From: Symmetrospora coprosmae
Lineage: Eukaryota > Basidiomycota > Cystobasidiomycetes > Symmetrosporaceae
DNA: 64,000 bases
Direction: 5' to 3'
Assembly: GCA_008802785.1 (NCBI GenBank)
Contig: VUYT01000005.1
Location: 310,001-374,000, forward strand
Part shown: positions 1 to 64,000 of the stretch, piece after piece
Layout: every line of letters starts with the position of its first letter
Position numbering within the stretch: the first letter of the stretch is position 1
The notes under the pieces: generated by a model
The model's input: only the letters and a program-made list of their open reading frames with translations
What the model was told of the DNA's origin: nothing
The model's database searches: none
Made by a program: the position numbers and the translations under genes

Positions 1-940
1 CAACTCCCTGACTTGCTCAAAGTCGAACCAGCGACTGATCGACTGAAGAAGCAGTCGTCGCGCAAGTCGCTCCGCCGCGGTCCATCTTCGGCTAGCCGCA
101 AGACGGCAGGCGCTAGCTCAGCCGCATCGCCACGCTCGCGTCGGTCTTCCATGTACAGCTTCGATCTCGAGGTCGACACACCTCGCTCGGACTCTTTCGA
201 TTTCCCCATATCGCCATCATCAACAAACGGCGGGGCGCTGTCACCGACGACAGCTGCTGGATCGACTGCGGGTGGACTGGGGCTGTCGCCGCTCGCTTTC
301 AGCGCGCTGCTGGACGGCAATCTCAATTTCGCAGGAAGCGGTGCCGCGGACGGGTCAGCAACGCCGCTTTCTCCGAACCGACCGCGCCATCAGCGTGGCA
401 AGTCCGCTAGCAGCGTGCGCAAATCCAGGCCTGTCAGTGTTGCATCGAATCGAAGCGGAGGAAACGGCCCATCGCCTCGCGTCAGCAAGCGGTTCAGCAA
501 GCGGGCCTCCATCCTTCCGCCTCCAGCCCTGAATCTTCTGAAGGAGTCTCCATCGGAGCCCGTGCCGAAGATTCCGGAGCAGTACAAAACGCCAACGACT
601 GCAAACACGCAGAACGGCCTCCTCTCCGCGGTCTTTCCCAATCCTGCGATGTCGGCCGACAGGACCGACCGTCCACCCAGCCCGCCGCCATATGAGCAGA
701 AAAAGCACGCTTACGCTATTAGGGGCTTGCGAGAGTACGAGGACTGCCTCGATGAGTGGGAACTGTTTGTGCATCGTGCGAAAGAAGAGGAAGGCGTAGA
801 CGGTAGAGAGGTGAGCTGCTTTCGCTCGTTCAGGATCACCGGTTGGCTGATGCTCATGCTCGGTGATGCTTCTTCTGTCTCAGCTCAGCGCACTCATTCC
901 ACGTCTCCAATGTGCCTGGCCGTCGACTTGGGAGGAGTGA
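1..940 (+). CDS. Ser-rich hypothetical protein, C-terminal part (5' partial)
   Basis: The reading frame is already open at base 1, so the true start lies to the left. It is Ser/Pro/Arg-rich and low in complexity for about 230 residues, then becomes more ordered and acidic around YAIRGLREYEDCLDEWELF. A donor after base 810 (GAG|gtgagc) and an acceptor at 883 (ctcag) give a second exon of 18 codons ending in TGA at 940. An alternative acceptor five bases later would shift the frame and run on to 1239, over the end of the convergent Dap1 gene, which is less likely. The many SP and RS motifs suggest a phosphorylated, mostly disordered protein. I do not recognise the family. Confidence 0.6.
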
Positions 941-1134
941 GCATACCACATGTGGCATTGTATACGTCAAGACCATCCATTATGTCAGTTATATCAAGCT
1001 CATTCATACAGTGGCCGATTACGCTCGAACATCTGTTGTCACGACTGCATTACGAAGAAGGTACTCCGGTACTGCATGTGTCTCGGTCTATGAATGAGGC
1101 TCCGCTTGCTGATGGAGACAGCCTGCCTACCATG

Positions 1135-1901
1135 TCATTGCTCTGGACCAAAGTCGCCGCACTGGAAGTACTTTGTCTTGAAGTGAACCTCCCTGAGAAG
1201 GCATATCTCGACGTCAGTCTCAGCACGAAGGCAGACTGAGCAGCTATAACGGACCACTCCTTCAGACTGTCCCATTCCGCCGACGTCAGATCTGCGAGGT
1301 CGTCGATTGGCGCGACTATGGGCGTCAGGATGTCCTCATCGAACGAGTTCTTGGCCTGATCAATAGGGGAACAGGTAGAGAAACGGATCAGCATACGAAG
1401 ACAGACGATGTAAGGAGAGGAGCAGACCAAGACATACGAGTCCTCGGCTGGCATCTCGGCCGGCGAAGTTGCCTACCGGTGCGGGGGTCAACGCGGGAGA
1501 CGCAGACAGTAAGCACGCCAATCCGCCTATTTGCATCTTTCTGACGAGAAGAACACACCGTACGGGCCTCCTGGGCCGTAGAAGCTTCGTCCGCTCGTGA
1601 CGTCGTACACTTTACCCCGAATCGCAAAGAGGATGGGCGCTGTCGCGCTTCGCGTCCCGTCAAATGGCCGGAGCGAGCGTGGCGTGTACTGCTTCCACAC
1701 GATGGACTCCGGGTGTTCCGCGGGCAGCCACGAGTAGGCGTCGAGATGCGATGTCGCTGCTTTTGCGGGCAGAGGCGAGGTGGACGAAGGGAGCGCGGTT
1801 GTGACGAACAGCGGGTAGGCGAGGTACAGCACGACCACGAGGAGAATGACATTCGTTGGGTTCTGCAGCTGCTCAAGGAACGACTCGGATGGGACCGCCA
1901 T
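1135..1901 (-). CDS. dap1: Dap1/MAPR heme-binding protein
   Basis: Membrane-associated progesterone-receptor family (cytochrome b5-like fold), which binds heme and supports cytochrome P450 enzymes such as Erg11 in sterol synthesis at the ER. Four exons (1901-1559, 1472-1438, 1355-1255, 1192-1135) give 178 residues. They hold an N-terminal membrane segment (NPTNVILLVVVLYLAYPLF), then the b5-like domain with GKVYDVTSGRSF and, across the first splice, GPGGPYGNFAGRDASRGLA. The tail is LKEWEVHFKTKYFQCGDFG. I chose the Met at 1901 because it sits just before the membrane segment; an in-frame Met at 2078 would add 59 residues with no family match. The third intron uses an unusual donor, GTCCGT. The gene converges on the Ser-rich gene to its left. 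Confidence 0.9.
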
Positions 1902-2289
1902 CTTGCACAACTGGTCTCGGGCAGGTGAGGGGTAGAGACGCAAAGCGTCCGGCATCGTCGGATCAGGTCCGCCTGGACCTCTGACTCCCGAGCGGCTGAT
2001 TGCAATGTCGAGCTCGCTCCGCTTGCCAGCGCGTATGGCGTATGAGCTGTCCTTTGACCCATATTGCACCTTTATCAAGGACCTAAGCCTATATATCTAT
2101 GTCGTCACAGGCTGATACTATGAGGACAAGCTAGACAGCTGCACAATCGTAAGCGGTCTGACATTCCGAGGCGGTCGGAGGACCGGGAGTTCTTGACTAT
2201 GAAGACTTCGCAGAAGACCCTACTGGACTGAAGAGAGAAAGGCAGAGGCACTGCTGTTATGAATACTGCTGGCGTGAGAGTGAGCTTTC
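1902..2289. other. Intergenic: Dap1 promoter and bZIP 3' flank
   Basis: No convincing gene. It holds the upstream region of the leftward Dap1 gene and the 3' flank of the bZIP gene. If the bZIP gene has extra 3' introns, its last exon would extend into the right part of this stretch, to about 2220. Confidence 0.5.
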
Positions 2290-3951
2290 CTAGCGGGAAG
2301 AACCGCGGGCGTGAGTGTGGAAGCGAGCGAGCTTGACGATAGCTCCGCCCTGAGCCTTCCGCAGAACCCGCAGTCCTCCCATGAATTCCATTTGCTCCGA
2401 CTCATGCCAGCGTACCCATGCCAGTCCTGCCTTCCTGTCCACCTGATATGCTCCCACTTGGTCCAGGCAGATCTGACAAGCCAACCTGAGCAAAGGGACG
2501 CGATAGTCAGCACCCTGAATGGTCCCGATATCGAAAGATAGAGCCAGAGCAATGGAAGTCACCTTGCGAATAACAAGGTCGCGGAGAAAGTTGTTTTCGG
2601 TTTTCGTGGCTTCAAGGTCTTTCTGCAGCTTGTCGATCTTTTCGTTAAGCTGCCTGATAGTGTCCTCGAAAGCGGCCTCCTTCTGCTTTTTCTTCACTCG
2701 AAAGCGAGCTGAAGCGAGAGATCGCAACCGAGAACCTTTAGCTCGTGCAGCGCGAGCGGACGGTTCGGACTCAGTGCCGTCCATGCGAAACTCACCTGAG
2801 GCAGCAGTATTACGTCGGCGCTTGTCGTCCTCGGTAGCAATGCGATTAAGCTCCTCCAGCCTGGCAGCTTCTTCCTCCTCGGTCAAGCACTTCTGTGCCT
2901 TGAGTGCAGCAGCCTGCTGCTCCAGCACGGCGGCCTTTGTGAGCACAACCGCGGCAGCCGCAGCGGTAGCGCTGTACTTGGAGCTCGCCGGTGCAGAGCT
3001 GGCAAGAGATGGGGTGCCAGCTGCAGACGAGCTCGAGGTCGCGCTCGGCGAAGCGAGAGGAACCGGTGCGGGACTGGCAGCGGCCGACTGCAAGCGTCGC
3101 TTCTTGCTTGGCAGGGCGCTCGTCGAGCGGGCGGCGTCAACAGGGGTGTTCTGCGGCTGCTGAACATCGGGCGACGAGGCCTTTGATTGCGGCTCGCTGG
3201 GTGGGGCTGCCGGCGCCGTGAAGGAGCTCAGGGCCGCAGGGAGATACGGCTCGGCGGCGGAAGCCGGCACCGCGGCATTGTACAGGTGGGCATACTGATG
3301 CAACGGCTGTTCGACCGCAGGCTGTGCACTCGTGACCTGAGATCGGTCCTGCTGCTGAAGACCCCCGCTCGGGAATCCGAGGCCGGCGAAGAAGCTGTCG
3401 AACAAGGACGGATTCGCCGTCACTTCCGCCTGGATAGCGACAGGTGCGAACGCATTGTGCTGCTGCGGCTGATGCAGCTCCGGCTTGTCGAGGGCCCCGC
3501 TGAAGTTGGAGAAGCCCCGCTCGAGGGCATAATTGTGGCCGAACTGGCCGAACGGCCTCTTTGCGTATGGCGAAGGGTCGTCTTTTACGTCCTCGATGCC
3601 TGCTGCATGCAGGCTGCGCTTGTTATCGGTTGCGCAGTTGCGACCTCCGTCCTGGCCTGGCGCTGATTCAGCGTATTCCCCTTCCGCTCCGCCGGAAACG
3701 GCCGCCGCGCCCGCTGCGACTGAACGGGACGTCGCAGATGCATCGAGATCGTCGAAGCGCAAGGACCCAGGCAGAGACGAATCGGGTGGTGTATTACTGC
3801 TGCCAAAGTCTGCATTGGTCCATGCTGCCAGCTGCGCATTGAGGTCGTCCTCGTTCGTGTTGAAGAGGTTGCTGTCTGTGCTCCCGTTCGGCGGCGTCGG
3901 GGGCAGCTCGAGGCTGTTGAGGCTGTGGATCCACTGCAATGAGGATGCCAT
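2290..3951 (-). CDS. bZIP transcription factor, Cys-3/MetR-like
   Basis: About 524 residues with a long low-complexity N-terminal half (Ala-, Ser-, Gln-rich), a helical stretch rich in Glu/Arg, and a C-terminal bZIP. The basic region, after removing an 87-nt intron (2795-2709), reads RNTAASARFRVKKKQKE. This matches the N-x7-R bZIP signature and closely resembles the sulfur regulators Cys-3/MetR and fission yeast Zip1. The zipper follows (LNEKIDKLQKDLEATKTENN). Members of that group activate sulfur assimilation or stress genes; the role here is inferred. The start is the Met of MASSLQW, since upstream codons look like leader sequence. The extreme C-terminus after LVIRKV is uncertain because donors and acceptors there allow one or two more short introns. 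Confidence 0.8.
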   Translation of the reverse strand: MASSLQWIHSLNSLELPPTPPNGSTDSNLFNTNEDDLNAQLAAWTNADFGSSNTPPDSSLPGSLRFDDLDASATSRSVAAGAAAVSGGAEGEYAESAPGQDGGRNCATDNKRSLHAAGIEDVKDDPSPYAKRPFGQFGHNYALERGFSNFSGALDKPELHQPQQHNAFAPVAIQAEVTANPSLFDSFFAGLGFPSGGLQQQDRSQVTSAQPAVEQPLHQYAHLYNAAVPASAAEPYLPAALSSFTAPAAPPSEPQSKASSPDVQQPQNTPVDAARSTSALPSKKRRLQSAAASPAPVPLASPSATSSSSAAGTPSLASSAPASSKYSATAAAAAVVLTKAAVLEQQAAALKAQKCLTEEEEAARLEELNRIATEDDKRRRNTAASGEFRMDGTESEPSARAARAKGSRLRSLASARFRVKKKQKEAAFEDTIRQLNEKIDKLQKDLEATKTENNFLRDLVIRKVTSIALALSFDIGTIQGADYRVPLLRLACQICLDQVGAYQVDRKAGLAWVRWHESEQMEFMGGLRVLRKAQGGAIVKLARFHTHARGSSR

Positions 3952-4446
3952 GCTGGGCAGCTCTGAGCACTCCGACCCTTGTGCCTTTCTCCTCCTCCCT
4001 TCTCTCCCCCTTCTTCGCTCTCTGTGTGTTGTGTAGTATGCGTATATGCACGCCTTCCCTCCCAAGTTGTCAGGAGCGAGGGCAGCCAGCTGTCCGCCCG
4101 TCTGTCCGATCTGAATGGCGCAATCTCGGCCCGAGCCGGCGGATCCGGAGGAGGAGAGACGGATCGCACGCGACTCCGGCAGAACGTGTCTTGCGCGGAC
4201 ATGTACAGCGGACAGCAACCAAACATCTGCAGACACTTCTGCATACAGTATCGCCCACTCTGCGGCCGTCTCAACCTCGTGTACAGATGCATGCTGATTA
4301 TGTGTTGCAAGGCCTCCTATGCCCGTCTGAAGAAATGATAGAGAACGAATAGATCTATAGACACCAAGTGCATCTATGCCTCTACGAAGCGTATGACCAG
4401 TTGAACACGCCCGTACCTTCCAAAGTCTGGCTGCCGCAGCGCACAT
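3952..4446. other. Intergenic: bZIP 5' leader/promoter
   Basis: The frame upstream of the bZIP start stays open here on the minus strand, but its translation has no family likeness and is more probably leader and promoter. The last part is the 3' flank of the ammonium transporter gene. No other gene seen. Confidence 0.5.
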
Positions 4447-7089
4447 CTACGGAGCCGTAGCCGGCATCCGGGGCGCAGCAGCCTCCTTCTTACCAGCAGT
4501 CGTGGTCTTTTCGCTGACGATTTCGTCGCGTGCTCTCCCGTCCTCCGTGCTCTGTCGGGCTCCAGCTTGACTCACCATGGCCACGGATGACCGTGGTGCA
4601 TGTGTAGCATCTGCCTCGACGACCGAGACGGCATTGTCGCGTTTCTCGTTACCCGTGGGCGATGACGATCCCATGTCAGGGACGACGTAGTTGCCTTCGA
4701 GGTCTCGCTCGTGTGCAGCAAAGTCGTAGCAGAACTGTGCCATGCGAAATAAGCGTTAATACGAGGGCGAGCTCCGATCAGAATTTCAGCACGCCCTTGA
4801 CTCACCTCGCCACACTCGACCTCGTCAAGACCACACATTTCTGCCTCGTCGTCCGCACGGAAGTGGCAGTAAGGAATGTGGTCGATGACGAACATGATGA
4901 CATACGTTCCCACTGCCGTCCAGCCCGTGCAGAAGCAGATCCAGGCCATCTGGTATCCAAGCTGGATCCAGTTGCCGTCCAGCCAACCGCCAGGAATGGC
5001 AGAGATGGCGTCGTTGGCAGTGACGCTCGACTGTGCAAAGATGCCCGTGAGGAAGAGGCCGACCATGCCGCTGATTCCGTGACAAGCGAAAATGTCGAGC
5101 TGCGTATCGGCACAGTCGACGTCAGCTTTGGCATCTCGCGTGTGATATGGCAGCAACCGCCGAGCTCACAGTGTCATCGAACGAGAACCAGATCTTCAGC
5201 CGAGTGAGCAAGTTGCTAATGGCAGCGGCAGCGAAGCCAATAAGGCAAGATGCAGGCACTCCGACGAAGCCAGCAGCGGGAGTGATGGCGACGAGACCGG
5301 AAATCGCACCAGTGCAGAAGCCCACGACGGACCAGCGGTGGAAGTGCCTCCAGTCCATGAGCATCCATGTGACACCGCCAAAGCAGGCTGCCAAGTTGGT
5401 CGTCGTGATGGCCATTGCAGCCTTGAGGTTGGCTGCGAAGGTCGATCCACCGTTGAAGCCGAGCCAGCCGAACCAGAGCATGACGGTACCGAGGAAGACG
5501 TGCGCGACGGAGTGAGGGGCATACTGCAGCCGGTCCGAGCCCCACCCTTTGCGCTTGCCGAGGTAGAGCGAGTACACAAGGCCGGTAACTCCAGAGGCGA
5601 TTTCGACGGGTCCGCCTCCAGCGTAGTCAAGGACGCCGACTGGTGAGAATGATGTACAAAGTTAGCAGGCCTGCGGACACTTGCGTGCGATGAAGTGACT
5701 CACGCTTGAAGGCCCAGCCGTTCGGGTTCCACTGATTGCCGTAGGGCAGGGTCAGCATATCTGCATACGTCGCGGCTCGCTGAAGTCGCGACTCACGACA
5801 TCGTACGCAATGACGTTGTAGACGATCGTGCCCCAAGCGAAGGTGAAGGGGATGATCGGCAGAATGCGTCCACGCTCGCAAGCAGCTCCGATGGCAATGG
5901 CAGGGACCAGAGATGCGAACTGCTGCTGGTAGATGGCGTATACGATCGCAGGAACCTGCAGTACCAAGCGAAGCGTACTCAGTATAGGCTTTCTCCCGGG
6001 TGAGAGCAAATGTAACGCACCTTGTTGTTGGCTCCCGGGATGGGCTGCTCCAGCACACCTTGGAAGCCAAAGTGTCTCAAGTCGCCGATGAAGCTGCTAC
6101 CCGTCGACGAGAATGTGAGGGAGTATCCCCAGAAGCTGCGCAGAGCGAAGCGGGATGAGCGCGGCTCCAACTCGCTCTCTCGTGGAAAGCAGGCACTCAC
6201 AACCACTCGAAAGAGATGATGGAGAGACAGAGCATCGTGACAAGGAGCATGTCTGCGGGTCGGAGGGATCAAGGTCAGATCGTCTTCTCGTTGTCTCGCG
6301 CTCCGGACTCGCCAGGGTAAGCACTCACGAAGCGCATTCTTCCGGCGGACGAGACCCGAATAAAGGTATCCGAGTCCTGCGAAGCGATCCATGGATGGTG
6401 GTCAGCATGGAAGGTGATGAGATTGCGTTTATGGCGGACTGTGAGAAGCTCACCCGGAATCATGATAAACACTGTCGACGCAGCAGGACGGGTAGTAACA
6501 GTTCAGCCATTGCGCATGATGCCTGCTAGTATAGCACGCAAGCAGACGTACCTAGAGCAGTGCATGTCACTGTTGCGTTGGTGAGTGGAGCGAGACCGCG
6601 TCAGTACCAGTTCCTCCGAGTGCCAAAGCCCGCCGGACCTGAACGAGCTGGCAGCACTCACAGACCCAAGCAATATCACCGGGGTTGTAGGCGGCCACGA
6701 CGGTGCCAGCATCATCCGTGGCAATGAGGTCGGTGCCTGCGTTGTTCCAAGATGACCGAAAGTCAGTCTTGCTCGTCGTTCCGCCCGGGCTTTTATCCTT
6801 ATCGCAGGCCAAGGCTCTTTCGGCCGGGCTGGTGGACGCCTGAAAGAGCACCGACAAAGAGCGCAAGGGGACAGAAACAAGGCTCACCATAAGGCAGGAT
6901 CGCCACAGTGTTGGGATCTGAAGGCTCTGTCGCCTGCAGGAGGCCGTAACTGTTGCCGGAGGAGGAGCAGACGTCGAGGTCCGGCCGAAGCGATAAGGAA
7001 AAGCAAGGGGCCAAGGCGATAAAAGCATCAGCCCGCTTTGCTCTTCTTCCTTGAAAAGCGAGGAGGAGGGCTCACGTCAAGTTGACCAT
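4447..7089 (-). CDS. Ammonium transporter (Amt/Mep family)
   Basis: High-affinity ammonium permease of the plasma membrane, closest to smut Ump/yeast Mep proteins. Thirteen exons give roughly 500 residues. Read in order: MVNLTYGLLQATEP, the Amt signature near YNPGDIAWV and MIPGLGYLYSGLVRRKNAL, then TFAWGTIVYNVIAYDVWNPNGW, DYAGGGPVEIASG, FGWLGFNGGS, TTTNLAACFGG, LDIFACHGISGMVGLFLTG, and a hydrophilic C-terminal tail with Ser, Glu and Lys. Eleven membrane segments are expected for the family. The start (ATG at 7089) is separated from the rest by an intron after only 14 coding bases; two further exons are 18 nt each. Mep2-type proteins can also signal ammonium starvation; which subtype this is cannot be read from the sequence. 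Confidence 0.93.
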
Positions 7090-7619
7090 CGTGTAGCTCT
7101 ACTTCAGTACTGCTACTGTGTCGAGTCTTGTCCTTCTCAGATGAGGACCAGAGGAGGGAGAGGCTTATCAGTCGTCTGGTCCGAAGGCAAGCGCTGTCTG
7201 GCTCTTCGCAGCGCGCTGGCTGGCCGCAGCTGGGACCGCCCGCCACTGGCGAAAGCGAGGCGAGGGGACTTTTTGAGGCCGCAAGGACCCGGGTCGCACC
7301 CGACGGGGCTGCCCACTGACACACCGCTCCGCTCCGCTCACTCTGAGGAGCGCAATCAGCACCGGACGGATAGGCGGATGATCGAGGTCAATCAGTGAAA
7401 GACGGAGAGAAGAGCATCATCGCGTCAAGGAAGAAGCGAGGGTCGGAGCTCCTTATCTTCGCAGCAACAAGCGTGGGATTGTATGCGCGTTACCGTAGCT
7501 GCGCGCTGTGCACATATGCTTGGCTGCTGAACCCCCGAAGAATCCGCACGCCGTCACAGGACGCGTCTCCCCTGATTACTAGTGTGCGACGGGCTACAAA
7601 ACGACGAGGACATGCTGCA
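7090..7619 (-). promoter_or_regulatory. Upstream region of the ammonium transporter, with GATA-type sites
   Basis: About 530 bases between the transporter start and the end of the arrestin gene. TTATC (GATAA on the transporter strand) occurs at 7165-7169 and 7453-7457. GATA factors control nitrogen-catabolite-repressed permeases in fungi, so these are reasonable candidate sites, but five-base matches are expected by chance. No gene seen. Confidence 0.3.
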
Positions 7620-9176
7620 TCACATACGCATGATCCTGATGGAACCTTCTGCCCCGGGAAAGGGACTCTGTGACCGACTTGGTCCTGCTGATGGCGGACG
7701 ACTGGGCGCACGACTCGCAGAGCGGCTCTGCTGTCTTGATGGTCCTGGACTCGGATGCGGGGACCTGCCCCTGCTCCGTGCTCTGAGCTCGTCCTCGAGA
7801 TCAGCAGCGTACTGATCTTCCGTCTTCCAGTCTTCTCCGCCCGCATCGCGCGTCCGTGTCCTCCCTGTGCGCCGGGCTGTACCAAAGTGCGTGGCTGCAC
7901 CCAGCTCCTCCGGCTTCATCCCGTACAGTCTCTCCATCTCTGCCCTGCCTTCCTTCGCTGCTACCCAGCACAAGCACCTGCTTTCGTGCCCGATCTTGCG
8001 GTACTCGGCCTGATTAGGGTCTTCCTTCGTGTAGCCTGGAAGCTGTAGGTTGGCATCCATGCAATCGCACGATGAGATCTTGCACGGATGGTTGATCTTC
8101 ATCTCCTTCGTCTCGTCTACCGCTGTGCCATCCGATGCGACGGGCGTGAAGCGGATGATGGTCTGTAAAGAATGCGATACTCGGATGCCCGTCTCGGAAA
8201 AGTCGTTTGTCGATGGACGGCAGGTGTCGTCATCGGCTAGTCGCATCTGCCGGACAATGCTGAACTCTTCGTCCTCCTTGTATGTCCGGCCTCGCTCTTC
8301 GTGATTCATAGCCCACAAGACTATCCGCTTTGCGCGCATCTGCTCGTTCTTGGATGGGTCGCGTAGATCGTGGAGGTGGACGTCCTGCTTGAGCACGACG
8401 CTCATGTCGTCGATGCGCACTGGCGCCGCTATGCTCGGGAGTGAAATGGCCATGCGGAGGTAGGATGAGATCATGTGGTATCGCGAGAAGAGGTTGAGGC
8501 GAAGCGGCCCGAGCACCTCGTGTGATGACTCGGTCTCGGCGGAAAAGCCTTGGGCCGCCATGCCGAGTTCGTTCGAGTTGCTGACTGGAGTATTCGGCAT
8601 CAGAGTGTGCTACTCGTAGAAATACGCGGATACCTACCTAGGCCTAGTTCTCCGGATTCTGCTACCAGGTCGGCACCGAACTTGCCGCATCCGAAAGCCG
8701 TCGCCTTGATGCGATGGTACGTTCGACCGTAGTCAGACCTGTTCGAAATGTCAGCGGTGCTGTCTCTGGACTGCTAGGAGGTGAAGCCCACCTCTCGTAA
8801 GGGGCCGTGTTGGCGGGGACGACGAAGCTCCAGGCGAACTCGTGCAGCCCGGCCTGCAGCTCTCCGTATTCCTCGAATAGATTAAGTGTGAGTTTCTTAC
8901 GCATGCAGTCGTACTTTGTAAACTGCTTCAATAGGTACATGTTCTGTCGTCCGACCTGCAGAAGCGGGCTGTCAGCATGTGATAGAGAAGACGGCGCCTA
9001 TGCTGACTCACCAGCTCGACATCCAGCTTCTTGACCTTTCGTGTATTGGGCAAGCTGAGGATGACGGTTCCATTAATGACGGTGTCGTGCGTGGGCGGCT
9101 TGGATGGATGCAAGAACCAGAGGTCGGATGGGTACTTGATCTTGAGCTCCGCAGAGCCGAAGAGGGCTTTGGCCAT
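7620..9176 (-). CDS. Alpha-arrestin (arrestin-related trafficking adaptor)
   Basis: Four exons (9176-9012, 8955-8792, 8738-8638, 8584-7620) give 464 residues. The N-terminal arrestin half begins MAKALFGSAELKIKYPSD and includes NGTVILSLPNTRKVKKLDVEL and LQAGLHEFAWSFVVPANTAPYER, the typical fungal arrestin_N pattern. The C-terminal half has the GVSNSNELG...LRLNLFSRYHMI region and mixed beta-strand sequence. The last 60 residues are Arg/Ser/Pro-rich. Such adaptors recruit Rsp5-type ubiquitin ligases to permeases for endocytosis; I see no PPxY motif, so any ligase contact would be indirect or through another motif. It lies head-to-tail downstream of nothing obvious; the ammonium permease next door is a possible but untested client. 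Confidence 0.8.
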
Positions 9177-11002
9177 CTCTGGCTTTCAGCGGGGGGTCCC
9201 AGAAAAACAAGACAGTCTCGTTCTCTCCTTCTGATTCCCTCTGGCTGCCGTGTGCTCGTGGTTATAATGAAGGACTTGCATGGTGAGAAGGAAAGAGAAG
9301 CCTCATGCACGCGCTGGCTGGCAGTCGGTGCAGCTGATCAAGGGAGTGGCTAGGGCGGGACGGGAGCAAGACGGCAATGCGGTATACTTGCTAGGGCGAT
9401 ACTGAGCAGTCACGACATCCTTATAAGCTTCTCTGGGGCAGGCACGTTGACTGACAATGCAGGATTCTATAGTTGGACCACGTGCAACTTTGCGACTTCC
9501 AGAATGACCGCATGGAAGGACATGAATTATAGACATTGAGGCAGAAGCGGCAAAGCAGCCGGGAAGAGAGTAGCTTGTACGCTGCTAGCAAACGCGATGC
9601 ATCCTTGGTGAATTCTGAACATCCGCAGGCACGGCCACGCTCGTTGGATTTTAATAGCTTCTCTCCCTGACGCAGCTTCACGCAGAGAGGCCGGCTCGCC
9701 AAGTTACGAGTACAAGCAAAGGAGCATCGCGACACACTTTCAGACTGTGCATCGTGTTAAACGAATGCTACCAGAGCGCTGACCGTGCCCGCCCTTCATT
9801 CCGGCCGTGGTGGCTAATATCAACGCGTCGGCAAACGTGGGGACACACGACTCGGAGCTTACATCGCTGGCGAACAAAGTACGTACCCTGGCAGCTCAGA
9901 GGAAGATTCCACCTAGCAGCGAGTTGGCAATCCAGTGACGTGTGACCTGCCCCTACCGACCTCGACGACGATCCCACTGGCTCCTTGGATCTCAGACCTC
10001 ATGGACTTGCACAGGGCAGTTATGGGAATCTGAGGGGCTAGACGGAGCGTGCTGAGAAAGATGAAATTGCGTGTGCCGTGTGCTGGCGGTCCGGAAGCAT
10101 ACCAAGAGGGAAAAAGGATATATACGTAACATAGCCAGCTGCATCCCATCAGAACAAGCACCGGTCGCATGGCCCGTGAGTAACAGTCAGCTCAGTCTCG
10201 GCTCTCTGTTCAATCTTCTGACAGCTGTCCCTTCCTCAGAATGGTTAAGGTCAGCTCAGCCCGCTTCGGCACTTCAGTCCGCTCCCCGGCGCCCAAACAT
10301 CGCCCTGACATCCGGGCTTCTAATCTATTCATGTCATCTTCGGGATGCTCGGAAATCGTGCGTTTGGCAGAAGAGTGCACCATCTCGCGCCTTTACTGAG
10401 GCTCTTTCCTTCTAGCCTGGACGCACCACGAGGAGACGATTCCGATGCCAGGCAGACCGACCGGGGAGGGACCGGATCCGGCTGTCGGTACCAGCTTCGG
10501 AGTGGTGAACAGCCGTTGCACCGCTCTCATCGCCTCCCAGCTCCAGCATGAAGCGGATGAGCTACCGGACGAGAACGACGGCGAGAACGAGGATGGGGCG
10601 AGGATGAGGACGACTAGAACGACGATACTGAAGGCGATAAGGATGAGTCGACTGCCCGATTGAGGCGATCAGAATGACCAGAAGGGCCCGATGGCGTTGT
10701 TGTCAGGTGCGAGACACGAGGTCTCAGAGCAGGACGAGGTAGCATGCCATTAGTCGAGTACGATGCTTCACAATGTGCAGGCAGCCAGCGCAAGGCGTGC
10801 CTGCAAACTACTTTTAGCGGCCTGAACGACCTGCGGAAAGGAGCGCGCTACACGTCAGAGAAGCGTCAGTAACGGAGGATCCCAAGCTAAAGTGAGTGTC
10901 AGTCCGTGCAGACACAGCTAAGCGGTGCAACTGATAATCCTGGCAGCAAGCGCTCGCTTCTGACACAATAACAAACTCCGGCAATCCCGCACCCCTGGAC
11001 TG
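9177..11002. other. Long intergenic stretch, no convincing gene
   Basis: This 1.8 kb lies upstream of the arrestin gene and downstream of NDC80. Short open frames on both strands have no recognisable composition or motif. The only hint of a gene is on the plus strand near 10169-10670, listed separately. The NDC80 3' flank occupies the right end. Confidence 0.5.
10169..10670 (+). other. Possible small spliced gene, unresolved
   Basis: ATGGCCC at 10169 is followed at once by a good donor (gtgagtaac), and a pyrimidine-rich acceptor (cttcctcag) ends at 10239. A further strong acceptor (ctctttccttctag) ends near 10414, and downstream an acidic stretch (ELPDENDGENEDG) is followed by a frame break. 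An unspliced 52-residue frame also starts at 10241. I could not assemble one consistent reading, so this may be a short gene, a decayed one, or chance. Confidence 0.15.
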
Positions 11003-13297
11003 TCAGGCGCCCACTTCTGCCTTCAGCTCCTCGATCCTTCCAACGATGTAAGCCTTGTCTGCGAGTCACGGAACGGGTCAGCTGGACAATCCGGCTGTTA
11101 TGTCCTCCGCTCTGCCACTCACAGCCAAGCAACGTATCCAGCTGCGAGACGACCGCGGCCTCATTGTCCCTGCGCAGCTTCTCGACGTCGCTGATGCGCT
11201 TATCGTACTCGTTGCGCAGGGCTTGTAGGCGCTGATCGACAGCGAGCATGCCGCCCGACGTCTCCGTCTTGATGTCGAGGCACTGCTTCGACAGCCGGTC
11301 GAGCTCCGTCTGCGCGGCCTGCGTGTAGGTGGATAGGGTCTGAAAGAGCAGCAGTCAGGCGGCTGTCACAACTCAGGCATAAGCGCAGATGCTCACCTCT
11401 TTCGCATTGTTGAGCTCCGTCATTTGATTCCGATAGCGCGTCTCTGCCTCCTCGCACTCGGCATACTTGGTCGTGATCCGGTCTCGGAGGTCGGTGCACT
11501 CCTCTTCAAGACCAAGCGCACGCTCCTCTTCCTCTCGCCGTGCGGCGGTTGTGTCCTGCCGCAACCGACCGATTGCAGGCTTGATCTGGCTGGTGCAGTC
11601 AGGGACCATGCTCGCAGGGTTGGAAGCGGCGCCATTGAGCTCCTGGAGAAATTCGATATGCTCGTAGCCTTTTGGGGCTTCCGGGATCAGGCCCAGCTTC
11701 GTTGCCTTGGCCTCGTACTCGTCGACAAGCCGCTCGATGACGTTGAAAGCCTGGCTCCGCTTGATCTCGAGATCGTACGCCCGCCGTGACTTTTCCTCCT
11801 TCTCGATGCGCGCCGTCTTGAGCTTGGCGTCGAGTGTCTGGCGGTCAGACGTGAGGCGTTGCACGTCGACCTCGGAGAGATTTTGCTCTTCCACAACCTT
11901 GGAGAGCTTCTTCCGCTCGAGAGTTGCCGCCTTCTCTTGCTGGTCTAGATCGGCAATGCGCTTTCGGAACTCGTCGCAGCGGATGGCGTATTTTTGCGCG
12001 CCTCTGTCGAGCCGAGATAGGTACTCTTCCATGTTCTTGATGTCGCTGTCCAGCTTCTTCTGCTCGTTGCGGTACTTGTCGAGCTGGGACTGTGTCGAAT
12101 GCAGAGCGTCAGCGGCGCCATCAGGCTGCATGGCGCAGTGGGCTGCACTCACTCCCTCCTTCTTGACAGCCTCATACTCTGCCTTGAGCTTTTCCACCTC
12201 CTCCGTATTGCGCATGACAATCTCCCTCGTGGTCTCTCCCGTGGCTCGATATCGCCCCTCCAGACGCTCTTTCTCTGGCTCAAAGTCGTAGCCTTCGTCC
12301 GACAGATAGCGGCTGTACGAGATGGACAGGTAGTCTGCCCACATCTCGACGCGGTGATGCGTGCGAGTGTTTGCACCGGGCTGGTCGAGCGCGTTGACGT
12401 CGACGTGCAGGTCTGTGTAGGCAGAGAAGCCTTCCTCGCGGGACTATGTCCACACACGGAAAGTCAGCCTAGCGATGGGAGCGCTGGCACCCGCAAGCGG
12501 ACCGTCTCACCTTGATGAGCAGGACGAACCAGTGCAGCATGGCGAGCATTCCCGGCCAGCTGTGCTGCGCGCCGATGGCTTGCAGATGGCTCTTGCTGAT
12601 GTCGGACGCGAAAGGGTAGCCGGCCGAGCGAAGCAGTTGCGGGACCTCATCCTCGAACTTCTTGGCGAGAGCGTTCAGGCCGGCAGTAGCTTTGCCGTCG
12701 TACGCGCTGTAGATGAAGCGGAAGATCTCCTGGAAGTCTTTGGTGGTGGGGTTGGTGAGGGTGCGCTCGGTGAGCATCATCGGGTAGCCGCGCTGCTCGA
12801 GGAACTCGAGGATGTCCTCGCGCGCCTTTTTCTGATATGCGCGGTCTTTGACGGGGCGAGGGTCCTTCATGATGGTCGACATCGAGCGTGCATACGCTGC
12901 TGGTGTGGCTGCAACACCACCTGCGCCTGGGAAAGCAGACTGTCGCCGAGCATTGTTCGGTGCCGCGTAAACGGACGTCCGGCGAGCCCTGCGAATGTCC
13001 CAACTCAGATGCTGCGATGACCGCACAGAAACCCCGACACACTCACGTCGTGCCCGGAGCGTAGCTGCTCCGCAGATTACCAGCATCTCCGCGGCTCCCG
13101 CTCCAGCCTAATGGCACCCCTCCTCCGTAAGTGCTCCCTGCGCGCCCGACTGTCGCTGGTGCGTTCTGCGAGTGCTGCGAGCTCGTGAGCTGGCTCGATG
13201 AAGGGCGACCGGCATTCTTCAGGATGCCCGTACGGCTCGCCGTCGCAGGCACCGGTATGGCGCTATTGTCGTTGGCTAACGTTTGTCGACAGTGCAT
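11003..13297 (-). CDS. ndc80: Kinetochore protein Ndc80 (Hec1)
   Basis: Outer-kinetochore subunit that binds microtubules with Nuf2, Spc24 and Spc25. Six exons (13297-13047, 12988-12511, 12443-12153, 12089-11397, 11339-11123, 11058-11003) give 661 residues. The basic, disordered N-terminal tail (about 90 residues, target of Aurora kinase in the family) is followed by the calponin-homology-like domain: DPRPVKDRAYQKKAREDILE, RTLTNPTTKDFQEIFRFIY, LRSAGYPFASDISKSHLQAI and SWPGMLAMLHWFVLLIK are all hallmark blocks. From about residue 260 the protein is coiled coil to the end (RIEELKAEVGA). The third intron is 63 nt, a multiple of three without stops, so its retention would be silent to frame. Divergent from the tRNA gene. 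Confidence 0.95.
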
Positions 13298-13613
13298 GTT
13301 GGCGGATTGGTGAAAGACAACAGTAGCTCTAACAGTAGCTCGATCGACTCGACAGCATGGCACGTGATCAGATGGCCCTCGACGCTGGCAGCTTGACAGC
13401 ACGGTCTAGCAAGGGCGACTCAAACTCAACAGCAGCACTGAATCAGCACGAGTGTCCTCAATGTAGCATGCACGCATACTGATCCTGGGCAGTCTTTCGA
13501 GTCCGCGACCTTCGTGGTCCTTTGCTTCCGGTCGGTGGCGGTAGAGCGCACTTGTACGTCCGTTATCTTTATATTGTTATTACTTTCTTTACATAACATC
13601 AAGGAAAGCAAGC
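13298..13613. other. Intergenic: NDC80 promoter side
   Basis: About 315 bases between the NDC80 start and the tRNA gene. AT-rich just before the tRNA (13560-13605). No gene seen. Confidence 0.5.
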
Positions 13614-13685
13614 GGTTCGCTGGCTCAATGGTAGAGCGTCAGCCTACGAAGCTGAAGGTTGCGGGTTCGAGCCCCGTGTGAATCT
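13614..13685 (+). tRNA. tRNA-Arg (anticodon ACG)
   Basis: A full cloverleaf can be drawn. The 7-bp acceptor stem pairs GGTTCGC with GTGAATC, with two G-U pairs. The D arm is GCTC/GAGC, the anticodon stem TCAGC/GCTGA encloses the loop CTACGAA, and the T arm GCGGG/CCCGT encloses TTCGAGC. The anticodon ACG reads CGN arginine codons once A34 is converted to inosine. There is no intron. The B box GGTTCGAGCC is intact, and a run of seven T at about 13702-13708 can end Pol III transcription. The CCA is not encoded. Confidence 0.93.
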
Positions 13686-13699
13686 AACGGTATTGGCTT

Positions 13700-13712
13700 G
13701 TCTTCTCTTTTT
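13700..13712 (+). terminator. Pol III terminator (T run)
   Basis: An uninterrupted run of seven T lies about 17 bases beyond the tRNA 3' end, with a second T run about 15 bases further. Confidence 0.6.
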
Positions 13713-14366
13713 TTCCGATTTCTCTTTTTTGTTCCCCCGTCATACCCCGTCACACTCGCTACGTCCCGGTGATTCTTGTGCTCCAGATTCTACGAATGTC
13801 CATCAAGCATATTAGGAGCAGTCCAGAACCTCTTACCCCTGTTGCTACCTCTTGGAGTCCCCTTGTACCTGAAACCAACAACCTGCAATCCTTCGATCCG
13901 TCTGTGCCCGGACCCGAGCTCTTCCGCACCTGCCAAATGTACGGGTTGGTGATGCTGCTTTGGCGACAACCTAGACATTTTCTCGACCCTACTTATGCAC
14001 GCGATGGGACTGTCCCTCCTTCTGTTTCAGACGCGCATGGAGTGTCTCGGTCATATCTTCCAGCGGCAAAACCCATCTTCAGTCCGCGCGATCCAGCTGT
14101 GACCGTGCCCTTTGACGAGCTCGGTGCTTTCGCCGTAACAACACACTGGAAGCGAGACTGCGGCAGCCACGCGCCATCGGTGCTCGATACATATGCACAG
14201 ATCAGACAACGGCAAGGCCATATCCTCAACAGCAGCTGTGTGCTGCAGGCGATTGGAAAGGAAAAGCAGTAGAGTTACCGGAGGGCGAGGCGGGAGAAAG
14301 TAGTCGAAGAGGGTGTAGTACGGACAACATGGTGAAGACGAACGGAATAAGAGCAGCTTGACATGC
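13713..14366. other. Intergenic: 3' flank of histone H2A
   Basis: An open frame of 167 codons (13769-14272, +) crosses this stretch, but it has no family likeness and lies in the likely 3' flank of the H2A gene on the other strand. I do not call it a gene. Confidence 0.5.
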
Positions 14367-15046
14367 TTAGACCTCCTGCGACTGCGATGCCTTGCCGCCC
14401 TTGCCAGCACCAGCCTTGCCGCCTCCTGCCTTTCCACCGCCAGACTTGCCCTTGCCGCCGGTCGAAGCGCCCTCGGACGTCTTTGCGGGGAGGAGCTCGG
14501 AGTGAATGCTGTGAGGGGAGGAAGCGAAGGCGTCAGAGTGAGTCGTCAGGGTTGGATGAACTGGGAAGAGAACGCACTTGGGGAGGACACCACCCTGCGA
14601 GATGACAACGTGGCCGAGGAGCTTGTTCAGCTCCTCGTCGTTCCTGATGGCGAGCTGCAGGTGACGGGGGATGATTCGCGACTTCTTGTTGTCACGGGCG
14701 GCTGTGGACGGCATGAAAAGATCAGCAGGAGTCTAGAGCGGTGTGCGGTTCCAAGGCAACTCACCGTTACCAGCCAGCTCGAGAATCTCGGCCGCCAGGT
14801 ACTCGAGGACGGCAGCGAGGTAGACTAGGGGCAGGATGAGGGGCAGGTCAGCATGAGCGACCTAAGGGGGAGAAGCAACATGAAAGCGGACTCACCGGGA
14901 GCACCGGCACCAATTCGGGTAGCGTAGTTGCCCTTCCTGAGCATTCGGTGGATACGACCGACGGGGAACTGGAGGCCGGCCTTGGACGAGCGCGACTGCG
15001 CCGTCTTTGCTGCGTCGCCAGATGCTTTGCCAGACTTGCCAGACAT
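14367..15046 (-). CDS. Histone H2A with SQE motif
   Basis: Core histone of 158 residues from four exons (15046-14896, 14824-14765, 14701-14578, 14508-14367). Hallmarks are [39 protein letters not shown], the [20 protein letters not shown] block and [20 protein letters not shown]. The tail is longer than usual, Gly/Lys-rich ([17 protein letters not shown]), and ends SQSQEV. The terminal SQE is the site that Mec1/Tel1 (ATR/ATM) phosphorylates to make gamma-H2A at DNA breaks, so this is the replication-coupled H2A that also does the work of H2A.X, as in other fungi. It is divergently paired with H2B across a 505-bp promoter. Confidence 0.97.
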
Positions 15047-15551
15047 GTTTGCGAGTGGAGAGATGGAGTGTGGTGATGGTGTAGATATGGAGCAGATGCA
15101 AGTGTTTGATGCGATGAGAAGCAGAGGAGAAGAGAGGAGACAATGGATTGAAGCTGATGAAGTCAAGGGGAGGCCCGGCCTGATGCAAAACAAAGCTGGA
15201 GCGCGTGCCGGCGGGAGGGAGAGGGCGTCGCACCACCGTCACAACGCACGATCATGAACATACGGTAAGACACCAATGCGAGACGGTAGAAGCATATAAA
15301 AAGTGGTTTCACACTGGTTTATCCAGCTCAAATCCTCTCTATGACGCCTACCGGGAGATGGGTCCTGGGCCGCATCGACGCGCCCTGCCGCGCTGCAGGC
15401 CCTCTCAAAACAAGGCCCCTGCTCGAGCTCTCCTCTCCCCCTTGCCCCATCACTTGACCTCTCTTCCTTTCCTTCCCTCCAAACACACGAGTATCTCAAG
15501 CACTTGCATCTGCCCTCTCGCACTCCACACTTCACCCTCACACTCACAAAC
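15047..15551. promoter_or_regulatory. Shared divergent H2A-H2B promoter
   Basis: The two histone starts face away from each other across 505 bases, the usual arrangement for coordinated S-phase expression. CCAAT is present at 15273-15277 and a TATAAAAA box at 15295-15302, nearer the centre than either start. The H2B side (15420-15550) is strongly pyrimidine-rich, typical of fungal core promoters and leaders. Confidence 0.7.
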
Positions 15552-16140
15552 ATGGCACCCAAGCCCGCATCCAAGGCACCCGCCTCGACCGGAGGCAAGG
15601 CACCCGCTGCAACTGGCGGCAAGGCCGGCAGTGAGTGCAGACATCCAGCAGGACTTTAACAACAGCATAGACTGATCCACTTCCCCGACACTCGCATGCA
15701 GAGTCCACCGGAGGCAAGGCAGGCAAGGCGACCAAGAAGACGTCTGCACCGGCCGATGGTGACAAGAAGAAGCGCAAGAAGAAGCGTCAGGAGACCTACT
15801 CTACCTACATCTACAAGGTTCTGAAGCAGGTCCACCCGGACACTGGTATCTCCAACAAGGCCATGATGATTCTCAAGTGAGTGCAGCGTCGGCGCCTGAG
15901 CACCGTTGTTGCCGTTCCTGGCTAATGCCGTCGCCCTTGCTACTCCCCAGCTCCTTTGTCAACGACATCTTCGAGCGCATTGCAGGCGAGGCATCCAAGC
16001 TCGCGTCGTACAACAAGAAGTCGACCATTTCCAGCCGAGAGATCCAGACATCGGTCCGCCTCATCCTGCCCGGAGAGCTGGCCAAGCACGCCATCTCGGA
16101 GGGCACCAAGGGTGTCACCAAGTACTCGTCTACCAAGTAG
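15552..16140 (+). CDS. Histone H2B
   Basis: Core histone of 147 residues from three exons (15552-15630, 15702-15876, 15951-16140). The N-terminal tail is rich in Ala, Lys, Pro and Gly; the fold contains [60 protein letters not shown] and ends [19 protein letters not shown] followed by TK. The C-terminal Lys in the GTKGVTKY block is the conserved site that Bre1 ubiquitylates. Intron positions are phase 1, 2 and clean, with GTGAGTGC donors at both introns. Confidence 0.97.
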
Positions 16141-16701
16141 AGTGCTAGGTACGGCCGTCCTCTTCCTGTGCACCGTTGTTGGGCCTGTACACTAGTTTCG
16201 ACCTTTCTCTCCGGGAGCGCTTCAGTCCTACCTGCTGTTGTCTCCATCAGCAATGCCAATGCCTTTTCTGCACTCCTGCACATCTGCGAATGCCCTTGCA
16301 CTGCCTATCTAACTCGCTGCTCGCAACGATACTTGGTGTGCGAGTATCGCCTGGGACTGCGTAATGCGCTGGAAGATCATCAACGCGCTCAGATGGCGAA
16401 CCCGCTCGAACGGCTTGCCAGCGCCGTGAGAGGTCGACGAAGACCGCCGCAACGTCAGCGCGATGCGCATGAAGCTGCACAGCACATCATCCATGAACGC
16501 AGCTGCCTGCCTGCCAGATCCGGTCCGACAATGCATCCATCTCGCTGGGCATGTTTTCCAAGTGGCAAAGTCACGCGTCTGCCCGGAGAGCTCTCTCTGC
16601 TTTCGGCATCAGACCTTCTTGTAAATCGTGAAGCACGACCGCAGCAGTAGCAGGGAGTCCATCGTAGCCACTCACTGCAATTTGAGTACGGTCCAGGCGC
16701 C
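16141..16701. other. Intergenic: H2B 3' flank and Brc1-like promoter
   Basis: About 560 bases between two plus-strand genes. Short open frames on both strands look like chance. No recognisable element beyond the expected H2B 3' flank. Confidence 0.5.
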
Positions 16702-19700
16702 ATGGTAGCGGGGCCAGCGTTGTCAAGAGAGACCGAGCTGGTCCACGCGCGATTCTGGATTGATGCGAGCATATCGACCGAGGTGGCAGTGAAGGTGCGC
16801 GAGACGCTCTGACACCATCCATCGCGTACAGCTTACATCTCAATCTCCTGCTTCTGTGCCAGCTCACCGAGCTGCTCCTCGCCATGGGAGCTCTGCCGTG
16901 TCCACCTTCCCCTGACATGGACCTCGACGACGAGGGGACCCCAGCGACCGCCTCCGCTCAGGATGGACGGCAGGCTAGCTTCGATGTGGAAGCAGTCACG
17001 CACATAATTACCCTCACACCCACCTTTCCCGGACATGCAAAGGTCGCAAGGCTCAATGTCGCAGCCATCAAAGCTGGAGAAGCGGCCGGCAAGCCTGCGA
17101 CCGCAGCTCCGGACAAGGGAAAGCCAGGCAGCCTCATTGCCGTCGTGACGGTGCGTTGACTCTCGTCCGCTCTGCCTAGTCCAGTCCAGGCTGACGCTGA
17201 TGCACCTCTTACATCAACATGGCCGTCTGCACCGACGCGTCCATTCCGAAAACAGCCCAAGTGGCTGACGCGCTCATACGACCTGAAGCGGCGCATGGAT
17301 GAGCAGTTCTATTCGCCTGATCCCCGCATGATCTTCTCTGGCATCGTCGTCTGCACGGAGGGTCTGCTCAACGGCGACTCGGCTGCCGTCATGGGCGTGG
17401 TGGCGGCGCTGGGTGGACAGTGGAGAGTCGCGCTCAACGTCGACGTGACGCATCTTGTGTGCACCCAGCCTGGAGGGGTAAGTGACGGTCCCCGCTTTGC
17501 ACGCACTTCAAGCTGCTAGCTGACCGCAGTACTCGTCCGTCGAAGACGAAATACAAGCGATGGGCAGAAGTCGGGTGGAAGCTCAACATGCGCGTCGTTC
17601 TGCCGCACTGGTGACTTCCGCTTTCCTTCTCTGATATTCGTCGACATACTCTCGCTGATGCTTCGTCACACACAGGATCGACGACTGCATCAAGCTGCAG
17701 CAGCGCGTGCCCGAGGACGACTATCTCTTTCCCGACCCCCCCTGCCTGGCCGAAACGCTCTCCAAGCCGACGCCCTATCCGAAGCGGCTACAAGCGTTCC
17801 TCGGCCTAGCTACCACGCCTGCGGCTTCGGGCGGAGCCTGCGCATTGCTCGACCCGCACGCGTCCAGCAAAGCCACACAAGCCTACCTCGACGGCATCGC
17901 GAGCACCGCTCAGAATCGGCCACTCAAGGACTCTGGCGCGTCTTCCCTCTTCTCTGGGCGCAGAGTGTATATCGCGAGCAGCTGCAATCTTGCCAGCGAG
18001 CGCCTGGAGATGTTCAAGGCGCGAATTGAGGACGCTGGCGGGAAGTGCCTGCTCGCGTCGTTGACCGGACAGCAGTTGAGCGCGCTCAGCAAAGCGGACA
18101 TCGTGGTTGTCAACCACCGCGAAGGATGGGAGTTCTGGAAGGTGCGACCGTAATACCAAGACCCTGATCCGATTGCTTCGCGCCTCCGCTGATCTTCCGC
18201 ATTGCACCTGTGAACATGCAGGCTCACGAGCTGCAGAAGACAGTGGGCAACCTCGACTGGCTCATCTTTGTCCTGTTCGGTCGGGATCAGCCGGCAGACG
18301 CGACACTGGCTTCGCCGATGGACCGCCTACTGCACTACCCGTGGCCGCAGACGGCCATCCCGGAATTCGGCAGCTACAGCTTGACGGTATCTGGCTACGC
18401 GGGATCCTCGCGCGAGTACGTCAAGAAGATGATCGAGCTGCTCGGTGCCACCTTCGAAGGCACAATGACGAAAGGCAAGACGAAGCACGTCGTCGCATCG
18501 ACCTTTTCCGGCAGCAAGGTGCAGCATGCGCAGCTCTGGAACATCCCCATCACGCACCACCGCTGGATCGAGGACTGCTTCGCCTCGTGGTCGTTCCGCG
18601 CGCTGACCAACCCAGCGTACACCAACTACGACGCCGGCGGTCCGGATTTCAGCTTCGCGAATCTAGCAGGGACGCGAGGGATCCAGCCGGCCATGATTGA
18701 TGAGTGGGCGCGGAGTGAGGAGGTGCAGCTCGAGCGGCAGAAGTCACTTGCTGAGCTCGACAGTGCACTCGCGATAGAAGCAGCTGGTGCGGGTGCGCTA
18801 GCGGAAACAGAGGAGACCCTGCAGGAGGAAAGGCCAGGCAAGGTGCAGACGAACGGTAATACGGGCAGCCTGGGCGCTAGTGCCTCGACAGGCGGCAAGC
18901 CAGCATCTCGGCCAGTCAGTCGAGTGCTCGAATCGTCGGCACAGCTCCAGCCTCAGCGCCGAGACTCTGCTTCAGCCGAGCAGCCCCACAAGCCAAAGAA
19001 GGCGGTCAGCAGCGTGAAGGTGCCTCTGCAGGCAGAACCGACCGCCGACGTCGACATGTCCGAATCTGCCGCTCCGCCGTCGCCGGTCCCGCAACGGGTC
19101 TCAAGGCCAGCCAAGGCGGCGACTACCACATCGGATGCGCGGCAGGAGTCGGCTGCTGAAGCCGAATCTTCGTCAGCGGCGGGCACGCCTGCACCTGCTG
19201 GCCCGTCGCAGGCCAAGCCGAAGAAGAAGCGCACCAGCGAGATGGCAGGCTTGCTGGACATGGAGCAAGCGGGCAGCTGGGCGGCTACGCCACCCATGCA
19301 GAGAGGCCGCAAAGCGGCCCAGGTCGCTGCAGAGCGTTTGCACCAGATCATGCCTGACGCGAACCTGGCAGAGGAGGAGCGGCGCGGTGGAGGCAAAAAG
19401 CGTCTCGACGAGATGTTTGGCTCGGCGGGCCCAGACTCGGCAAAGGGCAAGAAGCGCGTCTCTCTGCCCGCAAATGGGAGATCCTCGGCGAGAGCTTCGA
19501 GCTCGAGTGCACGCAGCCGCTCGACGGAGAGTGAGCATTCTCAGGCGGAGGACGAGGATGTCGACGATGATGGCTTGCCCGATCCCCCGGCGAGGCACGA
19601 TCCGCCCACTCCGCATGTCGTGCCGAATGGCAAGGCGAAAGGCAGGGTTGCGGCTCTGAAGCCCGCGCAGGTATCGACCGACTATTCGAGCTTCGATGCT

Positions 19701-20599
19701 CCGCCAGGGTAGGTCCACATCTAAGGCACTTCACGACGTGAGGCTAACACCCTCCGCACAGCCGCAAGCACACGGTGGTCCCGGCCAAGTCGAAAGTCCT
19801 TGTCGAAGGCAAGAAGATACACATCGCCACTACTGGCGTTGAGCTCAATGAGGCTATGCGCAAGGTGGGGGACTCCTGCTCTAGCCGTATCGCGGTACCT
19901 GGAGCTGACACATCTCCGTATAAAGGCTATGGTCAAGATCGGTGCCAAATTGTTGGGCTCAGATTTGACCGGCTGCACGCATATCATCGTCAAGAGCATC
20001 TCGCGCACGCCCAAGTTCCTGCAAGGCATCTCGCTCGGCGTCTACTTCGTCACAGAGCAGTGGATGAAGGACTCCATTAATCAGGCCGTCTTTCTTGGTG
20101 AGTGCTTCGGATGACGGTCTGGCCAGGCTATGGCTGACCTATGCCGGCCATCAGACGAAGATCGCTACTTGCTCAAAGATGAAGAAGGCGAGAAGAAGCA
20201 TGGCATCTCCCTGGAGCGCTCTGTCCGCAAGGCGCGCTCTCGCAAGGTCTTCGATGACCAGACCTTCTATATCACGCCGAAGGTCCAGCCAGCTTTCGAC
20301 TTCCTCAAGCCGATTGCAGAAGCAGGAGGAGCCAAAGTAGGAATCAGTCACTGCTACTCCAGTGTACGCGCACGCTGAGCATCGTCCACAAACAGGTCAT
20401 CAAACGCAACCCGACCATCAAGATGCTTCAGGACAAGGCCGACTGCTACGTCATCTCGTCCGTGGAAGAACGGGCAGCGTGGGAAGGCCTTGCTCAGAAT
20501 GGCATCGCTGTATACTCTGGCGAGCTCATCATCAAGGGCGTGCTTCTGCAGGACATGAAGCTGGAGCCATACACCCTGCAGCTGGAGGAGGCCACCTGA
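16702..20599 (+). CDS. Six-BRCT DNA-damage scaffold (Brc1/Rtt107/PTIP type)
   Basis: Ten exons give 1093 residues. Four BRCT repeats fill the first half: one from FWIDASISTEVAVKLTELLL to TPKWLTRSYDLKRR, a second from MIFSGIVVCTEGLL to VVLPHWIDDCIKL, a third from LFSGRRVYIASSCNLAS, and a fourth from YSLTVSGYAGSSREYV to HHRWIEDCFASW. A 350-residue Ser/Ala/Lys-rich linker follows, then a C-terminal BRCT pair (about 885-1093) with KKIHIATTGVEL and the ISRTPKFLQGI block. In this family that TG plus R-T-x-K pattern binds the phosphorylated H2A tail. The whole layout, four plus two BRCTs, matches fission yeast Brc1, yeast Rtt107 and animal PTIP, which hold repair factors at stalled or broken replication forks. 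Start chosen because exon 1 supplies the first BRCT strand. The H2A/H2B pair lies just upstream. Confidence 0.88.
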
Positions 20600-20803
20600 T
20601 CCATTGCAGCTAGAGGGAATAGGAACGCACACAGAATGGTCTGCATGTAGCAGGGCCATGCACCGCAGAGCTCGAGCGGCTTTGATAGCGGCGGATAAGC
20701 CTACTGTACAAGCAAAGAGGTCGCCAGACTGGATAATGGGGAATGCAAGCGAAGTCCGCACCAGGCGGTGAGAGGCCAAGCTAGATTGTCAAATTGGACG
20801 GTC

Positions 20804-23800
20804 TTACTCGTCATCGCCCCCATCGACATCGTCCTTGTCGTCGTCCTCGCTATCATCCCGCTTGCGTTTCTTAATAGCGCCTCCTGCCTTCTTCTCGGCC
20901 CTGGCATGCTCGCGGTCGGCCTTCTCCTGTTCCCATTCGTCTGGATGATTCAGGCGCATGTGCTTGTTGTAATTGCAGATGTGGCCGAAGACTGTAGTGC
21001 TCTTGCAACCTTCGACTTGGCAAGTGCGCGGCTGGGTCTTCGCGGCGGCGGTGGCTGCCTTCTTCTCTTCCATCCGCGTCTGCTGCCGGAGCTTTCTCTC
21101 CGCCTTTGCCTGTGTCTCCTGCTGCACCTTGGCGCCATTGACCTTCTTCACACCCTTCGCCGCATCCTTCTTCACCTGCTTGTCCAGTGCGTAGGCCTCC
21201 CAATCCTCTTTTCTGTGAGCTTTCTTGATGTGAACTTCGAGACCTTTGACGTTCCGGTAGTCCTTCTTGCATATTCCGATAGGACAGAGAATGCGAGGGC
21301 GGTCGAAGTGCGTGCGTACATGAGCCAGAAGGTCGTTATGGCCGCAGAATTTTGAAGGACAGAGGTGACAAAGGAAGATCTTCAGACCGGCGCAGCGATG
21401 ATAGTGAGCATCTCGCTGCTCCGGACCGGTCGTCCTCTTCTTGCACGGCCCTGATCCATCTTTCTTGGTCCGGGTGCAGAGGTAGTACGCCGTGCCGTCT
21501 TCCTTGTTTTTGTGCGTGGAGTATGACCCTGACGGCGCATGGGGATAAACGCGAGATTGCTGGTTCCTTCCTCGTGCGCCTCCGACTTTGGTTGCCAGCA
21601 CTTTGAGCAGTCGGGAACACTCTGCCTCCTCCAAAAAATGAAGCAGGTCGGCTGCCGTGTCCGAGATGTCATGGCCTGGCGAGGGGTGGTCGTTTTGGCC
21701 GTGATGCTCCTCGGCAATGGCACGAACAAGGTCCCAGGACGATACGGTGACCAAGGGGAAGGTGGGACTGTGGAAATGGAGGGGATAATCTTGTCGGAAG
21801 CCGGCACGGCCGTTGATCTGCCCGACCAAAAGGCGTTGCAGATGACTGGGATCGACAAGCAAGCTTTCCGGATTTGGGAGGGAGAGGCCTTGGATAGTCG
21901 CGTCCTGGAAGGCCTGCGAGAGCTCCCGCGCGGCTCCGACTGGGAAGCAGTACCCGTTCTGCAGGTCGTCGCCGTTTGCTCTGCCGGACAGCCCAATGTG
22001 CACGGCACGCCAATCTTGGTCCGGGCTCGCTTTGCCTACTGCAGATAGCTGGTGCAGCGCATTGGTCAGACCATCTTGCAGAGATGCTTCCGCTTGTACC
22101 CGCGACCCGCGAAAAGGGTACTGTCTGAACCAGTGCGACCAGCGCTGAATACGGTATCGAGCGGGCCGAGTGGATTGAGCAGAGGACAGCGGTGCCGGCT
22201 CCATGGCGTCCAAATCCGCCAACGACAGGGCGGGCCTGGTAGCGAGGCCAAAGATTTCTCGCAGTTGCGCCAGAACCGATCGCACCGCATCGCGAGACAA
22301 GACGTGGTCCTGTATTCTCCCACCCTGGCGATTGCGATTTGGCGCAGACAGTTGGGTCGACAACCCCATCATATACCTCTTTAGCCTTGCATGACGCAAA
22401 GTCGAAAGGACATGAGGGGTGTCCTCTGTATGCGAGTTCTGGGCGAGAGCGTGCACAAGGGCATGCGCTTGAAGCGTGGAGTCGGTGATGTAACCGCTGG
22501 GAGAATGGAGGAAGATCGGGAAGGTGGGGATGCAGGGATCGTCCGCGACCATGTTGAAGTCGCCAACGAGCAGCCTCAGCAGCGTCGTTTCGTGCGCGAA
22601 AAGGCTGTCGATGGAGGGCAGAATGAGTCCGCGAATAAGATGCTGCTGTAGGAGAGTTCGTAGATACGAAGGACGCGCCAAGGGTGGCACGTCCTCCTCG
22701 CATTTCCCGTCATTCAAGTCGACAATGGAGTCCATCGTCGATCTCTGAAGAAGGATGATGACGATATCTTCAAGCTGGACATTGTGGTCGAAGGTTCGCA
22801 CCCAGTCGAAGACGGCTTGCCGCTCCGCCGTCAACATGGCCAGATAGTCTGCTGGATCCAGCCATAGACAATCGGAGTGGCGAATTACTTTGACGTAGAA
22901 AGTGCCAGACTCGGTACAATTTTCGAGCTGCGTGAATCGGATCGAAAGCGCTCCGTCCTCCTTGGCCGTCTGCTTTGAGAACGGTTTGAATGTCTTCTCG
23001 AGAGCAGCAAGCTGCTTAGGTGTCAGAGGTTTCGTGAAGTCGTCTCCAAGCTGAATTTCATCGCCAGATACTCCATCGCCAGTGCCCAACTCCTCCTCGC
23101 CTACGCTTGATCCGCTTCCAAATCCGCTCTCATCCTCAGGAGCTGGGTGGATGCGCGCGCCGAGGTTGAATTCGTTGATGCCTGGCGTATCAACTAATCC
23201 TTCCCAGTGCCCTCCCCCATGGACAAAATGGATGAGGAGGGGACGTCCTGGGGCGCCGGGATTGCCGGTCAGGTAGGGCGTGGCGACATAGGGGCCAGGA
23301 ATGCGAGTGTAGACTATGATCTCTCGATTGAGAGCGACGGCGGCGATGATGACCGTAAGCTGCGTCAAGTCCGCAAGATGTCCATTTTCGCTCGTTGCTG
23401 AGGGCGTGCCGGGGAGCGCTGTGAGCGCAGCAGGCAGATTTCTGATCTCTGCCCGCTCTGCCGGCGAAAGGGGCGTCTCGGCCGCAGTGCGCGCACTGTG
23501 GGCATAGATGACGTCTTCAAGACCTTCCGCATTGTCGGCAAATTGCTGCACGTATGCGAGCACCTCTGCGCGGATGGGGACAGCTTGTCGCTGATCCCCG
23601 TCACTGGCCAGGCCAAGGCTTGCCCACCCACAGTAACCGTCACCGACAGTATGGATGTTGCGGAACGCCTGTCTATCGTCGGGCAGAGCGTACGGCACCA
23701 GCCAGGGCTGCCTGTTCAGAAAGTTGAACTGGGGAGCATGCGCCGGAGGGACTGGAGATGCTTGAACAAGGACGTTGGACAGGACAGGCGGGCTGTGATA

Positions 23801-24395
23801 GCAATCATGGCAACGTAGAAGCACATATGGGTCAGGAACTGAGTCTTTCATTGCGGGTGCGGAATTTGGTACAGGCGAGAACTGGCCGTGCAGGCCTGGT
23901 CTATTTCGGCAGAGCTCGAACGGATGGCGCTCACCTGTAGACAAGCTCGACATCATCGTCGCTGTCGCTTCTACTGTCGATATCGATGGCGGCGGGCGGA
24001 TTGATGGGTAGATGTGTGTAGACAATCTCGACATCGCTGTCGTTGTCGCTGTCACTGTCAATATTGATTACCGCGGTCGAGTTGATGGATGCATGGGTGG
24101 AGGGTGCAGACGCTGAGCCTGCACCGTTGCCGAGCCAGATACCGAGGCCGGACAGGAACTGCAGCAGCAGACGGGGGACAGCAGCATCGTCAGCGTGAAC
24201 GTGAAGCCCAATAGCTCGACAGCACCCTGTGCCTGTGCCTGTGCCTGTGACTGTGCCCGTGCTGCTGCTGCTGCTCACCTCTCCATGGTTGCCCGACTGG
24301 GCGACGGCCCGACCCGGCTCGGATAGCCCGGGGAGGCCAACGAGGGCACACAAGACGAAGCCAACTGCCAGAGCAGCGGCACGAAAACCTGACAT
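20804..24395 (-). CDS. OTU-domain cysteine protease fused to C2H2 zinc fingers
   Basis: Main exon 23792-20804 plus a proposed first exon 24395-23935, joined across a 142-nt intron that keeps frame, gives 1149 residues. OTU signs: TVGDGYCGWASLGL (Cys about 208), DLTQLTVIIAAVALNREIIVY, and HFVHGGGHWEGL (His about 349). Exon 1 carries two acidic-flanked hydrophobic motifs (SDSDVEIV-like and DDDVELVY) that look like SUMO-interaction motifs. After the OTU fold comes a 400-residue region with an internal repeat, then classical C2H2 fingers (CHLCPSKF...HVRTH; CPIGICKKDYRNVKGLEVHI), a Lys/Glu-rich helix, a third finger-like block and KKRKRDD, a likely nuclear signal. OTU proteases remove ubiquitin or ubiquitin-like proteins; substrate unknown. 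Without the splice, a start near 23979 would omit the SIM-like part. Confidence 0.65.
24228..24275. repeat. TGTGCC hexamer and GCT triplet microsatellite
   Basis: About four copies of TGTGCC with one variant, followed by a run of GCTGCT units. It lies inside the proposed first exon of the OTU gene, where it encodes Thr-Gly and Ser repeats. Confidence 0.75.
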
Positions 24396-25277
24396 GCTGT
24401 CCCACTTGCTGCTGCTAGGCTGAGATGTATCTGGGGAGGTGTAAGCTGCTTCTGCTGCGCGGTGAGGGGCGTGGGAGAGATGGGTAGGGTAAGGGTCGAT
24501 GGGCTGCGGAAGGGCAGGGGGGGTCTCAGACGCCACAGAGTGCATCTGCGTGTTAGCTAGGAGGTACGTAGAGTCCGCTGACAGGCTGGAAACGCGAATT
24601 CGGAAAGTGCGGAAAAGGCGGACACTGAGACAGAGGATATCAGTATCGAATGATGATTCGTTGCAACGGGAAAGTCCATGCGAGCTTCCAGAGCCAGCTC
24701 ATATCGCGCTAGCTGGTGATGCAAGCTGGTGAGGGAAGATTCCATCGGGATCCCATCCATATCTGCCCGTCCGAGGGCACAAAGTCGAGCCAGCCAAGGT
24801 CTTCTCCGGTCCACTGCGAGATCGATAGAATGGTCGCACATACACTGTGGAAAGCAATAATCGATGCCAGCAAGCCGTGCCTTGCATCCCGGGTTGTCGT
24901 GGCCTCGCATTGCTGCCTCGTCATGCAGGACTGATGGACTCCCTCCGCAAAGACAGCGGGCAGTCGGGAGCGCAAAGGCGGGGCGGAGATGTGCGCTCAA
25001 GGGAAGCCATCTTGTTCCTATGAACGTCATCCAGTAGCCTATGTCTATGGTGAGTGTGTGCGTACGCTGAAGAGCTACTCGAGCCGCCCATCATGCAGGA
25101 CCTTGCAGTCACGAGGCGCCCGGGCGGATTATCATGCCGCCACGGAGCTCCTCCGAACGGCCCGGCAACCCCTCAGGTGAGGAGCAAGACGTGAGGAGGG
25201 GGGCCTTCGCAGAGGGCAGCACAAGCTGCTTTTTGAGCGGGACGTCTTACAGATGCTACAAACGTGCGGAGGCAAAC

Positions 25278-25299
25278 GAAAGTCCGCACGCGGACTTTC
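25278..25299. repeat. Perfect 10-bp inverted repeat
   Basis: GAAAGTCCGC at 25278-25287 is followed after two bases (AC) by its exact reverse complement at 25290-25299. It could form a short cruciform or serve as a dimeric protein site. Confidence 0.8.
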
Positions 25300-25501
25300 A
25301 TCACAGTCATCCACCATCGTCCATCGGGTTGGAAGCCAGTCTGAAGATCCTACTATAGTGGGTAGTTCATATATCCCGTTGTTTGTTCCCGCTCCTCTTC
25401 GCGATACTGCAATACGCATGACCGAGTCCACTCACATTCATTAGTGTCCGTCAGGCTCGGCGGAGGCGACATGCAGCGCAGAGCACCACGACCGTTCAAG
25501 A

Positions 25502-25522
25502 ATTCTACTGCGGCAGTAGAAT
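25502..25522. repeat. Perfect 9-bp inverted repeat
   Basis: ATTCTACTG and its exact reverse complement flank a three-base centre (CGG). Outer bases extend the symmetry imperfectly (AAG / CTT with one extra A). Confidence 0.8.
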
Positions 25523-25559
25523 CTTCAGACTCTCTGATGCTTCGCCTCTAAGGCCTATG

Positions 25560-25624
25560 CGGGATGTCGATCCGCTCAATGGGCGTCTTGGTTGCGCGGT
25601 GCTTGCCCCCGTCCTGCGTGGTGG
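25560..25624 (-). pseudogene. Relic fragment of the GH16 glucanase gene
   Basis: A segment of about 52 bases here differs at only about seven positions, by eye, from 26851-26902 within the GH16 gene, in the same orientation. The shared core includes AATGGGCGTCTTGG and CGCGGTGCTTG. It corresponds to the exon part encoding the HKHRVTKTPIARM region. No more of the gene is recognisable on either side, so it cannot be functional as an enzyme. Confidence 0.7.
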
Positions 25625-25685
25625 ACCGAGTAGAGCATGCTCGATGCTTCCTACCCAATGCCATGTGTCTCTTCGAGGACGTCTG

Positions 25686-25803
25686 CTCGATGGTCAATGC
25701 TCAATGCTCAATGCTCAATGCTCGATGCTCAGTGCTCAATGCCTCTCTATAGATATGTGCTCGATGCTCAATGCTCAATGCTCAGTGCTTCATGCTCAAT
25801 GCT
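25686..25803. repeat. CTCAATG heptamer minisatellite, two clusters
   Basis: About eight copies of CTCAATG and one-base variants (CTCGATG, CTCAGTG, GTCAATG) run from 25686 to 25742, then a 16-base break with CTCTCTATAGATATG, then about six more copies to 25803. All three frames stay open on the plus strand because the unit lacks stops, so the open frames here are not evidence of coding. Confidence 0.9.
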
Positions 25804-26574
25804 CCCGTCAGCCGCCTGATTCACCATTCTGAGGAAGGGATGGCTGTCAGTCTACGAGTCTCTGCGTCCGGTCTTAGCGGAAAAAACTAACGGGCCATGC
25901 AACCGGTAATTTCATCGCTTTTTGCGAGATGGACGGTCGCGCGCGTCAACACATCTATGTCCTGCTACTGTAGGTCCGCCTAACGGTCGGATTGCGATTG
26001 GCTCGTATTCAGGGCGCGTTCGCGCGATATCTTAACGACCGCGTATTTGTGGCATGGGGCTCGCGCGCTGTTTCATCTGTTGATGGTGGAGGGGAATGAG
26101 TGTCAAGAAGCTGAGCGGAGGCCTCCGAGGAGGGGCTAAGTATGGCACGGGGGCAGCGGCTGCGACGGCCGCTCGGTGACAATACAGAGTGTGGAGGGGA
26201 GGGCTTGCGGGTCACACTCCGACTTCTGCAGCGTCTGACATGACGCATGTGAGTTTCGGCTATCTTGAGCTCAGGGCAAAGAGGCGGTAAGGAAGATAGA
26301 TGCTGTGCGAAGGGGACTGAGACGAGGTGGAGAGCGGTGAGTACCATCTATGCTAGGCACTGGAGTTAGGAGATGGGAATGTGAGGAGGCTCTTCGCCTC
26401 TATTGCGCCATAGCAGCGCCTGGTTCGGAAGCAGTGGGAAGAAGAGGTTGGGATTGGCCAGGGCTCTCAAGGGCCAAGTCAGTGATGGCGTCTCGGATCG
26501 TATAAGCATCGGCCACGCTGCTGCATTGCTAGCTTAGAGTCAAGTCGGAACCAGGTCGTCGTAGCCTGAGCCTT

Positions 26575-27455
26575 CTACATTGTCCTGCCCTCTGTCGCCA
26601 ATGCCCAGGCTCCCTCAAAATTGGGAGCGTCCCAGACTCCGAGACCATGCACGACCATGTAGTACTCTCCTGGGTCAGGCCTCTCGCCGTTCATGACGTT
26701 GCCGCCCATTGCGACGTTGAGGATGATGTTGTACTCGGAGAACGGCCTGCAAGTGTCTGGCAGGACGGCGCGCATTGTCGGCCGGCCATCGATAAACCAG
26801 ACGCAGCGACGGCCCTCCCAGCTGAAGCCATATGTATGCGGAAGTTCCATCCGAGCAATGGGCGTCTTGGTCACGCGGTGCTTGTGCCCGTCCTGCGGGG
26901 TGAAATGGCCCCAGTGCAGACAGGCGCCGTTCTCGGAACGCCCGCCCCACGTCTCGAGGATGTCGACTTCGCCATCGTCGGGCCAGCGCAGGTTCTCGAC
27001 GGGCAGGAGCCAGAAGGCGGGCCATATGCCCTCTGTTACGGTAATGCGTATGGCGTGCAGCGGGAAGGTGGTGCCGGCGAGACTGGTCAGACGCGCCTCC
27101 GACAAGACTAGCCGATACACGCGGACGCACTCGCAAGAGGCGCGCTGATGCGAGCCTCGACATGTCCTCTGGGCCAGACCATCTTCTGGTGGCTCACGAG
27201 TCTGGCGCTTGTGAAGCTTCTGCCATCATGCGACGCAATTGCTTTGAGGACGAGAGCACCCTCTGGCTGTAGACCGATAAAGCTATTCTCCGGAGAAGCC
27301 GTGTAGTTCTGGATCTCGTTGTTGCCCCATCCATGGTCTCCAGTCTCGTGTCTGAACGCAGATGCGACGCCTGCTTCAAAGGTGGGTCTCCAGAGAAGGC
27401 CGATGACGGGTTGCGGGTGGAGAGGGACAGCCGCCGGCGGACGAGATTGCTGCAT
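26575..27455 (-). CDS. GH16 family beta-glucanase
   Basis: Two exons (27455-27131, 27032-26575) give 260 residues, a single catalytic domain. Signs of glycoside hydrolase family 16: GDHGWGNNEIQNYTASPENS, TSARLVSHQKMVWPRGHVEA, KGIWPAFWLLP, the catalytic motif GEVDILETWGG (E-x-D-x-x-E with nucleophile and acid/base Glu), HTYGFSWEGRRCVWFIDG and FNIILNVAMGG-like strand YNIILNVAMGGN. Family members cut beta-1,3 or mixed 1,3/1,4 glucans. No signal peptide is visible before the domain, odd for an enzyme of wall polymers; an unseen upstream exon could supply one. The HGWGNNE pattern is common in laminarinase-like enzymes, including bacterial ones. A relic copy of part of exon 2 lies 1.3 kb away. Confidence 0.85.
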
Positions 27456-28144
27456 CTTAGGTCTGCTCCGCTCTCGAGGGTGTCAGTTGCGATCAAGTGA
27501 GAAGGGAAGGGAGAGAGAGAGAGAGGATGCAATGCAGATCCATCGACGGTGCACCGCCGCCAAGCGTCGTCCCCGCTGGCCGTGCTCCGTCCGCGCTGTC
27601 CAGAAGCCAAACAGGGCGGAGATGGAAGCGACGGAGCGGAGCGGAGTTCATGGTCGCGAAGGCCGGGCCTGAGGAGGTCTGCACACAGGAGGCTCCGGAG
27701 ACTGACATACAGTAGCCTGCACAGGGTCAACTCTAACGTCGTCGTCGTCGTGGCTGTTTCCTCCCTTCCCTCCTCAGCCTCGCTTCGCTTGACATTCCTC
27801 GGCAAGGCCCGCCTGCATTCCACCAGCAGCCGTGTTGTTCGCTCGAGAGTCGAGGACCTAGCAGCAGAGAGACCTGCTCCATCCATTCACTACAGCTTTG
27901 GCCCGACGAGCAGACGTTCTGTAGCAGTGCATCCTCTCTGTCTCTTGTGCCTCTGCACACCCACACTCCTTTACAGCCTCGGTGAGGGGATCCGGCGCCC
28001 TGCAGGAGCCTTTTCGCAGCAGCCGCAGCCAAAAGCCACCAAAGGCAGCTGACACCTGCGAAGATTGACACACGCAGAGACACAGCGCATTCGGAGTTCT
28101 AGTACCTCTACATACATTATACCACACTCATTCAGCGAGCACCC
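27456..28144. other. Intergenic: divergent promoter region
   Basis: About 690 bases between the leftward GH16 gene and the rightward Ser-rich membrane protein gene. Pyrimidine-rich near the right gene, consistent with a core promoter and leader. Open frames here look like chance. Confidence 0.5.
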
Positions 28145-31100
28145 ATGACCAGCCTGGCAATCCCGCAGACAGGGGAACCGCGTCGCACCAACATCCGCGC
28201 CGTCCGCTCTGCGACCTCACTCCGGACACCACACACCTCGCAGGAGCAGCAGCAGCAGCATGGACACCAGCAGCAGCACACTACCCTATCCCGCTCGCCA
28301 CCGGACCTCTCCTTCTCGCAGTCGTCCCTTCTCTCGCACAATGAGGCAGACTTCATGTCGAACACCCGGCTGCATCCTGCAGGAGCGGGCAATCCACGCC
28401 ATCAGAACAGCAGCGGACAATTGCGGGACGCCAGCAATACCGGCTCAAGCAGTACCGGCAAGGGTGATTCATGGTGGAGCGGGTACAGCCAGAGCGGCAC
28501 CGGCAATTCGCAGGTCCTAGGCAAGCGCAATGCAAACAAGCAGCGCATCCGCCTCGATAGCGTGTTTGGAACACAGCTGCCTGGCTTCCCATACATCAAC
28601 TCTGCAGCCGCAGCGGACCCTCTGATCCTAGCATCATCGTCCAACCTCGCTTCCGGATCTGGTCACTACTCGACGCAAGACTTGCGTGGCCGGGCCTCGA
28701 GGACCTGGAGTGATCGCTCAGCTTCCGCTGCAGGGTCTTATTCGATTGGATCCCGCTTCACTGGGTCTCGAGCCAGGTCTGCGTCCGGCGGGATGCTGTC
28801 CGAGACTTCAGCCACCACCACGTCAAGCGCGAGGATGCCTGGAGGGGTGGCGGCCTTCGAGACCGATCCGGCCAACACTAGCTCGAACTGCTCCGGAGGC
28901 AGCAACTCCAGTGACGACGTCGATCTTGACCTCTCCTTCGACATGGAGGTTCTCCGAGAGAGACAGCACGAGCTGCAGCGCCAGGCTCTGCGGCAACGGA
29001 GCAACTCGCAGTCGGTCAAGGGCAAGCAGCCTGATCATGGCAGCGGACAGCCGCCCTTCGACATCTCTGGCCACACAGTACCTGAGGACGATGAGGAGGA
29101 GGCGGAGGGGGACATGCTGCCTGGCCGAGGTCTCTACGGCACTGAGGACTATCGCAGGTACCGGTTGCAGGGCAAGCAGAGGATGTCGAGATCGGCCGTT
29201 GAGCTTCGCTCTCTTCACGCAAGCACGGAGTGCCACTACGATCCTCCTCAGCCCTCGTTCGCTAGAGACCAGCTACCCTCTCGTCGGTACTCTGGGCAGT
29301 CTGACCCGGGTCTCATCCGGAAGGGACAGCCCACCAGCTGGGCAAGGCAGCCACTACTCGCCGAGCTCTCGGACCGCTCTGCAGAGGTCGATCTGCGAGA
29401 CGAACCCGACAGCTTTGGCATTGATGACGAGCTCTCGGCACCCAATCCGAGCCACGCCAACCCGCTAGGCTGGTCATCCGCGACGACACCTCCGCTATCC
29501 CCCGCAGAGCTCGTCACATTCGCAGAGCAGCAGCCTGGCTATAGCGATGGACGACGGAGGGGCTCCTTCGGGGCAACCTTGGCCTCTGGCAGTAACCTCC
29601 TGCGAAAACGGCGCCCAAGCTTTCCGCTGCTCAACTTGCTGGATCGCGCAAAGCCAAAAGGACACGGCGGAGTAGACGACGGCACCCGTGCTGAATCTGC
29701 AGTCGACATGCGACCGGAGGAGCCCGGTCACGCCTCGCCAGCATTTGGCTCACCTACCCCGACCCGCGAGATGTACACTAGCCGCCACAACTCGTACACG
29801 GACAACCTCGCACCTCTGCCACCACCTCCCATTATTCCAGCTGCTGTCGATGCATACCCTCTTTCCCCCATCGGCTCATCCCTCGCATCGCCGAGCGGCT
29901 TCTCCAGCCCAGGAACGATGACAGCGGACCTGACACCCGGCACTTCGGCTTGGAACTCGCCAAAGATGCAAGATATGGACGAAGCCCCGACTCCTCGTTC
30001 AGGAGATTTCGACGAGCACGATGTCGGGTTGGCCGGCGACGACCTCCGCTTCAGTCAGTACTCCATGACCAGCGCAGGAGTCCGGACCTCTGCGCTGGGC
30101 GTTAGAAAGAGCTTGCAGGCTCTGCCAAGCAAGGCACAGAAGGACGAAGGCTCACCTGAGCAGAATCCGGATGAGAAGGAACCATACAAGCGAAGTCACG
30201 TTCGCCAGTCAAGCAGCATCTTCCGCCTTCCCTTCTCGAGCTTGTTATTCAACCCATTTAGACCAGCCTCACCTGCGCAGACCGTGAAGGTCCCGCCCAT
30301 TATTGAGGACGACGGCAACAGCGGCGAAGCTACTCCAACCGCTTCCAAGGCGCCGACCATCCGACCGGTCGAGAACGCAGATGCGACGGATGCGACTGCT
30401 CGGCCCACATCACCAGCATCGAGCGACAGCCACGCACCTTCCAGCGCACAGCATGGCAGCGGGGAGGGAGGGTCCGACGAGTCTCACGGTCTGTCCTCGG
30501 ACCCGCCTTCCCCACCACGCGCAGGGGCGAAGCCATCACGCTTGTCCGCCGTCATCGACGGCAGCATGCTTCGACCTGGACCGACGACAGGCAGAGGCCA
30601 GATGGGCGGGTATGGACTGGGTCTCTCGCTGGATCAGGAGGGTGGCCATCCAGAAGGAGCGCCCGAGGCGCTCGCACAGCGTCAGAGCAGCCTGCCCGTC
30701 CTCGCCTTCTCTTCGGCTTCTAGCGACGAGAATCATGGCTCGTCAACATCCGCCTCGTCGCACTCGTCGCAGCAAGCAGGCGGTCGAGTCCATCAGGTTG
30801 TGCGTGTGAGCCCTGACAATGGAAGCAAGGGAACCTTCTTTGCGCATACTGATTGCGTTTCTTCTGTCGTAGCAGACCCGCATGACGAGCCCATCCCGTC
30901 TGCCGCAACATCACCGCATCCAGATAGTTGAACCTTCGCCGCAAGACGTGATACGTCGCGTCTCCATGTCGGCCCCAGCTACAACGGTCCACTTCTACGA
31001 AACAGGAAACGACCAGGAGTTGCGCTCCCGTATGGACGCGAGTTCCGGAGATGCGAGCCCTCAGACAGCCTCGCCCCGCATGCAGTCTCACCCGACTGTA

Positions 31101-31613
31101 CCTTCTGTCCCTCGGATTCTGCACCGACGCCCCCGCACACTGCTGCCGAAGACGTCGGACCTCGACCTTCGCGGTCGAATCGATAGCCTTCGCCCATCCC
31201 AAGCCCTCTTCCTCGCTGCATTCGTCCTTGGCCCTTGGTGCTTTGTCATTGGCGGCTGGGGTCTACGGAACATCGACGGAGAGTTTGCATCGGTCAAAGG
31301 CGTGCCATGCCGCTGCGAAGCCGAGGCGGAGAGCTGTGCCTGCCCCGCCGAGGTCTACCGGCAGGTCCGCCTGTCGGGCGGGAAGGTCGATGTCAGCATC
31401 CAAAAGGGGACAATGGCAATCCGGAGAACCCCACAGCAAGCGTCTGAACCGCAGCCTGACGCACAGCAGCAGCAAAGCATCGACACGCCCGTGCTGCAGA
31501 TCCGCTCGATGGACCGCTATGTCGTCGCCAACCGGATCGCGGCACTGCTGTGCGGGATAGTGAGCTTGGTCCTGTGCATTACAGCGCTCATCGTTCTTGG
31601 TAGAGCATGGTAG
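28145..31613 (+). CDS. Large Ser-rich protein with two C-terminal membrane helices
   Basis: Two exons (28145-30805, 30873-31613) give 1133 residues. The first 1000 are Ser/Pro/Gln-rich and disordered, with a short Gln tract near residue 40, acidic patches (PEDDEEEAEGD) and many SP sites. The C-terminal 130 residues are ordered: a helix SQALFLAAFVLGPWCFVIGG, a loop with CRCEAEAESCACPAEVY (five Cys, possibly disulfide- or metal-linked), then MDRYVVANRIAALLCGIVSL and a second helix ending ITALIVLGRAW. This tail layout, W-C-F-x-x-G-G and D-R-Y-V-x-x-N-R, is seen in uncharacterised fungal Ser-rich membrane proteins. The long tail is probably cytoplasmic and phosphorylated. No function is assigned. 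Confidence 0.75.
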
Positions 31614-32404
31614 ACGAGTCTCCAACCTTAGTCTGTCCATAGCATAGCTTCCACCTTTTCTTGACGCCTAATTCGACGAACGCACACGCCAGCAATACAG
31701 GCGTCCGCGCAGCATGTTCTCGCCGTACATCTGTGTGCGCGTGTCGGGAACGTAGCCCCTGAGCCGTCCACGGATAATCGTGCTCTGGCCTTGAGCCGAG
31801 ACATCTGTCGGGCCTGGCTCGAGATGAAGCCGTCTCTTGCTTTTTCACCTTTCCCACGAGCGCAAGCGGCCGAGCTGCATTGCAGAAGCAAAGGCCGAGT
31901 ACCGAGTCTACCATCGCTATACATGACCGCCTTTCATGGCTGCCAGCTGCAAGATAAAGGGATGTCGGAGCGACTCCCTCTCTGGCTACCGGCCGAGCCA
32001 GACGTTGCAGGCCTCGAACCATTGCGCTCCGGGCTGCCACTGGCTCTGATGCATAATCGCCTCGCCCCCCTGGCGACGTAAGCTGGACGCGGTGCCGTGA
32101 CGGCCTCTCGGAGTTTTCCCTTGACGCTGGCGGTCTGGAACCGTCCCCTGCCTGCCTTGGCCTCCACGTCGTGTCCCTTTGACATCCTCCGCAGACCTGA
32201 GGTGCCAGCTCGGCCACCATGCTGCCCGCTCCCTTGTGCACCCGCTCCTCCTGCGCACTGTTGGCAGGACTCGGACTGAATCTCGCTTACAGACTCCCTT
32301 CGCCGCCAGCAGACACGTCCAGCTTCCAACGAGAGTGCAGGCCACTCTCGCTGTCTGCTTGCTACCTGAATCTTTACCTGCCAGCCGTCTCATAGCCAGC
32401 TGCT
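31614..32404. other. Intergenic: promoter of the Mid2-like gene
   Basis: About 790 bases between two plus-strand genes. Several overlapping open frames on both strands lack any motif. No gene seen. Confidence 0.5.
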
Positions 32405-33716
32405 ATGGCTCTGCCTCCTATACTGGCGACGCCAGTGCCGGGAGCGGAGTCCTCGTCGCCGTCCCCTTCAGGTCAACCGGCGTCTGCTATCGAGACATCT
32501 ACCACAGTAACGGCAACGACGACCATCGACGAAGATGATGCGGCGTCCTCGACTACATCGGCTTCGCCCTCCTCTACCTCCACCGCTACTTCCACCCGAA
32601 CGGTGTCCGATACGAGCGAGACGAGCGACACCAGCTCTGATGTAGATGAAGACAGCTCTACCTCAGCTACAAGGACCACGACCACATCTTCCAGCAGCAC
32701 TACGACCACGCCAAGCTCGACCAGTACCAGCTCGTCACTCACCGAGACCACCGACATCAGCTCTTCCACCGAGTCCGAGACGGAGTCCACCAAGTCTGAC
32801 TCGACGACAGAAGAGACCACTAAGAAGCCTGCGTCGACCCACACTTCCACCAGCACGTCGTCCGCCAGCAAGACCGATGATCTCGCTTCCATCTCGCCAT
32901 CGCCAACTGCAGAGCCGGAGAAAGATGAGGGCGGACTTGGAACTGGCACGATCATCGGTAGGTCACTAGTCGCACCGGATGGCAGGGCTCGACTGACCCT
33001 CTTTCCTGTCCCTAGGCATCGCTCTCGCTGGGTTTGCCGTTATCGGTATTCTGCTCGTTGTACTCGGCACGTTCCTCAAGGTCCGACGCAAGCGCATCAT
33101 TGAGCGCGAGACAGCCCATCTCAAGCGAGCCAGCGACATCTGGGATCTGGCAGACAAGCACGACACCGTCCAAGCCCGAGCGGCCGCTATCGAACGCGCG
33201 AACGAGAAGGCTGCGATGGAGGAAGGCAATGCCGGGATGCCAGCTCGTGGTCACTCTCGTCAGGATTCCACGGACTCGGACGATGCGCAAAGCGTTGCCG
33301 AGAGTGCTGCGATGAGCTTCGGCGGCAACGCTGCCGGTCCTCGTCCTGGTCCTGCTAACGCGCAGGGAAGGCAGATGCCAGCCATGATGCCAGGCGCTGC
33401 CCAGTATCAACAGCATAGCGCCGGGCAGCCCGGTATGGGAGGTGGAGGCTATGCGCCGCTGATGGCTATCCCCTTCGCGGGCGGGATGCGACAGCCCCAG
33501 CCCGCTCCAACTGCACCAGTTCAAGGTCCCGCTCCTGGCTCCTGGCCCGGCTACCAGAACAACGGACCAAGCTATGGACCTCCGCATCTGCAGAGGCAGG
33601 ACTCGTTCGGCGAGAGGGTCGCGCACAATCCGCCGCGAAACATGTTCTTCCCTCCCGGCCCAGTGCGATCCAATTCTGACGGCTACCCGCTCGCTCTTCC
33701 CGGCTCGAGTGTCTGA
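32405..33716 (+). CDS. Mid2-like Ser/Thr-rich single-pass membrane protein
   Basis: Two exons (32405-32957, 33016-33716) give 417 residues. About 170 residues of almost pure Ser/Thr/Asp/Glu (heavily O-mannosylated in such proteins) precede one membrane helix, IGIALAGFAVIGILLVVLGTF, then KVRRKR and a 200-residue cytoplasmic tail rich in Gly, Pro, Gln and Met. The order (stiff glycosylated stalk, helix, basic stop-transfer, long tail) matches cell-wall stress sensors such as Mid2, Mtl1 and Wsc proteins, without the Cys-rich WSC head. No clear signal peptide precedes the stalk: MALPPILATPVPGAESSS is only weakly hydrophobic, so either the helix acts as signal anchor or a 5' exon is missing. Role as sensor is inference. 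Confidence 0.7.
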
Positions 33717-34627
33717 GCAGGGTCAGACCAGCATCATTGATACAGCATGTGGCCTGCCTGTTACCAAACGGGCAGCTTTGGCTAATGGCAAAGCAATGGT
33801 CGCGCTGGTCGCCAGCAGGCGCACTTCCGATCCACTCTCTAAATATCCTCAGTTCACTCGCGGCGCTCTGCATGTATGTACGCTTCCGTATAGTCCGTCT
33901 GCAACCGTATGGAAGGTCACCACCAGTCCTGCTCGGAGAGATTGGTTACTGTACAATCCGAAGGCTCCCCCGAGTGCTCGGAACAGGTTGTGCTGGCTCC
34001 TTGCGAACAGGCGATGGCTGAGCTGCGTACATCGAATATTGCCCTGCTTCATGTGAGCCTGCAGCTGGCCTGGTCATGCAGCGGCGCTCCTGGTCAAAGC
34101 GGCCACCGTCATGAGCCTCGGTGGACCTGCCAAGCTCTTCTGGCTCTGATCCCGTTCGATCAGCCCAAGGCCTCGCAAAGTCCGCGCAAGTCGAGCTGCT
34201 GCAGCAGCAAAGGCGCCAGACACGACTGCAATGTGACGTGCGCAATCTGATTAAGCGGTCACGCATACTTGCAGGTGCGATGCTGGCGCAGTGCTGTCCA
34301 GGGCCGGCGGCAAGGCATGGCTGGCCCGGGCAGGGCACCGTGAAGCTGTCGCGAGAGGAACAGCAAGGGCAACAGCGCAGCGAAGGGCCGATGCTAGCAT
34401 GGTTAAGTGCATACGGGGCGGTCTCAGAGAGCATGCTTGTGCGGGCAAGCGGCTGCAGCTGCTGGTCTGCCGTCACATCGGCTGTCCAGTGCCTGCACGC
34501 AGAGCCAGACAGCGAATATCCTACTACTGTGCAAGGCTTGCATGCATACTTACCGCACGGACAATCCCTTGGCCATTGCTGTTTGCAGCATGTCTACAAG
34601 TCTTGGAAGATTGACGACGGCCTCCTC

Positions 34628-34635
34628 TGACGTCA
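34628..34635. promoter_or_regulatory. TGACGTCA (CRE-like) site, CHRD gene A
   Basis: A perfect palindromic ATF/CREB-type bZIP site about 390 bases before the ATG. The flanking CCTC also matches the site in front of gene B. Confidence 0.55.
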
Positions 34636-34811
34636 AGCCTGCAGGACCGCCTCGAGCTCTCACGTTCATCGAGTTCCGCTGGGCAATCTCAATGCGGTCA
34701 GATTGCAGGAAGGAAGCGCGGAAAGTCGTACGTGATGAATGGTGCCAGTCCCAGCTAGCCGCTGCGGTGTCAATGGATGATCTTTCCCTGCCAGACCATG
34801 AACGCGCCCTG

Positions 34812-34830
34812 GGAAAGGGAAAGCTTGGCA
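34812..34830 (+). promoter_or_regulatory. Shared promoter block, CHRD gene A
   Basis: GAAAGGGAAAGCTTGGCA lies about 200 bases before the ATG. A near copy, GAAAGGAAGGCTTGGCA, occupies the same place before gene B. Confidence 0.5.
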
Positions 34831-35026
34831 CCTTGCGCGGGAGACAATCTGATCCCGCGCCCGCTCTCCCCGAATCAGTCACCCAGTGACGGCTCTCCAC
34901 CTACCAGTATAAAGACCAACACGAGCTCTTCCTCTCCTCCTCTTCTGCTCTCCTCACTCCAGCTTACCACAGCACCACCACTTTCTTGCCACCCCAAGTC
35001 AACTCCAACCCAGTCACATCCCCATT

Positions 35027-36012
35027 ATGAGGTCTTTCGCCACTCTCGCACTCGCTGGCCTTGTCGCCTCTGCTGTTGCCGCACCCATGAACGACGGCCA
35101 CAAGTACGACGAGAAGAAGGTCGATGAGAAGCACTATGACGACAAGAAGTACGATGACAAGCACTACGACGAGAAGAAGCACAGCCTCAACGCCTTCCCC
35201 TTCCACTTCACGTCGACCTTCCACGCAAAGGCCGTTCCTGACACCATGTGCGCTACGGCCGCATTGCATGGTCCGACGCATCTGCCATCACAAGCTGACC
35301 CTTCTCCGAACCACGCAGCATTGTTGCCAACGGCTCGAGCGTCCCAGGACAGGAGGGCGCTGTTGGATACTACAACTTTGGTATCAACAGGTGAGTCAGG
35401 CTGTGGTGTCAGTATATCGCTGCATTCGAGGCCTTCGACTAACTCCTTACCCATCTGCAGCTACGAGGAGGTGATCTGCTACAACATCACGTGAGTCGCC
35501 TCAACTCCGAGAGACCAGAAGAATAGTCCATTGATGCAATGCACTTTCATCTGTTGCCACAGCCTCAAGGGTGTCACTGGTGCTTACCAGTCGCCGGCGC
35601 GGACCGCCACGCACATCCACGAGGCCGGCAAGGGTCAATTCGGTCGTAGGTGGCTTCTCTCCGCTGCGTTGTAGTGTATACTAAGGAACGTGCTACCTTC
35701 CAACAGCCCCCCGTATCGCTTTCCCCAACCCCACTGGCGATGACTACACGCGAACATCTATCGGCTGCCTCAAGGGTCCTTTCGTGACCGGCCTCAACAA
35801 CACTGCGACCGGCCTTGACCAGGGTGCTGGCTTCTCGCTTTCCGAGGTGAGCAGCATTACGTCCGGTACTTACATGGGTTACATTCGCACATTCGCTGAT
35901 TGTTGTGTTGCCCGCCTGCCAGATCGAGGCCAACCCCAGTGGTTTCTTCGCCGATGTGCACACCGCCACCTTTGTTGCCGGTGCCGTCCGAGGTCAGCTC
36001 GAGCGCAAGTAG
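35027..36012 (+). CDS. Secreted CHRD-domain protein A
   Basis: Six exons (35027-35247, 35319-35390, 35461-35490, 35563-35645, 35707-35846, 35923-36012) give 211 residues. A clear signal peptide, MRSFATLALAGLVASAVAA, is followed by a charged, Tyr/Lys/Asp-rich stretch of five short units (KYDEKKV, KHYDDKK, KYDDK and so on). Then comes a CHRD domain: FHFTSTFHAKAV, VPGQEGAVGYYNFGINSYEE, TATHIHEAGKGQFGPPRIAF and GFFADVHTATFVAGAVRGQL, where the two His-containing strands are the family hallmark. CHRD domains occur in extracellular proteins from bacteria to chordin; molecular function in fungi is not known. It is the upstream member of a tandem pair. Confidence 0.88.
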
Positions 36013-36576
36013 ATGTGCAAATCTCCGCAGATCTAGCTGCTCTACAGATCGCAGTCCTGTTTTGCCATAGTCGCCTTTCTTCCGAGGAGTAAGCAAGCCT
36101 AGCAATAGTAGCGATTCGAGCTTGTAGCAATTACAGCCATACCGAGGCACACTCTAGGAATTCATCGCAATGGACATTACCAATCTTATCTTGATTTGAC
36201 TTCTGTCTGCGCTTCTCTCGAGCCGTCCGTACTTGAATCCCTTGCTGGCCGCTGGGCTCCTGGGTCTGCTCCGCTCCCACACCTTGCCACAGCAAGACTC
36301 GGACGGAAGTCCCATTGCTACAATGCCTTAATCGTAGCCTGGATGAATGACCATATTGCCCGTAGTCTTTCTGCCTTGGCCGGAAGTCGGCCTATAATCA
36401 TCAACCAGGCCTCCAGACTTTCCGCCCGCCCTCTCATGCATAGACACCGACGACCGCTGCTCAGACCGACACGCTATGCGCCAACGATGTGTGCGTACGA
36501 CAAGCCACATCAAGCTCATCAAGCGCTTGGCTATAGAGCCGCAAGCCTACAAGCCTTGGGAATTGAAGATGCCCTC

Positions 36577-36584
36577 TGACGTCA
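36577..36584. promoter_or_regulatory. TGACGTCA (CRE-like) site, CHRD gene B
   Basis: Perfect bZIP palindrome about 384 bases before the ATG, in matching position and flank (CCTC) to that of gene A. Confidence 0.55.
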
Positions 36585-36750
36585 GTCCCGCACGAGAACT
36601 GGGCATGATCTCCACCTCTCTGCTGGGCAGTCGGTCAGATGGTACAGGATGCCCGATAAAAACCCTCAGTCGTGCGTGACCTTCTCCCAAGACACAGGCA
36701 GCCGCTGCGTCGGTGCCCGTGGGCCTTGCTCTGCTCTTGTGCACCATCGC

Positions 36751-36767
36751 GAAAGGAAGGCTTGGCA
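36751..36767 (+). promoter_or_regulatory. Shared promoter block, CHRD gene B
   Basis: GAAAGGAAGGCTTGGCA, about 200 bases before the ATG, matching the block before gene A. A TATAAA box follows at 36842-36847. Confidence 0.5.
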
Positions 36768-36967
36768 TCCCGAGCGAGAGAGGCCATTTGCGCCGTGCTC
36801 CCGAACGGGCTCCCCGTATGTAAATGAAGAAGCCCCGCACATATAAACAGGCTTCCCCTTCTCCCCTCTCTTCTCCTCTTCCTCATCAACTTGAAGCGCT
36901 CTCTAGCACCGCCAGCTCTTTCTAGCCACCTTCGATCAATCTTCCTCGCACTCACACAAAAGTCAAC

Positions 36968-38247
36968 ATGAGGTCGTCCTTTGTCACTCTTGCCCTCGCT
37001 GGCCTTGTTGCCTCTGCTGTCGCCGCTCCCATGAACGACGGCCACAAGTACGAGGAGAAGAAGGTCGAGGAGGCCAAATACGATGACAAGAACTACGACG
37101 ACAAGAAGTACGTGCACGATGACAAGTCATACGACGATAAGAAGGTGGACGAGAAGAAGTACCATGACGTCAAGTACGACCCCAAGAAGGAGGAACACAA
37201 AGCCCCCGAGCCTAAGAAGGAGCACAAGGCCCCCGAGCCTAAGAAGGATGACTACAAGAAGGAAGAGCCCAAGAAGGAGGAGCCCAAGAAGGAGGACTAC
37301 AAGAAGGAGGAGCCCAAGAAGGAGGAGCCCGAGAAGGAAGAGCCCAAGAAGGAGGACTACAAGAAGGATGACAAGAAGTACGATGACAAGAAGGTGGACG
37401 ACAAGAAGTACGATGACAAGAAGGAATACGACTACAAGGAGCACAGCCTTAGTGCTTTCCCCTTCCACTTTACGTCGACCTTCCACGCCAAGGCCGTTCC
37501 CAACACCATGTAGGCTTCTCCCGTATCTGCTGACATTGCGTCCTGCGGCTGACTTGCAGACACCCGCTTAGCATCGCCTCTGACGGCTCGAATGTTCCGG
37601 GACAGGAGGGTGCCTATGGCCTGTACAACTTCGGCATCAACAGGTATGTGCCTCTTACCTGCCTCTGGCCGTACGCATGCTTACTGACATTGTCATGCCC
37701 CGACAGCTATGAGGAGGTCATCTGCTTCAACATTACGTGCGTGTCGCCAGGCTGCACGAAAGAGGGTGGTAAACTAACTTACCAGATCACTCTGACACGA
37801 CAGGCTCAAGGGCGTCACTGGCGAGTACCAGTCGCCTGCCAATACTGCCACTCACATCCACGAGGCCGGCAAGGGCCAATCCGGTCGTAGGTGGTCACAA
37901 AGCTGTGTCCCTGCATCGTCGTCGATGTTAACGCTCGCTGGCCAACTTGCAGCCCCGCGTATCGCGTTCCCCAACCCGACGGGCGATGACTACACCCGAA
38001 CTTCCTTCGGCTGCCTCAAGGGTCCCTTCGAGACCGGCCTCACCAACGCCGCGACTGGCCTCGACCAGGGTGCCGGCTTCTCGCTCGCACAGGTGAGCTT
38101 CGTCCGCATGAGGTGCAGATCTGAAAACACGCGCTGACCTTTCTTCATGCCTTGTAGATCGAGGCCAACCCCAGCGGCTTCTTTGCAGACGTGCACACTG
38201 CCACCTTTGTTGCCGGTGCCGTCCGAGGCCAGCTCGAGCGCAAGTAA
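36968..38247 (+). CDS. Secreted CHRD-domain protein B, with expanded Lys/Glu repeat
   Basis: Six exons (36968-37509, 37572-37643, 37707-37736, 37804-37886, 37953-38092, 38158-38247) give 318 residues. Exons 2 to 6 have exactly the same lengths as in gene A and the CHRD domain is nearly the same (NTATHIHEAGKGQSGPPRIA; GFFADVHTATFVAGAVRGQL). The signal peptide is MRSSFVTLALAGLVASAVAA. Exon 1 is 321 bases longer than in A because the charged stretch has grown into about 160 residues of KYDDKK, HKAPEPKK and DYKKEEPKKE repeats. Such Tyr/Lys/Glu-rich secreted repeats could bind wall polymers or surfaces, but that is a guess. The pair arose by tandem duplication followed by repeat growth in B, or loss in A. 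Confidence 0.88.
37078..37440 (+). repeat. In-frame Lys/Glu/Tyr coding repeat
   Basis: Tandem GAC/AAG/GAG-rich units encode KYDDKK, EPKKEHKAP and KKEEPKKED repeats inside exon 1 of CHRD gene B. The opposite strand reads as a false, very hydrophobic frame. Confidence 0.85.
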
Positions 38248-39966
38248 CTGCGCAGATGTCATTGGTCTGTCGAATCTACAGCCTTCAGTCCTGTTCTCCA
38301 CACGATCGTTTTTTCCACAGATGTTCCAAACAAGCCAAGCGAATAGTCAAGCGTTTCAAATTGTAGCATCACTTAACTGCCATACCGAGGCACACTCTAT
38401 GGGATACAGCGCAATGGACACTGCAGCGTCATCATCTTGTTTGCGATCTTGTTCGCGTCGTCCGGAATTTGTATGGCCCTGCTCGCCTGCCCTGCCCCTG
38501 GGTCTCCTCCGCTCCCACCAGACGCCCTCGCTGAAAGCTGCGGCTGTAGGAAGGGCGGGTCTAGGCTGCTGTTGCAAGATTGCGACACAACCACGTCGAC
38601 ACACAGAGGGGGGAACTGGTAGATGGCTATGCCGTCCTGAATCCCCTCTCTCCGTATCGTGGGGGTGAGTTGCTGTTGTCGGTCCTGACTTGTCGCGCGC
38701 CCGCTGGCCGTCAGGGCGGTCAGGCCCGTCAGACCGCAAAAGTCGAGCAGAGCGGAGCTGATCATCCAGCATTGCCCACACACAGGAAGGTCCGAGTGCT
38801 ATCCCTAGTAGTGGACAGGTTGAGGGCCTCGCCCGCATCTGCGCCGCTGCTGTGCCACCAAGCCCTCGCTGGGCTGTCCTGCAAGCCGGGATGCGCGCAT
38901 CACCAGAAATGGCCTCTCGATGCTCCCAGACGCATCTTCATCCCAAACCATACCCCCTGTGCGAGCCTATCGCTGGCGTGTGCGTACTTCAAACTCCTTG
39001 ACATGCCTGTACCGTCTCGCCCGAAAGGGCATGGCGGCGGAGAGTGTGGTCAGCGTCCTGGAACGCGTGAGCCTCCGCCAGAAGCGGTTGTACTGCGCTG
39101 GTAGAGCCCGAAAGGGATGGACCGACAGGCGGACCTGTGAGGGTTAGCCTGGAGGGAGGGGCACATGCGCGATAGCTCCAAGATCCGGATCAGCTTGCCG
39201 GGTGGCCTTGCTGTCACAGGGGGGTTGACCCTGCGGCTGCCGGGGAGAGTCTTCGGTTAAATCGCTGCAAGGAGGCGTACACGTTGCGACAAGAACGCCT
39301 GGAGAGAATGGGAAGATCGTCTGGGCGTGTGAGATTGAGAAGGTGCGCAGGGATTGCGTCCCGTTTCTCTCTCCGACCTGTCTGTCCGCTCTCGGGGTAG
39401 ACAGGCTCGGAAGACGAGGAGAGGCGGGCGCTTCAGTGCAATGCGCAATGTTACCTGCCCCGACAAAGGTGGTCCGACCAGTTGCTCTCTGGGCATTACG
39501 TGTCCGGAGGGCCGGTCTCAGAACCAGACTGCGAACGATGCACCGGCTGCCGCGAAGTACCCGCGGGCAACCTAGGGGGTTTGCACGGCCTGGGGGCGGG
39601 TATAGACTCGATTCGGACTACTCTGCGACAGCAGCCATCCCCGTTCTGACTCCTTCTGCTGCAACGGTGTACAGGGTTGTCTTTCTTTCCTCCTTCCTCA
39701 TGACGAGTTCCCCTGCCACCGTCACTCGCCTGGAGTTGACTAGGCGGAACAGCAGCAAGCTAGTTGACAGTCTGGCTCTTCCCTCCGGAGGAGCCTGGCA
39801 AGGTCGGCATGGCCTCTGCGCTGGTCCGCCGAAAGGCTGTCATTCAGTACTCTGATTCTAGCTCCGTCCTTCCCGGTTCATATGCGTTGTCTTGTGTTAC
39901 AGTTGTGAAGGGCAATTCACGCAAATATGCTCCTCTGGCAAAATTGCCTCTTGACCTACTCGCACG
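38248..39966. other. Intergenic, no supported gene
   Basis: About 1.7 kb. The left end carries the 3' flank of CHRD gene B with the conserved block seen after gene A (near 38383). The rest has only short, motif-free open frames on both strands. Confidence 0.5.
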
Positions 39967-40785
39967 TCACAACCACTCTCTGTACGACGATACCTCGTCT
40001 AGAACAGGGTCCCGCCTTGTCTTCTCCACAGAGCGCCCAGGGATGTAGCGAACTTTGTCCCTTTCCTCCGCCTTCAGTTCCGCAGCTGCCATTGCGCGAT
40101 ACGCAGCTTCACACGAGGCTCGTGCTGCTGTGTCATGATTCGAAACAACGACTGTGAAGGTCGTAAAAGCGGGGAGTGCGGCGAGGTCGGGAAAAAGTAG
40201 GAATGGGCTGATGCTCATGGAAGTGTCCTGGTCCGTGCCATCGAATGACGGCCAGACGACCATCTCGTCCAGCGATATCCACGCCTGAGGCAGGCTAAAG
40301 CGCTTCTTGCGTATGGTCTCGACGTCCGCGCCTCGATACCGATTCGAGAAGTTGTACAGCGAGAGTTTCCGGATGCTCGACCACTGTGACACGTCCGCTG
40401 AGGGCTTGAGTGTGTCGGTGGGATGGAAAAGGTGAGGACTGGCTAGGAAGTCGAGCACGACAATGTGTTTGACGGTGTGGAAGAGGTCGAGGGAGAATAT
40501 CGAAGGGAGCGAAAGTGTCGCAAAGACAGGGAGGACGAGCGTGTCGAGATTGGGAAAGAGACGATGCCGAAGCGGAGGAGTAATGTCGACCCTGAACTTG
40601 CACTTCAAGAAGAGAGTGCGCACAAGGGCAAGACTCTCGAGCTTCCCTTCCTGCGGCCCGTCCACTCCGGCAAAGAAGCCATCCGTCTCGCTGTCTCGAG
40701 ACCGCCGTCCCTCGTAGCCAAGCTCGACCACCTGATAGAGGTACCTTCGAGCGATGGAATAGGCTCTTCTGCTGACGCGAAGCAT
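39967..40785 (-). CDS. F-box-like hypothetical protein, main exon
   Basis: A single open stretch of 272 codons from the Met at 40785. It begins MLRVSRRAYSIARRYLYQVV, and the codons just upstream (LNPDSNTPTLASM) continue the pattern typical of basidiomycete F-box proteins, in which a short helix with L-x-x-V-S-R-x-x-x-x-x-A-R-x-x-L-Y follows the F-box. Later parts read FPNLDTLVLPVF and SIRKLSLYNFSN, like irregular leucine-rich strands. So there is probably at least one upstream exon (up to about 40,900) carrying the F-box; I could not fix its splice phase. F-box proteins choose substrates for SCF ubiquitin ligases; the target is unknown. Confidence 0.5.
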   Translation of the reverse strand: MLRVSRRAYSIARRYLYQVVELGYEGRRSRDSETDGFFAGVDGPQEGKLESLALVRTLFLKCKFRVDITPPLRHRLFPNLDTLVLPVFATLSLPSIFSLDLFHTVKHIVVLDFLASPHLFHPTDTLKPSADVSQWSSIRKLSLYNFSNRYRGADVETIRKKRFSLPQAWISLDEMVVWPSFDGTDQDTSMSISPFLLFPDLAALPAFTTFTVVVSNHDTAARASCEAAYRAMAAAELKAEERDKVRYIPGRSVEKTRRDPVLDEVSSYREWL

Positions 40786-41383
40786 CGAGGCCAGGGTGGG
40801 GGTGTTGCTGTCAGGGTTCAGGCTGCATTGTCAGCCGTGCAGCGAGGAACATCAACGCGACAGAGGAAAACTCGCTCTATCTGCGCAATGACGGCTTCCA
40901 ATGTGTCGAAGGATAGATCACACGGGGACTGCGAGCGAGTGCATCATATATCGGTTAGCGCGGGACTTGCCTGACGACATCGCCCAGATCCGCCGCTCAC
41001 CAGCTTTCGAGTTTGGACATTCGACTGGTCCCTTCTGCGCGGAAGCACCCTTGACACGCGCGGATGGAGCATGGTGCACATGTCGAAACAGCGAAGCGTT
41101 GGGGTTGATGCGGGACGCAGGAAGAAGGAAAGGGCCGAAGAAGTCAGGGTTGATGCGGGAGAGCCTTTGCCACCTGCGCTCGGGAGGGACCCGAGGCTGA
41201 AGACGAGGACGGTCAACTCTCGCGTCTGGGACGGCTCTCCAGCTTCGCTTCAGTCCAGCTTGCGCAGCAAGGCGAGGCTTTGCTACTCCAAGCTCAAAAC
41301 ATCACTAGTGATTCACTCCGCAGCCCCTCCTACGCGGTCGAGGACCACTTTCGCTAGACCCGGACGCGCGCGTAAACAACACG
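40786..41383. other. Intergenic: divergent region with probable 5' exon of the F-box-like gene
   Basis: About 600 bases between divergent genes. The left 120 bases probably include the missing first exon of the F-box-like gene (a minus-strand frame reading CDLSFDTLEAVIAQI). The right part is promoter for the DUF2439 gene. Confidence 0.4.
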
Positions 41384-42809
41384 ATGGACGCGCCGGCGGC
41401 TCGCATGGATGGAGCTGGAGGCAACACAGGCCCGCGCATGGCCCTGATGGTGAGCCGTAGTGCAAGTGCACCTTCTCTAGACGTCGAATTGACTCGCTCC
41501 GATCCCACAGCGCCGCTACAGCTGCATGTACACGCCAGACCTTCTGAAGAAGGGCAAGGTCAGTTTCGCCCACGGCGCGTTCGAGCATCGCCGTCTGCCC
41601 GCTTGACCTTTTGTGCTGCAGACATGGCACGATGGTTACGTCGTCTTCCACCACATGAACAGCAAGGCTGTCCTCTTCAGTGACAAGTTCATCGAGCTCG
41701 ACGACTGCTTCTTCCGCCTTCCGGGCTTGACTTCCCACAGAGACATCCCAAAGGAGGTCAAGCTGGCCGAGGACCTGGAAGTCGAGTTTGAGAGGCACTT
41801 GGCTACGATACAGGAGCTGGTCTTCGAGGAGGAGAAGGTGGGTCTACTCGTCGGAAGTCACGAGGTGCAAGCCTGACAATGCCCGAATTATCAGGACGTC
41901 AGCGCAATCTGGCAGAAACAACGCAAGCAGGTGGACGCGCTCGACAGCCTGGCAGACCAGAATTTGCCCAGCTCTGTCAGTCGCTCCAGTGTCAAGAAGC
42001 GGACCCGCGACACCGACGATTGCGATTCTCCGGCACCGCCGACTTCGCGCTTTCGTGAGAACGCAACTGGGGTGTCAGCTCGCCATCAACCGCTATTCAT
42101 GCCAGACACGCCGGACACGCCGTCATCCGCCCCACGGGGTGTTTTCACAACGAGGCCGCTCCTGGACGGCACGAACGCTTCATCGGCAAAGCCGTCCCCC
42201 ATCCCATTCAAGCTAGCTGGGGTTAGGCCGAATGTCGGCCCCACCATCGTCAGCACGGCTGTCGCTCGCTCGTCAGCGACAAGTAAGCCTGGCGCGTTTG
42301 TCTTCCCGGGCAGGGTAGGCGTTTCGTCCACGCCAGTGAACGGCGTCAGTGCCTCGCCGAGAACGACGACGCCTTTCAAGCCGCCGTCGTTCCTCGGAGC
42401 CGCCAGCACAAGCACACCTTCTTCGGTCCCGAGGTCAGGTGGAGCGCGAGTGCGAGCTCTGGGAACGACGCGTCCGAGCTCACTGGCGGCCGAGCGCAGT
42501 CTTCAACGCGACTGGGTGGCCTTCACGGAGTCACCGGCCGCGAAGGCGCAGGCAGTCGAGCTCGCTGGCGTGGGGAGGGGCGGCTTCTCCTCCGGAGGTG
42601 GAAGAGGCAGAGGCAGGGGAGACGGTGGACGACAGGCTCAAGGTTGGGCAGACGATGGAAGGGACGATGAGAGACGGCGCAAGAGGAGCGAGATGCTCGA
42701 CCGGCTGCAGCAGATGGAGGCGGAACAGGGACAAGCGGAGATTGTTGCTGTCGAGCACGAGCCGCGGAACGGACAGGAGGGCGACACGAGCAGTTGGATG
42801 TTTGACTGA
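41384..42809 (+). CDS. DUF2439 protein (Mte1/Dbl2/ZGRF1 family)
   Basis: Four exons (41384-41449, 41511-41558, 41622-41837, 41895-42809) give 414 residues. The N-terminal domain, spread over three exons, reads RRYSCMYTPDLLKKGKTWHD, then GYVVFHHMNSKAVLFSD and FIELDDCFF. This is the DUF2439 pattern: Y-T-x-x-x-x-K-K-x-K-x-W-x-D-G, then a strand with V-x-L-x-D. Yeast Mte1, fission yeast Dbl2 and the start of animal ZGRF1 carry it; they work with Mph1/Fml1/FANCM-type helicases in homologous recombination and crossover control. The rest is disordered, Ser/Pro/Thr-rich, with a Gly/Arg-rich patch (GGGRGRGRGDGG) and a short end motif (DTSSWMFD). Function here is by family. Confidence 0.78.
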
Positions 42810-43224
42810 TATGCGAGTGAACTGAGAGCACAGTGGAGGTTCGGAGTGAATCTGTTGTTGGTAGAGTGGATCGGGAAGCGAGAGTCGTGGGCGGTCAGCA
42901 TGATTCAGGCCGGGGATCCCGTTCGGGAGCACGAGCACCACGGGCTCGGATGCCGTACACTGGGACTCGACCAGCGAACCACCCGGCTTTGACGGTTGCT
43001 GCACACTGAGAAAGACGACTCGACAATCTCACCTGTCGCCCATCTAGGCCTTGCTGCATCCGCCCCCCCATATCGTTGCCGCTCCGCCCGGGGCTGTCCC
43101 ACCCAGCAGCAAGGCGCAGCTCTCGTGGCAGGCAGTCACGCCACGCACAACCCTGCCGGGAGCAGGACAAACAGCACCAGCAGCCAAGAGGCAGAGCAGA
43201 TAGAGCACATAGCAGACCATCATC
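42810..43224. other. Intergenic: CASP/Coy1 promoter
   Basis: About 415 bases between two plus-strand genes; no gene seen. Confidence 0.5.
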
Positions 43225-46200
43225 ATGACCTCCACTTCAGCCGTCGAGAAGGATGGCTACAGTGTGCCAGACTCTGCGACCGGCGACGCGGGAGCAACGG
43301 CTGCACCGACGAGCTCCGGAGCTGCTGCTGCACGTCCAAGCTCGAGCGAGCCCACCTTCAGCTCGGCGCTGAGCGTCTGGAAGGGTGCGTCACCCGAGCA
43401 TTCATGTCACTGCATGCCTGTTGCTGCCTGGCTGAAGGCCGCTGCCTGCATGCCGCACGACCGCACCAGACATCAACCTGTCGGAGCTCCAGAAGAAGCT
43501 CGACAGCCAGGGCCTAGAGGTCATTGACAACCAGAAGGAGAACATGCTGGGACGGAAGAAGCTCGCCGAGCAGACCAGAGGTGCGGGCTCTCCTCTTCCT
43601 CGCTGTGTTCCTGTGCAAGTCGTCCACCCGAGCTGATGTCTCTCCTGCACGTGTTTATGCGCGGCTCGCTGACCAGACTTCAAGAAGGTCTCGGATGAAG
43701 ACAAGCTAGGCATGTTCAAGACGCTCCTCAAGGGTGCGTCCATGCGGAGTGCAGAGTGTAGCTCTGAGCGAGCGTGACCGGCTTACAGCTGATCTGTCTG
43801 TTCCTCCCAGCCTACCAAACCGAGATCGACAACCTAACACGGCGGAGCAAGAGCGCCGAGAATGCCTTCCTCAACGTATACAAGCTTCTTGCCGAGGCAC
43901 CTGATCCGTTCCCTCTGCTCGACGCGGCCGTGGTGGGTAGTAAAGGCGCATGTCCATTCGCTCGACGTAGCTTGCTGACATGAGTCCCTTTCTACCGCTC
44001 CCAGGACCAAACAGCCCGAGCGAGCGAAGCAAAGCTCCTCGAGTCCGAGGTTGCGCGACTGAAGGAAGAGAACGCTAGTCTGAAGAAGGACGTGCAGGAT
44101 GCGCAAGCGGCAGAGAAGGAGCGGAAAAAGCTGCAGGATAAGTACGACAAGCTCGAAGCCAAGATGGAGGAGCGGATAGCCGAAAAGGTCGCGAGCAAAG
44201 AGGCCGAGCTTAATGCTACATATGATGAACGCCTGCGGAACTACGAGGAGAGGGAGAAGGACGCCAACAAGCAGGTTGAGCTCGTCAAGAACCAGCTAAG
44301 GGAGTTGCGCACGAGCAATGAGTCAACGCAGGCCAAGCTTCTGGACCAGGGATCACGGCAGGGTGCGTTACGCTGCTTCATACTCCTCATTTGGTGGGAC
44401 ATGTCCGACTAACGAATGCCGATGCCGACTTGCCCACAGACCAAGAGGTCGAGGCGCGTCTGCAGGAGATGGACCTGATTACGGCCGATCTTGAGCGAGC
44501 AAACAGCCGTGTTGCAGAGATTGAGCGACGCAACGAGCGTCTGCGGGCAGAGATCGAATCAGTCAGGAGCGGCTCCGAGTCGGCCGAGCGTGTGCGGACG
44601 CTCGAGTCGCAGATCGCAGAGCAGCAGAGCGAGGCGACGAGACTTCTGCGCAGCCTTGAGCTGCAGAAGGAGGAAGCGGCGAGGAAGAATGACGAGTGGA
44701 ACAGGACGAAGAAGGACTCAGAAGCCGAATCAGAAAAGGCTCGCGCTGAACTCGCTGGGCTCCGCGAAAAGGTTCAGCACTTCTCCGATTACGATGAGAT
44801 CAAGCGAGAGCTGGAAATCATGAAGGTGAAGTTGAGCGTACAGGGTTCTGTCATTGCGATTCTTCACTGACGAGAGCCTCCTTTCTTCCGCTCTCCTCAT
44901 AGTACATCGAGTTCGCCGGTTCCGACATCGATAACGATGCCGACGGCGCTCCAACAGAATTCGGGGATGACGATGACAACTTCTCGTCGGTGAATGGCAC
45001 CGGTACCGGTAGTTCCCTGCGCCTGCCGAATCCGAATGCGGACAAGGCCAATCGGCAACACGGTCGGCCGCTGGAAGGTCTGCTCATGAGCAAGAACCGC
45101 AAGTTGCAAGACGGCATGACCAAGCTCCGTGTAGCGCACGAGCAGCTATCGACGAATCTCCAAGTAACTAAGAATGAGCTGGAGGATCTGACGAGCAAGT
45201 ACGAGGAACAGAAGGCTCTCAACGACAAGCTTGAGAACGACCTGCTGCGCGTGAATGGCGTTGGTGGGAGCGGTCCCAGCGGTACAAGCACGCCAAAGAA
45301 GGGCGCATCGTCTGCCTCTGGCCAGAGCGACCCGCAGGACCCGCTGGCTGCCCTCAACATTGGCAAGAAGGCTCTGGTGAGCACTTCTGGCCGCGCACGG
45401 TCAAGAGCTGGGCTGACGCAAGTTGTGCCATCCCAGGACGCGCCTGCTGCGCCAGCTGCGCCGTCTTCTGCCGAAACATCCATTCTTCCCATCATTACGA
45501 GTCAGCGCGATCGCTTCCGGCAGCGCAATGCCGAATTAGAGGAGCAGCTGCTCAGACAGAGCGACACGATCACCGAGCTGCGGAACGAGATCAAGACGCT
45601 GCAGGCGGATAACTTGAAGCTGTACGAGAAGGTACGGTATCTCGAAAGCTACTCGTCGAATGTGGGCTCCAGCAGCGGCGGGCCATCGAGCCTGCGTAGG
45701 GTGGTCGGCAACAACCGGCGCGATGAGGAGCTTGGCAAGTACAAGAGCCTCTACGAGGACCACATGAATCCTTTCGAGATCTTCAAAGGCAGAGAGCAAT
45801 CCCGCGCAGTGGGGGCTCTCAATCCTGTCGAGAAGATCCTCTTCAGCTTGTCAAGCTCAATACTGGGCAATCGGTACCTTCGGAACGCATTTGTGGCGTA
45901 TGCTCTCGGCTTGCATGCATTCGTCTTTGCTACTTTGTATGACTCGTGAGTGCGCGGTCTCTTGCCTGGCGGTTTGCTGGCAACGGCGCTGAAGAAACTT
46001 TTCCTGCCCTGGCGCAGAGCGATGTCTTCGTCGGGCAACTTGCAGGCGGTCGCGCCGCCGTCATAGAGTTCAGTGATACTGTGGATCTTGTATTGTCCTG
46101 CTGGCAACGCAGAATGCTGTTTCGACTGCACAATGGTCATTCTCGCTTCATTACTATAGGTGGTCTGCGCTGACGAACGTCTACAACAACACCACGAGGG

Positions 46201-46274
46201 CGCGAGCTTTTAACGTGCGTGATCCGCTTTGGCATCGATTTGAGCCCCTATTTCGAACACGTTGGCAGCTCTAA
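43225..46274 (+). CDS. coy1: Golgin CASP/Coy1
   Basis: Tail-anchored Golgi coiled-coil protein that tethers retrograde vesicles. Nine exons give about 763 residues. After a Ser/Ala-rich start come [20 protein letters not shown] and [18 protein letters not shown], then coiled coil through most of the protein. The C-terminal block [20 protein letters not shown], followed by [20 protein letters not shown] and the membrane span [20 protein letters not shown], is the CASP hallmark. The last intron (45946-46159) and final exon ([18 protein letters not shown], to TAA at 46274) are the least certain part; without that splice the protein stops at DS a few codons after the membrane span. The gene ends 27 bases from the convergent Med14 gene. 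Confidence 0.9.
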
Positions 46275-46301
46275 ACACACTAGGACAAGTAAGCGATGCA
46301 A

Positions 46302-49110
46302 TCACCCCATGCCGCGGCTTCTCTGCCTGTCATTACTGGACAGGCAGTCGCCCAGGATACGCTCAATTGCACGCAGCTGGCGTGGAGCCTGTCTGTGTGC
46401 CTCGAAAGGCCCGAAGACGGCCAGACTCTGCTCTACCTTGCTCATGTCGAGCCGGAGATGAGCAGGAGGTGCGACCTTCTTCCCCTTGGAATCGAGGTAG
46501 ATTGGCTGACGGGTGTACATCGCATGTAGAGATTTGGCCACGGGCTGGGCCGGCGCGGTTTCGGGGTCGGTGGGAGCCGACTCCTCTCCGCCTTTTGCGC
46601 GCGCAGATGGCGCTACGGAGAGCCGCTGCGTCAAGCGCGACAGGTGCGCAGAAACGGGACGCGTTCTCGACCGCCCCGCCAAGGGCGAAGCCGAAGCCGG
46701 GGCGGGGGGTGCATCTTGGCTCTCCGGCGCTATATAGATTGACACGGCTTCTTCGAACGTATGCCGCGGCGGCACACGATAGTGTGGCCCGCCGAGAGCC
46801 TCCTGGCGCAGGCGCCGGATCTCAAGGCTCGTACGGTCTTTTGATATCGAGATGGCTAGGCGATTCTGCCATATCGTAGGCGACGTATTCGTCTGCACGG
46901 CATGAAAGTGCAGAAGCTCGAGCAGGAAGTTGAGCGTGAGGTTCTCTGGGAAGCATGTGAGTGGAAATCAGCCCATGATCGATGGCGTGTCGGAGGCGCG
47001 GCGGTATGTGGCCTACGCATCACTTCATAAACTCTCAATAATGCGCTTCCTTTTGGCCGGTCTCCTTCGCTTTTCACGGAAGCTGGCCGTGCCGTGCTAT
47101 CGGCCGGCTTGTTGAGCGCAGCGGGAGTTCCCGAGTGGGTCATCCCGCTCGCAGCGTCCAGGGTGGACGGAGCGACCTCGGCCGGCTCTGCGGATTCGGG
47201 TGCGGCTGTTGCTGCGACAGCAGCGTCTGCTAGTGATGCTGATGCGGATGGCGCCGCCTGCTCCCCAGCGCACTTTGCCAGGAGCTCGTTGCAGACGTGC
47301 AATATGTGCTCTCGCATCAGGCCGGACGGTTCCTGCGGGACTGTTTCGCGCCCGCATTGCCGACGTCAGGTAACCGACCGCATCATCGCACGGGCGCCAC
47401 GTTGATTGACGATGCTCACCATCCCTGCCGGCTATGTCGAAGCGGAAGTCGACGAGGTACCACTGGTCCGACGCGGCCTCACCACCCAGCGTGAAAGACG
47501 CCTTGAACAGCCCGGGCGAAGTGAAAGTGACGCGACCATCATCTGCACGGCACGTCGTCATGTCAGCACGCATCGCGGGTGCCCACAATCAAGCAGACTG
47601 GTGCGGAATCTCGCGCATACGTATGCGATAGCTCTGCTGTAAAAATTGCACTGGGATGTGCTCAAATAGCTGCAAGCGATAGCGAATAACCGACTCCAGG
47701 TCTTGTAGCAGGGTCAGGACGTCCCTGGCTTTCAGCTTGGCCGGGGCTATGAATGCCTCCTGATCGGCGAGGTAAGCGTGGAAGTGGACCTCAGCACCTG
47801 AACCCTCGAAATGTATGTTAGTATAGTGGCATTCACCTTGAAGGCCGTCGGCAGGCGCGTATAGTCGCCCGAGCTGAGGACATCGACGGCCGTCGCTAGG
47901 TCGTAATTCCGGACCCTGTCCCAGCAAGGCATGTCAGCGGGCTGGGCGCCACTGCGCATGCGGCTCCGAGCAGCATGGCGTACCTTGCGCCATTGAGCAC
48001 CTCTCTGACACCTTTGAGATCGTTCACGGCTCGCTCGAGCTGGTAGTTCTGCCTCTGGAGGAAAGCAATGAGGTTGATGCATCGCTCCGTCTCTTTGGCA
48101 TTGTCCTTGCTCCAGCGCAGCAGGACGAGGAGCTTTACGATCTGGCGGCGCGTCGAGATGACATACTCGATGATGGAACGCTTGCGCTCGGCATCGGCTT
48201 GCGACGGCAGGCTGTTCCCATGGTACGGTGGAGGGTGGTTCGCGACATGGCGGTCCATGCCGGTCATGCATCGATCGATACGGCCGTGAGAAAGGGTGAA
48301 CATCCGGGAAAAGGACGCGACGATAGTAGAGATAGTTCAGACATATCAGGCAGAAACAGCAGTTCCTTCAGCACGCAGTAAGAGACGGGCGAGTCCGGTT
48401 GGTGTACGCCCGGGAGACCGTGACCGGCAGACTCACACTTCGACCAGCGATTGCAGCTCGCTGTAAGCCCTCGCGACCACCCTGCGCACAATCTCGTATA
48501 GCGGGACGAGGTGCTGCCTCGCTATTGGCGGGAGTTCGAGCAGATCGCGTTGCAGCTGCTCTGCCCGGTCCTGCTCCTGCTCCTGCTCGTGCTCGTGCTC
48601 CTCCGCCTGATGTTCTCCGGCGAGATCCTCCTCCTTCATCGCCTCTGCTTTGCCCAGCGCCTGAGCAGTATGTCCTCCTGCGATGCTCGCACCTTTCCCC
48701 TGTTGCTGCTGCTGCCTTGGCGTGCTCGCTTCCAGGGCGTCGCTGGTTCCGCTGCTCATGGTGTTGCCAGGAACGCCTCCCGCAGCGGGTGTCGAGCTCG
48801 CAGAGTACGGCGTGGCAGCCGGAGTGAGAGGATGCTGCCCTGCAATCGCGACTGCCGGCTGCCCTGCATCCCCTCCTGGCCCTCCTGCTGTCTGCCCAAG
48901 CCGGATCTTGACCTTTGTGGGCGCTGCTCCTCCTGCAGATGGCGCGGATGACGCTGCACCAGCACCAACACCAGCACCAGCCTGGCCACTCGGTGCCATC
49001 ATGGCGGGCGGCCGGACGTCCCTGTCGCTTCTTTTGCTATTGCTGAGATGCTCTGCTGCGGCATGGCGCTGCTGCGGATCCAGTAGGGAACGCGCTTCAC
49101 CTCCTTGCAT
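46302..49110 (-). CDS. med14: Mediator subunit 14 (Med14/Rgr1), short form
   Basis: Scaffold subunit linking Mediator head, middle and tail for RNA polymerase II. Seven exons (49110-48437, 48211-47984, 47915-47837, 47789-47621, 47542-47420, 47340-47017, 46945-46302) give 746 residues in frame. A Gln/Ala/Glu-rich start is followed by the Med14 N-terminal domain: LVPLYEIVRRVVARAYSELQ, ERKRSIIEYVISTRRQIVKL, LVLLRWSKDNAKETERCINL, and VRNYDLATAVDVLSSGDYTR followed by LPTAFK, then VIRYRLQLFEHIP and WYLVDFRFDIAG. Family proteins usually exceed 1000 residues; here the tail-binding part is short and ends ...RQRSRGMG, next to the end of CASP. The start could also be the MetMet at 49002. Join 3-4 and join 6-7 use less usual splice sites. 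Confidence 0.82.
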
Positions 49111-49605
49111 CGCACATGCTCCAAGGGCACGGTCGGCGGCAGGTCAAGGGGCACCGGGGCGAGCAAGTGGCATGCACACATCACCATCACCATCTCGCGA
49201 GAAGACCCGCTGCGCTGCACTGCATTGCACCAAAGAGCAGAGGATGTATGAATGGACAGAGTGCCAAACTAATTAACGAGAAACAGACTGGCTGCAATGC
49301 GCGTTTCCAGGTAGGCGTACGGGTACAAGCAGAGGGTTGGTCGTGGCGCAGAGAGAGAGAGAATGAGGGCAGTGATAGATGGGTGGAGGGGAGCGAGATT
49401 GACCCGTAGTGATGCTGTACAGCCGCGCATTGCCAACGTCGAGAGGAGCCAGTCCCACTGCTGCACTGATTAAACCGCGAGATTGCGGATATTGCCACTC
49501 CTTTTCTGCGTGCGAATCCGACTCCGATCGCGGAGCTATGTCCCATTGCTATCTTCCCAATCCCCTCGCGATGCCGCGACAGTCGTGCACGCTGTCGACA
49601 GGCGG
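49111..49605. other. Intergenic between Med14 and G-alpha
   Basis: About 495 bases: promoter of the leftward Med14 gene and 3' flank of the leftward G-alpha gene. Contains a short GA-rich run (49350-49365). No gene seen. Confidence 0.5.
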
Positions 49606-51316
49606 TTATAGGAGACCGCAGTCCCGCAGGTTGGCCTGGATGATAATGTCGTTGACGGCGCTCAGGACAAACTTGATCTGCGTCGTGTCGGTCGCGCACG
49701 TCAGGTGCACATAAACCTGCTTCTGCGGGTTCTGGTTGAGCGCCTGGAACCGCTGGCTAAAGTACTCGCATCCGGCCTGCACATCGCCCGAGCGGCCCGT
49801 GTAGTCCGTAAAGAAGTTGGAAATGTCGGAAATGGCAATCTTCTGCTTGAAGACTGGGGATTGGGAAATCGTGCGCTTCAGTAAGAATCTCTGTGTCGCA
49901 CGGGGGTCGACGATCGTGTAGAGCTCACGGTCGATCTTGTTTAGGAAGAGAATGATACTCGTCTTGACAAACCAGCGCGAGTTGCCTGCAGCGTGCGCGG
50001 AGGCTCGCTGTCAGTCCTCTGGTCTCTCAATGAGGCAGAATTACACTCTCTGAACAGCACCCACAGATGGAGTCAAAGAGCGCCAGCGACTCTTGCATCC
50101 GGTTGATGGACTCGTCCTCGTATAGGCTTTGGTCGTACTCCGAGATGGCAACGAGGAAGACAATGGCCGTGACGTTCTCGAAGCAGTGTATCCACTTCTT
50201 GCGCTCGGAGCGCTGTCCTCCCACGTCAAACAGCTTGTACTTTAGCTCGCCGATCGCGAAGTGCGATTCAGTGATGCCCGTCGTCTTGACTCGGGAACGG
50301 AGCACGTCCTGATCTGTTGGCAAGTAGTCCGAAGCTCCTATCCGCTGGATAGAGTCGAAGTAGCTACGGGGAAGCGGGTCAGCGCATCTGCAGAGGGATC
50401 CGAGGGACAAGGTGATGCGAGCACGCACTACTGCGCCGAATCGTTCAGCTGGAACTCGCGACTCCGCTGGAAGCACTGCTGCACTCCGGCGTCCTTCCAC
50501 AGGTTGGCGATCGCGTCCGTCACTTCTCGCGAGAGGTGGTCGCCGTCGACCTGGTGCGGCAGAGCCATGATGACGTCTGCTCGGGCCTGGTTCGCGGCTG
50601 GGTCGGCGAGGGAGATGCCCATCATCTCCATAGCATCCAGCAGGACGTGCATGGATTGGACTGCGAGGGGCGACATGCACACCGAGTGCGCATGATCAGC
50701 TCGCGCGATGGGCTGGCCAGCAAGGCCCTCCAGCTTCTCGAGGACTCACTCGTGTTGCTCAGCACAATCTCGACGTATGATTCGCGCTCTTCCGGCGTGT
50801 ACGATCCCTCATCTGCGAAGTCACCGATGCGTTGAGAGCGCGAGGCATGCTTGATCAGCACCGAGGCCACATGGCAGTCGCCCTAGCCCCTAAATTCGCT
50901 CGCTCGCGCTCGGGAATGGCTGGACTGGAGCGAGGTGATCTGTGAGAAGGCGGCGGCAAGCATAGCAAACTCACGGATGAGCTTCATCTGCTTGAGCACG
51001 GTGGACTTGCCCGACTCTCCTGCACCGAGGAGCAGCCTGCAGCAGTGGTGTAGACAAACATTGTCAGCAGGCGCTCGAGCGAGAAAAGGGGCCGTGCGCG
51101 TTCGCCGCGCCCGCACGTGAGGAGGGCGTCCGTTCCCCGTCCTGCCCACTCGCAGTGCTGGCGCAGCGACAGCCACGGCGACAGCAGCGAGAAGACACGA
51201 GACACGCACATCTTGATCTCATTGCGGAGGTTCATCTTGTCCCTCTTGAGCTGGGCCTCGATGGCGTCGTTCCTCTCTCGCCCGCTCGTGTCCTCCTTGG
51301 ATCCACCGCAGCCCAT
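49606..51316 (-). CDS. gpa1: Heterotrimeric G-protein alpha subunit, group I (Gpa1/GNA-1 type)
   Basis: Seven exons (51316-51210, 51036-50975, 50812-50750, 50660-50429, 50363-50065, 49985-49929, 49853-49606) give 355 residues, the usual size. MGCGGSK offers Gly2 for myristoylation and Cys3 for palmitoylation. Nucleotide-binding motifs are all present: GAGESGKS (G1), RVKTTG (G2), [19 protein letters not shown] (G3), FLNKID (G4) and TCATDT (G5). It ends NLRDCGLL, with the Cys four from the end that marks the Gi class. Closest by eye to Neurospora GNA-1 and the smut Gpa1 group. It couples membrane receptors to cAMP or MAPK pathways in growth and mating. Intron 1 follows NEIKM, directly before the P-loop. 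Confidence 0.96.
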
Positions 51317-53103
51317 CTTGTCGTGTCTGTTCGCTCTTGCTCAGGTGGGGGCAGTGAACGCGGAGCCTGTCCGTGCGTGGAGGTGTATGTGTACGTGAAG
51401 GTGTGTGTGCGTGCGTGTAGCCTACGTCCTGTTGAGTCCTGGTGTACGCTGTCCTGGTGCTCAGAAAGGCAAGGAGACGGCGCTAGCCGTGCTTGGGTCT
51501 GCGAGTGGATGAAGCGAGAGTGGCGCCAGAAGGTGAAGTTGCAGCTTCCCGGTGGTTGTGCGATGCGGCTGGAACAGATCTGAAGTAAGGAAGGAAGTCG
51601 TGTGCGTGCGTGCGTATGTGTGGTTCTGAGAAGGAGCAGGTAGTAGCGGGTCTCAGCCTCGACGTTGAGCGGCAATTGGGAGGCGGGCGGCGACGGCGGC
51701 GAAGGGCGAGGGGAGCGCTCCGGCTTTCTGGGAGAAGCGGGACGGGGAGACGGACGGCGACTTCAGGGGGAAAGGATGGCTCCGACCAGCTGCCTCCCTT
51801 CTCTCCCTCCTGTCCGGTCTTCACTAACTGCTGAGACAGTGTAGATGATTTCGCACAGCACTGCACACGCAAGTACGCATACCCGCCCCGCTTTGGGTGG
51901 ATCCCTGGACCCGCTCGCTGCCTTCCGAGTTGCCACCCACGCCGTGCCTGATCCTGCACGATACCGTACCGACCGTCCCCTCGCGATGTTGCTGCTCACC
52001 TTCAAGCTCTGGCTCTCAACGAGTTCACACTACCGGTACGGGTCGACAATGATCCGCGACTAGCGTCGGTCCGGTCCGACTGCTTCTTTTTGTTGGGCTG
52101 CAGGGCGATCCAATTGACATTCATCAGCGCTCCCAGGCTAGCGTGCTTCGCTCATTGGAACTCTATGCCGTAAAGCAAAAGAGCAGCATGAACAAACGAC
52201 TGCTGCTCTTCTGTGGACCCACTCACCTGACTTTATCGCAATATAGGCGGGATTGCCAGGGCGGGATTCGCAGAGACGACCGCGTCAGGCCGCGTTGACA
52301 GCTTCTCCTTGGCTGTCTTGTCCACTCTCCTGCACTCATGATGCTCTAGCGATGCGCGAGGTTGTCTGGATGGCAACGAGATGCAATGGAAGAAAAAGAA
52401 AGGAGGGCATCTCCCCAAACGACCCGACAGAGATGAGCGACCTCCCTCGGGCTGCAGTGGTGTCGCAACGCTTTGGTCGACGAACAGGACCTCCCGTGCA
52501 GCCCGGATTCCCCGCCCTCCGGTTGCCCGCCACTACAGCGCCGCTTTGCAGCGCTATGGGCTAGTTCGGTCGGCAAGTCACTCGAGAGGTCCCGGGCTCA
52601 CCGCGCGCAAAGGACGGCTGACGCCGTCCGTGCGAGACTCGCTTCGCGTGGCTGAGCGACGGCCTGTGCGCTCCGTCTGGCTTACTTCTACTGCGAGTCA
52701 GCTTGCGCACAGCATGAGGACGCCATCGGGCATGTCAGTCTGGATGACAAAACACCACGGACCGTTATTGCCCAAAGAAAGCCAGTCCATCGGGTTTCTC
52801 GCGGTGAGGCTTGTGCTCACTGTGTTCATACTGCTCCTACTCACGCAAACTTGCCGGTGCCGTCACAGATATACAACAACACGCGGTCACCCAGACAAGA
52901 CCCGACACTCAGTAGGACAGATGGGAGCTGCTTAACAAATCGCAAGCGTGGAGATAGTCCACCTGCAACGAATTCACAGAGGCATAGGCAGAAGCGAAGG
53001 CCGAGGCTCGGTCTCCAGCGTCGCCCCGCATATGATACCCACGAGCCATGTATGCGCACCTGCCCTTCGTTCTCTTCCTCCTCCGATCGGGACTTGTGCC
53101 CTA
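51317..53103. other. Long intergenic stretch upstream of G-alpha
   Basis: About 1.8 kb. The left 500 bases are the leader/promoter of the leftward G-alpha gene, with GTGTGTGCGTGCGTG-like and CACACA-like runs (51395-51415, 51600-51620). The remainder has only motif-free open frames. A frame on the plus strand overlaps the end of DPH2 in antisense and is not a gene. Confidence 0.5.
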
Positions 53104-55411
53104 TTACTCCCGCTCCTCCGCATCCACTCCCTGCGCCTCTCTGTCCCCGCCGTACTCTCTCGCCACGCCACTCCGGCCCTGCTCGACCGCGCTGGCCGCA
53201 TCCTGCCCAAAGCGTGGGTCGAGGCCTCTGTACGTGCGCCCGGCGAGGTGCTCCCCGCCGGCGCTGCTGAGCACGCTCGCAAGCGCCGACTGGTTGTTCC
53301 GCAGCGAGAGCTGCCCCGCCGCAGCAGAGAGCTGCGCTGCGCTCTGCACGTCGGCTTTCGCGTCACCGTACGTCCGCCGGTACCGGTATGTCCCCGTCGC
53401 GGTCGAGAAGATCGGGCCGTCGGGATCGTCGCCGAAGACTTCGCCGCTGTCTGCCTCCTGCCCGTCTCCGCCTGGCGCGAGGTCTCCCTGGAGCGCGTCC
53501 GCACCGCTTGCCGGTGCGCTGTCTGCCTCTTGCGCAGCCGAGCCCAGGACGTCCGTAAAGTCGAGCGTGTACCCCTGCTTCCGCTCGCCCGTCCCGCCGT
53601 CGACCTCGCTCGCGGCCAGCCAGTCGCGCTCGCCGAGCGCGACCTCGAGCTCCCACGGCGTGATGATGGGCTTGAGGAACTCCTTGTGCGCCTCAACCAG
53701 GCTGTTCTCTCCGCACGCCACGAGCACCCACGTCTCGACCTCGAGGAAGTTGCCCAGTTTCGCAGGGGTCAGCTTGCCCACGGCCATTGTGTAGCTCTTC
53801 TTTTGATGTTTCTTCAGCAGCTTGCGGAGGTACGCGAGAGTGGGGAGGTACGATGCTGTAGGGGTATGCAGGTCAGCGCTGGCAGAGACTTGCTGCCAGT
53901 AAGGAGAAAACCACGCACAAACGCCCAACGTGCCGACGACAATCCCATACACATCCGCATCCCTCGCTCTCGCTATCGTGCCGTATCTTCGCATGAGGAG
54001 CTTGTTCGTCCTCCCGCTCTCCAGTCTCGCTGTCCCCTTCCCTGATGACGTCTTGGTGTCAGGTAGGTACGAGACAACGGGCGTGGATGCGTTCGAGAGG
54101 AGGAGATTCGTCATTGCGAGTGATTCGGGACCGACGTAGAGAATGACAGTATCGCTCTCGAGCGATGTGCCCGGCGGCAAGGTGTAGCTGCGGCAGCTGG
54201 CCTTCCGCTGGCTGGTGTTTTGCGGACCGGTGCTTGTAGCGGCAGCGCTCGGTCGCAACGGACTAGATGCGGAAGTGCCGCTCTGGCAGCAGCCTGAGCT
54301 CGCTGTCTCGCCGGCCGCCGAGCAGCACCCGCCGGCGGGCTGTATGGCATTGACCGGACTGCAACAGCTCGACGGGACTTGAGCGCCTCCCTCTGTCGAG
54401 AAGGCTGTCGTCGCTGCGTCTGCTGCGGACCTGCTCGTCTGCGATGCAACCCTCGACGAAGGCTCGGCGAGGTAGGCTTTGGTGTCAATCGCAGATCTGA
54501 CGATGGTCCACTTCTCCTGCAGGGTATCGCACAGGCGGGCATAGATCTCCTCTGTATGCAGACAGCTGTCTTGCGTCAGCAGAGCCACGATGAATTCGTA
54601 TCGGATAGCGGCTCACCGAGCTTCCAGCTGTACGCGACATCGCTAAGCAGGAGGAGCGTGCTTCTACCGGAGAGTGCGGCTGTGTTGGTGCCGTCTTGCA
54701 GCTGGTCTACCAGCGCAATGGCTGCATGCTCGGCATCGATGGGGGCCTTCGGGAAGACGTAGAGGACGGGCAGGCGCGATGGTCTGCAGGGAAGTAAGGT
54801 CCCGTCGTGAGCTGGTGAACGGCCATGTCCGTACTGCTATAATCATGACTCACGCAGAGAGACATGCGTGACCGTAGTGCACTACTACCTGGGCATCGAC
54901 GTGCTGTGCAGCCACTTCGTCAACGCAGCAACTGTTTGCGAAAGTAGGTGGGGTAGCTCTGTTAGCAATTGGCAGGGTGCTCCGCAGCTGTCCGCGTGCG
55001 AGCCCACCTTCCATAGGTCGTGTCTGCCATCACGTAGACCTCTACGGCATCAGGCAGGCGTGCCCTGACGGCCTTGAAGACGGGGACGCTGTCATGCAGA
55101 AGCTCGTCGGGGAACTGCAGGCAGACCTGCGGGGGGAGTTGGTAGGGGAGAGTGACCATCAAGATGCGGTACCGCGGAAGATGGGGAGACGGGTCTGACC
55201 AGATGAAGATGCGCACTCTTGTCCAGCCGCCTCTGAGCAGCTCGGCTGCCGTGCTCTCCACGTCGTACACGGTCTCTATTGCCTCTGAAATTTGAAGGAG
55301 AGGCTCGACGTGGTCCAGTGACGTCTCTATTGCCTCTATGCCGGAGCTCGACACAGTGGAAGGGCCTGTGCCACTGCCAGCGTGAGGCGGTGACTGTGCA
55401 TCGATGCTCAT
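53104..55411 (-). CDS. dph2: Diphthamide biosynthesis protein Dph2
   Basis: Partner of Dph1 in the iron-sulfur enzyme that starts diphthamide formation on elongation factor 2. Five exons are likely: 55411-55008, 54931-54854, 54783-54617, 54551 to about 53920, and the rest to 53104. Signs: [109 protein letters not shown], and [20 protein letters not shown] followed by [15 protein letters not shown]. The Cys pair at GSCC and the Cys in VACGEN are family positions near the cluster site. Between the first two domains sits a Cys-rich insertion with three CC pairs. The last 120 residues are Asp/Gly/Ala-rich and variable, with [12 protein letters not shown] and YRGLDPRFG. Confidence 0.92.
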
Positions 55412-55799
55412 GGTGTGCGATAGTGTCGTTGTGTGTGAGTGACGAGGACTGGCAGAAGGGGAGAAGCGGCCGGCGCTGCTCGCTCGAGGGTCGAGGTGAA
55501 TGAGACACGTGATTGACGCGCGCTGCAGAGTAGAACAAGCTGACGCCAGCACTGGAGGAGGGCTGTGCTGTGCGAGTGTCTGCATGCGCGCACTTAGTCC
55601 CTGATTCTGACTGCGTACAACCCGTCTGCCTTGGTCCCGCCTGTTCCCCGGCCTCTGTCTGTCTGACCTGCGTAGAGTACCCTCCGCCACCTCCGGCCTG
55701 CCTCTGTACACGCGCAGTGGGGTGCATCATCCATCCTCTTTGGACTGCTCCCCTCACGACACCGTCACAGTATACACACAACCACTTCAGCACCAGCAC
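55412..55799. other. Divergent promoter of DPH2 and the E2 gene
   Basis: 388 bases separate two genes transcribed away from each other; both starts must be driven from here. Pyrimidine-rich toward the right gene. No further element recognised. Confidence 0.5.
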
Positions 55800-58700
55800 A
55801 TGGCACCGCCAAAGAGCAATGAGAAGAAGATCCGTCAGCTGTGCGAGATGGGGTGCAGCAGGGCAGCCGCAAAGAGCGCGCTGAGGGCGTCAAAGTGGGA
55901 CTTTGAGGAGGTGCGCAGCGACCTAAACATTGCATGCTGTCCAGGCCTGCTGCACGGAGGCAGGATGGGGTAGCCGCGACAGGTGCTGATCAACTGACGA
56001 AGATGCTCCCTTCCTACACTCGCACCTCCATGGCATCTCTCCCGCTGTTCAGGCCGCATCCGCCGTATGGGACGACAAGCACGCCGACGCGGCTGACGTC
56101 CCGACCGACGACGACGAGGACGACCAGCTGCAGTCGACATCTCAGCACTCTCTGCCCGCAGCCAGCCTCCTGGCCAGTGCCGCCTCGTCCTCTGTCCACT
56201 CACCAAGCACCTCGGCTCTCGGCGCTGCCGTTCCTGAGTCCGCCAGCAGCGCAAAGGGCAAGGGCAGGGCACACGAGCCAGGCGAGAGTGGCAGTGCCAG
56301 TACCCGAGCACGCAAGCTACCAGTGAGAAGAAGTCGCCTCGCTCTTCGCCTACCGACGCGCGCGCTGGACCACAGCTGACTGTCTCGCCCGACGCGCAGA
56401 CTCCGGCAGCGGACGCGAGTGATGCAGAAATGGACGATGCTGCGGACGGCCAAGACGATGACGATGACAACGAAGATATGGCTTCCTACTCCGATGCCGA
56501 CATTGACGACTACGATGGCGGCGCGGGCGGGGCTGTTCTCGACGACGAGAACGATGGCGATGATCTCGAGTCTCAGGCCGGCTCGGTGGATTGTGAGTGC
56601 GGGCGGGCTCAAAGGGGGCTCACAGCACGTCGTCACATAACATAGCCCGAGTGCCTTTCCTGACAACCCTGTGCTCATTTACTCGCCGCGGCGGCGGGAC
56701 AGACGGAGATGGAGACGCGTACGGCTTCCTGGACATCTCGAAAGACAGGAAAGAGACCATCAAGGAGGTTGAGGAGCCCGTCAAGAAGGTCGTCGTCAGC
56801 CAGACGAAGCGAGGAGAGTTTGCCGACACTGCTTCAGCTCCGGACTTGGTCGAAGCGGAATTGTTCGGATTCCAGAGGTGGATCAGCGGGTGTCCAGAAG
56901 GTAGGTCCCCTTCCCCTATAATCACCCATAGACTTAGAGCTGAGACAACGCCCTGCTCGACTGTGCACCCAGGCAACGAGCAGCAGCAGCTTTTCTCGCT
57001 ATACACAGACTTGTCGGGGGAAGCCTTCGTCCCTGCCAAATGCGTGAGAGGCCACCCCTGCATCTGGTCGGCTTGCAACGTACTGCTTGTTGACATGTCC
57101 CTGTAACAGCCCCACAACTGCGGCTCCCTTGTCCCGCACAGCGCGTCAGACTTCTTCGCCATTCCCGCCAACGCCGACTTTTTCTCATACATCACCCGTC
57201 TAGCTGCGGTCGTCCAGGCGCAGTGCGCCAAATGCAAGGGCGGCATCTGCCTCGCCTGTAACGAAGCCCGCGCTGTCATCTCCGTCGAGCCCGCAACAGT
57301 CAAGCGGGACGGGGCGCCGGAGGTGCTCCTGCACTGCCCTAATCTACAGGCGCTCATCCTCGGCGTCGGCCTCTTCATCGCTGAACAGCTCTGTGCGTCT
57401 TCTGACTTGCGGTCAAGTGCGGGTGTAGATGTGAGACGTGGGGGCTGATGTAGCGCGATGACGAGAAACAGGGAGCGGCGAGAATGCAGCTGACAGGCAG
57501 GAGTCTGCGGCTTCTGGCAGCAAGAAGCGCAAAGCTGGCTCGCCAGATGTCGATTCTGCCACCTCCACGGTGTCGGCCTCGTCGTACGAGTACGCTCGAA
57601 GCCGAGCAGCACCATACAAGGGTGGCACGGGCTACGGCGGGGCGCGCGGCAACGAGAGTGTGCGTCACTCTAAGCGAGTCTTCAGAAGCCTTCCTGGAAA
57701 GCTGACGCGATGGCTCCCTCCAGGACGCGGGCGTCAAGACTGCGCTCAAGGCACAGCAGGAGAAGGACAAGGCACTCGCTTCGCACCTCGCTCTCGTGCG
57801 CGTCTACCTGCCGAACAGGGACCGCCCGGGACCTTTCAGGCACTCGGACCAGTGAGTCTGGACATGCGGACATCATGCCTTGGAGCCACGCTCTGACTTC
57901 CCCTCTGCGTCCTCCTACCTATAGCATGCCGGCTGGACAGACGCTGGCGCACCTCCGCCGCCGCTTCAACCCCATCGCTTCGCAGCTGCTCAGTGCAGAG
58001 TCCCTGAGCGACATGAGCGAGAGGAAGGAGCTTTGTGAGGCTGGCGGTGCTACTGAGCATGCCGGTGCACGCTCAGCGCTAACCCTTGCCGTATCTGTGT
58101 CGCCCCAGACACCGAGTTCATGGCCTGGCTAGAAGTCATGAGCGCGCACGAGAATCTGGCAGGCTTGATGGGTCAGGTAAGTCTGGGCTGAATTTACAGT
58201 TGCTTGAGAAGTGCTTCAGGCCTGACACGGACGCCGACAGCCCATCATGCGTGTGGCATCCGTTACGTACAGCGAAGCAGCGTCTGCATCCCGCGGCAGG
58301 GAGAAGGTCATGTAAGGCTGCCCGCGCTTCTCCTGCCCATCTGCCCTAGTATTCCGACTAACAAGCTGCGAGCGGCTCCTTCATTGGCTCTGATATGCAG
58401 TGTCTTCGAAGCGAGCGTCGGACCTCGCGAGCTTCTCGAGAAGATCCTCGCGCAGGTCAAGATCGCACAGAAGGTCTCGCTCGCGGCCAAAGCTCGCGAG
58501 CTCGCACTGCAGGGCGCAAACGGGCAGGGCGCGAACGGTCTCGCTGCAACAGGAACAAGCACGACGACACCACTCTACACGGACAATGCAGCAGGAAGCA
58601 GTGCAGCTACAGCTGGCGCGCAGGAGGCTGGGCGGCTCATGGAGTTCTGCGAGACCATCATTAAGGCCGTGGGCAAGATTGACCGAGCGCTCAAGCAGAG

Positions 58701-60164
58701 CAAGCGCGGAGAGGCGGTCCTCAAGACGCTGCGGGTCGATGTCAATGGCGGCAACTCCACGAAGAAGAATAAGGGCGAGGGAGCATCAGACGGGGAGGCG
58801 GAAGATGGGAGCACCGGCTCGACCATGTACGAAGACCTGACCAACGTGTCGGACGACCAGCTCAAGAAGGTCTACGTCGAGTGGGCGAGCGAGACGCGCT
58901 ATGCCGAGTACAATTGGGAGGTGCAGGCTGCGGAGGGTGCATCAACGAGCGAGCTCGGGCCGAGCTACAAGCACACGTACAGCAAGGAGGCGAAGTCCAT
59001 CTCAAGCTACCCTGCTCGCAATGTTGCCATCATGAAGGAGGTAGGGCTACTCTCGGACTGCGTCACGCTGCCGCGCATGTCGCTGAGCACCGCATGCCGT
59101 CGCAGCACACGGCTCTGGCGCACAACCTGCCCGTCAATTGGGACTCGTCCGTCTTCCTGCGAGGCGATGCTGGTCGTCCGGATGTCTTGAAGGTGCGAGC
59201 TGAGTGCACGCCACCTCTGATGCGGTCGTTCTGATGAAATGTCGCGTCCGCCACAGGCGCTCATCACTGGTCCGGACGGAACGCCGTATGAGAATGGCTG
59301 CTTCATCTTTGACATTCTCCTCGGCGGCGACTACAACCAGGGCCCGCCCAATGTGTCGTGCAAGACGACGAAGGGCGATCGCTACCGACTCAACCCGAAT
59401 CTGTATGCATGCGGCAAGGTGTGCCTGTCGTTGCTCGGAACCTGGGCTGGTGAGTGCGATTCATCGTTTCGTCGTGACTCAGAAGAACAGCGCTGACTCG
59501 AGCGCAAGCAGGCCCGGGATGGGTTCCGGGCAAGAGCACACTCCTGCAGGTCCTCGTCTCGATACAATCTATGATTCTCTGGGCCGAGCCCATCACCAAT
59601 GAGCCGAGTGGGTGATCGTTGTCTGCGTTGCTAGGATTGGCGGGTGATGCGCTGGGGCTGACGGACAATCGCGTTGCTGCGTCCATAGGCTTTGAGCACG
59701 ACTTGGGCTCCGCTCGGTCCAAATCGTACAACTTCAATGTCCGCCGCATGGTCGTGCACATTGCCATGCTCGACTACCTCCGCTCGCCGCCAGAGGGCTT
59801 TGAGGAGATTATCCTGCAGCACTTCCGGCTCAAGTCTCGGGCAATCTGCGCGCAGCTCGACAAGTGGGTCGCAGAGGACGATGGCGGTGCCCTGCACCAC
59901 GACTCGATGAACGCCATCCGCGATTATCGAGGCTCGTCGGCCGGCGCCGCTGCTTCTGCGACTGCTGCTTCGCAAGCTGGGGGAACCTCGAGTGCCGCGG
60001 GTGCGGCGTTCCGTGCGGACGTCGAAGCTGTCAAGGGATTCCTCGTCCGCCTCGAGAAGGGCGAAGACATCTTTGCCAAGGATGCTGCTGCCGCCGCGGC
60101 TGTAGTCTCATCGTCGTCGGCATCGGTTGGTACGAAGAAGGCCAAGACGAAAGCAAAGAAGTAG
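55800..60164 (+). CDS. Large ubiquitin-conjugating enzyme (BIRC6/UBE2O-type E2)
   Basis: Sixteen exons that keep frame throughout give 1074 residues. The start has a UBA-like helix bundle (KKIRQLCEMGCSRAAAKSAL and ASKWDFEE). An acidic, disordered region follows (long runs of Asp/Glu around 130-200). A Cys-rich block (KCPHNCGSLVP ... CAKCKGGICLAC, about 288-330) looks like a zinc-binding site. A helical middle contains MPAGQTLAHLRRRFNPIASQ. The E2 fold is near 785-960: ALITGPDGTPYENGCFIFDI, NPNLYACGKVCLSLLGTWAG (catalytic Cys about 876), LLQVLVSIQSMILWAEPITN, then NEPSFEHDLGS. GKVCLSLLGTW is the signature of the large hybrid E2/E3 class (BIRC6, UBE2O). It could transfer ubiquitin without a separate E3. 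Targets unknown. Confidence 0.87.
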
Positions 60165-60711
60165 GAAGATGACAAAGGCGAATTATTGTGCAACCGAATC
60201 AGCGCAGGCACGCAGGGAAGCGAAGATGAATCAGCCCCTCGCGCATACGCGGGCTGGACCTCGTCAGCGACCTTCCAGGGTGCGGATGAGACAGAGCAGC
60301 AATTAGACTTCGGGGAGGAGCAGGCGGTAGTGCTTCTATGACTGATGCAGCAGAGACACGGGTGTGTACAAGGCACGTACGGTGCGTGCGTGTGCCAGCG
60401 AGTGGCGCTTCAAAGTGGGCTGCTTTTCTTTCGGGAGTCCAAGCAGTTGGCAGCGCAGAAGTGAGAGTTTGTGTACCGTACCATGAAAGGACTACCGACG
60501 CTTTTGCAGATGCCTTAGATTGGGGTCGGATGTGGATGCCTTTCTCTGAGATGCTCTTTCGAGCTCTCGACCGTCCTGCGTGCGGTTCGCTTTACCCCTA
60601 TTCTCGCCGCAGCGCGAACAGCTGCCCGCCCAGACATGCGCGACGACGACTAGCAGAGAAAGCATAGAGCACGCGCGCAGGACAGACAGCGCTTGCAGCA
60701 CAGTATCAGAC
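60165..60711. other. Intergenic: ERT1 promoter
   Basis: About 547 bases between two plus-strand genes. Short open frames only. Confidence 0.5.
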
Positions 60712-63700
60712 ATGGATCCGCTGCTGCTCTCTGTCGCTCTGAGCGAGGTGAACGGGATGAAGGAGAGGCAGGACAGCAGGCAGCAGCAGCAGCACGAGCT
60801 CGACCGTCTCCTCTTTGCAGGAGAGGGGGACCAGGACGAGCAGGACCAGGACGAGGAAGGCGACGACGAGGACGAAGGCGAAGGTGATGCGGAGGAGGAT
60901 GACAGCATGTCTCTGCTGAGCGTTCCTCCTGCCTGTGCCAGTGGAGCTCGCACTGCGCCTGCGCATCCTGGAGGAGCTCCTCGGCCGCTGCCTCCGCCTC
61001 CGCCTGCGCCTCGTGCACCCGCTGCCGCTCCAGGTTCCGTAAAGGTAAAGAGCGAATCCGCGGACGAGCAAAGTCGCACTCTGGCAGCAGCAGCAGCGAG
61101 GAAGCGGAAGAAAGCAGCAAGAGCGTGCAATCACTGCCAGACGGCACACCTCACCTGCGATGACAGTGCGTTCAGCGGGAGCTTGCACAGAGCCGCTTGT
61201 CGCCGCAACAGCTTTCTGATGATCCCCGCAAACCCCCTCCTCCTATATGCAGACCGACCGTGCGAGAGATGCCTGAAGAGGAACCTGGGCGATACATGTC
61301 AAGACGGTCAGCGCAAGAAGGCGAAATACCTGCGAGACATTGAGGACGAAGGTCAGTGGATCGCACGTTAGTTTGGTGAACAAGCCCGCCGCCACCATCG
61401 TCCTGAACACGCTTGTGCGCTTTCACAGTCGTCAACGCAGGCAAGATCCATCCTACTCCCTTCACGAAAGGTGTGTTCTGTATCCTTTGACTCTTTCGCA
61501 GCCCTCCTCTCACCTGATCCCTCCCGTCGCGCTCTCTGCTCTCCGAACAGAGAGGGACGATCCCCCTGCGGACACATCCCTACCCAGCAGACCCGGATTG
61601 ACCAGGAAGCCATCCGGCAGCAAGGTCAACAGAAGCGACGGATCAGACGGCTCACATAGTGCACACGGCTCCAATGGGCTGAACCATTCCAGCATCGGCA
61701 GCCAGCAGCAAAGTAGCGAGACTTTCGAATTGCAAAACGGTGCCTTGCAGAGTGCAGTCAATGCTCTCACTGGGCCAGACTTCTCTGCATCTTCCGCGCA
61801 TGGGCGTCCAGATCCATCAGGCTCCAGCATTGCCGTCGAACCGGCCGTCCACTTCGCCAGTGCCGACGGGCTGGCCAACACCGCTGTGGGCGGCAACGGC
61901 ACTGGCCAAGCAGCCAATAGTGCCCAGGGCGGCTACAGCGGTGCCTTCGCCTTCTTGAACGACTTCAACCTCAACGGCTCGGATTTTGGCTCAAACAGCG
62001 CCAACCTCGAGTACGCCGTTTTGTCGAGCATGCTGCAGAACGCTGGATACGGCAACATGACGCCTCAGGCGCAGCCGAATCTGCAGCTCGACAGCACAAT
62101 GCAATCTCTCCAACCAATGCATGATGGGAATGGAGCTGGGGCAGCCTTCGACCTGACATCTGGCGTCTATCCCTCGAGCAACAGCGGGTACGGAAAGGAC
62201 AGCAGTCCTAGCAACCTCAGCCAGACCGCTGGAAAGGGTAGCCAACCGGCAGAGAGTGCCTATCAGCCCCGCCCGGTTACGAGCAGTGCGGGGCAGCAGA
62301 ACTCTGGCGGTTTCAACCAGATCAATCATCACCAGCATGGGCAGTCCCATAGTTCGGGTTCTGGTGGAGCTGGACAGCCCGACCAATCGCGGACGTCCAC
62401 TTCATCCTCCAATACGTCCACGTACGGCTATCCACCAGCCGCGTTCGAGAGCCATCGTCAGAACAGCTTGAGTGGTGCCGGACCGAGCGGTCTCAATGCA
62501 TCGGGCGCAGCTAGGCCAAACTCTGGCTCTTTTGATTTGCACGGGGCCAGCGACTCTTCATCGGGCTTCCAGAATCTGCTCCTCTCTAGTAGCCATTCCG
62601 ATACGCAAAATCAGGGGCAGGGCAACGCTACGACTGCACACGCGCGGCGGCAGACCTCACAGGGCGAACAATACGCTCAAGCGATGCAGCAGGCAAATGA
62701 CATCCAGCAGCAGCAGCAGCAGCATCAGCAACAGCAGCAACAGCAGCGGAACTCGCCAGCACACTCTTCCTTCTCGTCTGATCCATTGGCAGGGCTCGTC
62801 AGCAGCCACCTGACTCCGCCAGTCTCGCAGACATCGCCACTCGGGACGTCTAGCCTGCCGTCCAACCCAAACATCTCGACTTTCTCGCACACGTCGCCCA
62901 AGACGTTCACATCGGCTCTGGACTGGAACAACAGTAATCCGTCGGGAGGACTGGCAGCGCCTGCGGGAAATGGCGGAGGGCGGTCTCGTGGACCCGCCGT
63001 GCCTCTGACTTATCGTCGCAGCCCCGGCTCGCAAGCTCCGCCCGCACCGCATCCACAACAGCAGTCATACTCTCAACAGTCGCGACACCCTTCCCAGCCG
63101 CAGTCACAGCGCAGCGACTCTGGCTTGCGCTCGCCACATGATCCTGTCACTGCTGCACCAACGTCGAGCTATGCCTACGACAAGGCGCAGATGAGCGATC
63201 CTTACAATCAGCTCATGCGACCACCGCTGCCTCGGCACCCGTCGCAGACAGCGTATGGGCATCAGAGCCAGATGGACAAAACTCGGTCCCGGCCCATCAT
63301 CTCCAGCACAGGCGTCATGCAGGTGGAAGACGTCTACAAATACGTCAACAAGCCCTATGTGAGTCTTCTTAAGCTCTGTCTGTGCTGATGCAGCCATTCC
63401 GTAACTGACGCGCACGATGCCGCAGAACTACCTGGAAGCATACCATGCATTGATCCGCTACCTGCAGAACAACTTCGAGAACAAGAGTGATGCCCTCCGG
63501 ATCATCCGGGCGCTGTCCGTCTATCGGCCGTCCCTCATCGCGCTACAGATGCCGCTCACAACGGAGGACGAAATCTTCGTTGAGCGCTCATTCCAGCGAA
63601 CGCTGATTGAGCTCGAGAAGCTCATCGGGTTCAGCGGGACGCCCACCGTCGTCTGGCGTCGCACGGGCGAGATCATGCTCGTGGGCACCGAATTCACCTT

Positions 63701-64000
63701 GCTCAGCGAGTGGAGGCGCGATGAGCTGCTCTTCCGCGATGCCGATGGGGCAGTGCAGAATGCAGCCGACTCTGCAGGCCGGAGGCCAGCAACGTCGCGT
63801 AAACCAAAGAGAAGCTACATCTTTGAGATCTTTGACCAGAAGAGCTGCGTCGAGTATTACGAGAGCTTTGCAGCCCATGCATTCGAGAGTTCTTCGTCCG
63901 TAAGTTTCGCCCCCTGCGTGTTCGCCAACTGGGCAGATTCGATCGGCGGCTGACTTCGTATGACGCACATAGACGATCATGTCGACCTGCAGCTTGGTGA
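60712..64000 (+). CDS. ert1: Zn2Cys6 transcription activator ERT1/AcuK (3' partial)
   Basis: Regulator of gluconeogenesis and respiratory-carbon genes. Exons 60712-61165, 61253-61351, 61429-61470, 61551-63358, 63426-63899 and one starting at 63973 that runs off the window. The N-terminal part is acidic and Pro-rich; [20 protein letters not shown] leads into the binuclear zinc cluster, whose spacing is C-x2-C-x6-C-x5-C-x2-C-x8-C. A 600-residue Ser/Gln/Asn/Gly-rich region follows, with a Gln/His tract at 62705-62750. The C-terminal PAS-like domain is the family mark: [60 protein letters not shown], then [14 protein letters not shown] and [10 protein letters not shown]. Exon 3 is only 42 nt. The intron after TCDD splits the zinc cluster. 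Confidence 0.93.
62705..62750 (+). repeat. CAG-type repeat coding for Gln/His
   Basis: CAGCAG/CAA/CAT units encode about 15 Gln with one His within the disordered region of ERT1. Such tracts vary in length between strains. Confidence 0.85.

Follow-up and report, generated by a model that had tools for sequence, protein, structure and literature searches.

According to the publications on them (cited here by PMC number, each as represented by an excerpt), YOD1/OTU1 enzymes have an N-terminal UBX domain, an OTU domain and a C-terminal C2H2-type finger (PMC10478497, PMC10038098). The bare combination of an OTU domain and a C2H2 finger is already known from YOD1/OTU1, and the statement in an earlier note on this DNA, that no family with the layout analyzed here has been described, was too strong given the UBX-OTU-C2H2 arrangement of this enzyme (PMC10478497, PMC10038098). 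OTU domains are also carried by Ginger1 and some Helitron proteins (PMC2836005), and ZUP1/ZUFSP is a ubiquitin peptidase protein (PMC5824887). Two OTU proteins from fungi were reported to reduce ubiquitination in human HEK293T cells (PMC13208475); the main text of that paper mentions neither "zinc finger" nor "signal peptide". No OTU enzyme combining multiple C2H2 fingers with SUMO motifs was presented in the titles and abstract openings of the literature matches listed.

Here, we describe a gene in the window (the whole 64-kb stretch of DNA that was analyzed, to which coordinates refer unless indicated) whose predicted product joins an OTU-like part to C2H2 fingers. All features of the gene are on the minus strand. 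Our preferred reading, held tentatively and at slightly below an even chance, is that the product is a divergent OTU-superfamily cysteine peptidase that is fused via a duplicated module to C2H2 fingers and that would act near nucleic acid or chromatin.

The gene model consists of two exons. Exon 1 (23935..24395) is open from ATG 24395 to the splice donor and contains residues 1-153 and two bases of codon 154. Exon 2 (20804..23792) extends from the last base of codon 154 to the stop codon and has 995 open codons. Between them is an intron of 142 nt (23793..23934) with GT...AG ends (CAG/GTGAGC...CACAG/C) and a single CTGAC branch-like site, the acceptor being the first AG 3' of CTGAC. Splicing keeps the frame, and the product (24395-23935 joined to 23792-20804) is stop-free and 1149 residues long. 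An intron had previously been proposed at 23792-23935; we place one there too, but those limits overshoot by a single base on either side, and splicing at them would disrupt the frame. The OTU-like part and the C2H2 fingers share one uninterrupted 995-codon exon.

We analyzed codon bias in 30-codon windows, with training on seven open frames of the 64-kb window. Of the three frames on the minus strand, that of exon 1 ranked first in 6 of the 7 windows starting at 24395-24035, and the exon-2 frame ranked first in 44 of the 49 windows starting at 23795-20915, with scores near zero over residues about 430-730. Because the exon-2 frame was also best, with scores near zero, in the three windows that cover the intron (starts 23975-23855), an alternative unspliced start in this frame, inside the intron, is possible. 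Upstream of the acceptor, the exon-2 frame stays open for a further 92 codons, which has a chance probability of about 0.12. If the start were unspliced, the signal-like N-terminus and both of the VE(I/L)V cores described below would be lost.

Residues 1-32 (24300..24395) look like a signal peptide, as assessed by hydropathy and a cleavage-like site (AVA before Q33) at the predicted start. None of the 561 Met starts in the window (at least 60 codons, six frames) was more hydrophobic, and this start was among the 13 of 561 that passed a simple signal-peptide-like rule. ATG 24395 has an A at -3, and ATG 24545, the one further in-frame ATG of that open frame, has a C at -3. The signal-like start disfavors a simple nuclear role unless another start is used, and a nuclear role would require initiation at another codon, a signal that does not function, or delivery elsewhere.

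The protein could enter the secretory pathway via residues 1-32 and act outside its own nucleus, either as a secreted protein, in the ER lumen, or in another organism; if it were delivered to another organism, the NLS and fingers would act there. The top hydrophobicity rank, the AVA/Q cleavage-like site and the A at -3 of the ATG are consistent with this possibility, as are the fungal OTU proteins that lower ubiquitination in HEK293T cells (PMC13208475). Counting against it are the three N-glycosylation sequons in the protein and the fact that the start is predicted: initiation at ATG 24545 would bury the signal, and a product that starts, unspliced, in the exon-2 frame would lack it. In addition, a length of 1149 residues, together with fingers, a KKRKR run and long acidic runs, is unusual for a secreted protein. 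Taken together, we consider secretory entry doubtful.

Downstream of the signal-like region are two motifs, VEIV and VELV, that the earlier note had placed in acidic runs near the start of the protein, and both are present. VEIV (residues 122-125; 24021..24032) and VELV (residues 149-152; 23940..23951) are SIM-like cores that each follow an acidic-serine run. SIMs are described as following a degenerate consensus, hxhh or hhxh, that is often flanked by acidic residues (PMC8616421). None of the literature matches listed for VEIV contained this motif. Four SIM-like cores in the protein (VINI, VEIV, VELV and IVDL) have, on one side, eight residues of which four or more are acidic, compared to a mean of 0.33 such cores in 2000 shuffles. 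VEIV and VELV both lie within an 81-nt tandem duplication (23936..24097; two copies, 75% identical), and because they occur in copies of one repeat they count as one observation. The copies differ at 20 sites, of which 8 are first, 5 second and 7 third codon positions; there is no third-position excess and no sign of constraint. Of the suggestion that the protein is drawn to SUMOylated targets, then, the presence of SIM-like cores with acidic flanks stands, but VEIV and VELV are not independent of each other and carry no constraint signal. The putative SIM-like cores might add SUMO binding.

The OTU-like domain covers about residues 190-365 (23159..23686), as assessed by a profile match at residues 202-241, by hhalign, and by a co-linear alignment that reaches the His motif. 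The Cys/His pair that had been noticed in a single 1149-residue reading is there. GDGYC (residues 204-208; 23630..23644) has D205 at an oxyanion-type position and C208 as putative nucleophile, and GGGHWEGL (23195..23218) contains H349, followed by E351 at +2. The D-x-x-C arrangement (D205-G-Y-C208) is as in OTU cysteine peptidases, and the arrangement of a His and an aromatic residue with an acidic residue at +2 is present as H349-W350-E351, with E in place of D or N. Invariant columns of an OTU profile are occupied by D205, C208, R228 and H349; W350 stands for Tyr, and E351 is at a column with Asp or Asn in the five OTU cores that make up the profile. The acidic or amide residue (Asp/Asn) two positions from the His is often, and not always, needed in OTU enzymes (PMC10038098).

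The profile was built from five human OTU cores, four of the five being confirmed by the names of their PDB matches. Searched against PDB, it recovered 43 distinct sequences at E≤0.001. The matches were named as OTU enzymes, ubiquitin thioesterases, or viral polymerase or replicase chains, the last of which we take to be carriers of OTU domains. When the whole protein was searched alone, it matched the profile with an E value of 4.8e-4 at residues 202-241. When 2222 sequences were ranked together (the OTU segment, 2000 shuffles and 221 ORFs), the OTU segment was first, with 10.4 bits (E 0.088), followed by the best of the 2000 shuffles (7.3 bits), the whole gene ORF (7.0) and the best of 220 other ORFs (2.1). 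Comparison of the OTU part to the profile by hhalign gave P 4.8e-4 and probability 32. The hhalign score was 28.9, compared to a best of 22.2 among 500 shuffles, and none of the 220 other ORFs was among the ten best controls (scores down to 19.0). The profile alignment runs on in order to GGGHWEGL, and the His half alone scored -1.6 bits. These results indicate that the OTU similarity is weak but above chance.

The Cys/His pattern was also rare in its own right. A strict form of it was found in 2 of 100,000 shuffles and a loose form in 73 of 100,000, the pattern having been chosen post hoc. Among the 221 ORFs in the window with 120 codons or more, the loose form matched a single one, the ORF of the OTU gene.

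Searches of the OTU part against Pfam, PHROGs, NCBIfam and PDB sequences yielded no OTU family at E≤10; HMMER filters discard most weak matches, which bears on the Pfam result. Single-sequence AlphaFold of the OTU part gave a pLDDT of 37 and a pTM of 0.30, and Foldseek gave no match at E≤0.001. The proposal that this is an OTU enzyme is borne out in the active-site layout (D205/C208/H349/E351) and in detectable similarity to OTU cores, but not in the fold, for which there is only the pLDDT 37 model. We assign the segment to the OTU type with moderate confidence, and the enzyme class is probably OTU.

If the OTU likeness were due to chance, or belonged to an inactive protein, residues 154-370 would fold differently and contain DGYC and GHWE by coincidence. 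The joint-list E value of 0.088, the low-confidence fold model (pLDDT 37) and the lack of a family model match in the collections searched all fit this explanation. Against it, the OTU segment ranked first among the controls in the profile tests, and the motif pair occurred in 2 of 100,000 shuffles, albeit with a pattern chosen post hoc. We consider a chance or inactive likeness unlikely.

Between the OTU-like part and the fingers is an internal duplication, with copy 1 at residues 512-653 (22295..22720) and copy 2 at residues 763-908 (21530..21967). The two copies are 31% identical, and their Smith-Waterman score of 112 was reached by none of 1000 shuffles (mean 32, SD 5, maximum 55). No comparable similarity was seen in the remaining 14 pairs of protein segments. 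The repeat pair had no Pfam match at E≤10, and the best matches to the repeats among PDB sequences had E values of 0.35 and 0.27. AlphaFold of the pair gave a pLDDT of 44 and a pTM of 0.39, and Foldseek gave no match at E≤0.001. This duplicated domain without a known family match is real and was absent from the earlier note; together with the signal-like start, it alters the picture given there. The repeats do not appear to be decayed OTU copies (hhalign against the OTU profile, P 0.64). An NCBIfam oxidoreductase model, PRK06179.1, matched the first repeat segment at E 0.037, far under its cut-off. A match to DUF4607 (Pfam; E 0.013), located outside the OTU part, was set aside as a weak stray.

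The classical C2H2 fingers and the KKRKRDD nuclear-type signal described in the earlier note were both confirmed, with finger spacings read from the sequence. Two fingers (21215..21370) are at residues 962-982 (C-x2-C-x12-H-x3-H) and 990-1013 (C-x4-C-x12-H-x4-H), and a third, C2H2-like finger is at residues 1078-1103 (20945..21022; C-x4-C-x14-H-x4-H). Two of the units fit the consensus C-x2-4-C-x12-H-x3-5-H, and the third has x14. On the C-terminal segment, the Pfam models zf-C2H2_4 and zf-C2H2 gave E values of 3.4e-4 and 0.0069, and on all of exon 2 the Pfam C2H2 models gave 0.096 and 0.049, in each case under the curated cut-offs. The WT1 fingers in PDB matched the finger part at E 6.2e-4. 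An NCBIfam model, Rmt, matched the finger segment at E 0.16, far under its cut-off. The KKRKRDD sequence (20852..20872) is an NLS-like basic run, with KKRKR at residues 1128-1132, and is followed by an acidic tail. There is a further Cys/His cluster (CTRTKKDGSGPC...HYHRC) at about residues 923-952, before the first classical finger, which is possibly a fourth zinc site.

A divergent OTU-superfamily peptidase fused to fingers, our preferred reading, would work as follows. C208 would be the nucleophile and H349 the base, with E351 orienting the His and D205 at the oxyanion position. The OTU part would be joined through the duplicated module to the three C2H2 fingers and the basic tail. The fingers and basic tail would hold the protein on nucleic acid or on a chromatin partner, and the OTU part would strip ubiquitin or a ubiquitin-like tag from proteins nearby. 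The single reading frame, the layout of the motifs, the weak similarity to the OTU profile, the duplication and the finger motifs were observed; the fold, activity, nuclear location and substrate of the protein are inferred.

We searched for relatives in viral contigs, prokaryote genomes, phages and plasmids, collections that lie outside the eukaryotic genomes. There were 2 pattern matches to the OTU part in viral contigs and 16 to the exon-2 protein in prokaryote genomes, none of which was confirmed. There was no match to the repeat part in viral contigs, and no relatives were found via the OTU part in phages or via the repeat part in plasmids. Two DNA patterns made for the OTU motifs matched 2 loci each in viral contigs, and one of these four loci had an ORF above the profile inclusion threshold, which was not enough for building a deep alignment. 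A viral contig (L001:1053-6215) contains a 1721-aa open frame with an OTU-like N-terminus that scored 12.7 bits with the OTU profile, followed, as judged by eye, by helicase- and DNA methyltransferase-like parts. We counted this similar score in a viral-contig ORF in favor of the OTU reading.

The gene is flanked by a BRCT-domain gene that converges on it from the left and by a GH16-like gene to the right. The BRCT gene (16764-20599, plus strand) has its BRCT match in the 18168-19709 frame and is apparently multi-exon by eye; about 200 bases separate its stop codon from that of the OTU gene. Imperfect tandem ATGCTCA-type units are visible by eye at 25690-25810, in the interval that separates the OTU gene from the GH16-like gene. 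In a Pfam scan of nine other ORFs, one had a bZIP match and one a weak diphthamide match, and a diphthamide gene had no match in PDB at E≤1e-10. The sole Rfam match at the gathering threshold in the window is a tRNA-Arg (ACG) at 13614-13685.

Descent of the gene from a mobile element, with the duplicated module perhaps a decayed transposon part, is quite improbable: Ginger1 and some Helitron proteins do carry OTU domains, likewise as a divergent OTU inside a large multidomain protein (PMC2836005), and a weak likeness to host OTUs would suit a fast-evolving element, but here the gene has no transposase, integrase or helicase domain match in Pfam and no second copy within the 64-kb window, none of the three inverted-repeat pairs (20-26 nt) in 20500-25500 flanks it, and its neighbors on the two sides are the BRCT and GH16 genes. 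We give a very small chance to the most far-reaching proposal, a new OTU lineage with a signal peptide, paired SUMO-binding cores, a divergent OTU core, a duplicated module not described before and C-terminal fingers in one chain, which would be a nucleic-acid-guided editor of ubiquitin or SUMO-ubiquitin, possibly exported to the nucleus of another organism.

Were the layout conserved in relatives, the preferred reading of a divergent OTU peptidase fused to fingers would point to an OTU enzyme directed to DNA or chromatin, of which there was no example among the titles and abstract openings of the literature matches listed, and the repeat pair would establish a duplicated domain without a counterpart in Pfam. 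Since its OTU-type core is too divergent for Pfam, enzymes of this kind may be undercounted.

ZUP1 contains zinc fingers. ZUP1/ZUFSP and Mug105, however, have a peptidase of another family, for which there was no Pfam match here. SIM-bearing proteins such as RNF4 and RNF111 resemble the protein in having hxhh cores next to acidic or serine-rich stretches (for the consensus, see PMC8616421), but RNF4 and RNF111 are ubiquitin ligases, and both VE(I/L)V motifs here come from one tandem duplication. The OTUD1, OTUD3, OTUD5 and OTUD6B cores likewise have D-x-x-C, an Arg 20 residues after the Cys, and an aromatic residue directly after the His, position +2 from which is acidic or an amide. The protein described here differs from the OTUD-type cores in being below Pfam detection and in having W for Y after the His and E at +2, and its Cys-to-His distance is 141 residues, compared to 106 in the OTUD3 sequence that was used. 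With OTU1/YOD1 (OTUD2), it shares an OTU core ahead of a C-terminal C2H2 finger. In contrast to YOD1, which has a UBX domain, neither the exon-1 nor the exon-2 frame had a UBX match in Pfam. There are three finger motifs here, differing from OTU1/YOD1 in number and spacing, and the first finger lies about 610 residues past H349; the duplicated module falls within the roughly 600 residues that separate the OTU part from the fingers.
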